Origin: Archaeoglobaceae archaeon
Lineage (GTDB): Archaea; Halobacteriota; Archaeoglobi; Archaeoglobales; Archaeoglobaceae
Assembly: GCA_038734275.1 (NCBI GenBank)
Contig: JAVYOO010000012.1
Location: 1 to 36,650, forward strand
Direction: 5' to 3'
Length of the DNA stretch: 36,650 nucleotides
The notes under the pieces were generated by a model. That model was not told where the DNA came from and made no database searches. It worked only from the letters and a program-made list of their open reading frames with translations. Each line of letters opens with the position of its first letter. Position 1 is the first letter of the stretch. The translations under genes and the position numbers were made by a program. Positions 1-36,650 of the stretch are shown one piece after another.

Positions 1-703
1 CCGGCATCGTAGCATCAACCATCGGCTCAGCAACGCTAAGATGCTTCCCACACTTCTGCGCAAGGTTTATGACAAAGGAATCAAGCTCATCCTCATCTTC
101 AAACACGATGTTTGTTTTGAGGTTTGTATACTTACGGTGAAAAATGTAAATTGGAACTCTGTAGCCGTTGCAGGATATGTCCTCAATGTTTGGATCGAAC
201 ATAAGTGGCGTGATGCGGTCGTACAGAATTGTTTTCTTCATTATATGATACAAAATCCGTGTGTAATCTGTCCCTTCAAGTTTAATTCTGAAATCGTCTA
301 AAATCATGTTGACTTTCGATCTCAGAGTTCTGTATTTGTCTCTTACTTCTTGTGGTTTTACCGGGTAGTATTCCAGCTTTTGAACAACTTCTTTAACAAG
401 ATTCATTTCAGCCGGGGTTATCGGCGGCTCATAAACGAAATAACCATACTCATTTTCTTCGTCATTATAAAGTATGTGAGCACTCGCGAAAACGAAGCGA
501 GAGAAGATAGGATATTCTTCAACTTTGAACCAGCCTTCAGGAGGTTTAAATTCCTGCATTAACTTTTTTGCAAGATTTTTTGAAGCCTCTTCGTCAAGCC
601 ATTCCTCTTTAGCACTTTTTTTGATTAAATCAAAAATACTTCTTTGTTCTTTACGGGTTTTTAGTTCAGTGGGTTGTTTTCTTATTCTGAATTTCGTTGC
701 CAT
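1..703 (-). CDS. Type II/IV secretion-system ATPase (GspE/TadA/VirB11-like), N-terminal part, cut by window edge
   Basis: The minus strand is open from an ATG at 703 to the left edge, giving about 234 residues with no stop; a stop lies just upstream (719-721), which fixes the start. The last third contains YDRITPLMFDPNIEDIS followed by a CNGYRVPIYIFHR-type stretch and a KHLSVAEPMVDATMP segment. These are typical of the N-terminal domain of archaeal secretion/pilus/archaellum-type hexameric ATPases, just before the RecA-like motor domain. The Walker A motif would lie beyond the window, so ATPase activity is inferred from family membership. The first 130 residues are charged and lack a membrane segment, as expected for a cytoplasmic motor that binds a polytopic TadC/GspF membrane partner. 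The gene is divergent from L10e. It could serve pilus assembly, adhesion or secretion; the sequence here does not decide which. Confidence 0.8.
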   Translation of the reverse strand, partial: MATKFRIRKQPTELKTRKEQRSIFDLIKKSAKEEWLDEEASKNLAKKLMQEFKPPEGWFKVEEYPIFSRFVFASAHILYNDEENEYGYFVYEPPITPAEMNLVKEVVQKLEYYPVKPQEVRDKYRTLRSKVNMILDDFRIKLEGTDYTRILYHIMKKTILYDRITPLMFDPNIEDISCNGYRVPIYIFHRKYTNLKTNIVFEDEDELDSFVINLAQKCGKHLSVAEPMVDATMP

Positions 704-766
704 AACGTATCTTAAATCTTAAAGAATAAAAGATTTTCCCATTATTGTCATGAGGGTATGCAGTAG

Positions 767-779
767 AAAATTTTATTTG
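767..779 (+). promoter_or_regulatory. TATA-like box of the L10e gene
   Basis: An AT-rich stretch (AAAATTTTATTTG) is centred about 29 bases before the ATG at 802. No Shine-Dalgarno site lies directly before that ATG, so a leaderless or very short-leader transcript is likely. This is inferred from spacing only. Confidence 0.4.
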
Positions 780-801
780 CACACTACGAATTTTGAATTC
801 C

Positions 802-1326
802 ATGGCAAGAAAACCAGCGAGGATGTGGAGGAGAATAAAGAGACCATACACAAGAGTTGAATATATCGATGGCGCTCCTGGAACGAGAATAAAGATGTTT
901 GACATGGGGAACTTACAGGCGGATTTCCCTGTCATGCTTACACTTGTAGCTAAAGATGCCGTTCAGATTAGAGATAATGCTCTCGAAGCTGCGAGAGTTA
1001 TTGCAAATAAGTTCATCGCAAAATCCGCTGGTTCGAACAACTACAAGTTGAAGGTTCGAATTTATCCCCACCATATATTGAGGGAGCATAAAATGGCAGT
1101 CGGAGCTGGAGCGGACAGAGTTTCTCAGGGAATGAGAGCAGCTTACGGTCGCCCAGTTGGTAGAGCAGCACAGGTAAAGCCCGGAACGAAGCTCATGTCG
1201 ATCTGGGTTAAGCCCGAGCATTTCGATTTTGCAAAGGAAGCCTTCAGAAGGGCTTCGATGAAATTGCCCACAGACACAAAAGTAATTGTCGAAAAGGGTG
1301 CTGAGCTACTTAAGGGTAAAATATAA
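802..1326 (+). CDS. rpl10e: 50S ribosomal protein L10e (uL16 family)
   Basis: The 174-residue product starts MARKPARMWRRIKRPYTR and includes GVGADRVSQGMR-like and YGRPVGRAAQVKPGTKL segments, all diagnostic of archaeal L10e, the counterpart of bacterial L16 and eukaryotic RPL10. It binds 23S rRNA near the peptidyl-transferase centre and tRNA-accommodation site. The frame is open a little further to a TTG at 793, but the ATG at 802 gives the conserved family N-terminus and the usual length. A TATA-like element about 29 bases upstream suggests a near-leaderless transcript. The gene is followed after 9 bases by a DUF457 membrane protein on the same strand, so read-through is likely. Confidence 0.97.
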   Translation: MARKPARMWRRIKRPYTRVEYIDGAPGTRIKMFDMGNLQADFPVMLTLVAKDAVQIRDNALEAARVIANKFIAKSAGSNNYKLKVRIYPHHILREHKMAVGAGADRVSQGMRAAYGRPVGRAAQVKPGTKLMSIWVKPEHFDFAKEAFRRASMKLPTDTKVIVEKGAELLKGKI

Positions 1327-1335
1327 AATTTTTAT

Positions 1336-1782
1336 ATGAATAGACCAGGGCACATAGGCTTAGCCCTTTTAATTCTTTCTCCACTTTTAGCAAAATTTGA
1401 TCTGAATTCAATTCTTATTGCAGTCGCCTTGACTATTTCTCCTGATATAGACCTCGTGCTAAGGCTTGAACACCGAAAATATACTCATAACATAACTTTT
1501 GCCTCTCTTGTGGCAATAGGAGTTTTCATGTTCTCAAGGAACTTTTTGCTTGCTTTTTTAGTCCTGTTAAGCATCCTTGCACACCTAATTGCAGATCTTT
1601 TAACTGTGCAGAAATTTGCTCCTCTTTATCCATTCTCAAAGAAAAAATACGCCCTGAAGCTTTTTAAGTCAAACAATACTGCAATAAATACTGCAGTGCT
1701 TCTGCTTGGAATCGCTTCGTTTGCTTATTTCTCTAATTTGGATTTTTCAGCGTTTCTTAGAGATTTGACAAAGCTTATTTAG
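1336..1782 (+). CDS. DUF457/YdjM-like predicted membrane-bound metal-dependent hydrolase
   Basis: This 148-residue protein is hydrophobic, with about four membrane segments. It carries the short polar motifs of the YdjM/DUF457 family: an N-terminal GHIGLAL, an SPDIDLVL motif, an RKYTHN motif, and LAHLIADLLT followed by PLYPFSKKKY. The His/Asp clusters on membrane-helix ends are thought to bind a metal, and the fold relates to phospholipase C/P1-like hydrolases, but no substrate is established. It begins 9 bases after L10e and is followed after 19 bases by the DUF1786 gene, so the three probably share a transcript. Family assignment is good; biochemical role is unknown. Confidence 0.82.
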   Translation: MNRPGHIGLALLILSPLLAKFDLNSILIAVALTISPDIDLVLRLEHRKYTHNITFASLVAIGVFMFSRNFLLAFLVLLSILAHLIADLLTVQKFAPLYPFSKKKYALKLFKSNNTAINTAVLLLGIASFAYFSNLDFSAFLRDLTKLI

Positions 1783-1801
1783 TTCTTGGATTGCTCTCAT
1801 T

Positions 1802-2836
1802 ATGGATACTCTCTTCACTCTCGATGTCGGCTCAACAACGCAAGATTTTTTGCTTTTTGCAGAGAAAAACCTTAGAAATTGCCCAAAAGCCATTCTGCCT
1901 TCTCCAACGAGGATTATTGCTAGAAAAATTGAGAGAGCAAATCAGGACTTATTCCTTTACGGCTACACGATGGGAGGAGGAGCGATAGCGAGAGCGGTGA
2001 AGAAACACATTGAGAAAGGATTTAGAGTTTTTGCAACGCAGAGATCTGCGTTAACTTTTGCGGACAATCTTGAAAAAGTTAGAGAAATGGGCGTTGTGAT
2101 AACCGAAAGCTCAAGTGCCTTTAAGATTAAAACAGCAGACGTGGACATGGAGTTCTTTTCAAAGTTATTAGATCAAATCGGCTACTCGATGCCTCAGCTT
2201 TTTTCTGTAGCAGTCCAAGATCACGGATTTGCTCCGAATGAGAGCAACAGGGTTTTTAGATTCAGGATGTTCAGAAAAATAATTGAGAAGGAAAAGTATC
2301 TCGAGAGAATGCTTTTCAGCGAAAGAGAGCTACCGATAGAATTTAACAGAATGTTTGATGCTCTGCAATCGATAAAGGACTTCTGCGAAGGAGAAGTTTT
2401 CGTTACTGATACTTCTTTTGCAGCAATATCTGGCTTGGCTAATTTTTCCAAGCTTCCAGCATTGCTGATAAACTTTGGAAATTCCCATACGACTGCTGCA
2501 GTAATCGATAGGGATTGGGAAATCAAAGCAATCGTTGAGCACCACACGAACGTTCTCAGAGAGAAGGGGAGAGAATACACCCGATGGTTTTTTGAAAAAT
2601 TCTTGGAAGGCAGTATTGATAACGAATACGTTCTCAACGACAATGGACATGGTTGCTACATTAGAGAAGTTCTTGATATCAAAAGCATTCTTTCGACTGG
2701 TCCAAATGCCCAGCTTGGAGGATATGAAGAGCTGAGAGGAGATCCTATGATTGTTGGAAATCTGGGAATGGCTTCCATGCTTATAAAGCGGAACGTTTGC
2801 GATCTTTATGCTCTTAGTAATTTGAGTAATTTTTAA
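1802..2836 (+). CDS. DUF1786 family protein (pyruvate formate-lyase activating-enzyme related in older annotation)
   Basis: The 344-residue soluble protein begins with TLFTLDVGSTTQDFLLF, a phosphate-loop-like opening resembling the actin/HSP70/sugar-kinase ATPase fold and characteristic of the DUF1786 family. Further conserved-looking stretches are YGYTMGGGAIARAV, VAVQDHGFAPNESNR and LLINFGNSHTTAAV. The last resembles a second phosphate loop of an ASKHA fold, and GHGCYIRE-type residues follow. Some databases label the family as related to pyruvate formate-lyase activation, but no radical-SAM CxxxCxxC motif is present, so that label is unlikely to be functional. An ATP-binding role is an inference from the DxGSTT and NFGNSHT motifs. 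It sits 24 bases before the penicillin acylase gene. Confidence 0.75.
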   Translation: MDTLFTLDVGSTTQDFLLFAEKNLRNCPKAILPSPTRIIARKIERANQDLFLYGYTMGGGAIARAVKKHIEKGFRVFATQRSALTFADNLEKVREMGVVITESSSAFKIKTADVDMEFFSKLLDQIGYSMPQLFSVAVQDHGFAPNESNRVFRFRMFRKIIEKEKYLERMLFSERELPIEFNRMFDALQSIKDFCEGEVFVTDTSFAAISGLANFSKLPALLINFGNSHTTAAVIDRDWEIKAIVEHHTNVLREKGREYTRWFFEKFLEGSIDNEYVLNDNGHGCYIREVLDIKSILSTGPNAQLGGYEELRGDPMIVGNLGMASMLIKRNVCDLYALSNLSNF

Positions 2837-2839
2837 ATA
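2832..2839 (+). promoter_or_regulatory. TATA-like box before the penicillin acylase gene
   Basis: TTTAAATA overlaps the stop codon of the DUF1786 gene and is centred about 25 bases before the ATG at 2861. This fits a leaderless transcript starting at or near that ATG. No Shine-Dalgarno motif is visible. Confidence 0.4.
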
Positions 2840-2860
2840 CTCCTAAAATTTTTAAAAATC

Positions 2861-5161
2861 ATGCGAAAAGTTGGGTTAATTCCGTTAGCTGTGCTCTTTT
2901 TAATGCTCTATGCTCTCGGTGGCTATCTAAACATGCTTGCCCCGTTCAGCGGAACTTTATGGACTTTTGAAACAAAAAAAGAGGTCAAGAATCCTTACGG
3001 CAAGGTTGAGGTTTACTACGATGAATACGGTGTTCCGCACTTCGTTGCCACTGACGAAAAAGCTCTGGCTTTTGCAATTGGCTACATTCAGGCAAAAGAC
3101 AGGCTTTTCCAGATGGATCTTCATAGAAGATTGATGAAGGGTGAGCTTAGCGAAGTCTTTGGTGAGGATTTCTATGAATCTGACGTTTTCCACAAGAAAA
3201 TGGATTTCTTAAAGGCTGCTGAAATTACCTGGGAAGGTTTAAAGGACACTCACATCGGAGAATTGCTCAAAGCCTACAGTGAAGGCGTGAATTACTACAT
3301 AGAGACTGAAAAACTGCCAGCAGAGTTTCAGCTCGCAAATTATAAGCCAGAAAAATGGCAACCAGTTGACACACTCCTTATAGCAAAGGAAATCGCTTGG
3401 GAGCTAACAGGAGATTTCTGGGATATTAGAAGGGCTTTAATCATAGAAAAACTTGGAGAAAAAGCTCTTGAGCTTTATCCAAGCTCTTTGGAGCATAACT
3501 ATACGATACTCAGAATCAACAAATCATTTGCTGACTGGTTAAGCAATTTTGAATCTAAGAAAGGTTTAGGATCTAACAACTGGGTTGTTTCTGGCAAGTT
3601 CACGCAAAACGGAAAGCCAATGCTTGCTAACGACCCCCATCTGCTCTTAACAGTCCCGCCAGTTTGGTATGAGATGCATTTAAATCTTAACGGAATGAAT
3701 GTCAGAGGTGTTGCTTTTCCAGGCATAGGAATGATCATAATAGGCAAAAACGACTATTTGGCTTGGGGATATACGAATGTCGGCGCGGATGTAATCGATT
3801 TCTACTACTACGTCTGGGACGGCGATAAATACCTATACAAGGGAAGTTGGCTTGAGCCTGAGAAAGAGATAAAGAAGATCAGGGTGAAGACTGCAAATGG
3901 AATTGAAGAAAGAGAAGTGATTGTTGAAAAAACAGTTCACGGAGCTCTTATCGAAAGGGATGGTTTTAAAGTTGCTGTTGCTTGGACTGGATTCACGAAC
4001 ACAACAGAAGCCCTTGCACTTTACAAATACAACTATGCAAAGAGTCTCGATGAATTCATCGAAGGGTTGAAGCTTTTCTGTGTTCCAGGGCAGAATGTTG
4101 TTTATGCAGACATCTACGGAAACACGATGTATTATCCCGCTGGAAAGTATCCAATTAGGCTTATAGATGGTAAAGAGGTTGCTGGAAATGTTTTATTCAA
4201 CGGATCCGCTGGAGAAGGTGAATGGATCGGCTTCAAAGCTTTTGGCTTCTCAACTTGGGAAGGCTTTATACCATTTGAAGAAATCCCGCATGCGATAAAT
4301 CCAGACTACATAGCCACTGCGAATCAGGAAATTGGATACTCAAAGCATTATCTTGGCGATTCAATGTATTTCATTGATCCCTATAGGGGAATGAGGATCT
4401 ACGAGATGCTCGACAATCTCACCGCCAGCAAAAAGCTCACGGTAGAGGATTTCATGATGATGCAGAGAGATACAAAGTCAAAGGTTGCTGAGTTCTTCGT
4501 TCCTTTCATAATGGAAAGCTATGCTCTTATGGACGATAAAACGAAGGGCTACGCTGAAAAGCTCAAAAACTGGGATTTAAAGATGGAAAAGGATTCAGAA
4601 GGGGCTTTAATATTTGCCATATGGCTTGAATACTTCGTTAACGAGACCTTTGATGAGTTCTTCTCCGCTGGGCTCAGCAAAGAGTATTTGCCAAGCCTTT
4701 ATGTTCTCCAGAATTTAGATCCCGATAGCGAGTGGTTCGACGACAAAAGGACTCCAGAGGTTGAAAAAAGGCAGGATATAGCGGTAAGAGCTTTAAAGCT
4801 CGCAGTTGAGGAAATCGAAAAGAAGGGCTACAGAGTTTATGGTGACTACAACCAGCTTAATATGGAGCATCCTTTCAGCAGGGTTGTAAAATTCTTCGAT
4901 TATCCAAAGATTCCGATGAGCGGAGACGAAAACACGGTGTTCAATTTCCATCGAAGTATTGAGTTCGCTGGAGGCATTTATCAGGCGGGAAGTAGCTGGA
5001 GAATGATAGTGAGCTTCGATAAGGACTACTGCGTAATCCCGGGCGGAAATTCAGGAAACTTTTTCTCCAAACACTACGATGACCAGCTGTTTTTATGGGC
5101 AGAAGGGGAATACAAAAGCTTTGATTTCAGCTTGAGGGGTGATAGGATTGTCTTTGGCTAA
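2861..5161 (+). CDS. Penicillin acylase (penicillin amidase) family N-terminal-nucleophile hydrolase, membrane-anchored
   Basis: The 766-residue protein has one N-terminal hydrophobic segment (about residues 5-25) without an obvious cleavage site, so it is probably a signal anchor with the enzyme outside the cell. The family pattern is clear: DEYGVPHFVATDEKALAFAIGYIQAKDRLFQMD near the start, then KGLGSNNWVVSGK and ANDPHLLL. The Ser at about residue 238 in G-SNNW would become the N-terminal nucleophile after autocatalytic cleavage of the Gly-Ser bond. Further family segments are GVAFPGIGMIIIGKND with LAWGYTNVGADVID, and a C-terminal PMSGDENTVF and GGNSGNFFSKHYDDQ. The family hydrolyses amides, including penicillins and acyl-homoserine lactones; the archaeal substrate is unknown. 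Length matches the single-chain precursor. It overlaps the following small membrane gene. Confidence 0.93.
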   Translation: MRKVGLIPLAVLFLMLYALGGYLNMLAPFSGTLWTFETKKEVKNPYGKVEVYYDEYGVPHFVATDEKALAFAIGYIQAKDRLFQMDLHRRLMKGELSEVFGEDFYESDVFHKKMDFLKAAEITWEGLKDTHIGELLKAYSEGVNYYIETEKLPAEFQLANYKPEKWQPVDTLLIAKEIAWELTGDFWDIRRALIIEKLGEKALELYPSSLEHNYTILRINKSFADWLSNFESKKGLGSNNWVVSGKFTQNGKPMLANDPHLLLTVPPVWYEMHLNLNGMNVRGVAFPGIGMIIIGKNDYLAWGYTNVGADVIDFYYYVWDGDKYLYKGSWLEPEKEIKKIRVKTANGIEEREVIVEKTVHGALIERDGFKVAVAWTGFTNTTEALALYKYNYAKSLDEFIEGLKLFCVPGQNVVYADIYGNTMYYPAGKYPIRLIDGKEVAGNVLFNGSAGEGEWIGFKAFGFSTWEGFIPFEEIPHAINPDYIATANQEIGYSKHYLGDSMYFIDPYRGMRIYEMLDNLTASKKLTVEDFMMMQRDTKSKVAEFFVPFIMESYALMDDKTKGYAEKLKNWDLKMEKDSEGALIFAIWLEYFVNETFDEFFSAGLSKEYLPSLYVLQNLDPDSEWFDDKRTPEVEKRQDIAVRALKLAVEEIEKKGYRVYGDYNQLNMEHPFSRVVKFFDYPKIPMSGDENTVFNFHRSIEFAGGIYQAGSSWRMIVSFDKDYCVIPGGNSGNFFSKHYDDQLFLWAEGEYKSFDFSLRGDRIVFG

Positions 5162-5434
5162 ATTCATTCCATTGGCATTAGCGATAGTGATATCGTTCTT
5201 CCACTGGATCGGCATTGTAATCACTGGCTTAATAATAGGCTTCATTTCAAAAAGCTACAAAAAGCCATAATCTTCTCATTACTGTTCGCCTTGGCATTCT
5301 GGCTCAGCTTCATACTCTACTCTGCAATCTTCGGGATCGCAGAAAGAATGCTAACATTACCACTTACTTACTTAAGCCTTGCAATGACTGCAATCCTTGC
5401 GGTGGTTTCGAGCACGCTAAGAGCTTTTAAGTAA
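5148..5434 (+). pseudogene. Small membrane protein gene interrupted by a -1 frameshift in an A-run
   Basis: Starting at TTG 5148 (or TTG 5154), inside the 3' end of the penicillin acylase gene, one frame encodes SLAKFIPLALAIVISFFHW and GIVITGLIIGFISKSYKK, then stops at 5268-5270. The -1 frame continues with AIIFSLLFALAFWLSFILY and a third hydrophobic segment, ending RAFK and TAA at 5432-5434. The two halves join cleanly if one extra A is placed in the A5 run at 5259-5263, or in the A5 run at 5249-5253. The joined product has about 94 residues and three to four membrane helices. I do not recognise the family. It could be a sequencing error, a genuine pseudogene, or a gene relying on slippage. 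Its overlap with the acylase suggests translational coupling. Confidence 0.6.
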
Positions 5435-5444
5435 TTGAGTAATT

Positions 5445-6230
5445 TTATTTTAGCTTTTTGCAGAATTCCTCTATTTCTCTATTAACTTCCACTGGCTTTT
5501 CAAGCTGAACACAATGCCCGGCTTTTGGAACAACCACAAGCTTTGAATTTTTGATCAGTCTGTTTAATTCTTTGGACTTTCCGACTGGGAGTAGAGCATC
5601 TTTTTCGCCTACAATGATCAACGTAGGTTTCTCGATCTTCTTTGCAACCTCTCTCAGATCTATTTTGGTTAGAGTTTTGTAGCCGTTCATCGCTGAATAC
5701 CGTGGAGTGTTTTCCAGCACTTGCTTTATCGCCCAATCCTTCAATTCCACTGCTTCTTTTGTAAATGATAAGTTTATGACAAGCTTTACAGAACTCTTAT
5801 AGTTAATTTTTGAGAAGAACCTTGAAACTGGATAAAAGAGCTTGTGGAAAGTCTTTATCCTCGTTCCACCTCCGACTAAGACGAGGGCTTTAACTTTCTC
5901 TGGGTGTTCACTGCAGTATTTCATTGAGATCATTGTTCCAAAAGAGTGTCCTAAAAGCACAAAATCGCTCAGCTTTAGCGAATTAACCACTGCATCGAGA
6001 TCGGAGACAAATTTGTCGAGTTTGTAATGCTCGTAGTCCTTCGGTTTATCAGACTTTCCATGACCCCGATTGTCAATAAATAAAATTGCATTCTTTCCTT
6101 CGAAATAAGCTCTCTGTTCCTTCCAGTAATTCATGTTTGCAGTCCATCCATGGACAAATACGAGAACTGGAGATTTGCCTTCCAAGAACTCGTAGTAAAT
6201 CTTCAAACCATCGTTTTCAACAAATGGCAT
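5445..6230 (-). CDS. Alpha/beta-fold hydrolase
   Basis: The 261-residue cytoplasmic protein has the full alpha/beta-hydrolase layout. The oxyanion-hole HGW lies near residue 27, DNRGHGKSDKP is at about 53-63, and the nucleophile elbow GHSFG is at 94-98 (Ser96). The acid is probably Asp211 in VGEKDALLP, and the catalytic His is His239 in KAGHCVQLEKP. It resembles small esterases, haloperoxidase-like enzymes and 3-oxoadipate enol-lactonase relatives; the substrate cannot be predicted. It is transcribed towards the frameshifted gene, with 10 bases between the converging ends, and is divergent from RqcH across a 73-base AT-rich promoter region. An AAATTTAAAAAATTATTT stretch read on the minus strand lies shortly before the start. 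Confidence 0.92.
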   Translation of the reverse strand: MPFVENDGLKIYYEFLEGKSPVLVFVHGWTANMNYWKEQRAYFEGKNAILFIDNRGHGKSDKPKDYEHYKLDKFVSDLDAVVNSLKLSDFVLLGHSFGTMISMKYCSEHPEKVKALVLVGGGTRIKTFHKLFYPVSRFFSKINYKSSVKLVINLSFTKEAVELKDWAIKQVLENTPRYSAMNGYKTLTKIDLREVAKKIEKPTLIIVGEKDALLPVGKSKELNRLIKNSKLVVVPKAGHCVQLEKPVEVNREIEEFCKKLK

Positions 6231-6303
6231 AATGAAACATAAGAAATAATTTTTTAAATTTTTTCCTCACAGGTTTTTAATCTGCAATTCCATAGCTAAG
6301 GAT

Positions 6304-8076
6304 ATGAAACAGATGAGTTCGTTCGACATCAAGGCTTGCGTTCAGGAACTTCAGAAGCTTTTAGGCGGTAAGGTTGAAAAGATCTATCACTATCCTCCCG
6401 ATGAAATCCGAATTAAGATCTATGCGGGAGATAAGTTTGATCTGATCATCGAAGCGGGGAAAAGAGTTCATCTCACGAAGTTTCCCAAAGAAAGTCCGAA
6501 GTTTCCAACGCCATTTGCAATGCTACTTAGAAAGCATCTTGAAGGAGCAAGGATAAAGGCTATAGAGCAAAAAGACTTTGATAGAATCATTGAGTTTCAT
6601 TTTGAGCGGGAAAAGGAAAAGAAGATCGTTGCAGAATTATTTTCAAGAGGTAATATAATACTCATGGAAGAAGATCGGGTTATCATGCCTTTAAAGGAGA
6701 TCAGAACACAAAGTTCTGAAAGAAAGCTGGACGAGAGCAAAGATGTTGTTCGATATCTCGCGAATTCCGGACTTGGAGGTCTTTATGCTGAGGAAGTCTG
6801 TTTGAGGACTGGAATAGACAAGAAAAAGAAGTTCTCAGAGCTGAGTGGGGAAGAAAAAAAGATTCTTTTTGAAGAAATCGAGAGGTTGAAAAATTTCGAA
6901 CTTAAACCACAGATCGTTTTAAAAGATGGAAAATACCACGATGTGGTTCCAATGGATCTGCTTTACTATCAGAATTTAGATAAGAAGTTTTTTAACAGCT
7001 TTAACGAGGCTTTGGACGATTTTTATTCAAAGATTGCCATAGAGAGCATTCAGGAAAGCGAAGAACTCGAAAAGCTTAGAAATAGGCTTAAAATTCAGGA
7101 AGAGACACTTAAGGAATACGAAAGGGAAATAAGTGAAAATAAGGAAATCGCAGAGCTCATATATGCAAATTACCAGCAAATAGATGAGATCATTGAGAAG
7201 CTAAGGAAAGGTGAAAAGGTTTTGGAACTTTCTAAGCTTAATCCAGAGAAAAAAACCGCACTAATTCGCTTAGCTGATAAGGAGTTGGAGATTGATTTTA
7301 GCAAGAGTGTTCATGGAAATGCTGAGATTTACTATGAAAGGGCAAAAAAGGCTAAGGAAAAGCTTGATGGGTTGAGGACTGCAATTGAGAAGACAATTGA
7401 AGAAATTCAAAAGGCTGAATCTAAGGGTGTTAAGATTGGCTTCAGCGTTCGCAGAAAAAGGGAATGGTTCGAAGAATATAGGTGGTTCATAACTTCGGAT
7501 GGCTTTCTTGCGATCGGCGGTAGAAATGCTAAGATGAATGCTGAAATTGTCTCGAAAAGAATGGAGCCAAGGGATCTATTTTTCCACACTCAAACTCCTG
7601 GAGCGCCAGTGGTTGTGCTGAAAAGAGGACAGGAAGCTCCTGAAACAAGCCTTAAAGAGACTGCGGAATTCTCTGCAATTTACTCAGCCTTATGGAAGGA
7701 AGGAAAGCATTCCGGCGAGGTTTACTACGTTAAGCCTGAACAGGTTTTGAAATCTGCGAAAGCTGGTGAATATCTGCCGAAAGGTAGCTTTTATATTGTT
7801 GGAGAAAGAAATTATTTGACCGTTGAGCTTAAATGTGCCATTGGAGTTGAAATTGAGAAGATGCGTGTAATCGGTGGTCCAGTAAGTGCTGTTAAGAAAT
7901 ACGCTGATTACTACGTTGAGCTTGAAATTGGCGATAAGAAGCCAGAAGAACTGAGCGTTGAGATAGCAAAAATTTTGGCAGAGAAAGCGGGAGAAAATGC
8001 TTACCTTGTTAAGGCAATTGCAAAGCCTGATGAGATAGCGAAGTTCCTACCACCGGGAAAATCGAGGGTTTTATGA
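6304..8076 (+). CDS. rqcH: RqcH/Rqc2 (NFACT) ribosome-rescue factor homologue
   Basis: The 590-residue protein has the NFACT order: an NFACT-N domain (MSSFDIKACVQEL, FPTPFAMLLRKHLEGARI), a long coiled-coil and helix-hairpin middle (about residues 250-390, rich in Glu and Lys), and a C-terminal NFACT-R (DUF814) domain. That last domain has WFITSDGFLAIGGRNAKMNE-like residues, DLFFHTQTPGAP and GSFYIVGERNYL. In bacterial RqcH an Asp-Arg pair in NFACT-N is needed for alanine tailing; here an Asp-Arg pair is visible at about 93-94 (DFDRIIEFHF). By homology it binds obstructed large ribosomal subunits carrying peptidyl-tRNA and recruits tRNA for C-terminal tailing. It overlaps the next gene by ATGA, so the two are probably translationally coupled. 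Confidence 0.93.
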   Translation: MKQMSSFDIKACVQELQKLLGGKVEKIYHYPPDEIRIKIYAGDKFDLIIEAGKRVHLTKFPKESPKFPTPFAMLLRKHLEGARIKAIEQKDFDRIIEFHFEREKEKKIVAELFSRGNIILMEEDRVIMPLKEIRTQSSERKLDESKDVVRYLANSGLGGLYAEEVCLRTGIDKKKKFSELSGEEKKILFEEIERLKNFELKPQIVLKDGKYHDVVPMDLLYYQNLDKKFFNSFNEALDDFYSKIAIESIQESEELEKLRNRLKIQEETLKEYEREISENKEIAELIYANYQQIDEIIEKLRKGEKVLELSKLNPEKKTALIRLADKELEIDFSKSVHGNAEIYYERAKKAKEKLDGLRTAIEKTIEEIQKAESKGVKIGFSVRRKREWFEEYRWFITSDGFLAIGGRNAKMNAEIVSKRMEPRDLFFHTQTPGAPVVVLKRGQEAPETSLKETAEFSAIYSALWKEGKHSGEVYYVKPEQVLKSAKAGEYLPKGSFYIVGERNYLTVELKCAIGVEIEKMRVIGGPVSAVKKYADYYVELEIGDKKPEELSVEIAKILAEKAGENAYLVKAIAKPDEIAKFLPPGKSRVL

Positions 8077-9020
8077 AAATTCTTGACTTTCCTTCTACTG
8101 CACTATCAAAGGAGATAGCTTCAAAATTTGGCTACGATGAGTTCATAATTCGCAGATGGCTCCAATTCTTTGGAGAAGAAGCTATAAAGATCGTTGAAGC
8201 TTTCGAGAAGGGTATTCCAAAGTATATAAGGGTGAACACTATAAAGCTGTCTGAAGAAGAACTGCTAAAAAGGCTAAGAGAGAGGGGTTTTAAGCTGGAA
8301 AAGACAGAAGTGCCATTTTGCTATGAGGTTGTCGAAGAAAAATACTCGATCGGAGCAACGCCCGAGTATCTGATGGGTTACTACTATATAATGGACAAAA
8401 GTTCATGTATTCCTCCGCTCGTTCTCGATCCGAAGCCCGATGATGTAGTTGTAGACCTTTCAGCCTCTCCAGGCGGGAAAACGACTTTTTTAGCGATGCT
8501 AATGAAAAACAGAGGGGTTATTCTGGCTGTTGAACCACAAAAAGAGCGTTTGCAGGCTTTAGTTGACAATGTAAACAGAATGGGGGCAATGAATGTTGCA
8601 ATTTTAAACATGGACGGCAGAGACTTTCCAAAGCTTGGAATAAAAGCAGACAAGGTTTTGCTTGATGCTCCATGTACTGGAGAAGGAATAATCTTCAAGG
8701 ACAAGACTCGAAAAACAGACAGGGGCAAAGAAGACATAGTATTCTGTTCTTCATTGCAGAGAGATCTGATAATCAGTGCTTTCGACTCGCTGAAGCCTAA
8801 TGGAGTGCTTGTTTACTCAACCTGCTCTTTGACTCCTGAGGAGAACGAGTTTGTTGTGGAGCACCTTCTTGAAAGAAGAAAGGCTGAACTTTTGGACATT
8901 GAATATGGTGAAAAAGCTCTTAATTTGACAAATTTTGATCTTAGCAAAGCCAAGAGACTCTATCCGCATAAGCACAGATGTGCGGGATTTTTTATCGCAA
9001 AGATTAAGAAGATCGAGTAG
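8073..9020 (+). CDS. NOP2/Sun-type RNA (cytosine-5) methyltransferase
   Basis: The 315-residue enzyme shows the SAM-binding motif VDLSASPGGKTTFLAMLM (about 128-144), the acidic AVEPQ loop, NMDGRDFP, motif IV LLDAPCTGEG with Cys201, and motif VI VYSTCSLTPEENE with Cys251. In this family the motif VI Cys is the nucleophile on cytosine C6 and the motif IV Cys helps release the product. The N-terminal part (IPKYIRVNTIKLS) is the usual RNA-recognition region. The target could be tRNA (Trm4/NSun6-like) or rRNA. It starts within the last codon of RqcH (ATGA overlap) and its 3' end overlaps the end of the opposing TrmB-type gene by 17 bases. Confidence 0.93.
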   Translation: MKILDFPSTALSKEIASKFGYDEFIIRRWLQFFGEEAIKIVEAFEKGIPKYIRVNTIKLSEEELLKRLRERGFKLEKTEVPFCYEVVEEKYSIGATPEYLMGYYYIMDKSSCIPPLVLDPKPDDVVVDLSASPGGKTTFLAMLMKNRGVILAVEPQKERLQALVDNVNRMGAMNVAILNMDGRDFPKLGIKADKVLLDAPCTGEGIIFKDKTRKTDRGKEDIVFCSSLQRDLIISAFDSLKPNGVLVYSTCSLTPEENEFVVEHLLERRKAELLDIEYGEKALNLTNFDLSKAKRLYPHKHRCAGFFIAKIKKIE

Positions 9021-9720
9021 TTTTCTCTCTTAGCTCCCTGAGCAATGGCTCGATCATGAGCTTTGAAAACTGCACCATCCCTTCGCTCTCTCCAGAAATT
9101 CCTATAGACACGTGATCTATGAAAATTGCAAAGAATCTGGAGTTATCAAAAACGAATAATCCATGTGAAAAATCTCTGCTTGCTATTTCACCTTTAAAAT
9201 CGAGCTTGTAAGTCTCACCTTTAATCTCATCCGCATTTTCGGAAACTATCACGAGCTTGCACTTCGCTTTAGACAGAATTTCTTTTATTTCTGGTTTAAT
9301 GAATGATATAAGCGCCACTATTTCTTTTTTTGATGAAAGGACGAGTTCTTCAAGCTTTTCAAGCACAGATCTCCCTCGATAGAGTTTAACAATTTCAACT
9401 TCTTCGGTTTTCAGCTTAGATAGCTCTTCTCGGAGCACCTCAAGGTTCTCTGCAGTCTTCCTTGATAGCATTGAAACGATCTCATCTTTGCCAACCGCTT
9501 TGAATTTTACAGGCTTTCCAAATTCCTCAACAAAACCTTTTGTCTTCAGGTTATTCATAACATCGTAAACAGAAGTTCTTGGAATTCCGCTTAGCTCCGC
9601 AATCTCTCTTGCACTTAGAACACCCTTTGAAATCAGCGTTGCAAGAGCCCTTGCTTCGTATTCACTGAGCCCGAATGATTTTAGAACTTCTATCAATCGC
9701 ATCCTAATATCGTTATCCAT
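9004..9720 (-). CDS. TrmB family transcriptional regulator
   Basis: The 238-residue protein starts with a winged helix-turn-helix: FGLSEYEARALATLI, SAREIAELSGIPRTSVYDVMNNLKTKGFVEE (about residues 15-65). It continues with a short helical linker (ENLEVLREELSKLK) and a C-terminal domain of the TrmB/PLD-like sensor type, including KLYRGRSVLEKLEELV and ISFIKPEIKEI. TrmB-family proteins repress or activate transporter and sugar-metabolism genes in archaea. The gene is divergent from the surface protein/HAE3 exporter pair, with 46 bases between start codons, which suggests it regulates that pair and itself. A palindrome between the two genes is a plausible operator. Ligand unknown. Confidence 0.88.
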   Translation of the reverse strand: MDNDIRMRLIEVLKSFGLSEYEARALATLISKGVLSAREIAELSGIPRTSVYDVMNNLKTKGFVEEFGKPVKFKAVGKDEIVSMLSRKTAENLEVLREELSKLKTEEVEIVKLYRGRSVLEKLEELVLSSKKEIVALISFIKPEIKEILSKAKCKLVIVSENADEIKGETYKLDFKGEIASRDFSHGLFVFDNSRFFAIFIDHVSIGISGESEGMVQFSKLMIEPLLRELREKTTRSS

Positions 9721-9721
9721 A

Positions 9722-9751
9722 AAATTTAAATATCTTTCGTTCTGAAAGCTA
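9722..9751. promoter_or_regulatory. Divergent promoter with palindrome, candidate TrmB-type operator
   Basis: A TATA-like AAATTTAAATAT (9722-9733) is followed by CTTTC-GTTCT-GAAAG (9734-9748), a perfect 5-bp inverted repeat around a 5-base spacer, with further matching outer bases. It sits between the TATA-like box and the expected start of transcription of the surface-protein gene, the usual place for a repressor site. Binding is inferred only from position and symmetry. Confidence 0.4.
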
Positions 9752-9766
9752 CGACAGGTGAAAAAA

Positions 9767-11569
9767 ATGAGATCCGCTATTGCGGTGCTTGCATTAATTG
9801 TTGCAATATTGATTCCAGCGTCTGCTTTGAATTACGAGAGGGAACCAAGCATCGAAGTTTTAAGCGTGAGTTATATAGACATTCAGAAGGGGATAACAAC
9901 TCCGATAAATTCAAACTACATAGGAAAAGGGGAGAAAATTCTTGTTTTAACGATATACAATCCTGCGATTCCTGAAAAAATTCAATATGACAATTCCATG
10001 GAAGCAAGCTTCTTTTACTCCCGTCAGGATATGATCTTCACAGCCTACAACGTCGAAGTCGAGCTTGAGGGTAATGAGGATGTAAAGGTTAAGACTGGAA
10101 AGATTACTATTCCAGCTATCCCCGCAGTTAATCAGCAGATTCCTTTGTATTTCTCCATTGAAGTTTTGGGCAACAACTCTACGGAGTTAAAACTCAAAGT
10201 TAAATACGAGATAATAGACAGACTAAGAACCCTAATACCATATGGTGTTTTTCAAAAGGGAGAATGGACAAATACGACCACATTAATTTATTCAGGTGGT
10301 CCTATACCCACTATTCAAAACACGACCACAATGGGCTATTATGTTGCAACTGAATACGAACTTGAATACACAACCAAAACAAAAGAAATCCCGATTAAGC
10401 TTTACATCGAAGAAAAAGATGTCTTACTTGAGGTAAAGGAAGTTAAAGCAGACAAACTGATCGCTGGAGGAAAAGGGAACATTGAAGTTACGATAAAGAA
10501 CGTTGGCAAGAAAACCGCCAAGAATGCCTATGCCACGATTGAGCTTCCGAAATCACAACAAACATCGACGCAGAGCATGGCTTCACTGCCAACTTCGATG
10601 CTTCCTTTAATGATGGGCGGTTCCGCTCTTCCTACTTCTTCGTCTACTTCCACTTCCCAGCCAAGCTATTTCATTGGCGACTTAAAGCCTGGCGAAACTG
10701 CAAAGGCAAGCTTTTACGTCTCCCTTGATGTCCCCAAAGGAGGAGTTTATCCTGCGAAGGTTAAACTTGTATATTTGGATGAATACGGAAATCTGAAAGA
10801 AAGCGATTCGGTTTCTTTCGGTATTACTGTATTGTCAAAGCCAGAAATTACAATAAAAGCTTTAGATAGCAGATTGTTCGTCAATTCTAAGGGAGACCTG
10901 ATCGTTAAAATGGTTTCGAACGTCGATTTGGATGATGCTTCTGCAAGGATCGTCGTCAGTTCTCCGCTTTCAGCGCTGAGCAGTGAATGTTATATTGGAA
11001 GCATCAAGGCTGGAGAAGAATTCGAGGCTGTGTTCAAGCTTAAAGCTTCGAGTGAAGCCAGAGCAACAAAGTATCCCGCAGATCTTTACGTTAAATTCAA
11101 GGCGGGCGACGAATATGTGGAAACTGATGCAATAAAAATTGGTATCGAGGTAAAGCCAGAGATAGAATTTGAAGTCCTTGGAATTGCTGAAATTAGAGCA
11201 GGAGAAGAGAAAGTGCTCACTTTTACAATTCGCAATACAGGGAGTGCAGAAATTAGAGATGCAACTGCAAGACTCATAATAGTTTCTCCATTTTCGTCTT
11301 CTGACGACACAGCCTTTATTGGATCTCTTAAGCCTGGCGAAACTGCAAATGCAAGCTTTAAAGTCTCGGTAGATCGTGATGCCACTCCAAAACTATATGC
11401 TTTAAACTTGGAAGTCAAATACAAGGCTGAGAATGGCGACTGGGTTATAAGTGCACCTTCGAAGGCTGTAATAAACGTAAAGTCTCCTGAGGTTAGCTAT
11501 GTAACCTACTTGATCGTTGTTCTCGTAATCCTCGCTGGTGCAATTTACTACATCAGGAAGAGAAGATGA
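9767..11569 (+). CDS. COG1361-type cell-surface protein with CARDB-like repeats
   Basis: The 600-residue protein has an N-terminal signal segment (AIAVLALIVAILIPASALN), a large extracellular region and a C-terminal membrane anchor (YLIVVLVILAGAIYY) followed by RKRR. The extracellular part contains three related beta-sandwich repeats. Each has a tract like VTIKNVGKKTAKNA and ends in a diagnostic turn: YFIGDLKPGETAKASF, YIGSIKAGEEFEAVF and FIGSLKPGETANASF. This is the COG1361/CARDB-like pattern. A Ser/Thr/Met-rich low-complexity insert lies in the first repeat (about residues 270-300). The start is placed at ATG 9767 because AGGTGA just upstream makes a good ribosome site; the frame could also open at GTG 9758. 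It overlaps the HAE3 exporter by ATGA, so it may be the exporter's outer adaptor. Confidence 0.85.
   Translation: MRSAIAVLALIVAILIPASALNYEREPSIEVLSVSYIDIQKGITTPINSNYIGKGEKILVLTIYNPAIPEKIQYDNSMEASFFYSRQDMIFTAYNVEVELEGNEDVKVKTGKITIPAIPAVNQQIPLYFSIEVLGNNSTELKLKVKYEIIDRLRTLIPYGVFQKGEWTNTTTLIYSGGPIPTIQNTTTMGYYVATEYELEYTTKTKEIPIKLYIEEKDVLLEVKEVKADKLIAGGKGNIEVTIKNVGKKTAKNAYATIELPKSQQTSTQSMASLPTSMLPLMMGGSALPTSSSTSTSQPSYFIGDLKPGETAKASFYVSLDVPKGGVYPAKVKLVYLDEYGNLKESDSVSFGITVLSKPEITIKALDSRLFVNSKGDLIVKMVSNVDLDDASARIVVSSPLSALSSECYIGSIKAGEEFEAVFKLKASSEARATKYPADLYVKFKAGDEYVETDAIKIGIEVKPEIEFEVLGIAEIRAGEEKVLTFTIRNTGSAEIRDATARLIIVSPFSSSDDTAFIGSLKPGETANASFKVSVDRDATPKLYALNLEVKYKAENGDWVISAPSKAVINVKSPEVSYVTYLIVVLVILAGAIYYIRKRR
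10686..10714 (+). repeat. Internal direct repeat, copy 1 (CARDB-like repeat turn)
   Basis: These 29 bases match 11331-11359 at 28 of 29 positions. Both copies encode the KPGETA(K/N)AS turn at the end of a surface-domain repeat. DNA-level identity is much higher here than in the rest of the repeats, suggesting recent duplication or gene conversion. Confidence 0.7.
11331..11359 (+). repeat. Internal direct repeat, copy 2 (CARDB-like repeat turn)
   Basis: Second copy of the repeat at 10686-10714, differing at one base (T instead of G, giving Asn in place of Lys). Confidence 0.7.
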
Positions 11570-13737
11570 AACTATTTAGCATCATCACAGAAAAACCCGG
11601 ACTCGTATTTATTTTTGTAAGCGCAATTATACTGTTCTCGATGTATTCTGCGATGAACGTAGAGATGACTTCGGGCACAGAATCCTTCTTCAGCAAGGAC
11701 AACAAGGTTTATCAGCAATACAAGCTTTACGAGAAGAACTTTGTAAAGGAAACAGGAGCGGTTTTTGTTCTTATAAAAGGTGACGATGTAGTCAACTACG
11801 AAATATACGACTTCATGCTAAGGCTGGGGGATGAAATTAAGAAGCTGGAAGGTGTTGAAAGCGTTAATTCTCCCGCTTCTTTGATAAGAGAATATTTTGG
11901 TTTCATTCCCACAGATGAAAAGATTCTGAGAGAACTAAGTAATACTTACTTCTCCAGCCTGATTCCGAAGCCAACGGTTGCGATGGTGATGGTTCAGCTT
12001 GCACCAATGGACACCAAGAAGCAGGAAGAACTGGCAAAAAATATAGAGAAGAGCATAGAAAAAATGCAGATACCGACAGGCTACGTTGTAGAGATAACCG
12101 GCTCACCAGTGCTCGGATACCAGATTAAAAGTGAGATCTTAAAGAGCCTTGGAATCACGATGATGGCTTCCGTTATTTTGATGATTCTTTTCTTATTCGG
12201 GACTTTCAGCGGAGTCGTGAGACGAAAAGCCACTGCTTTTCTTCCACTCGTGATTTCCGTGTCCGCAGTTATAATCATCTACGGCATGATGCCGCTGCTT
12301 GGGATTCCACTTTCGGAGCACACAAATGGCGCATTGCCGATGCTCGTTGGCTTGTCTATAGAATATGCGGTTCAGATCCAGAATAGATTCGAAGAAGAAA
12401 TTCGGAGACATGGTGTTGACACTGCCATTGAACTTGCAGTGGAAAGAACCGGCAGAGCCCTGATTCTCGCTTTGCTCACAACAATCGTGGGCTTCATGTC
12501 GATGCTATCCGTTGGCATTCCAGCAATGTCTTGGTTCGGCATCATCGCTTCCCTCGGATTGGTAATTGCTTATATATTGAGCATAATATTTTTGCCAGCT
12601 ATATTAAAAATTATCGAGAAAGGCAAGGTTGCTGAGAAAAAGGAAACAGAAAGCAAAGCAAGACTCGAAAAAGCTCTTTCTGTTATTTCAAATCTTACTG
12701 CAAGCAGACCTTATGGAATACTCGTAGTTGCGGTTTTGATCTCCGCTATCGGTTTCTATGTTTCCCCGATGCTTGAACTTGAGACAAACTACAACAAGTA
12801 TGTCCCTCAGAATCTGCCAGCGATACAGAAATTCAGAGAACTCGAAGAACTTGCTGGTGGGCAGACAGTATACACATTGATACTTGAAACAGACGGAATC
12901 GATTCAAGAGTTCTGGATAAATCAAAGGAACTCGCAGAGTATATCTTAAGCAATGAGGAATTAGTTTACTCTTATCAGTCACTTCATTCCCTTGTAGATA
13001 AATTTGGAAAACTTGAAAATGTTCCTGAAGAGCTTCTTGGCAGATATGTTGCGGGAAGCACTCTCGCAGTTCATTTCTATTCAACTGCGGACAATTATGA
13101 GGAATACAAAAAAACTTTAGAGTCCATTTACAGGGGAGTTAACTTCTATGGATGGGATGGTAGCTACTACTTAACAGGCGGAGCTGTTATCTACTCGGAG
13201 CTTGGAACGATAATGATTGAAAGTCAGACCACGATGACCCTCGTTGCATACATTCTAATTTTGCTCCTTTTGCTGGTGATATACAGATCCGTGAGGAAGG
13301 CAGTTGTTCCGCTTATAGCCATAACTTCAGTGATAGGTGTTATAAATGTCATAATGTTCATTTCTGGAGTGAAGCAAACAATGGTCTCTATTGCCTTGAA
13401 TTCCATCATTTTAGGGCTTGGAATAGACTTTTCGATCATGATCACTGAGAGGTATCTTGAAGAGAGGCAGAAAGCATCTCCAATAGAAGCAGTAAGAAGA
13501 GCAATAGAGCACACTGGTAAAGCAACCACTACATCTGCTCTTGCAATGATCGGGGGCTTTGGATCTTTGATGATCTCGACTTTCCCTGTTATGCGAGATT
13601 TTGGCTTCTTGGCGTTGGTTGCAATTTCTTTCAGCCTTATAGCAGCGTTTACAGTAGTTCCAGCATTCCTGATGGTTACTGAAAAGGTTGGAGAAGCGTT
13701 AAAGTCAAAGGGAGTTGTCAAAAACTTATTCAGGTAG
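11566..13737 (+). CDS. RND/MMPL superfamily exporter (HAE3 type)
   Basis: The 723-residue protein has the duplicated RND layout: one membrane helix near the N-terminus, a large outside loop (about residues 35-190), five helices, then a second copy with loop (about 410-545) and five more helices. Typical segments are LPMLVGLSIEYAVQIQNRFEEE and its repeat counterpart SIILGLGIDFSIMITERYLEE in the fourth helices. Others are GRALILALLTTIVGFMSML and GKATTTSALAMIGGFGSLM. At about 720 residues it fits the archaeal HAE3/MMPL group rather than the 1000-residue bacterial RND pumps. Substrate is unknown; lipids, hopanoid-like molecules or hydrophobes are possible by family. It overlaps the preceding surface protein by 4 bases and is probably controlled by the divergent TrmB-type regulator. 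Confidence 0.92.
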   Translation: MKLFSIITEKPGLVFIFVSAIILFSMYSAMNVEMTSGTESFFSKDNKVYQQYKLYEKNFVKETGAVFVLIKGDDVVNYEIYDFMLRLGDEIKKLEGVESVNSPASLIREYFGFIPTDEKILRELSNTYFSSLIPKPTVAMVMVQLAPMDTKKQEELAKNIEKSIEKMQIPTGYVVEITGSPVLGYQIKSEILKSLGITMMASVILMILFLFGTFSGVVRRKATAFLPLVISVSAVIIIYGMMPLLGIPLSEHTNGALPMLVGLSIEYAVQIQNRFEEEIRRHGVDTAIELAVERTGRALILALLTTIVGFMSMLSVGIPAMSWFGIIASLGLVIAYILSIIFLPAILKIIEKGKVAEKKETESKARLEKALSVISNLTASRPYGILVVAVLISAIGFYVSPMLELETNYNKYVPQNLPAIQKFRELEELAGGQTVYTLILETDGIDSRVLDKSKELAEYILSNEELVYSYQSLHSLVDKFGKLENVPEELLGRYVAGSTLAVHFYSTADNYEEYKKTLESIYRGVNFYGWDGSYYLTGGAVIYSELGTIMIESQTTMTLVAYILILLLLLVIYRSVRKAVVPLIAITSVIGVINVIMFISGVKQTMVSIALNSIILGLGIDFSIMITERYLEERQKASPIEAVRRAIEHTGKATTTSALAMIGGFGSLMISTFPVMRDFGFLALVAISFSLIAAFTVVPAFLMVTEKVGEALKSKGVVKNLFR

Positions 13738-13745
13738 AATTAAAT

Positions 13746-14294
13746 CTATTTTTTGCCAAAGTGCTTTTCAAAAACCGCAAAGATCTCTTCTGGCTTCTCC
13801 AAAACGAAAACTCCATCCATTTTTCTAAGTCTTTCAACGTGCTCAACGTCTTCTTTTCGAATTCTTAGCTTCATTTTTCTCCCATCGGGCAATTCAGTTT
13901 CAACTATTCCTTCTTTGTAATCTGAGGGCATGATGTAAACTGGAACGAATGCTTTCAGAGCCATTATTGCGGAATTTGTTAGCAAAGTGTCGCCAATGCC
14001 AAGAGAGATCTTGGCTACCGTGTTGGAAGTTGCGGGAGCGATAAGCAAAAATTCAAATTTTCCGCTCTGAAGCATTCCCGCAAGAAATGGGGCATTGGCG
14101 TTAACTTCAGTCCATACCTTGAAGTTTGCTTTAAGCTCTTCCATGAGCTTGTAAAACAAAACAACCTGCTGTCCTGCCTTTGAAAGGTAAACCCTGATCT
14201 CCACGTCAGGATAAAGCTCCTTTACTTTTTTCATCACTTCTACTGTCTCTCTAATTCTGTCCCCACTACCCGTTATTCCCCATGCGACCTTCAT
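13746..14294 (-). CDS. afpA: Archaeoflavoprotein AfpA (FMN-binding flavoprotein family)
   Basis: The 182-residue protein begins KVAWGITGSGDRIRETVEVM and contains KAGQQVV, a LIAPATSNTVAKISLGIGDTLLTNSAI segment and PVYIMPSDYKEG. These are the hallmarks of the flavoprotein family that includes AfpA and the Dfp/UbiX-type FMN proteins. AfpA of A. fulgidus is a small FMN protein thought to take part in electron transfer; its physiological partner is not settled. It is the last gene of the FprA-Isf-AfpA operon and overlaps Isf by 29 bases, which supports coupled translation. The converging HAE3 gene ends 8 bases away. The start is the ATG at 14294. Confidence 0.9.
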   Translation of the reverse strand: MKVAWGITGSGDRIRETVEVMKKVKELYPDVEIRVYLSKAGQQVVLFYKLMEELKANFKVWTEVNANAPFLAGMLQSGKFEFLLIAPATSNTVAKISLGIGDTLLTNSAIMALKAFVPVYIMPSDYKEGIVETELPDGRKMKLRIRKEDVEHVERLRKMDGVFVLEKPEEIFAVFEKHFGKK

Positions 14295-14868
14295 AAATCC
14301 TCAAAAGCTCAGCAAATCTCTTAATGGTTTTTCTCAGGCTCCTTAACCCCTCTTCGTCTTCCATGACACCTTCAAGAGAGTCTTTGCTCCAGAATGTTGC
14401 TCCAAGGTTTGCACCAAAGGCTCCACCACTTACTGGAATCATGCCGTTTAAAATGTAAAAGGTCAAGATCTGCTGGATTGCAAGCTCCTGTCCACCAATT
14501 CTGTCTCCGCCAACTGCAATAGCCATTCCAACTTTGCCCCTGAAGAAATCGAAGTTCTTCGCAACCAGAGCTCTGCAACGATCCATAACTGCCTTGATCT
14601 GAGCACTAACGCCACCATTGTAAACTGGAGTTGCTATAATTATGCCTTTTGCCTTTCCAAGCAATTCATAAAGCTCAACCATGTCGTCCTTAAGCTTGCA
14701 TTCCTTGTGCTTAAGGCAGTAATCGCAGTGCTGGCAGAAGCCTATGTTTTTTCCCCTAACCGTAAAAAATTTTGTTTCAAAGCCCAAGTCGCTTAGCATC
14801 TCGAGTGCCCTGTTCAGCACAAACTCTGTAGCCTTCTTTCTTGGGCTACCGCAGATTCCGAGAATCAT
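14266..14868 (-). CDS. isf: Iron-sulfur flavoprotein (Isf), flavodoxin-like fold
   Basis: The 200-residue protein starts ILGICGSPRKKATEFVL, the FMN phosphate-binding loop of NADPH-dependent FMN-reductase-like flavoproteins. It then has the compact cluster motif C45-x2-C48-x2-C51-x5-C57 (FCQHCDYCLKHKEC), matching the unusual Cys spacing of Isf, which binds one [4Fe-4S] per subunit. IIATPVYNGGVSAQIKAVMDR and VGGDRIGGQELA complete the flavin site. Isf of Methanosarcina takes electrons from ferredoxin and can reduce O2 or H2O2. Its place directly after a flavodiiron protein supports an oxidative-stress or electron-shuttling role. It overlaps FprA by ATGA and AfpA by 29 bases. Confidence 0.93.
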   Translation of the reverse strand: MILGICGSPRKKATEFVLNRALEMLSDLGFETKFFTVRGKNIGFCQHCDYCLKHKECKLKDDMVELYELLGKAKGIIIATPVYNGGVSAQIKAVMDRCRALVAKNFDFFRGKVGMAIAVGGDRIGGQELAIQQILTFYILNGMIPVSGGAFGANLGATFWSKDSLEGVMEDEEGLRSLRKTIKRFAELLRIYEGRMGNNG

Positions 14869-16022
14869 TTCGCCAGCTCAACCCCCAACTCGTAGGCTTT
14901 TTCAAGTTCCTCTTTCGTTGGCTTAAATTTAACCGCAAACTGCTTAGTTTCAAATCCAAGCTCTTCCAAGACTTTTGCGATCTCCTTTACCGCAACACCA
15001 TTCCAGCCATAGGAACCAAAGGCTAATGCTTTCTTGTTCTTCGGCTTAAGGCTCTTAAGGTAGCTCAGAAAGCCTGCAACAGGTGGAAAGAGCGAATTGT
15101 GGATCGTTGGTGCTCCAACTGCTATGGCTTTGGCATCCAGAATTTCTGAAACAATCTCAGTCCAAGAGTCCTTTCGGGTGTGGAAAAGCCTGACTTTTGC
15201 ATTCTTGCTCGCCCCTTCAGCTATTGCTCTTGCAAGCTTCTCTGTAGAGCCCCACATCGTGTCATAAACGACAACAACCTTGTTCTCTGTCTCAAAATCC
15301 GCCCATTTCCTGTAATGCTCAATTATAATCTTTGGATCTCTCCAAGCAACCCCATGACTTGGAGCGATCAGCTTAACCTCAACCCCTTTAAGCTCTTCAA
15401 GCTTCTTCTTGATCAGCGTTGCCAAGGGCATCAGGATGTTTGCATAGTATAGCTTAGCCCATTTCAGAGCTTCTTCAACTCCAAGCTCCTCAGCAAATCG
15501 CTCTTCACTTGCAACATGCTGTCCAAATGCGTCGTTTGAGAATAAGATCTTGTCCTCAACGACGTAGGTTGCAATGCTGTCAGGCCAGTGGAGCATCGTC
15601 ATGTCAAGGAACATGAGCGTTCTTTTGCCAATTTTAAGCGTGTCTCCATTTTTTACGACCATGAAATTCCAGTCTTTGCAGTCAAAATTCTTGCATAGCC
15701 CCTCTTTGCCTCTTTGCGAGCAGATCACAACCGCTTTCTTTGCCACTCGCATAAGATCTGCAAGACCACTTGCATGATCCGGCTCTATGTGATTCACAAC
15801 CACATAGTCGATCTCCTTCGGATCCATGAGCTTTGAGATCCTTTCAATTTGCTCTGAAACAAACTTATGCTTCACCGCATCGATTACAACCTTCTTTTCA
15901 TCCAGAATCAGATAGGAGTTATAAGTCAACCCTCGTGGCGTCTGGAAGTTGTGAAAATCTTTTTCTTCCCAGTCTAAGGCGCCTACCCAGTAAATGTCTT
16001 CCGCAATTTTTACGGGATTCAT
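14865..16022 (-). CDS. fprA: Type A flavoprotein (flavodiiron protein, F420H2 oxidase FprA-like)
   Basis: The 385-residue protein joins a metallo-beta-lactamase-like domain (about 1-245) to a flavodoxin domain (about 250-385). Diiron ligands are visible as H78-x-E80-x-D82-H83 in VVNHIEPDHASG, with later His and Asp in MLHWPDS, FSNDAFGQH and APSHGVAWR. The FMN loop is VVYDTMWGSTEKLARAI. Archaeal FprA reduces O2 to water using F420H2; other members reduce NO. Given the context, O2 detoxification is most likely. It is first in the operon; on the minus strand AAATTTATTAATTA gives a TATA-like box about 30 bases before the ATG. Confidence 0.95.
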   Translation of the reverse strand: MNPVKIAEDIYWVGALDWEEKDFHNFQTPRGLTYNSYLILDEKKVVIDAVKHKFVSEQIERISKLMDPKEIDYVVVNHIEPDHASGLADLMRVAKKAVVICSQRGKEGLCKNFDCKDWNFMVVKNGDTLKIGKRTLMFLDMTMLHWPDSIATYVVEDKILFSNDAFGQHVASEERFAEELGVEEALKWAKLYYANILMPLATLIKKKLEELKGVEVKLIAPSHGVAWRDPKIIIEHYRKWADFETENKVVVVYDTMWGSTEKLARAIAEGASKNAKVRLFHTRKDSWTEIVSEILDAKAIAVGAPTIHNSLFPPVAGFLSYLKSLKPKNKKALAFGSYGWNGVAVKEIAKVLEELGFETKQFAVKFKPTKEELEKAYELGVELAK

Positions 16023-16080
16023 GACCCTTCTTCATTCTGTAATTAATAAATTTTACCCGTTTTTCATAGCTAAGGGAATT

Positions 16081-16368
16081 TTATTGCTCTTTTTTCTTTC
16101 TTGCCCTCATTTCAACCTTTGCAACCTTGCCTTCCCAGTCGGGGATCACAAATCTGTTGCGAGAGAATACAAAGTGAAAAGCCAAGCCAATGCCCCAAGC
16201 AAGGGGAACCCAGAAGAACCAGAGCTGGTCTGGAGAAGTTAGGTAGTTAACAATGGCTAAAAATGTGTTCACGATGGCGTAAACACAAAGGTGAGCTAAA
16301 AATCCCTTTTTAGCCTCTTCAATTTCAATCTCTTTCCATGCTTCTTTAAATTCCTCTACCGAGATCAT
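16081..16368 (-). CDS. 2TM domain-containing small membrane protein
   Basis: The product of about 95 residues has a charged N-terminal helix (VEEFKEAWKEIEIEEAKKGF), two hydrophobic helices (HLCVYAIVNTFLAIVNYL and LWFFWVPLAWGIGLAFHFVF) separated by a short polar turn, and a basic tail ending ARKKKEQ. This is the 2TM domain pattern found in bacterial and archaeal small membrane proteins, sometimes linked to histidine kinases. Function unknown. The ATG at 16368 is chosen over a TTG two codons upstream. It lies 58 bases before FprA on the same strand, but that gap contains a TATA-like box, so FprA probably also has its own promoter. Confidence 0.75.
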   Translation of the reverse strand: MISVEEFKEAWKEIEIEEAKKGFLAHLCVYAIVNTFLAIVNYLTSPDQLWFFWVPLAWGIGLAFHFVFSRNRFVIPDWEGKVAKVEMRARKKKEQ

Positions 16369-16482
16369 AAGCAATATCGTTGGAGCAGTTTATATGTTTT
16401 TTCGTGAAGTTAATTTGCTCAGCTCGCTTCTTTGCCAATTACTTAAAGGCAAAAAATATATGCTTAACACAGACTGCAAACC

Positions 16483-19053
16483 ATGGAAAAGGAATATAGG
16501 AGCATTGAGGTGGAGGAAAAATGGCTTAAAACCTGGGATGAAAGGATGTTCTACTTTGACTGGAATTCGAAGAAGCCACATTACATAATCGATACTCCCC
16601 CTCCTTATCCTACGGGTTCTTTTCATATAGGTCATGCCCTAAATTGGTGTATAATTGATTTTATAGCTCGATACAAACGAATGAACGGCTATGAGGTCAT
16701 GTTTCCTCAGGGCTGGGACTGCCATGGATTGCCAACGGAAGTAAAGGTTGAGGAGAAATACGGGATAAAGAAGAACGAAGTTGACAGGGAGAAGTTCAGG
16801 GAACTTTGCGTTAAATTCACCGAAGAGAATATAGCTAAAATGAGGGCAACGGCGAAAAGGCTTGGCTTCAGCATAGACTGGAGCAAGGAATACATTACTA
16901 TGTATCCTGAATATTATACAAAGACCCAGATCTCTTTTGTTAGAATGTTCAAAAATGGGCTAATTTATCGGGGCTATCATCCAGTCATAATTTGCCCAAG
17001 GTGCGAGACAACGATAGCGTTGGCTGAGATCGAATACAGGAAAGGAAAAACAAAGCTTAATTATATAAAATTTTCAGATGACGTTGTTATTGCCACAACC
17101 CGTCCTGAGCTAATTCCCGCCTGCGTGGCTTTAGCAGTGAACCCAGAGGATAAAAGATACACGCATTTGGTTGGCAAGAAAGTAAAGGTTCCCGTCGGAG
17201 GATATGAAGTTAAGATCATTGCGGACGAAGCGGTGGATCCGAATTTTGGCACGGGAATTGTGATGATCTGCACATTTGGCGATCGGCAAGATGTGAAGTG
17301 GTGGAAGAAGTATGGACTTGAGCTTAGAAATATAATTAATCGTGATGGAACTTTGAATGAGCTTGCTGGGAAATATCAGGGGCTAAAGATCTCTGAGGCA
17401 AGGGAGAAGATCATCGCGGATCTAAAGGCAGAGGGTAAAGTTTTGAGGCAGGAAGAAGTTGAGCACAACGTTGGTGTTTGCTGGCGTTGCAAGACTCCTG
17501 TTGAGATCTTTCCTGCGGAGCAGTGGTTTGTAAAGGTTGACAAGGAAAAGATCGTTGAGATGGCCAAGAAGATCAAGTGGGTGCCAGAGTTCATGTTTGA
17601 CAGACTTCTGAGCTGGGTTGAGGCGATGGAATGGGACTGGGTTATAAGCAGGCAGAGAGTCTTTGCTACACCAATTCCAGTCTGGTATTGCAAGAAATGC
17701 GGAAAAGTGATTGTTGCTGAAGAGGACTGGCTTCCTGTTGATCCGACAAAGGAAAAACCAAGAAAGCCCTGCGAATGTGGAAGTAGCGAGTTCGAGGGTG
17801 AGAAAGACGTTCTCGACACTTGGATGGATTCAAGCATCACACCACTTGTTATTGCGGGCTGGCCTCAGCTAAGGGAATACCCAGTTTCACTTCGCCCGCA
17901 GGGGCATGACATCATAAGGACTTGGGCTTTTTACACGATCCTTCGCTCTCAGGCTCTCGAGAACGAAATTCCTTGGAAAGAAATCGTGATCAACGGCATC
18001 GTTTTCGGCGAAGACGGAAGAAAGATGAGCAAGAGCATTGGCAATGTGATAAGCCCTGAAGAAGTTGTAGAGAAATACGGTGCGGATGCGCTTCGTCAGT
18101 GGGCTGCAAGCGGTGTTATCGGCGAGGATCTGATATTCAGCTGGCGAGAAGTCGTTGCTGCGAGCAGATTTCAGCAAAAGCTCTGGAGCGTTGCAAGATT
18201 TGCCTTGACACACATTAGCGATTACGAAGAGAAACCTGAAGATATTGAAAGGCTGAGAATTGCGGACAAATGGATCATTTCAAAGTTAAACAGACTTATA
18301 GCCTTCGTTCGCGAGAATATGGACAAATACAGGTTTGATGAAGCTCTTAAGGCAATAAGAAGCTTTGTATGGTATGAGCTTGCGGACAACTACATAGAGC
18401 TTGTGAAAGGTAGACTTTACTCTGGAGAAGAATCGGATCCGGCGAAGTTTACGCTTAAATACGTGCTCGATCGAATTCTGAGGCTTTTAGCCCCAATTAC
18501 GCCATTCATAACCGAGGAAATATGGTCAAGATTCTCCAAGGGCAGTGTTCATTTGCAGAGCTATCCCAGCGTTGAATGGCAAATGATCGATGAAGAAGCG
18601 GAAAAGGTTGGAGAAGAGATGAAAGAAATTCTTTCAGCAATTAGGAAGCTCAAGCACGACAAAGGGCTGGCTTTAAATGCCCCGCTTAAGAAGATCATTG
18701 TTTTTACACAGCTCAATCTCGACGCTCTAGATCTTAAATTTGCAACGAACTCAGAAGTAGAGATTACCAGAGAAATGCCCGTTACGAAAGAGGAGGTTAA
18801 GAAGATCAAACCAAAGTTTGCAGTCCTTGGACCTCTGTTCAAAGATCGAGTGAAGGAAATTATTAGGGCTGTTGACAGTTTAAGCGAGTCAGAAAAGCTG
18901 AAGCTAACAAAAGAGCCATTAGAAATAAGCATTGGAGAGGAAAAAATTGAATTAAAGCCAGAATGGTTTGAATTCGAATTAAGAAGGACAGTTGCGGGTG
19001 TCGAGGCTGAGAAAATTGAGGCACCACATAGTGTGGTGTTTGTGCTATGTTGA
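16483..19053 (+). CDS. valS: Valyl-tRNA synthetase
   Basis: The 856-residue class I synthetase shows [17 protein letters not shown] with HIGH at 48-51, [20 protein letters not shown], the editing (CP1) domain ([21 protein letters not shown] and [19 protein letters not shown]), [19 protein letters not shown], and [10 protein letters not shown]. Two CxxC-type elements (CWRC; CKKC ... CECG) are the zinc-type knuckles common in archaeal ValS. The [12 protein letters not shown] stretch and PTEVKVE distinguish it from IleRS and LeuRS. It lacks the long C-terminal coiled-coil arm of bacterial ValS, as usual in archaea. A TATA-like AAAAATATATG lies about 30 bases before the ATG. It overlaps the next gene by 7 bases. 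Confidence 0.97.
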
Positions 19054-19748
19054 ACGAAATCCTTGGCTTCTTGCTCCTGATCGTCTGCTTCACAGGAATC
19101 ACCATAGCCTTTAAGCTATTCGGCAAGGCAGGACTTTACGTCTGGATGGCTCTGGCAATAGTAATAGCCAACATTCAAGTCACAAAGATCATCGAAGTCT
19201 TCGGCTTGGTTACTGCAATGGGAAACGTGATCTATGGTTCTACTTTCCTTGCAACTGACATACTCACAGAACGCTACGGTGCAAAATACGCACGAAAGGC
19301 AGTGCTTGCAGGATTCTTTGCAATGATCTTTGCAACGATCATAATGCAGTTAACGGTCTTATTTGAGCCTCATGAAAGCGACACGATTAGCCCAGCAATG
19401 GCTCAGGTTTTCCAGTTCATGCCTTCTGCAATGGTTGCAAGCCTTACAGCTTACATAATCTCACAGCTTCACGACATATGGGCTTTTGAGCTCTGGAAGA
19501 AGAGAACAAAGGGCAAATTCCTATGGCTGAGAAACAATGCTTCGACGATGGTTTCGCAGTTCATAGACAACGTTACGTTCACTCTTCTATTCTTTGTGGT
19601 CTTTAATCCAGAATTCCTGCAGGCTTTGGGCTGGGAAGGGATATTTGAGATCTTCATAACCTCCTATGCAATGAAGTTCGTAGTTGCGGTGCTTGACACT
19701 CCATTCATATACCTCAATGTCAGAATCAAGCCCACAGAAGCAATTTAG
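19047..19748 (+). CDS. YhhQ/VUT family 7-deazapurine (queuosine/archaeosine precursor) transporter
   Basis: The 233-residue integral membrane protein has six predicted helices and the family signatures [43 protein letters not shown] and [25 protein letters not shown]. The bacterial homologue imports preQ0/preQ1. In archaea the likely cargo is a 7-deazaguanine base for archaeosine in tRNA, an inference from family. The ATG at 19047 overlaps the end of valS by 7 bases in another frame, implying translational coupling of a tRNA charging enzyme with a tRNA-modification precursor transporter. Confidence 0.9.
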
Positions 19749-19795
19749 TTCTAAATTTTCGCAAAAATTTTTAAAACCTGAGCTAACTGCGAACG

Positions 19796-20986
19796 ATGTT
19801 CCTAAAGGAGAAGATCTTCATTCTGCTTGCAATTCTTGGCACGATCCCTTGGATCTTATCTTATTTTCTCAGTTATCATTATTCCCCACCAATAGAGGCT
19901 CTTTTGTCGGGAATTGCAGTCATCTCCGCAGCATTCCTTCTTTCATGGGGTGCTGAAACCGCAGAAAAAGACTTGCCAAGATCTCTAAGCCTTGCGATCG
20001 TCGCTTTGATAGCTGTGCTACCGGAATATGCGGTTGACATGTATTTTACATGGATGGCGGGCAAAGTTGGCGGGGAATACATACACTACGCTGCAGCGAA
20101 TATGACTGGTGCAAATAGGCTACTGCTTGGCGTTGGCTGGAGCCTTGTTGCAATTGTTGCAATGCTAAAGCTTCGAAAAAAGGAGATCGAGCTTGATGAA
20201 GGCATAAGGCTTGAATTCTTTGTCTTGCTCTTAGCCTCTCTTTACTGCTTTTTAATACCACTTAAGGGCAACATTTCGCTTTTAGACACCGCCATCTTGG
20301 GTTCGATGTTCCTGCTTTACGTTTACCTCGCGACAAAGGCTGAAAGAGAGGAATTCACCGCAGTTGGAGTTCCTGCTTACCTTTGCTGTTTTCCAGCCCA
20401 AAAAAGGAGAACTTCAGTCGTTCTGATGTTGATCTTTTCCGCATTCGTAATTCTAATAAGCGTCGAGGCCTTTGCAGAAGGTCTTGTTAATTCTGCGAGG
20501 ATCTTTGGAATAGATGAATTTCTGATGGTTCAGTGGATCGCACCGCTTGCAAGCGAGGCTCCCGAGTTCATTGTTGCCATTTATTTTGTTAGAAAGCTTC
20601 GCACGACTGCAAGCTTCAACACACTCGTGTCTTCAAAGGTAAATCAGTGGACACTGCTCGTGGGATGTTTGGCTTTGATTTACAGCATTTCCTTAGCGAA
20701 TCCAAGCTCTTTACCGCTTGATGACAGGCAAAGAGAAGAATTTCTGCTGACTGCAGCGCAATCATTGCTTGGAGTTGCGATAATAGTGAACCTGAGATTC
20801 AGCTTATTTGAAGCACTCGCATTGTTCGGACTATTTCTCGCACAATTTGTTTACCAAACCGTCGAAACTCGTTATCTTCTGAGCTTCGTTTACATTCTGA
20901 TTTCAGCCCCGATGCTATATCTCCACCGCCATGATATCATCAAGAGCTACCAGTTTGTTCTGAAACTTCTAAAGGCTAAGCGTTAA
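19796..20986 (+). CDS. CaCA-type sodium/calcium exchanger-like membrane protein
   Basis: The 396-residue polytopic protein has about 10-11 helices arranged as two related halves. The alpha-repeat motifs are ALIAVLPEYAVDMYFTW (with NMTGANRLLLGVGW after it) and WIAPLASEAPEFIVAIYF (with SSKVNQWTLLVGC after it). These match the alpha-1 and alpha-2 repeats of cation/Ca2+ exchangers, where the acidic residues in PEY/PEF are ion-binding. Ion specificity cannot be read off. It starts 47 bases after the YhhQ-type gene, behind a TATA-like AATTTTTAAAAC, so it may have its own promoter. Confidence 0.87.
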   Translation: MFLKEKIFILLAILGTIPWILSYFLSYHYSPPIEALLSGIAVISAAFLLSWGAETAEKDLPRSLSLAIVALIAVLPEYAVDMYFTWMAGKVGGEYIHYAAANMTGANRLLLGVGWSLVAIVAMLKLRKKEIELDEGIRLEFFVLLLASLYCFLIPLKGNISLLDTAILGSMFLLYVYLATKAEREEFTAVGVPAYLCCFPAQKRRTSVVLMLIFSAFVILISVEAFAEGLVNSARIFGIDEFLMVQWIAPLASEAPEFIVAIYFVRKLRTTASFNTLVSSKVNQWTLLVGCLALIYSISLANPSSLPLDDRQREEFLLTAAQSLLGVAIIVNLRFSLFEALALFGLFLAQFVYQTVETRYLLSFVYILISAPMLYLHRHDIIKSYQFVLKLLKAKR

Positions 20987-21025
20987 GGTTAAATACTTTC
21001 CTACATTTTAATTTTAGGTGGTCTC

Positions 21026-21388
21026 ATGGGGATACTCGAGAAATTTAAGACAAAGGAGAAGGTGGCTCTGGATGATTACGAAGAACTTGACTTAGCCCAG
21101 TATGAAGCGGAAATAGGCGAAAAAGCTTCAGTTTTAATCAAGGTCGCAGAAATAACGGGTTTGAATGAGATCCCAAGGATCAAGAAAGAAGTTTATGACG
21201 GGAATATTATAATAGCTGATATTGCCTTTGTAAGACACGATAAGCTAACTCTTGACAGGATTCTCAAAGACCTCAAACAGCTTGCAGAGGAAATCAATGG
21301 CGATATTGTGGGGTTGGGTGAAGAATACGTTGTAGTAACTCCCGCAGGTATAAAGGTGGACAGAAATAAGATCCGAGGAGGTAAATGA
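21026..21388 (+). CDS. sepF: Cell-division protein SepF (archaeal FtsZ membrane anchor)
   Basis: The 120-residue protein has an N-terminal amphipathic segment (MGILEKFKTK) that could serve as a membrane-targeting helix, an acidic linker, and the compact SepF core (ASVLIKVAEITGLNEIPRI through LAEEINGDIVGLGEEYVVVTPAGIKV). Archaeal SepF binds the FtsZ C-terminal tail and tethers the ring to the membrane, as shown in Haloferax and Methanobrevibacter. An AGGTGGTC site lies just upstream of the ATG, with a TTAAATA-like TATA box before that. Its stop overlaps the ZPR1 start (ATGA), so the two are co-translated. Confidence 0.93.
   Translation: MGILEKFKTKEKVALDDYEELDLAQYEAEIGEKASVLIKVAEITGLNEIPRIKKEVYDGNIIIADIAFVRHDKLTLDRILKDLKQLAEEINGDIVGLGEEYVVVTPAGIKVDRNKIRGGK
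21377..21382 (+). promoter_or_regulatory. Strong ribosome-binding site for the ZPR1 gene inside sepF
   Basis: GGAGGT (within GAGGAGGT) lies in the last codons of sepF, immediately before the overlapping ATGA. The strong site suggests that ZPR1 is translated at a rate set separately from sepF despite the overlap. Confidence 0.55.
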
Positions 21389-21963
21389 TTACCTGCCCAA
21401 TCTGTGGCAGAGAACTGAAGCTTTATGTGAACACATACGAAGTTCCTTTTTTTGATAAGATTCTTCTCACATCTATTTCGTGCGAATGTGGATTTAAACA
21501 TGCAGATTCGATAGTTTTAGGCGAAAAGGAACCTACAAGATACAGTATAAAGGCAAAGAAAGAAAATCTTTTTACAAAGGTAATACGTTCCACTTCTGGA
21601 ACGATTCGGATTCCAGAGCTTGGAGTTTCGATCGAACCTGGTCCAGCAAGCCAGGCTTTTGTAACGAACCTTGAAGGTGTTTTAGTAAGGGTCGCAGACG
21701 TTGTAAAAATTGCTAAGAAATGGAATGAAGATGATGAAGAGAAAGTGAAAAAGTGTGATTGGATTCTGGAGAAAATAAATAGTGTGATCGAAGGCGATGG
21801 CGAACTAACGATTATTCTGGAAGATCCATTTGGTAATAGCCTAATTCTTTCGGATGAAAGCTTCAAGGAGAAGCTTTCGGAGTGGGAAGCTAAGGAGTTA
21901 AAGACGGGTTTGACAGTAATTGAATTAACGGGTTTCACTGAAGAGGAGATTTCTCATCTTTAG
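21385..21963 (+). CDS. Archaeal ZPR1-type zinc-finger protein
   Basis: The 192-residue protein starts with a zinc ribbon (C4PIC7 and C33EC35G) and continues with the ZPR1 homology fold: TRYSIKAKKENLFTKVIRS, TSGTIRIPELGVSIEPGP and a C-terminal IILEDPFGNSLILSD. Eukaryotic ZPR1 binds eEF1A and acts as a folding chaperone for it; archaeal single-copy members may assist aEF1A, though this is inferred. The coding region overlaps sepF at its start and overlaps the converging TatA-like gene by 29 bases at its end. Confidence 0.93.
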   Translation: MITCPICGRELKLYVNTYEVPFFDKILLTSISCECGFKHADSIVLGEKEPTRYSIKAKKENLFTKVIRSTSGTIRIPELGVSIEPGPASQAFVTNLEGVLVRVADVVKIAKKWNEDDEEKVKKCDWILEKINSVIEGDGELTIILEDPFGNSLILSDESFKEKLSEWEAKELKTGLTVIELTGFTEEEISHL

Positions 21964-22225
21964 AGTCTTTAGCCGTTATATTCAACTCCGTGTATTTCCT
22001 TTCCATCTCTTCTTTCACTTCACGGCTTGAAACTCCATAGAGAACTTCAAGTTCCACAATTCTTTTGGCTTTTTTGTATTCTGCGTAAATTTTCCCCAAC
22101 TCTCTTGCAAATTCAATAAGCTTTTCTGGGCTCAGCAGAATTAGGGCAATTATTGCGATGAATACAAGTTCTTCGAAACCGAGCACAAGTTCTTTTTGCG
22201 TAAAGCTTTTTATCTCTTTCGCCAA
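21935..22225 (-). CDS. TatA-like twin-arginine translocase subunit
   Basis: The protein has one membrane helix (ELVFIAIIALILL), then the typical hinge and amphipathic helix SPEKLIEFARELGKIYAEYKKA and a charged tail, as in TatA/TatB. The frame has no ATG. It can open at TTG 22225 (96 residues) or GTG 22186 (83 residues, giving M-LGFEELVF). The GTG gives an N-terminus much more like other TatA proteins. It also fits a TATA-like TTTATATTA near 22235, because a transcript starting about 25 bases on would miss the TTG. The larger extent is given here; I favour 22186. No tatC is in the window. The 3' end overlaps ZPR1 by 29 bases. Confidence 0.75.
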   Translation of the reverse strand: MAKEIKSFTQKELVLGFEELVFIAIIALILLSPEKLIEFARELGKIYAEYKKAKRIVELEVLYGVSSREVKEEMERKYTELNITAKDSKDEKSPLQ

Positions 22226-22327
22226 ATTTATTTATATTAAATATATATTACAGTTCAAAGTTAATCTCCCACAAGGAACTCCAAAATGCGGGTAAGTATT
22301 TAAAAAGTTTCAAGTTACTGTTACACC

Positions 22328-23359
22328 ATGAGAGGTGTTGTGAAAATAATAAATCCTTATGATGCCGGTGTTTTCCCGGAGGGGAATGTCATACTTTTAA
22401 ATTCAAACGAAAACCCATACGAACCAAGCGAAGAGGTTAAAAAAGCCTATATCGAGTCTATAGGTAAAATAAGTAGATATCCTGACCCCTCGTATTCAAA
22501 ACTAAAGGAGGCCATATCTGAATATGTGGGGTTTGGGACTGAAAGAATAGCGGTCGGCTGTGGATCATCTGAGCTGATTTCACGGGTTTGTGACGTTCTT
22601 TTAGATGAACTTGATAAGGTAGTTATTCCAATGCCTTCTTATTCTCTCTATATTTCTTATGCAATGCTTCGAAATGCATCCATTTTGCTTCCTGTTTATG
22701 ACGGCTACTCCATAACTCCGGAATTCATCGAGGAAGAAAAGCCAAAATTATCTATTATTTGTTCTCCAAACAATCCCACCGGAAACACTGTTAAAAAAAG
22801 AGTAATCGAAAAAATTGCAGAGAATTCTGAATATCTCCTAATTGACGAAGCTTATGCAGAATTTGCAGAGAGTAATTTACTTGATATGGCGTATGAGTTT
22901 GACAATGTGGTAATTTTGAGAAGCTTTTCCAAATTTTTTGGGCTTGCAGGAATGCGAGTAGGCTACGCGATTGCAGGTAAAGAGATAGTAGAAGCCATCG
23001 AGAAGGTAAGACTTCCATTTGCGATTTCCAGCCCGGGCGTTGCCACTGCGATTTCGGCATTAAAATCTATTGACTATTATATTGAAGTTAAGAAAAAAAT
23101 TCTAAAAGAGCGAGAAAGAGTTTATAAGGAGTTGAAAAGGCTTGGATTCGAAGTTTATCCTTCAGAAGCCAATTTTATTCTTTTTAGAGCTAAAAAACAC
23201 CTTTTTGAAAAACTGTTAGAGCAAGGGATTGTGGTTAGAAATCTCGTTGGTTTATTGGGACTTGAGGGCAACTTCATAAGAATGAGCATCGGTAGAAGAG
23301 AGGAAAATGACAGGGTTATCAAAATACTCGAATCAGAGTGTAGCAAAACTTCTGCATAG
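22328..23359 (+). CDS. hisC: Histidinol-phosphate aminotransferase
   Basis: The 343-residue fold-type I PLP enzyme shows LNSNENPYEPS at the N-terminus, GCGSSELISRV, PMPSYSLY, SPNNPTGN (substrate/PLP Asn), LIDEAYAEF, and the Schiff-base lysine at about 202 in RSFSKFFGLAGMRVGY. FIRMSIGRREEN near the end contains the carboxylate-binding Arg. The NENPY motif and length match HisC rather than aspartate aminotransferases. It catalyses the PLP-dependent transamination of imidazole-acetol phosphate in histidine synthesis. No other his gene is nearby. A TATTTAAAAAG box precedes the start by about 30 bases. Its 3' end overlaps priS by 27 bases. Confidence 0.93.
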   Translation: MRGVVKIINPYDAGVFPEGNVILLNSNENPYEPSEEVKKAYIESIGKISRYPDPSYSKLKEAISEYVGFGTERIAVGCGSSELISRVCDVLLDELDKVVIPMPSYSLYISYAMLRNASILLPVYDGYSITPEFIEEEKPKLSIICSPNNPTGNTVKKRVIEKIAENSEYLLIDEAYAEFAESNLLDMAYEFDNVVILRSFSKFFGLAGMRVGYAIAGKEIVEAIEKVRLPFAISSPGVATAISALKSIDYYIEVKKKILKERERVYKELKRLGFEVYPSEANFILFRAKKHLFEKLLEQGIVVRNLVGLLGLEGNFIRMSIGRREENDRVIKILESECSKTSA

Positions 23360-24286
23360 CAGGTAGATACCCGCAAATTCCGGCACTTCAGCAATTTCAC
23401 CAGCAGAGAGATTTAGTGTTTCTCCACCAAGATTTATTTTCACTTTTTTTAGAATCCTTAATTTCATCTTGTCTTCCCCAAAAGCAATCGCATCTCTCAA
23501 AGGTTCAAAAGAATCAATATCTTCAACTTTTGCGACCATCAAACCAGTCTTTCCATGAAGAGTTCCCGGCATTCTTATTAGCCTCTTCACATCTGCGGTA
23601 ACTGGGGCGTCGATGTGTATCCTAAACTTTTCAAAGATCTTTTCTGGCTTTTTGAGCGCCTTTAAGAGTTCTTTTCCTTCTAAGTTTTTCCTTCTTTTGA
23701 AATACGTGTAAATTCTTGTAGCAACATTAGATTCCACAATATTTTCGTTTCGAAGAACAGTGGGATTATTCAGCGTTAAGTAATCGATTATCTCCCTTCT
23801 TTCACTGGAATCGAGCTTTAAAAAATCTTCATCGCAAACGTGCACGTGGTATCCACGGCCACCAGAGAAATAAGTCTCCACTTCTTTTATTCCAAAATCA
23901 AGTTTTAGGATCTTTAGAAGCTTTTTTACCTCTTCTTTTGCGACTGCAAGGGCTTTTTCTATTGAGTTTGTTTTCAAAGGTAAGTGATCTGCATCGATAT
24001 CGAATACGAGATCTGCACCGAGCCAACCTTTTTCTTCCATTCTCTCTTTTTCGGGGTTTTCATAATACGCCGAGGAGTAATAAACGTGGGCTGGCACGCT
24101 TGAGATCACGTAGTTCCTGAAGTCTTCGAGTGAAGAGAAAGAGAGATGTCTATGCATTATAAAATCAGGGAAAGCTTCAAATGGGACAAACGCGAATTCT
24201 CTTTTTTCGAACTGTCTTGGCATTTTTATATTGGCTTTTCTGTAATATTCAAGAAACTTTTTCATTAGAAATTGTTTCGTCTCCAT
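23333..24286 (-). CDS. priS: DNA primase small (catalytic) subunit PriS
   Basis: The 317-residue protein has the archaeo-eukaryotic primase catalytic aspartates in LVFDIDADHLP (Asp96, Asp98 and Asp100), the nucleotide-binding SGGRGYHVHV (about 135-145) and KRLIRMPGTLHGKTG near the C-terminus. It synthesises RNA primers with PriL, whose gene is not in this window. The start at 24286 overlaps UPF0146 by 22 bases. An alternative ATG at 24265 (MKKFLEYY) makes a TAATG junction with the UPF0146 stop and would be a classic coupled start, so the first seven residues are uncertain. Confidence 0.95.
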   Translation of the reverse strand: METKQFLMKKFLEYYRKANIKMPRQFEKREFAFVPFEAFPDFIMHRHLSFSSLEDFRNYVISSVPAHVYYSSAYYENPEKERMEEKGWLGADLVFDIDADHLPLKTNSIEKALAVAKEEVKKLLKILKLDFGIKEVETYFSGGRGYHVHVCDEDFLKLDSSERREIIDYLTLNNPTVLRNENIVESNVATRIYTYFKRRKNLEGKELLKALKKPEKIFEKFRIHIDAPVTADVKRLIRMPGTLHGKTGLMVAKVEDIDSFEPLRDAIAFGEDKMKLRILKKVKINLGGETLNLSAGEIAEVPEFAGIYLLCRSFATL

Positions 24287-24642
24287 AGATAGAACGCCAG
24301 TCCCTTATAGTTCACGAGTTCAGTATCTGCATAATCTCCATAAAGTGGTTTGATAATGCAGTCAGCGTCTAACTTGTTTGCGAGTGTTTTGATGAAGCTA
24401 AATAGTTCTGGTGGTGGTCTTATAGAGTATACGAGTTCCACATCACTGTAAAGCTGAATATTGGGATTTCTGATGTCATCTATAAAAAATTTAAACCTTT
24501 TTTCTCTGACTGGCCTTATATCTGTTGCGATAACATCCACGCCTCTCGAGATCAGGAACTCTGCAACTTCTGTGTAGTTCCCGATACCGATCTCTGCAAC
24601 TTTTTTGTATTTATTTGCTATGAACTCTGCAAGGCGAAGCAT
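24265..24642 (-). CDS. UPF0146 family protein
   Basis: The 125-residue protein has a Rossmann-like SAM-type opening (KVAEIGIGNYTEVAEFLISRGVDVIATDIRP) and DDIRNPNIQLYSDVELVYSIRPPPEL, the signature of UPF0146. It is short for a methyltransferase and no activity is established. It is encoded directly before PriS with an overlapping end, an arrangement that suggests co-translation with the primase. It is divergent from RimI with 35 bases between starts. Confidence 0.85.
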   Translation of the reverse strand: MLRLAEFIANKYKKVAEIGIGNYTEVAEFLISRGVDVIATDIRPVREKRFKFFIDDIRNPNIQLYSDVELVYSIRPPPELFSFIKTLANKLDADCIIKPLYGDYADTELVNYKGLAFYLWRRNNF

Positions 24643-24677
24643 TATCTTAATATTCTCCCCCGGAAGTATAAGCTTTT

Positions 24678-25124
24678 GTGCAAGTGGTAGTTAGAGAATA
24701 CACCACAAAGGACTTTAATGAAGTTCTCGAAATCGATCGTGAAGCATTCAATCCGAGAAACCCGTCCTTTGATATGTATATTTATCTAACTTATGGGAGC
24801 GATATATTCGTCGCTGACATCGGTAAGAAGATTGTGGGATACGTTGTTACCATGGAGTTAGATAAGCTGAGAGGGAAGATAATTTCTCTTGCAGTCAAGA
24901 AAGAGTTCAGAGGAAGCGGTATTGGTGAATACCTAATGAGAAGAGCGATTGAGAGACTCAGGGAGAAGGGAAAGAAAGAAATTGCACTAGAAGTGAGAGT
25001 TTCAAACAAAATAGCCCAAAAACTATACGAAAAGCTTGGTTTTAAGATAGTAGAAACTATTCCAAACTATTATAGCGATGGTGAGGATGCTTACTACATG
25101 GTGCTCAGATTTAACGAGCAATGA
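24678..25124 (+). CDS. rimI: RimI-type N-terminal acetyltransferase (GNAT)
   Basis: The 148-residue GNAT protein has FNEVLEIDREAFNP, VGYVVTMEL, the acetyl-CoA loop EFRGSGIGEYLM (RxxGxG), LEVRVSNKIAQKLYEKLGF, and a final PNYYSDGEDAYYM. This matches archaeal Ard1/NAT enzymes, which acetylate nascent protein N-termini and are homologous to bacterial RimI. The start is probably GTG 24678, though GTG 24684 is possible; no ATG exists near. Its 3' end overlaps the converging UPF0058 gene by 14 bases. Confidence 0.9.
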   Translation: MQVVVREYTTKDFNEVLEIDREAFNPRNPSFDMYIYLTYGSDIFVADIGKKIVGYVVTMELDKLRGKIISLAVKKEFRGSGIGEYLMRRAIERLREKGKKEIALEVRVSNKIAQKLYEKLGFKIVETIPNYYSDGEDAYYMVLRFNEQ

Positions 25125-25383
25125 GTTTTGGTTCGAGGACTTCTTTGAGCTTTGGATTTTGAGACAGCTTTTCCGGATTCGTTGCTCTTAGAATTTCGGA
25201 AATACCCTTACAAAGGAGTAAAACTGCCTTCTTATGGTCGGCTTTGCTTCGATTCACCTGCACAGGATTTATTCCAAGAGCCTCATAGGCTTTAAAATGT
25301 CCGTTTGCTAAACCCGCATTCTCTAAAATTCTCTTAATGTTAAAGAGCACCAAATGGAGCACAAGCACTTCTTCCTTTTGCAT
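25111..25383 (-). CDS. UPF0058 family small protein
   Basis: The product of about 90 residues (MQKEEVLVLHLVLFNIKRILE, SKADHKKAVLLLCKGI, EVLEPKLIAR) matches the archaeal UPF0058 pattern. It has a helical N-terminal region and a His/Lys-containing DHK segment proposed to bind metal. The ATG at 25383 is preferred to a GTG one codon upstream. A TATA-like CTTTTTATAG (minus strand) is about 25 bases before it, so it likely has its own promoter. Function is unknown. Confidence 0.82.
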   Translation of the reverse strand: MQKEEVLVLHLVLFNIKRILENAGLANGHFKAYEALGINPVQVNRSKADHKKAVLLLCKGISEILRATNPEKLSQNPKLKEVLEPKLIAR

Positions 25384-25485
25384 CACTACTTGTTGGGATA
25401 CTATCTATAAAAAGTTTTCTCTCATCACGGAAAAATTTTTACATGTTTAATTCATTTACATAAGCATAAATCATTATTGACAGCA

Positions 25486-25695
25486 TCAACCACCGGAAAT
25501 CACTCTTATCACAGTGACTTCTCCTTCCTCTGCAAAATCGTCTATGGGGACAGGCATTGAATCTTTAACTAAGACTACAGTTTCCGGATTTATTTTTAAT
25601 ATTTCCTCCAAAATCTCGGAGTATCTTTTCTTTTCATTTATTTCAAGGGTCTCCTCCCTCTTTCCAAAACCAATAAAAATAAACTTGATCTTCAT
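25486..25695 (-). CDS. Ubiquitin-like beta-grasp protein (MoaD/ThiS/SAMP type) ending in Gly-Gly
   Basis: The 69-residue protein starts KIKFIFIGFGKREETLEI, has a helix (YSEILEEILKI), then VVLVKDSMPVPIDDF and EGEVTVIRVISGG, ending exactly in Gly-Gly. This is the ubiquitin-fold MoaD/ThiS/SAMP pattern; the exposed GG is what an E1-like enzyme adenylates. It may be a sulfur carrier for molybdopterin, thiamine or tRNA thiolation, or a protein modifier (SAMP). The sequence does not say which. Its ATG overlaps the stop of a 51-residue gene by ATGA, so the two are co-translated. No E1-like gene is nearby. Confidence 0.85.
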   Translation of the reverse strand: MKIKFIFIGFGKREETLEINEKKRYSEILEEILKINPETVVLVKDSMPVPIDDFAEEGEVTVIRVISGG

Positions 25696-25847
25696 TCTTC
25701 AGGAAGAACTTCTTTGGAGATCTCTTTTATGTTTCCTCCTTTCTGAGGCTTTAGTTCCTGAACGTTCTCCTCAAGCATTTTTTCATCTTTGCTAAGAATC
25801 TTCTTTAAACCCTTCTTTTTGAATCTTTTCCAGTCAAATCTCCTCAT
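25692..25847 (-). CDS. Hypothetical 51-residue Lys/Glu-rich protein, coupled to the ubiquitin-like gene
   Basis: A complete small frame runs from ATG 25847 to TGA 25692-25694. The product starts MRRFDWKRFKKKGLKKILS (a very basic helix) and becomes acidic towards the end (EISKEVLPEE), with 13 lysines in 51 residues. It contains QKGGN. It has no membrane segment. Its stop overlaps the start of the ubiquitin-like gene (ATGA), which is good evidence that it is real although short. I do not recognise a family. It could be a substrate, adaptor or RNA-binding partner; this is speculation. Confidence 0.7.
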   Translation of the reverse strand: MRRFDWKRFKKKGLKKILSKDEKMLEENVQELKPQKGGNIKEISKEVLPEE

Positions 25848-25910
25848 CCAACACACCCAATTTATTTTGTTATGATAGTAGAAAAACTTTTGCTAAAATT
25901 TTCTTCGAAT

Positions 25911-26099
25911 TTATAGCTCCCCTTTCATTTTTTCAAGTCTTCTTCTAATCTCTGCGAGTTCATCTTTTGTAACGGTTACCCTTGTTCCGACTTCTTTTAG
26001 TTCTTTGGTAAGACTCCTTATTTTTCTAAGCTGCACGATATTTAGTATGACGCTGAAGATTAGCAAAACTAAAAGTGAGGCGTTGAAGATAAACTCCAT
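25911..26099 (-). CDS. Short membrane-anchored coiled-coil protein, partner candidate of MinD
   Basis: The 62-residue protein has one N-terminal membrane helix (FIFNASLLVLLIFSVILNIV) followed by a heptad-like charged helix (IRSLTKELKEVGTRV and LAEIRRRLEKMKGEL). It follows MinD by 4 bases, and its ribosome site GAGGTGA lies inside the end of the MinD gene, so the two are translated together. No known family is recognised. Size and layout (membrane helix plus coiled coil) suggest a membrane anchor or activator for the MinD ATPase, an inference from the neighbourhood. A T-rich stretch downstream could end the transcript. Confidence 0.75.
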   Translation of the reverse strand: MEFIFNASLLVLLIFSVILNIVQLRKIRSLTKELKEVGTRVTVTKDELAEIRRRLEKMKGEL

Positions 26100-26103
26100 T
26101 TTT

Positions 26104-26895
26104 TCACCTCTTTCTTCTGAATACTTTTAGCATTTTTGTTAACGCGCTCTCCTTTCTTGCTGCTAACACTGTTGGGGGCACTTCCTTCTTCTTTCCAGCT
26201 ATGGCATATGCAAGTTCCTTTATAGCTAAAGAAGCCGGTGAGTCAGGAGCGCTAAGAATTACTGGCTTTCCAAATGCGGCCGATTTTCTAACCTGAGGAT
26301 CTTCTGGAATCGTGGCTATGACCTTTGCTTCCAAAATAGCTTCGATTTCAGTTTTTGCCATGTCTATACCCCAGCCAGTCATGCGGTTTATTACTACACC
26401 CAGTGTTTTAGTTCCAAGCTTTTCTGCAACTATTTTCGTCTTTAAGCCGTCTGTTATCGAGGCGATTTCTGGATTTACTACTAATAATAGCTCCTGAGCG
26501 GCAGCTATGGCAATCACGGCACTTCTTTCAAGTCCTGCAGGAGCGTCAAGTAGCATTATGTCAGTGCTACCAACTATTCTTGCCAAAACTTCTTCAAGTT
26601 TTTCGGGGTTTACTTTTCTAAGACCCTCAAGGCTAACACCTGCAGGAACAACCTTTACTCCACCAGGTCCAACGTAAATTGCTTCTTCGATTCTTGCTTC
26701 ACCAGCGAGGACATTTTGCAAGGTAACGGGAAGCCCTTCCATGCCAAGAATTAGCTCTAAATTTGCCATTGTTATGTCTGCGTCAACTATCGTAACGTCA
26801 TAACCCAACTGAGTTAAAGCTATACCAAGGTTGGCCGTGATCGTGGTCTTCCCGGTTCCACCCTTCCCGGATGCTATCGTAATCGTCCTAGCCAT
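26104..26895 (-). CDS. minD: MinD/ParA-type cell-division or positioning ATPase
   Basis: The 263-residue ATPase has the deviant Walker A KGGTGKTT (11-18), switch [17 protein letters not shown], and Walker B-like [14 protein letters not shown]. It ends in a basic helix ([13 protein letters not shown]) like the membrane-targeting sequence of MinD. ATP-dependent dimers of MinD bind membranes and position division or surface machines; a halophilic homologue (MinD4) positions archaella and chemoreceptors. It has a good GGTGATCG ribosome site and a TTAAATAG TATA-like box. It is divergent from fwdD and is followed by a membrane coiled-coil gene. Confidence 0.94.
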
Positions 26896-27022
26896 TCGAT
26901 CACCTTATTATTATCATGATATAGTCTACTATTTAAGCGTTTCTAATCTAAACAGAAGTTAAGAAAAGATATCGTTATATATACCTTCGCTTCAGATTTA
27001 AACTGAAAATTCTGGTGGTGCT
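26896..27022. promoter_or_regulatory. minD/fwdD intergenic region with two palindromes
   Basis: This is the longest non-coding stretch of the window. Towards minD are the ribosome site GGTGATCG, a perfect palindrome TATCATGATA (26912-26921) and a TATA-like CTTAAATAG read on the minus strand (about 26932-26940). Towards fwdD are TTATATATA (26975-26983) and TTCAG-ATTTAAA-CTGAA (26991-27007), an inverted repeat lying between the TATA box and the expected transcription start. GGTGGTG before the ATG is a ribosome site. Both palindromes are in operator-like positions. Confidence 0.45.
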
Positions 27023-27391
27023 ATGGTGGTGGTTGAGCTTATAACTGGTAGAACGCTTGATCAGGGGGCTACGGTTGAGGAAAAACTAAGTGAAGAATAT
27101 TTTAAAGCTGTTAGTTACATAGAGCTCAATGAGGAGGATTTCAAACTGCTTGGCCTTAAGGAAGGCGACAGTGTTAAAGTTTCTACAGATTTTGGGGAGG
27201 TAGTGGTTTTTGCAAAAAAAGGTGAAGTCCCAAGAGGTGTTGCTTTCATACCGATGGGCCCTTATGCGAACATGGTTATCGATCCAACGACAGATGGCAC
27301 AGGAATGCCACAGTTCAAAGGAGTAAAGGCAAAGATCGAAAAGACTGGAGAGAGAGTTAAAACGGTTAAAGAATTGCTGGAGGCGATCTAA
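27023..27391 (+). CDS. fwdD: Formylmethanofuran dehydrogenase subunit D
   Basis: The 122-residue protein corresponds to the molybdopterin-dinucleotide-binding domain of formate-dehydrogenase-like enzymes, split off as a separate subunit. ELITGRTLDQGATVEEKLSE is the FwdD start; LKEGDSVKVSTDFGEVVVFA and AFIPMGPYANMVIDP follow. With subunit B it binds the tungsten/molybdenum bis-pyranopterin cofactor. It is first in a tight operon (stop followed directly by the fwdB start) behind a promoter with a palindrome. Confidence 0.95.
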   Translation: MVVVELITGRTLDQGATVEEKLSEEYFKAVSYIELNEEDFKLLGLKEGDSVKVSTDFGEVVVFAKKGEVPRGVAFIPMGPYANMVIDPTTDGTGMPQFKGVKAKIEKTGERVKTVKELLEAI

Positions 27392-28648
27392 ATGGAGGAC
27401 GTGATCTGCACATTTTGTGGTAGTGTTTGCGATGATGGTGAATTCGATACCGAAAAGAAAAAGGTAAAGAAGTTCTGCAGACTTGGAAGCAGTAAATTTG
27501 CCGAAAAACAGAGAATAAAAGCCCCAATGATCGATGGAAAAGAAGTAAGCTATGAAACTGCAATTGAAAAAGCTGCTGAAATTCTTGCGAATGCAAAGAA
27601 GCCTTTGCTATACGGCTGGGCTTCAACTGCGAACGAAGCGATAAGAGTTGGCGTGCTCTTAGCGGAGAAGCTTGGCGGGGTTTATGATCAGTGCGCAAGC
27701 GTTTGCCACGCTCCGGGCACTTTGGCCGTGATCGAAGAAGGATTGCCGGGAGCTACGCTTGGCTCTATAAAAAACCGTGCGGATGTTGTGATTTTCTGGG
27801 GAGCAAACCCAGCTGAAGCACACCCAAGACATGGGCTAAGATACAGCATTTCTGCAAAAGGGTTGCTCGTGAAAGATAGAAAGCAGAGAAAAGTGGTTGT
27901 GGTTGATGTTCGACCAACAAAGACCGCCAAGATGGCGGACATGTTTGTTCAGATCAAACCGGGCTACGATTACGCAATAATTTCAGCTTTGAGGGCAATA
28001 ATAAGCGGAAATGCTGAAGTTGTGCCGAGTGAAGTTGGTGGAGTTGCAAAGGAGAAGCTCATAGAGCTTGCGGAGATCATGAAAAAGGCGAAGTATGGAG
28101 CGATTTTATATGGTCTTGGAGTGACGCAGTCAAGAGGTAGAGACAGGAACGTTGAGAATGCTATAAAGCTGATTCAATTGCTCAATAGAACTACTCGCTG
28201 GGTAATCTGGCCAATGAGGGGGCATTACAATGTCGTTGGCGCTGGAGAAGTGCCAGCTTGGGAAGTTGGCTACCAGTATGCGATTGACTTCAGTCGTGGT
28301 TATCCAAGATTTTCTCCTGCCGAGTTCTCAGCTGTGGAAGTCTTAAAGCGTAAAGATTGCGATGCTGCGCTTATAGTTGCTTCAGATCCAGTTGCCCACT
28401 TCCCAAAGATAGCGGTGAAGCATTTGAAGCAGATCCCCGTGATCCAGATCGATCCCTATCCAAACATGACGACGCTACTTGCAAAAGTCGTTATTCCTTC
28501 AGCGGTGTATGGCATTGAAGCAGAAGGGACTGCTTACAGAATGGACTGCATACCGCTTAGGGTTAAGAAGATCATTGAAACGAGCTATTGGACTGACGAA
28601 AAGATCCTTGAGGAAATTCTAAAGAGAGTTGAAAAGCTGAAGGGGTGA
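27392..28648 (+). CDS. fwdB: Formylmethanofuran dehydrogenase subunit B (catalytic, formate dehydrogenase-like)
   Basis: The 418-residue subunit starts with a [4Fe-4S] site (C6, C9, C13, C29 in CTFCGSVCDD ... FCR). It then has LYGWASTANEA and YDQCASVCHAPGT. The Cys in SVCHAPG (about residue 105) aligns with the metal-ligating Cys (Sec in some methanogens); here it is Cys, codon TGC. FWGANPAEAHPRH, IKPGYDYAIISALR, WVIWPMRGHYNVVGA and ASDPVAHFP are further Fwd/Fmd hallmarks. It interconverts CO2 and formate at a W or Mo centre. Its start directly abuts the fwdD stop; a 4-base gap leads to fwdA. Confidence 0.96.
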   Translation: MEDVICTFCGSVCDDGEFDTEKKKVKKFCRLGSSKFAEKQRIKAPMIDGKEVSYETAIEKAAEILANAKKPLLYGWASTANEAIRVGVLLAEKLGGVYDQCASVCHAPGTLAVIEEGLPGATLGSIKNRADVVIFWGANPAEAHPRHGLRYSISAKGLLVKDRKQRKVVVVDVRPTKTAKMADMFVQIKPGYDYAIISALRAIISGNAEVVPSEVGGVAKEKLIELAEIMKKAKYGAILYGLGVTQSRGRDRNVENAIKLIQLLNRTTRWVIWPMRGHYNVVGAGEVPAWEVGYQYAIDFSRGYPRFSPAEFSAVEVLKRKDCDAALIVASDPVAHFPKIAVKHLKQIPVIQIDPYPNMTTLLAKVVIPSAVYGIEAEGTAYRMDCIPLRVKKIIETSYWTDEKILEEILKRVEKLKG

Positions 28649-28652
28649 AAAA

Positions 28653-30332
28653 ATGCTCTGGATAAGGAACGGAATTGTTGTTGATCCCAAGAACAAAATC
28701 AACGCAGAGAAAATGGACATTTTCATTAAGAATGGCAAGATCGTTGAAGAAAATGAAGTCAAGAAAGAGGAATGTAAAGTAATTGACGCAAGCGGAAAGC
28801 TTGTAGTCGCTGGCGGAGTTGACATGCATGCTCACATTGCTGGAAGCAAGATCAACACCGGCAGAACAATGCGTCCCGAGGAAATGAGAGTTGTCAGAAA
28901 CATCGCGGGCAAGTTTAGAGCAACTGTAGGAAGAGTTCTGTTAACAGCTCCAGCAATTGGTTATGAATACGCAAAAATGGGCTATACAACGAGCTTTGAA
29001 GCTGCTCAGCCCCCGATAGGAGCCTTGCACACCCATGAAGAGCTCGATGCGATTCCAATGATCGACAAAGCTGCTCTGCCTGTTTTCGGAAACTGGCACC
29101 TTGTATTCAAGTGCATTGAAGAAAAGAACATGGAAAAGCTCAAGGCACTGGTTGCCTGGGCAATTGAGAGGAGCAAAGGCTTTGGAGTCAAAGTTGTTAA
29201 CCCCGGAGGCGTTGAGGCTTGGATGTATGGTGGAAACGTAAAAAGCCTTGATGATCAGGTGCCCGGATTCAATGTAACTCCGAGGGAAATAATAACCTGG
29301 CTCATCAAGGCAAACGAAGAACTCGGATTACCTCATTCTGTGCACCTGCACTGCAACAACCTTGGAGTGCCCGGGAACTATCAGACCACGATCGAATCAA
29401 TAAAGCTCGCAAAGGGATTCAGCAATGCCAAAAGGCAGGTGCTCCATGTGACGCATGTGCAGTTCAACGCCTACGCTGGTAGTAGCTGGAGAGATGCTGG
29501 AAGTGGTGCTGCCGAGATTGCAAAAGTTGTGAACTCGATGGACAACGTTACAATCGATATGGGTCAGCCGATATTTGGGCATGCAACCGCAATGACTGGC
29601 GACGCTCCTTTCCAGTTCAGCCTGCACAAGCTCATTGGAGCGAGATGGAGCAACAAAGACACCGAAGTTGAAACTGGAGCGGGAATAGTGCCAATAGGCT
29701 ACTTGCCAAACAATCCAGTCCATGCTTTGCAGTGGGCTATTGGCCTGGAGCTTGGACTGCTTGTGGACAGCAACAAAGTCGCGCTAACGACAGATTATCC
29801 AAATGGCGGTCCATTCACGGAGTATCCGTATGTGATGGCGATGCTGATGAGCAAGAAAATGCGAGAGGGCGAGTTGAGTAAGGTTAATGCCTACGTTCAG
29901 AAAGCAACAGGCCTGGCAAGCATAGACGTTGAGAAGACACTCTACGAAGTAATACACATGACAAGAAGCCTGCCTGCAAAGATTTTGGGACTTGAAAACA
30001 AAGGTCATCTTGGCATTGGAGCGGACGCGGACATAGCGATCTACAACCTCAATCCTCTGGAAACTGACACCTCGAAGGAGTTCGAAAAGGTCTATAAGAT
30101 GTTTAAGAGTGCTGAATACACGATCAAGGGCGGAGAAATCATTGTGAAGGGCGGAGAGCTTGTAAAAGAAGTTTATGGAAGAACATTCTGGGTTGACGCA
30201 ACAAAGAAAGCAGACATTCAGGCGGTAATGCCCGACATTAGGGAGTATTTCAACTACTACAGCGTCCAGCTTGGCAACTATGGTGTCGAGGAGCGCTGGA
30301 TTAAGAAGCCCGCAAGAATCGAGGTGGTTTAA
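28653..30332 (+). CDS. fwdA: Formylmethanofuran dehydrogenase subunit A (amidohydrolase-type)
   Basis: The 559-residue subunit is an amidohydrolase/dihydroorotase-like enzyme with a binuclear metal site. VDMHAHIAG gives His59 and His61; FGVKVVNPGG holds the probable carboxylated Lys180; PHSVHLHCNN, HVTHVQFNAYAG and LTTDYPNGGPFTEYP (Asp381) complete the site. In the M. wolfeii complex this subunit joins formate, delivered through an internal tunnel from subunit B, to methanofuran. Length and motifs are standard. A GGGGTGA ribosome site precedes the ATG. The final TAA abuts the fwdC ATG. Confidence 0.97.
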   Translation: MLWIRNGIVVDPKNKINAEKMDIFIKNGKIVEENEVKKEECKVIDASGKLVVAGGVDMHAHIAGSKINTGRTMRPEEMRVVRNIAGKFRATVGRVLLTAPAIGYEYAKMGYTTSFEAAQPPIGALHTHEELDAIPMIDKAALPVFGNWHLVFKCIEEKNMEKLKALVAWAIERSKGFGVKVVNPGGVEAWMYGGNVKSLDDQVPGFNVTPREIITWLIKANEELGLPHSVHLHCNNLGVPGNYQTTIESIKLAKGFSNAKRQVLHVTHVQFNAYAGSSWRDAGSGAAEIAKVVNSMDNVTIDMGQPIFGHATAMTGDAPFQFSLHKLIGARWSNKDTEVETGAGIVPIGYLPNNPVHALQWAIGLELGLLVDSNKVALTTDYPNGGPFTEYPYVMAMLMSKKMREGELSKVNAYVQKATGLASIDVEKTLYEVIHMTRSLPAKILGLENKGHLGIGADADIAIYNLNPLETDTSKEFEKVYKMFKSAEYTIKGGEIIVKGGELVKEVYGRTFWVDATKKADIQAVMPDIREYFNYYSVQLGNYGVEERWIKKPARIEVV

Positions 30333-31040
30333 ATGGCAGTCGTAATAAAGCCTAAGAAGTTTTTTGAAGTCTGCGTTGAAGCTGAACTCACGCCAGAGCT
30401 TGCCTTGCGAAGCGTTGACGAAGTAAAGAAGTTTAAGGTTTACTATGGCAACAAAGTCGTTGAGCTTGGAGAACTCTTTGAAGTCGCAAAGCAAGGCGAT
30501 GAAAAGAAGCTAATCCTTGACGGCGACTTCAGCAGAGTCAAGTGGATTGGAGCAAGGATGGTTGATGGCGAGATCGTTGTAAAGGGGAGCGTTGGAGCTA
30601 ACTGCGGAGCATTCATGCGTGGTGGCAAAATAACCATTGAGGGCAACGCAGACGACTGGCTCGGCATCGAAATGGCGGGCGGTGAAATAATTGTTAAGGG
30701 CAATGCAGGCAATCTTGTTGGCTGTGCTTATTACGGCGACGCGGTCGGCATGACTGCTGGCAAAATAGTCATTGAGGGCAACGCAGGGAACTACGTTGGC
30801 GAGAAGATGAATGGTGGCGAGATCGTGATCAAGGGCAATGCTGGCGACTTCATTGGCACCGAGATGCGTGCTGGAGTAATCGAGATACACGGCTCGTGCG
30901 GTTTTGTCGGCGGGGACATGCGAGGCGGAGAGATAAGGATCAAGGGAAGCTTTGAATTGCTTCCGACCTTCAAAAAGACTGAGAAGGGCTGGGTTGGAGA
31001 TGTGAATGTGAAGGGAGAAGGAGTTATAAAGACATTCTAA
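30333..31040 (+). CDS. fwdC: Formylmethanofuran dehydrogenase subunit C
   Basis: The 235-residue subunit is built from about seven beta-helical repeats of the GxxGxxxG type (GARMVDGEIVVKG, GAFMRGGKITIEG, GIEMAGGEIIVKG and so on). This is the fold shared with the glutamate synthase C-terminal domain. FwdC is a structural subunit that packs against A in the complex. It abuts fwdA with no gap and is the last fwd gene here; no polyferredoxin (F/G) or E gene follows. The next gene converges from the other strand after 9 bases. Confidence 0.95.
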   Translation: MAVVIKPKKFFEVCVEAELTPELALRSVDEVKKFKVYYGNKVVELGELFEVAKQGDEKKLILDGDFSRVKWIGARMVDGEIVVKGSVGANCGAFMRGGKITIEGNADDWLGIEMAGGEIIVKGNAGNLVGCAYYGDAVGMTAGKIVIEGNAGNYVGEKMNGGEIVIKGNAGDFIGTEMRAGVIEIHGSCGFVGGDMRGGEIRIKGSFELLPTFKKTEKGWVGDVNVKGEGVIKTF

Positions 31041-31051
31041 TTTTTTGTTTT
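31041..31051 (+). terminator. T-rich terminator of the fwd operon
   Basis: TTTTTTGTTTT follows the fwdC stop directly and overlaps the stop of the converging nucleotidyltransferase gene. Archaeal termination commonly uses such oligo-T runs. Confidence 0.5.
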
Positions 31052-31790
31052 AGATCTGACAACGGTGAGCCCTAAAGCTTTCGTAAACTCTTTTTGCAAT
31101 TCTCAACTCATGTGGAAAGTCCACTTCAACCCATGGCATTTTTTGTGTTGAAACGTAATGAACTTCATTTCCCATTTCGATCATTTGCTGGATTGCGTCT
31201 TCGTAAAAAACTCCCGCACCACTTTCTTCCATAATCTGCTCTGCACACTCTTTTAACAACCCGAGATACTTCTCCGGAATCTTTGCCATTCCGATGTATT
31301 CGCCATTCGCTTCCTTTGGCGGAATTCGCTTGCTTATCCTTAAGATCTTTGAGTTCTCAATCACAACCTTCATTTCTTCTTCTCCCAAAGGCTTTTGATC
31401 GTCAACAACGAGCAAAAATCTGTTAATTGGAGCTAAATATAGCCTTTCGAAGATCCCGGGATGGAAGTAAACGTCAGAATTCAGAAGAATAACGTCTTCC
31501 CATACGTCTTTTATGCCAAGATAAAAGCTGTATATGTTGTTTGTCTCGCGATACACATGGTTATGGACAAAAGTAAAATCGAGATCGAAATTCTCTGTCA
31601 AAAATTTTCGAAGTTTTCTCCCCTTGTGTCCAGTAACGATCACGAAGCTCTTAATTCCAAAGCTTGAAAGAACCTCTATGGCATGCTCTATTATCGTTTT
31701 CTTGCCAACTTTAAGCATACACTTTGGAATCTGCTCGGTATAATGCCCCAATCTGCTCCCCATGCCCGCGGCAAGTATAACTGCTTTCAT
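31050..31790 (-). CDS. Sugar/inositol-phosphate nucleotidyltransferase (probable inositol-1-phosphate cytidylyltransferase)
   Basis: The 246-residue protein opens KAVILAAGMGSRLG with IPKCMLKVGKKTIIEHAIE, the pyrophosphorylase signature, and has ILLNSDVYFHPGIFE (metal-binding Asp region) and WVEVDFPHELRIAKRV near the end. It is close in pattern to CTP:phosphocholine/inositol-phosphate cytidylyltransferases. In Archaeoglobus the IPCT domain is fused to a CDP-alcohol transferase that makes di-myo-inositol phosphate. Here a separate CDP-alcohol transferase sits directly opposite, supporting the IPCT call. Other sugar-nucleotide products remain possible. A shared TATA-like AAATATTT box lies about 25 bases before the ATG, suggesting a leaderless mRNA. 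Confidence 0.75.
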   Translation of the reverse strand: MKAVILAAGMGSRLGHYTEQIPKCMLKVGKKTIIEHAIEVLSSFGIKSFVIVTGHKGRKLRKFLTENFDLDFTFVHNHVYRETNNIYSFYLGIKDVWEDVILLNSDVYFHPGIFERLYLAPINRFLLVVDDQKPLGEEEMKVVIENSKILRISKRIPPKEANGEYIGMAKIPEKYLGLLKECAEQIMEESGAGVFYEDAIQQMIEMGNEVHYVSTQKMPWVEVDFPHELRIAKRVYESFRAHRCQI

Positions 31791-31799
31791 AGAAACACT

Positions 31800-31859
31800 T
31801 ATATTCCCAAATATTTAAAATTTACTGTCCGGAGGTGTTAAATATAAATTGGGAATATA
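31800..31859. promoter_or_regulatory. Shared divergent promoter flanked by an 11-bp perfect inverted repeat
   Basis: TATATTCCCAA (31800-31810) and TTGGGAATATA (31849-31859) are perfect reverse complements, 38 bases apart. They surround an AT-rich TATA-like core (ATATTTAAAATTT, 31811-31823) that can serve both genes. The arms lie on the two start-codon sides, as expected for a common regulator or for duplicated operators. Function is inferred. Confidence 0.5.
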
Positions 31860-32422
31860 TTTTGACAAATCTCGTCTACAGGAGGATTTCAATGCCCATA
31901 GCAGTGAAAATAAGCAAAAAGCAAATCTCTCCAAATTTTATAACGACTTTAGCTTTTATAGTTGGTCTCATATCTGCGGTTGTTTTGTTTTACAATCCCC
32001 TCGTTTCTGTGGCTCTAATTCTAATATCACAAATCTTGGATTGCGTTGATGGCGATCTCGCAAGAATTACTGGCAGAGTTTCGGCAAAAGGAGCGTATCT
32101 TGACAGATTGTTCGACCGCTTTGTTGATTTCGCTCTAATTTTTGCAATCGCAATTTATTCTCAGCTTTGGATTGAGGGTTTTCTCGCCCTTTTTGCAACT
32201 CTCAGCGTTTCCATGACACGGCTTATGGCGGAAAAAGAGGGCATAGAGTGCAAAGTTGGAATTGCTGGTAGAGATACGAGAATTCTAATAATAATGCTTG
32301 GAATCCTTTTAAAGGATTTTGGAGGGATTTTAGCTTCACTCTGGCTTCTCTGCATACTCGGATTTTTCACGACTTTGCAAAGAATTTTGCACACAATCAG
32401 AAAGATGGAAAGCGATCAGTAG
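31835..32422 (+). CDS. CDP-alcohol phosphatidyltransferase (candidate di-myo-inositol-phosphate-phosphate synthase)
   Basis: The 195-residue integral membrane enzyme has the complete CDP-alcohol phosphotransferase motif D69-xx-D72-G-xx-A-R-x8-G-x3-D90-x3-D94 (LDCVDGDLARITG and GAYLDRLFD), with about six helices. ISPNFITTLAF is the typical pre-helix segment. The start is uncertain. GTG 31835 fits the shared promoter and keeps the YRRISMPIAVKIS region that resembles DIPP synthase. ATG 31892 has a perfect AGGAGG site, but this lies within codons for YRR. With the facing cytidylyltransferase it plausibly makes the thermoprotectant di-myo-inositol phosphate; a phospholipid head-group enzyme is the alternative. 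Confidence 0.82.
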   Translation: MLNINWEYILTNLVYRRISMPIAVKISKKQISPNFITTLAFIVGLISAVVLFYNPLVSVALILISQILDCVDGDLARITGRVSAKGAYLDRLFDRFVDFALIFAIAIYSQLWIEGFLALFATLSVSMTRLMAEKEGIECKVGIAGRDTRILIIMLGILLKDFGGILASLWLLCILGFFTTLQRILHTIRKMESDQ

Positions 32423-32471
32423 CTTGTGAATGATAACCAAAAAATATAAATCTCAGAGAGTAACATAAATT

Positions 32472-32765
32472 ATGCAGTTGGCTACGGCGGTTGGTTTCAT
32501 AATAGGCTTTCTCTTCGGAATGAGCACCATAACGACGCTTTTGGGCTTCTTGGGGAACGTTCTTATTGAAGTTGAGGAAACGCTTAGGAATATCAGCGCT
32601 GTCTCCACACTCGTGCTTTTGATCATCGCAGTAATTCTCGTAATTAAAATAAAAGCCATTGCAGGGCTTATTGCGGGGGCAATCGTTGGTGCGGTGCTCA
32701 ACCTTATTCTGGCCCAGAATGGAATAAACGTGCTCGAAGTTGTTAAGTCCGCATTCGGATTCTAA
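32472..32765 (+). CDS. Small hydrophobic membrane protein, unknown function
   Basis: The 97-residue protein has about three membrane segments (VGFIIGFLFGMSTITTLLGFL, TLVLLIIAVILVI, IAGLIAGAIVGAVLNLIL), with a GAIVGA small-residue helix-packing motif, and ends VVKSAFGF. An acidic loop (IEVEETLRN) separates the first two helices. I do not recognise a family. It lies 49 bases after the CDP-alcohol transferase, behind a TATA-like AAAATATAAATC, and is followed by a T-run, so it may be transcribed alone. Confidence 0.7.
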   Translation: MQLATAVGFIIGFLFGMSTITTLLGFLGNVLIEVEETLRNISAVSTLVLLIIAVILVIKIKAIAGLIAGAIVGAVLNLILAQNGINVLEVVKSAFGF

Positions 32766-32777
32766 TTTTTTATTTTT
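32766..32777 (+). terminator. T-rich terminator
   Basis: TTTTTTATTTTT follows the stop of the small membrane gene directly. Such a run matches archaeal oligo-T termination. Confidence 0.45.
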
Positions 32778-32835
32778 GAATTATTGCTCTAAGGCTTAAT
32801 AGTTAAATCTTTATCCTTCACTGCGAAGAAACTTC

Positions 32836-33864
32836 ATGCTTTCAACTTGCATTCAGTGTGGCGTTTGCTCATCTTCATGTAGCATGCGATACAACATGAA
32901 TCTCAGGAGAGCAATTGCAAGATTTTTAAATAAGCAAGATTTCTGGAGTAATGAGCTCTGGAACTGCACAAATTGTCTGATCTGTCAGCAAAGATGTCCA
33001 AGGGGGATAAAACTCGTAGATTTCATAATAAATTCAAGAAGCGAAGTGATAGAAAAAGGATCAATCCCAAAAGAGCTCAGACAAATGCTTGAGAACATTC
33101 AAAAATTCAGAAATCCATTCGGAGCTGTAAAAAGACCAAATTTTGATGCAAAAATTGCAGAAAAGGGCAACTTCGAATATCTGTTTTTTATAGGGTGCTC
33201 AGCTTATGATCAAAGGGTGCAGAAGGTTGTTGAAAAGGCTATTGAGCTATTAAAAGCCTCAAAGGTAGACTTTGCGATCCTTCCAGAGGAGAATTGCTGT
33301 GGAAACGACGTAAGGGCTTTGGGGGAGCAGGGGCTGTTTGGAATGCTTAAGGAGGACAACATGAGAAGATTTGAGACTTTTGGGGTAAATAAGGTCATAA
33401 CGATTTCCCCTCACTGTTATAACGCCTTTAAGAATTACTACGGGATTGAAGCTTACCACATAACCGAGATCCTCCTGAATAAGGTGCGAAATGCAGAGCT
33501 TAGGTTTTCAAAGCCCTTTGAAGGGCTTGTGACTTATCACGACTCTTGCTATCTTTCAAGATACAACAAGCTTATTTCTGAGCCGAGAGAATTGCTTAAA
33601 GCAGTTCCGGGAGTAGAATTTGTCGAAATGCAGAGAAATAAGGAGCTTTCGCTTTGCTGTGGTGGTGGAAGCGGTGGAATCGTCAGAGATTTCGTCTGGA
33701 AACCCTCTGCACAGAGAATTCAGGAGGCACTATTAACTGGGGCGAGCTATTTGGCGGTATCGTGCCCATTCTGCCTTGTAATGCTCGAAGATTCTGCAAA
33801 GGCAAAAAAAGCTGAGATAAAAGTTCTTGATTTGATCGAAATTCTCTACGACTCAGTCTTTTGA
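32836..33864 (+). CDS. HdrD-like heterodisulfide-reductase-family Fe-S protein (Fe4S4 ferredoxin plus two CCG domains)
   Basis: The 342-residue protein begins with two [4Fe-4S] motifs (CIQCGVCSSSC and CTNCLICQQRCP, about residues 5-55) followed by two CCG domains. The first has FIGCSAYDQR with ENCCGND, and the second has TYHDSCYLSRYN with LCCGGGSGG. This is the HdrCB/HdrD/GlpC-like layout in one chain. In Hdr the CCG motifs bind the noncubane cluster that reduces the CoM-S-S-CoB disulfide. It is much shorter than DsrK or HmeD and has no membrane helix. It could reduce a disulfide or accept electrons from a flavin dehydrogenase. Its 3' end overlaps the FKBP gene by 19 bases. Confidence 0.87.
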   Translation: MLSTCIQCGVCSSSCSMRYNMNLRRAIARFLNKQDFWSNELWNCTNCLICQQRCPRGIKLVDFIINSRSEVIEKGSIPKELRQMLENIQKFRNPFGAVKRPNFDAKIAEKGNFEYLFFIGCSAYDQRVQKVVEKAIELLKASKVDFAILPEENCCGNDVRALGEQGLFGMLKEDNMRRFETFGVNKVITISPHCYNAFKNYYGIEAYHITEILLNKVRNAELRFSKPFEGLVTYHDSCYLSRYNKLISEPRELLKAVPGVEFVEMQRNKELSLCCGGGSGGIVRDFVWKPSAQRIQEALLTGASYLAVSCPFCLVMLEDSAKAKKAEIKVLDLIEILYDSVF

Positions 33865-34565
33865 GCTTCTTCGCTCTTAGTCTCCTCAGTCTTCTTCACT
33901 TCTTCAGCCTTCTTCTCAAACTTCTCAACGATTTGAATTTCCTTCAAGTTAAGAAGTCTGAAGGCATCTCTGACAACTCTGTAGCGTCCTAAAAGGAAGA
34001 GCTGATTCAGGTAAGCTTCATTTGAAACCTCAACTGTTGCTTTTTCGCCATCAACAGCCAAATTCTTCACTTCTAAACCAGTGTGAATCACAAAGAGAGC
34101 TTTAAGCTTATCTTCCAACTTTTCAAGTTTTTCTTTGATCTCATATTCAAAGACTACGTTTTTCCCAGCAAGTGGGTGGTTGAAGTCCACAACTACTCTG
34201 CGTCCCACTATTCTCTCAACGGTTCCAATTTTGTCACCAATTCTAACTCTCTGCCCAACCTCGGGCTTCTCTTTGAACTTTGTTATGCTAAAGGAGTCTT
34301 TTTTGTTTGGATCGTATTCTCCGAAGGCTTTTGCTGGCGGGATCTTTACTTCTCCTCTGTATCCCACTTCTTTGCCAACAAGATCCTCATCCAGACCCTT
34401 TAGCACGTGCCCTTCGCCAACCACTGCGTAAATGTCTCCATATCTTGTGTTTTCGTTGAATATTCCGCTCTCCTTAGCTACTTCTGCACTCGTTGTGTCT
34501 ATAACCTCTCCAGTTTCGAGCTTTGCGGTGTAGCTGAGCCTAATGAAATCACCATTTGAGATCAT
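33846..34565 (-). CDS. Long FKBP-type peptidyl-prolyl cis-trans isomerase (SlyD-like)
   Basis: The 239-residue protein has an N-terminal FKBP fold with FIRLSYTAKLETGEVIDTT, AVVGEGHVLKGLDEDLVGKEVG, an inserted-in-flap domain (KDSFSITKFKEKPEVGQRV) and the hallmark FNHPLAGKNVVFEYEI. A C-terminal alpha/beta extension (about 150-215) follows, then a repetitive Lys/Glu/Thr tail. The layout is that of long archaeal FKBPs, which combine prolyl isomerase and chaperone activity. The ribosome site AGGTGATCG before the ATG is nearly identical to that of minD. A TATA-like AATATATACC lies further upstream. Confidence 0.93.
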   Translation of the reverse strand: MISNGDFIRLSYTAKLETGEVIDTTSAEVAKESGIFNENTRYGDIYAVVGEGHVLKGLDEDLVGKEVGYRGEVKIPPAKAFGEYDPNKKDSFSITKFKEKPEVGQRVRIGDKIGTVERIVGRRVVVDFNHPLAGKNVVFEYEIKEKLEKLEDKLKALFVIHTGLEVKNLAVDGEKATVEVSNEAYLNQLFLLGRYRVVRDAFRLLNLKEIQIVEKFEKKAEEVKKTEETKSEEAQKTES

Positions 34566-34685
34566 GCGATCACCTTTTCTATGCGGTCTTGGAAGGTATA
34601 TATTACTTCTCTTGTGTTTCTTTGGTTTACAAAGGAGATAGCCAATTAATATCCGAATGATTAATCAAAGCTCATAGATTTGACT

Positions 34686-35159
34686 TCATTTTTGAGCTTT
34701 TCGCTCTCTTTTCAAAGCATTCGTTAGAAACTCGATAAAAAGATCGGGATTCGATGGAGAGATCACGATGCTAATTCCCTTCTTCTTTCTTATTTCGACT
34801 ATGTTTCCAATAGAAGTTGTGAACCTTAAACCTTTGTATGCAAATGCTTTCCAGCTTTCAGCTCTTCTGACTTCTGCAACATCTTGCAGAGGTATGCTGT
34901 AAGTAAAAAAGCCAAAAATAATTTTCAATTTATCTTCGTGGATTTCGAACCTTCTGGGCAAAATAGCCCAGTATAGGATCAAAATTATGGCTATGCTGGC
35001 AAACAGTATCTGTTTTGCAAACATCGCTTCTTCTTCGCTTTCAGTCGGGAGCAAATCGTATTCAATCAGAATTATGAGCAGTAACATTAGCGAGGGGGCG
35101 AATGAAAGCATGATTTTAGCCCAGTTGTCGTATTTAGGCTTATCTTCGTAGAGGATCAT
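34686..35159 (-). CDS. Membrane protein with bacterial PH-like domain
   Basis: The 157-residue protein has two N-terminal membrane helices (IMLSFAPSLMLLLIILIEY, QILFASIAIILILYWAIL). A C-terminal beta-rich region follows (RRFEIHEDKLKIIFGFFTYSIPLQDVAEVRRAE, then TSIGNIVEIRKKKGISIVISPSNPDLFIEFL), which matches bacterial PH-domain membrane proteins in pattern. Function unknown. It follows the acyl-CoA synthetase gene with a 20-base overlap, so it is the second gene of that operon. Confidence 0.72.
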   Translation of the reverse strand: MILYEDKPKYDNWAKIMLSFAPSLMLLLIILIEYDLLPTESEEEAMFAKQILFASIAIILILYWAILPRRFEIHEDKLKIIFGFFTYSIPLQDVAEVRRAESWKAFAYKGLRFTTSIGNIVEIRKKKGISIVISPSNPDLFIEFLTNALKRERKAQK

Positions 35160-36650
35160 AGTTCTTTAAGGCATATTTTGTAACTTTCCCGAGAACCTGA
35201 ATAGCATCAATCGCATTCGAATATACTGGGAATCTGTTTTTCTCAAACTTATTCTTTTGCTCAAATACCGCATTTCTGTCGCCTTCTAACACAAAGTAAA
35301 TTGGCTTTCCGAAAGATCTGAGCTTTTTGAAATTCGGTTCATAATCTCCCCAGAAGGGGCCAACGTCCATCGCAACGATCATTGAATCCACATTCTCATC
35401 TGCAACAATTGCCTCCATGGCGGTGTTATATGTCTTCTCAATGCCAAAATATTCAACCATAGGCCATATATCTACTGGGTTATTAACTCCATGCCATTCA
35501 GGTGTTACAGATTTTATTGATTCTATTGTATCTTTCTTGAATTGGGCAAGCTTCATCCCGGATAAGAAAATGGTATCAGCAGATTGGACGCATCCAGAGC
35601 CGGTATAATGAATAACTCCAACTCTATTCCCTTTTGGCAAAGGCTGAAGTGCAAAGGCTTTTGCCACATCAAGCAGTTCATCAAAGCTGTAAACTCTTAC
35701 AATATTTGCCTGCCTGCAAACTGCATCAAAGATCTCGTCATCTCCACAAATCGATGCTGTGTGACTCATCGCCGCTTTTTGTCCGTATTCAGTTCTACCA
35801 CTCTTAAAGACCACTATGGGCTTCTGAGATCCTTTTGCAACGTTGTAGAACGCTCTACCATTTCTTATACCTTCCATATAGATGCCCACAACCTTCGTGC
35901 TCTTATCTCTGATCAGATATTCCAATGCTTCATGATCCTGAACATCGATCTTATTTCCCATTCCGATGATCTTGCTGAAACCTATTTTTGGGTGGTTCGA
36001 AAATATTGAGACCATTAGAACACCTAAAAACAACCCAGTCTGAGCAATCAGACTTATATTTCCCTTATTAACCCCTAAAAGTGGGGCAAAGCTTGTGATA
36101 AACCCTGTTTCGGTATTGAATCCCCCTGTTGTGTTTGGACCGAGGATTAAGATCTTATTCTCCTTTGCTATCTTCAAAACCTCTTTTTCGATTTTTGCCC
36201 CTTCTTCCCCTTCTTCGCTGAATCCCGAGCTCAGGATCACAACTCCTTTGACTCCTTTCTCAGCACAATCATTCATAACTTCTGGAACAAGCTTTGCTGG
36301 CACCGCAATTATAGCAACATCGACTTCATCGGGAATTTCTTTAACCGAAGGATAGCATTTCAGTCCATATATTTCTTCAGCGTTTGGATTCACGGGATAG
36401 ATCTTACCATTAAATCCGTGATTTCTTAAATTCCAAACAATATTGTTCCCGGGCTTCCCCGGCGTTCTCGAAGCTCCAACGACTGCAACACTCCTTGGAG
36501 TAAAGAAGAAGCTTATGTCCCTTGCTTCGTAATCAAAACTCCTTCGCTTGCCCTTAACAATCCTTGCGTCAGCAACAAAGCAACCATTCTCGTTCGCAAA
36601 AACCGGATTGAGATCCATCTCAACAATGCTCTCATTCTCAACGATCTCGC
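35140..36650 (-). CDS. ADP-forming acyl-CoA (acetate-CoA) ligase, beta-alpha fusion, N-terminus beyond the window
   Basis: The minus-strand frame is open to the right edge. The first visible residues (EIVENESIVEMDLNPVFANE, then FVADARIV) are the end of an ATP-grasp (beta-subunit) domain, and an alpha-subunit module follows. That module has a CoA-binding Rossmann domain (VAVVGASRTPGKPGNN), GPNTTGGFN, and ligase domains with the phospho-His motif AAMSHTASICGDD. A Met at 36618 inside MDLNPVF is therefore not the real start. The enzyme makes acetate or another acid plus ATP from acyl-CoA, ADP and Pi, the energy-yielding step of archaeal peptide and organic-acid metabolism. Usual separate subunits are about 460 (alpha) and 230 (beta) residues. 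Beta-before-alpha order differs from the common alpha-beta fusion. Confidence 0.88.
   Translation of the reverse strand, partial: EIVENESIVEMDLNPVFANENGCFVADARIVKGKRRSFDYEARDISFFFTPRSVAVVGASRTPGKPGNNIVWNLRNHGFNGKIYPVNPNAEEIYGLKCYPSVKEIPDEVDVAIIAVPAKLVPEVMNDCAEKGVKGVVILSSGFSEEGEEGAKIEKEVLKIAKENKILILGPNTTGGFNTETGFITSFAPLLGVNKGNISLIAQTGLFLGVLMVSIFSNHPKIGFSKIIGMGNKIDVQDHEALEYLIRDKSTKVVGIYMEGIRNGRAFYNVAKGSQKPIVVFKSGRTEYGQKAAMSHTASICGDDEIFDAVCRQANIVRVYSFDELLDVAKAFALQPLPKGNRVGVIHYTGSGCVQSADTIFLSGMKLAQFKKDTIESIKSVTPEWHGVNNPVDIWPMVEYFGIEKTYNTAMEAIVADENVDSMIVAMDVGPFWGDYEPNFKKLRSFGKPIYFVLEGDRNAVFEQKNKFEKNRFPVYSNAIDAIQVLGKVTKYALKNYDPLRR

Follow-up and report, generated by a model that had tools for sequence, protein, structure and literature searches.

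A conserved lysine-rich small protein encoded in overlap with a SAMP2-type ubiquitin-like protein in Archaeoglobaceae and related archaea

The window, by which we mean the whole stretch of 36,650 nucleotides that was analyzed, belongs to an Archaeoglobaceae-type genome of 1.73 Mb. A preliminary description had reported a complete 51-residue frame that overlaps by ATGA the gene of a Gly-Gly protein. Reading of the minus strand bore this out, and the second frame encodes 69 residues ending in ISGG. The features of the locus are as follows.

25692..25847, minus strand: small basic protein of 51 residues, ATG at 25847, stop TGA at 25694-25692, MRRFDWKRFKKKGLKKILSKDEKMLEENVQELKPQKGGNIKEISKEVLPEE
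25486..25695, minus strand: SAMP2-type ubiquitin-like protein of 69 residues with a Gly-Gly end (PF21965 and SAMP2/TtuB structure matches)
25692..25695, minus strand: ATGA overlap of the small-gene stop TGA and the SAMP2 start ATG (frame reading)
25111..25386, minus strand: UPF0058 gene, a neighbor kept in some genera only, probably outside the unit
25911..26099, minus strand: 62-residue membrane/coiled frame, a neighbor in the same genus only
26104..26895, minus strand: MinD/ParA-type ATPase, a neighbor in the same genus only, outside the unit

An alternative GTG start at 25856 would give a small protein of 54 residues; the family alignment begins at the ATG. With 12 Lys and 3 Arg, the protein is lysine-rich, and the basic N terminus and acidic C terminus described earlier correspond to net charges of +9 for residues 1 to 20 and -4 for residues 21 to 51. 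The ATGA overlap is also present in the same-genus loci L003-L006 and in many others, and it is likely to couple translation of the small gene and the SAMP2 gene. In agreement with the preliminary description, no E1, MoaE or ThiG was detected among the neighborhood proteins scanned, and the sole ThiF/UbaA-type E1 match of the genome lies on another contig (G000:C3:101002-101676; E = 9.2e-71). By eye, this E1 gene overlaps the 3' end of a gyrase B-like gene (G000:C3:100930-103585, L175). One JAMM protein and two further ThiS/MoaD proteins are also encoded in this genome, all on other contigs. Of the same-strand MinD pair described there, a single MinD-type gene is present at 26104-26895; besides it, the frames listed for 21000-30500 include the 62-residue membrane/coiled frame but no second MinD gene.

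The 69-residue protein matched PF21965 (SAMP2) with an E value of 2.7e-14 and 53.7 bits, against a cutoff of 27. Furthermore, a profile of its relatives matched the solved SAMP2 structures 2l32 (E = 7.7e-13), 4hrs and 5lda as well as the sulfur carrier TtuB (5ztb), and its stop codon follows directly on the Gly-Gly, which thus stands at the extreme C terminus. Judged by these matches, it belongs to the SAMP2 family. SAMP2 was found in 252 of 294 phylum genomes, and a search of viral contigs with the SAMP2 alignment yielded no relative. The penultimate glycine is lost in approximately 18 of 93 small-protein-plus-SAMP2 pairs, which have SG, AG, QG, RG or KG ends. Ends of the QG, RG, AG or SG type, with the last glycine kept, were seen in L049, L053, L055, L060, L070, L077, L080 and others. 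In L111, L116, L122, L127 and L144, one or a few residues follow the Gly-Gly (SGGNFR, SGGSTS), so that processing would be needed for SAMP2 activation.

The small frame was analyzed for conservation. With the single sequence as the query, the small protein was detected in 33 of 36 family genomes, its own included (E values up to 2.6e-4), and a 29-row profile matched in 46 of 55 family genomes at an E value of 3.1e-14 or better. A broader 25-row profile found it in 112 of 294 phylum genomes at an E value of 0.01 or better, or in 111 once G192, a fragment with an internal stop, is dropped from the count. Named carriers include Methanocrinis, Methanothrix, ANME-2, Methanosarcinales and Methanocella, and the small gene was present in none of 13 DPANN-type loci (bacterial contig L168 left out). 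Against four same-genus relatives, the dN of the small protein was 0.060, 0.084, 0.084 and 0.094, whereas synonymous sites were close to saturation or past it. Together with the spread of its homologues, this pattern shows that the 51-residue frame is a genuine gene under strong conservation and not a chance frame. Over two of those pairs, the dN of SAMP2 was 0.163 and 0.193; since one and the same genome pair gave 0.060 for the small protein and 0.163 for SAMP2, the small protein is the more constrained of the two. Within the family, no close relative was found to have kept the ubiquitin-like gene while its small frame was lost or disrupted. In the phylum sample, 45 family genomes carried the small protein and 44 of them SAMP2 (the 45th, G011, is a contig-end case), and the six family genomes without the small protein were also without SAMP2.

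Pfam and NCBIfam contained no model for the small protein of the window; 25 members gave scattered weak matches only, the best with an E value of 0.0027 for one member. In a profile comparison with the PDB, the small protein had no match either, the best E value being 0.06 (malate dehydrogenase). The small protein represents a previously unnamed family. If it truly partners SAMP2, its short length and the lack of a Pfam or NCBIfam model explain why it was overlooked.

Synteny in relatives, which the preliminary description had proposed to check, revealed that the small gene and the SAMP2 gene stay together. With the window proteins as queries (set L003-L048), SAMP2 was located directly downstream in 44 of the 44 listed family loci that show the small gene. 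Some of these 44 are repeat fetches of one genome, and L025 and L031 of the query set scored below the cut. Conversely, in the named loci found through SAMP2 (L109-L154), the small gene was in front in 43 of 46, the exceptions being L138, L153 and L154. Forty loci came from family-profile matches, mostly outside the family, and SAMP2 was just downstream in 32 of them; the remaining eight comprised two non-homologues (L085, L088), two loci with SAMP2 remnants (L051, L052) and four loci of family f18.

In contrast to this pair, the other neighbors change. The order MinD, 62-residue frame, small gene, SAMP2 was confined to the same-genus loci L003-L006; MinD is turned round in L010/L118 of the same genus and missing elsewhere. 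The UPF0058 and GNAT genes are kept in part of the family, and, like MinD, they come and go around the pair. Since the pair is kept while MinD changes, the MinD link is no part of it, and MinD, the same-strand adjacency of which is limited to same-genus loci, was rejected as a member of the unit. In family f31 (L091, L107), the gene upstream of the pair resembles, by eye, the diphthamide synthase Dph2.

The two genes do part in some lineages. Comparison of the listings for the 294 phylum genomes gave 102 genomes with both, 9 with the small protein only (G011 at its contig end; G048 and G057; G132 and G136; and G081, G110, G115 and G130 of family f18) and approximately 150 with SAMP2 only. Of the 183 genomes that lack the small protein, these approximately 150 retain a SAMP2-type gene, and SAMP2 thus works without such a partner across most of the phylum. 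In genus g26, four genomes (G050, G132, G136 and G198) keep an intact small gene before a decayed, frame-broken SAMP2 gene (L051, L052, L172, L173). Few changes separate these four genomes, and the SAMP2 scores of G050 and G198 were weak in the phylum listing; G225 (L108), also of g26, has retained both genes. In family f18, the small gene is kept and no SAMP2 match was obtained. Genus g26 and two of the four genomes of f18 do encode other ThiS/MoaD proteins. More generally, an E1 was present in 14 of 16 checked genomes that depart from the simple pair, and 17 of 19 had other ThiS/MoaD proteins, which means that another ubiquitin-like protein could stand in for SAMP2 there. The earlier proposal of a dedicated partner thus holds in part: the small gene is conserved and linked to SAMP2, but the link is not obligate, as the SAMP2-only genomes and the absence of an intact adjacent SAMP2 in g26 and f18 show.

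Analysis of the small protein sequences revealed a strictly conserved motif. Among 99 distinct sequences of the conserved part, drawn from 139 loci and aligned to the profile with no preset pattern, K12, G13 and K16 were identical in all 99, and position 23 was Lys in 93. Positions 3, 7, 11 and 15 exchange Lys and Arg. In a tree of the 93 pairs, no change was found at any of positions 12, 13 and 16, and 7, 9, 13 and 14 changes were found at positions 3, 7, 11 and 15, respectively. The tree set required the KG pattern, a bias of which the 99-sequence profile alignment is free, although sequences lacking the motif may be undercounted because the matches were gathered by profile. The predicted fold of the small protein alone consists of a helix at residues 6 to 32 (pLDDT blocks 91, 94 and 86), a weak helix at 40 to 47 and a loose tail. 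The predicted long helix places residues 12 and 16 one turn apart on the same face.

The one-contig genome G044 encodes the small protein and SAMP2 as a single open frame of 104 residues that begins with the small part (L096, G044:C1:609460-609771). Internal start codons are present in this fusion, and separate synthesis of the SAMP2 part is possible. The fusion is known from this one genome; G120 (76% complete), the only other searched genome of the genus, gave no match. Among the 11 genomes of the order to which G044 belongs, one has the fusion, four the small gene alone and five SAMP2 alone, and G120 is without a small-profile match.

A related layout was observed in the ANME-2-type loci L119, L125, L126, L131 and L139, where the two frames share the same phase and a single TAG separates them. 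Pyrrolysine read-through to a fused product was considered and rejected, because the relative L107 has the same layout with TAA and because the start codon follows a GAGG-like stretch. When an in-phase ANME-2 chain was folded with the stop as Gly (26 rows), the SAMP2 part reached a pLDDT of approximately 80 to 91 and the helix 57 to 64, with a pTM of 0.50. In this fold, the small helix itself was poorly folded and was not confidently docked on SAMP2.

A protease gene lies close to the pair in genus g7. A Prok-JAB (JAMM) gene lies just after SAMP2 in G015, G035 and G078 and approximately 1 kb after it in G026, and JAMM is thus nearby in all four g7 genomes that have the pair. The HxHx7Sx2D motif is intact in the three g7 JAMM genes that were translated (L135:6242-6697, L141:569-1039 and L130:7194-7667).

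Based on the linkage, the fusion, the JAMM neighbor and the strict motif, the best explanation is that the SAMP2/E1 system has in the small protein a helical accessory, which probably acts as an adaptor; we give this reading about an even chance. One coupled message would yield both the small protein and SAMP2, probably in balanced amounts. SAMP2 would presumably be activated at its C-terminal glycine by the single ThiF/UbaA-type E1 of the genome, as established for relatives. The small protein, predicted to form one amphipathic helix of basic character that ends in an acidic tail, may use its invariant K-G-x-x-K face to bind SAMP2 or an enzyme that uses SAMP2, either the E1 or the tRNA thiolase NcsA/TtuA. 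Its remaining positive charges might help to hold RNA or the partner, and in this way the small protein would steer activated SAMP2 to its use.

Alternatively, the small protein could bind RNA or ribosomes in a role of its own and have the message, but no function, in common with SAMP2, the coupling only setting expression. Its strongly basic N-terminal half is consistent with this, as is its survival in g26 and f18, where the neighboring SAMP2 is broken or missing. However, the pairing with SAMP2 is nearly constant across distant families in which all other neighbors change, and the in-frame fusion in G044 also speaks against it. We regard this alternative as possible, if on the unlikely side.

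It is more doubtful that the small protein serves as a dedicated lysine acceptor, with SAMP2 attached through its C-terminal glycine to K12 and/or K16. The conjugate would then be a storage or inactive form, a hand-over intermediate or a tag, and JAMM would release SAMP2. K12 and K16 are never Arg in the 99 sequences, in spite of the Lys-Arg exchange at basic positions nearby; the high conservation of K23 and the JAMM genes of g7 (one of them approximately 1 kb off) also fit, and according to a passage of PMC11323500, SAMP2 is joined to lysines in Haloferax. On the other hand, the lysines are invariant even where the adjacent SAMP2 has decayed or is absent, the penultimate glycine of SAMP2 is lost in roughly a fifth of the pairs, and a few SAMP2 proteins extend past the Gly-Gly. 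Thus, of the properties expected of a substrate, the strictly conserved lysine was found, but a constant SAMP2 partner was not, as g26 and f18 illustrate. In a further and improbable variant, a minimal helical peptide would receive SAMP2 on its invariant lysines and so provide, between the E1 and the point of use, a reservoir or an E2-like station. If true, this would be an undescribed kind of accessory for archaeal ubiquitin-like modifiers, replacing the E2 and E3 that these archaea lack.

Finally, it is very improbable that the frame is a leader without protein function, kept only to couple SAMP2 translation: the ATGA overlap in the window and the GAGG-like stretch inside the last codons of many homologues would suit such a leader, but the few amino acid changes at near-saturated synonymous sites (a dN/dS pattern that also disfavors a non-coding leader), the invariant residues far from the junction and the retention of the small gene where SAMP2 is gone argue against it.

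The finding bears on the question of how archaeal SAMP proteins are directed to sulfur transfer or to lysine attachment in the absence of the E2 and E3 enzymes of eukaryotes. As an adaptor or other accessory of SAMP2, a conserved, co-translated partner of 40 to 60 residues in Archaeoglobaceae and in Methanosarcinales, Methanothrix and Methanocella relatives would offer a small, testable handle, which extends to the genetically tractable Methanosarcina. A search of openly available literature yielded no mention of the small family. A 70-residue MoaD small protein, which may differ from the SAMP2 analyzed here, is mentioned in part of a Ribo-seq study of M. mazei (PMC11456600).

The small protein was compared with known systems. 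Pup is small, helical or unfolded, and ends with GGE or GGQ. The small protein resembles it in being small and helical, and some homologues carry a Gly-Gly-Glu stretch near the C terminus. Membership in the Pup family was nevertheless rejected: no listed homologue has a GGE or GGQ terminus, Archaeoglobaceae do not conserve the Gly-Gly stretch, and several homologues have this stretch at the ribosome-binding site of the next gene.

A second comparison concerns tRNA thiolation by TtuB/TtuA and archaeal NcsA/Tuc1. The solved structures closest to the SAMP2 profile include TtuB (5ztb); unlike in that pathway, a thiolase gene does not adjoin SAMP2 in the scanned stretch of the window. In the section of their article concerned, Makarova and Koonin use the thiolase gene to connect the SAMP2-type Ubl group with tRNA thiolation, and thiolation is the ancestral role proposed there for this group (PMC2948915); section 3.2 of that article makes no mention of a small basic partner family. 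SAMP2 is also linked to tRNA thiolation in a passage of PMC11323500.

The third comparison is with SAMP2 of Haloferax volcanii (HVO_0202; PF21965; 2l32, 4hrs, 5lda). Unlike the window, the haloarchaeal-type SAMP2 loci L103-L106 have no small gene in front, and unlike in Haloferax SAMP2, the penultimate glycine is not kept in several methanogen lineages. The downstream partner in the window shares with Haloferax SAMP2 the family, the beta-grasp and the C-terminal Gly-Gly, and, as in the SAMP2 system, both an E1 and a JAMM protein are encoded in the genome.
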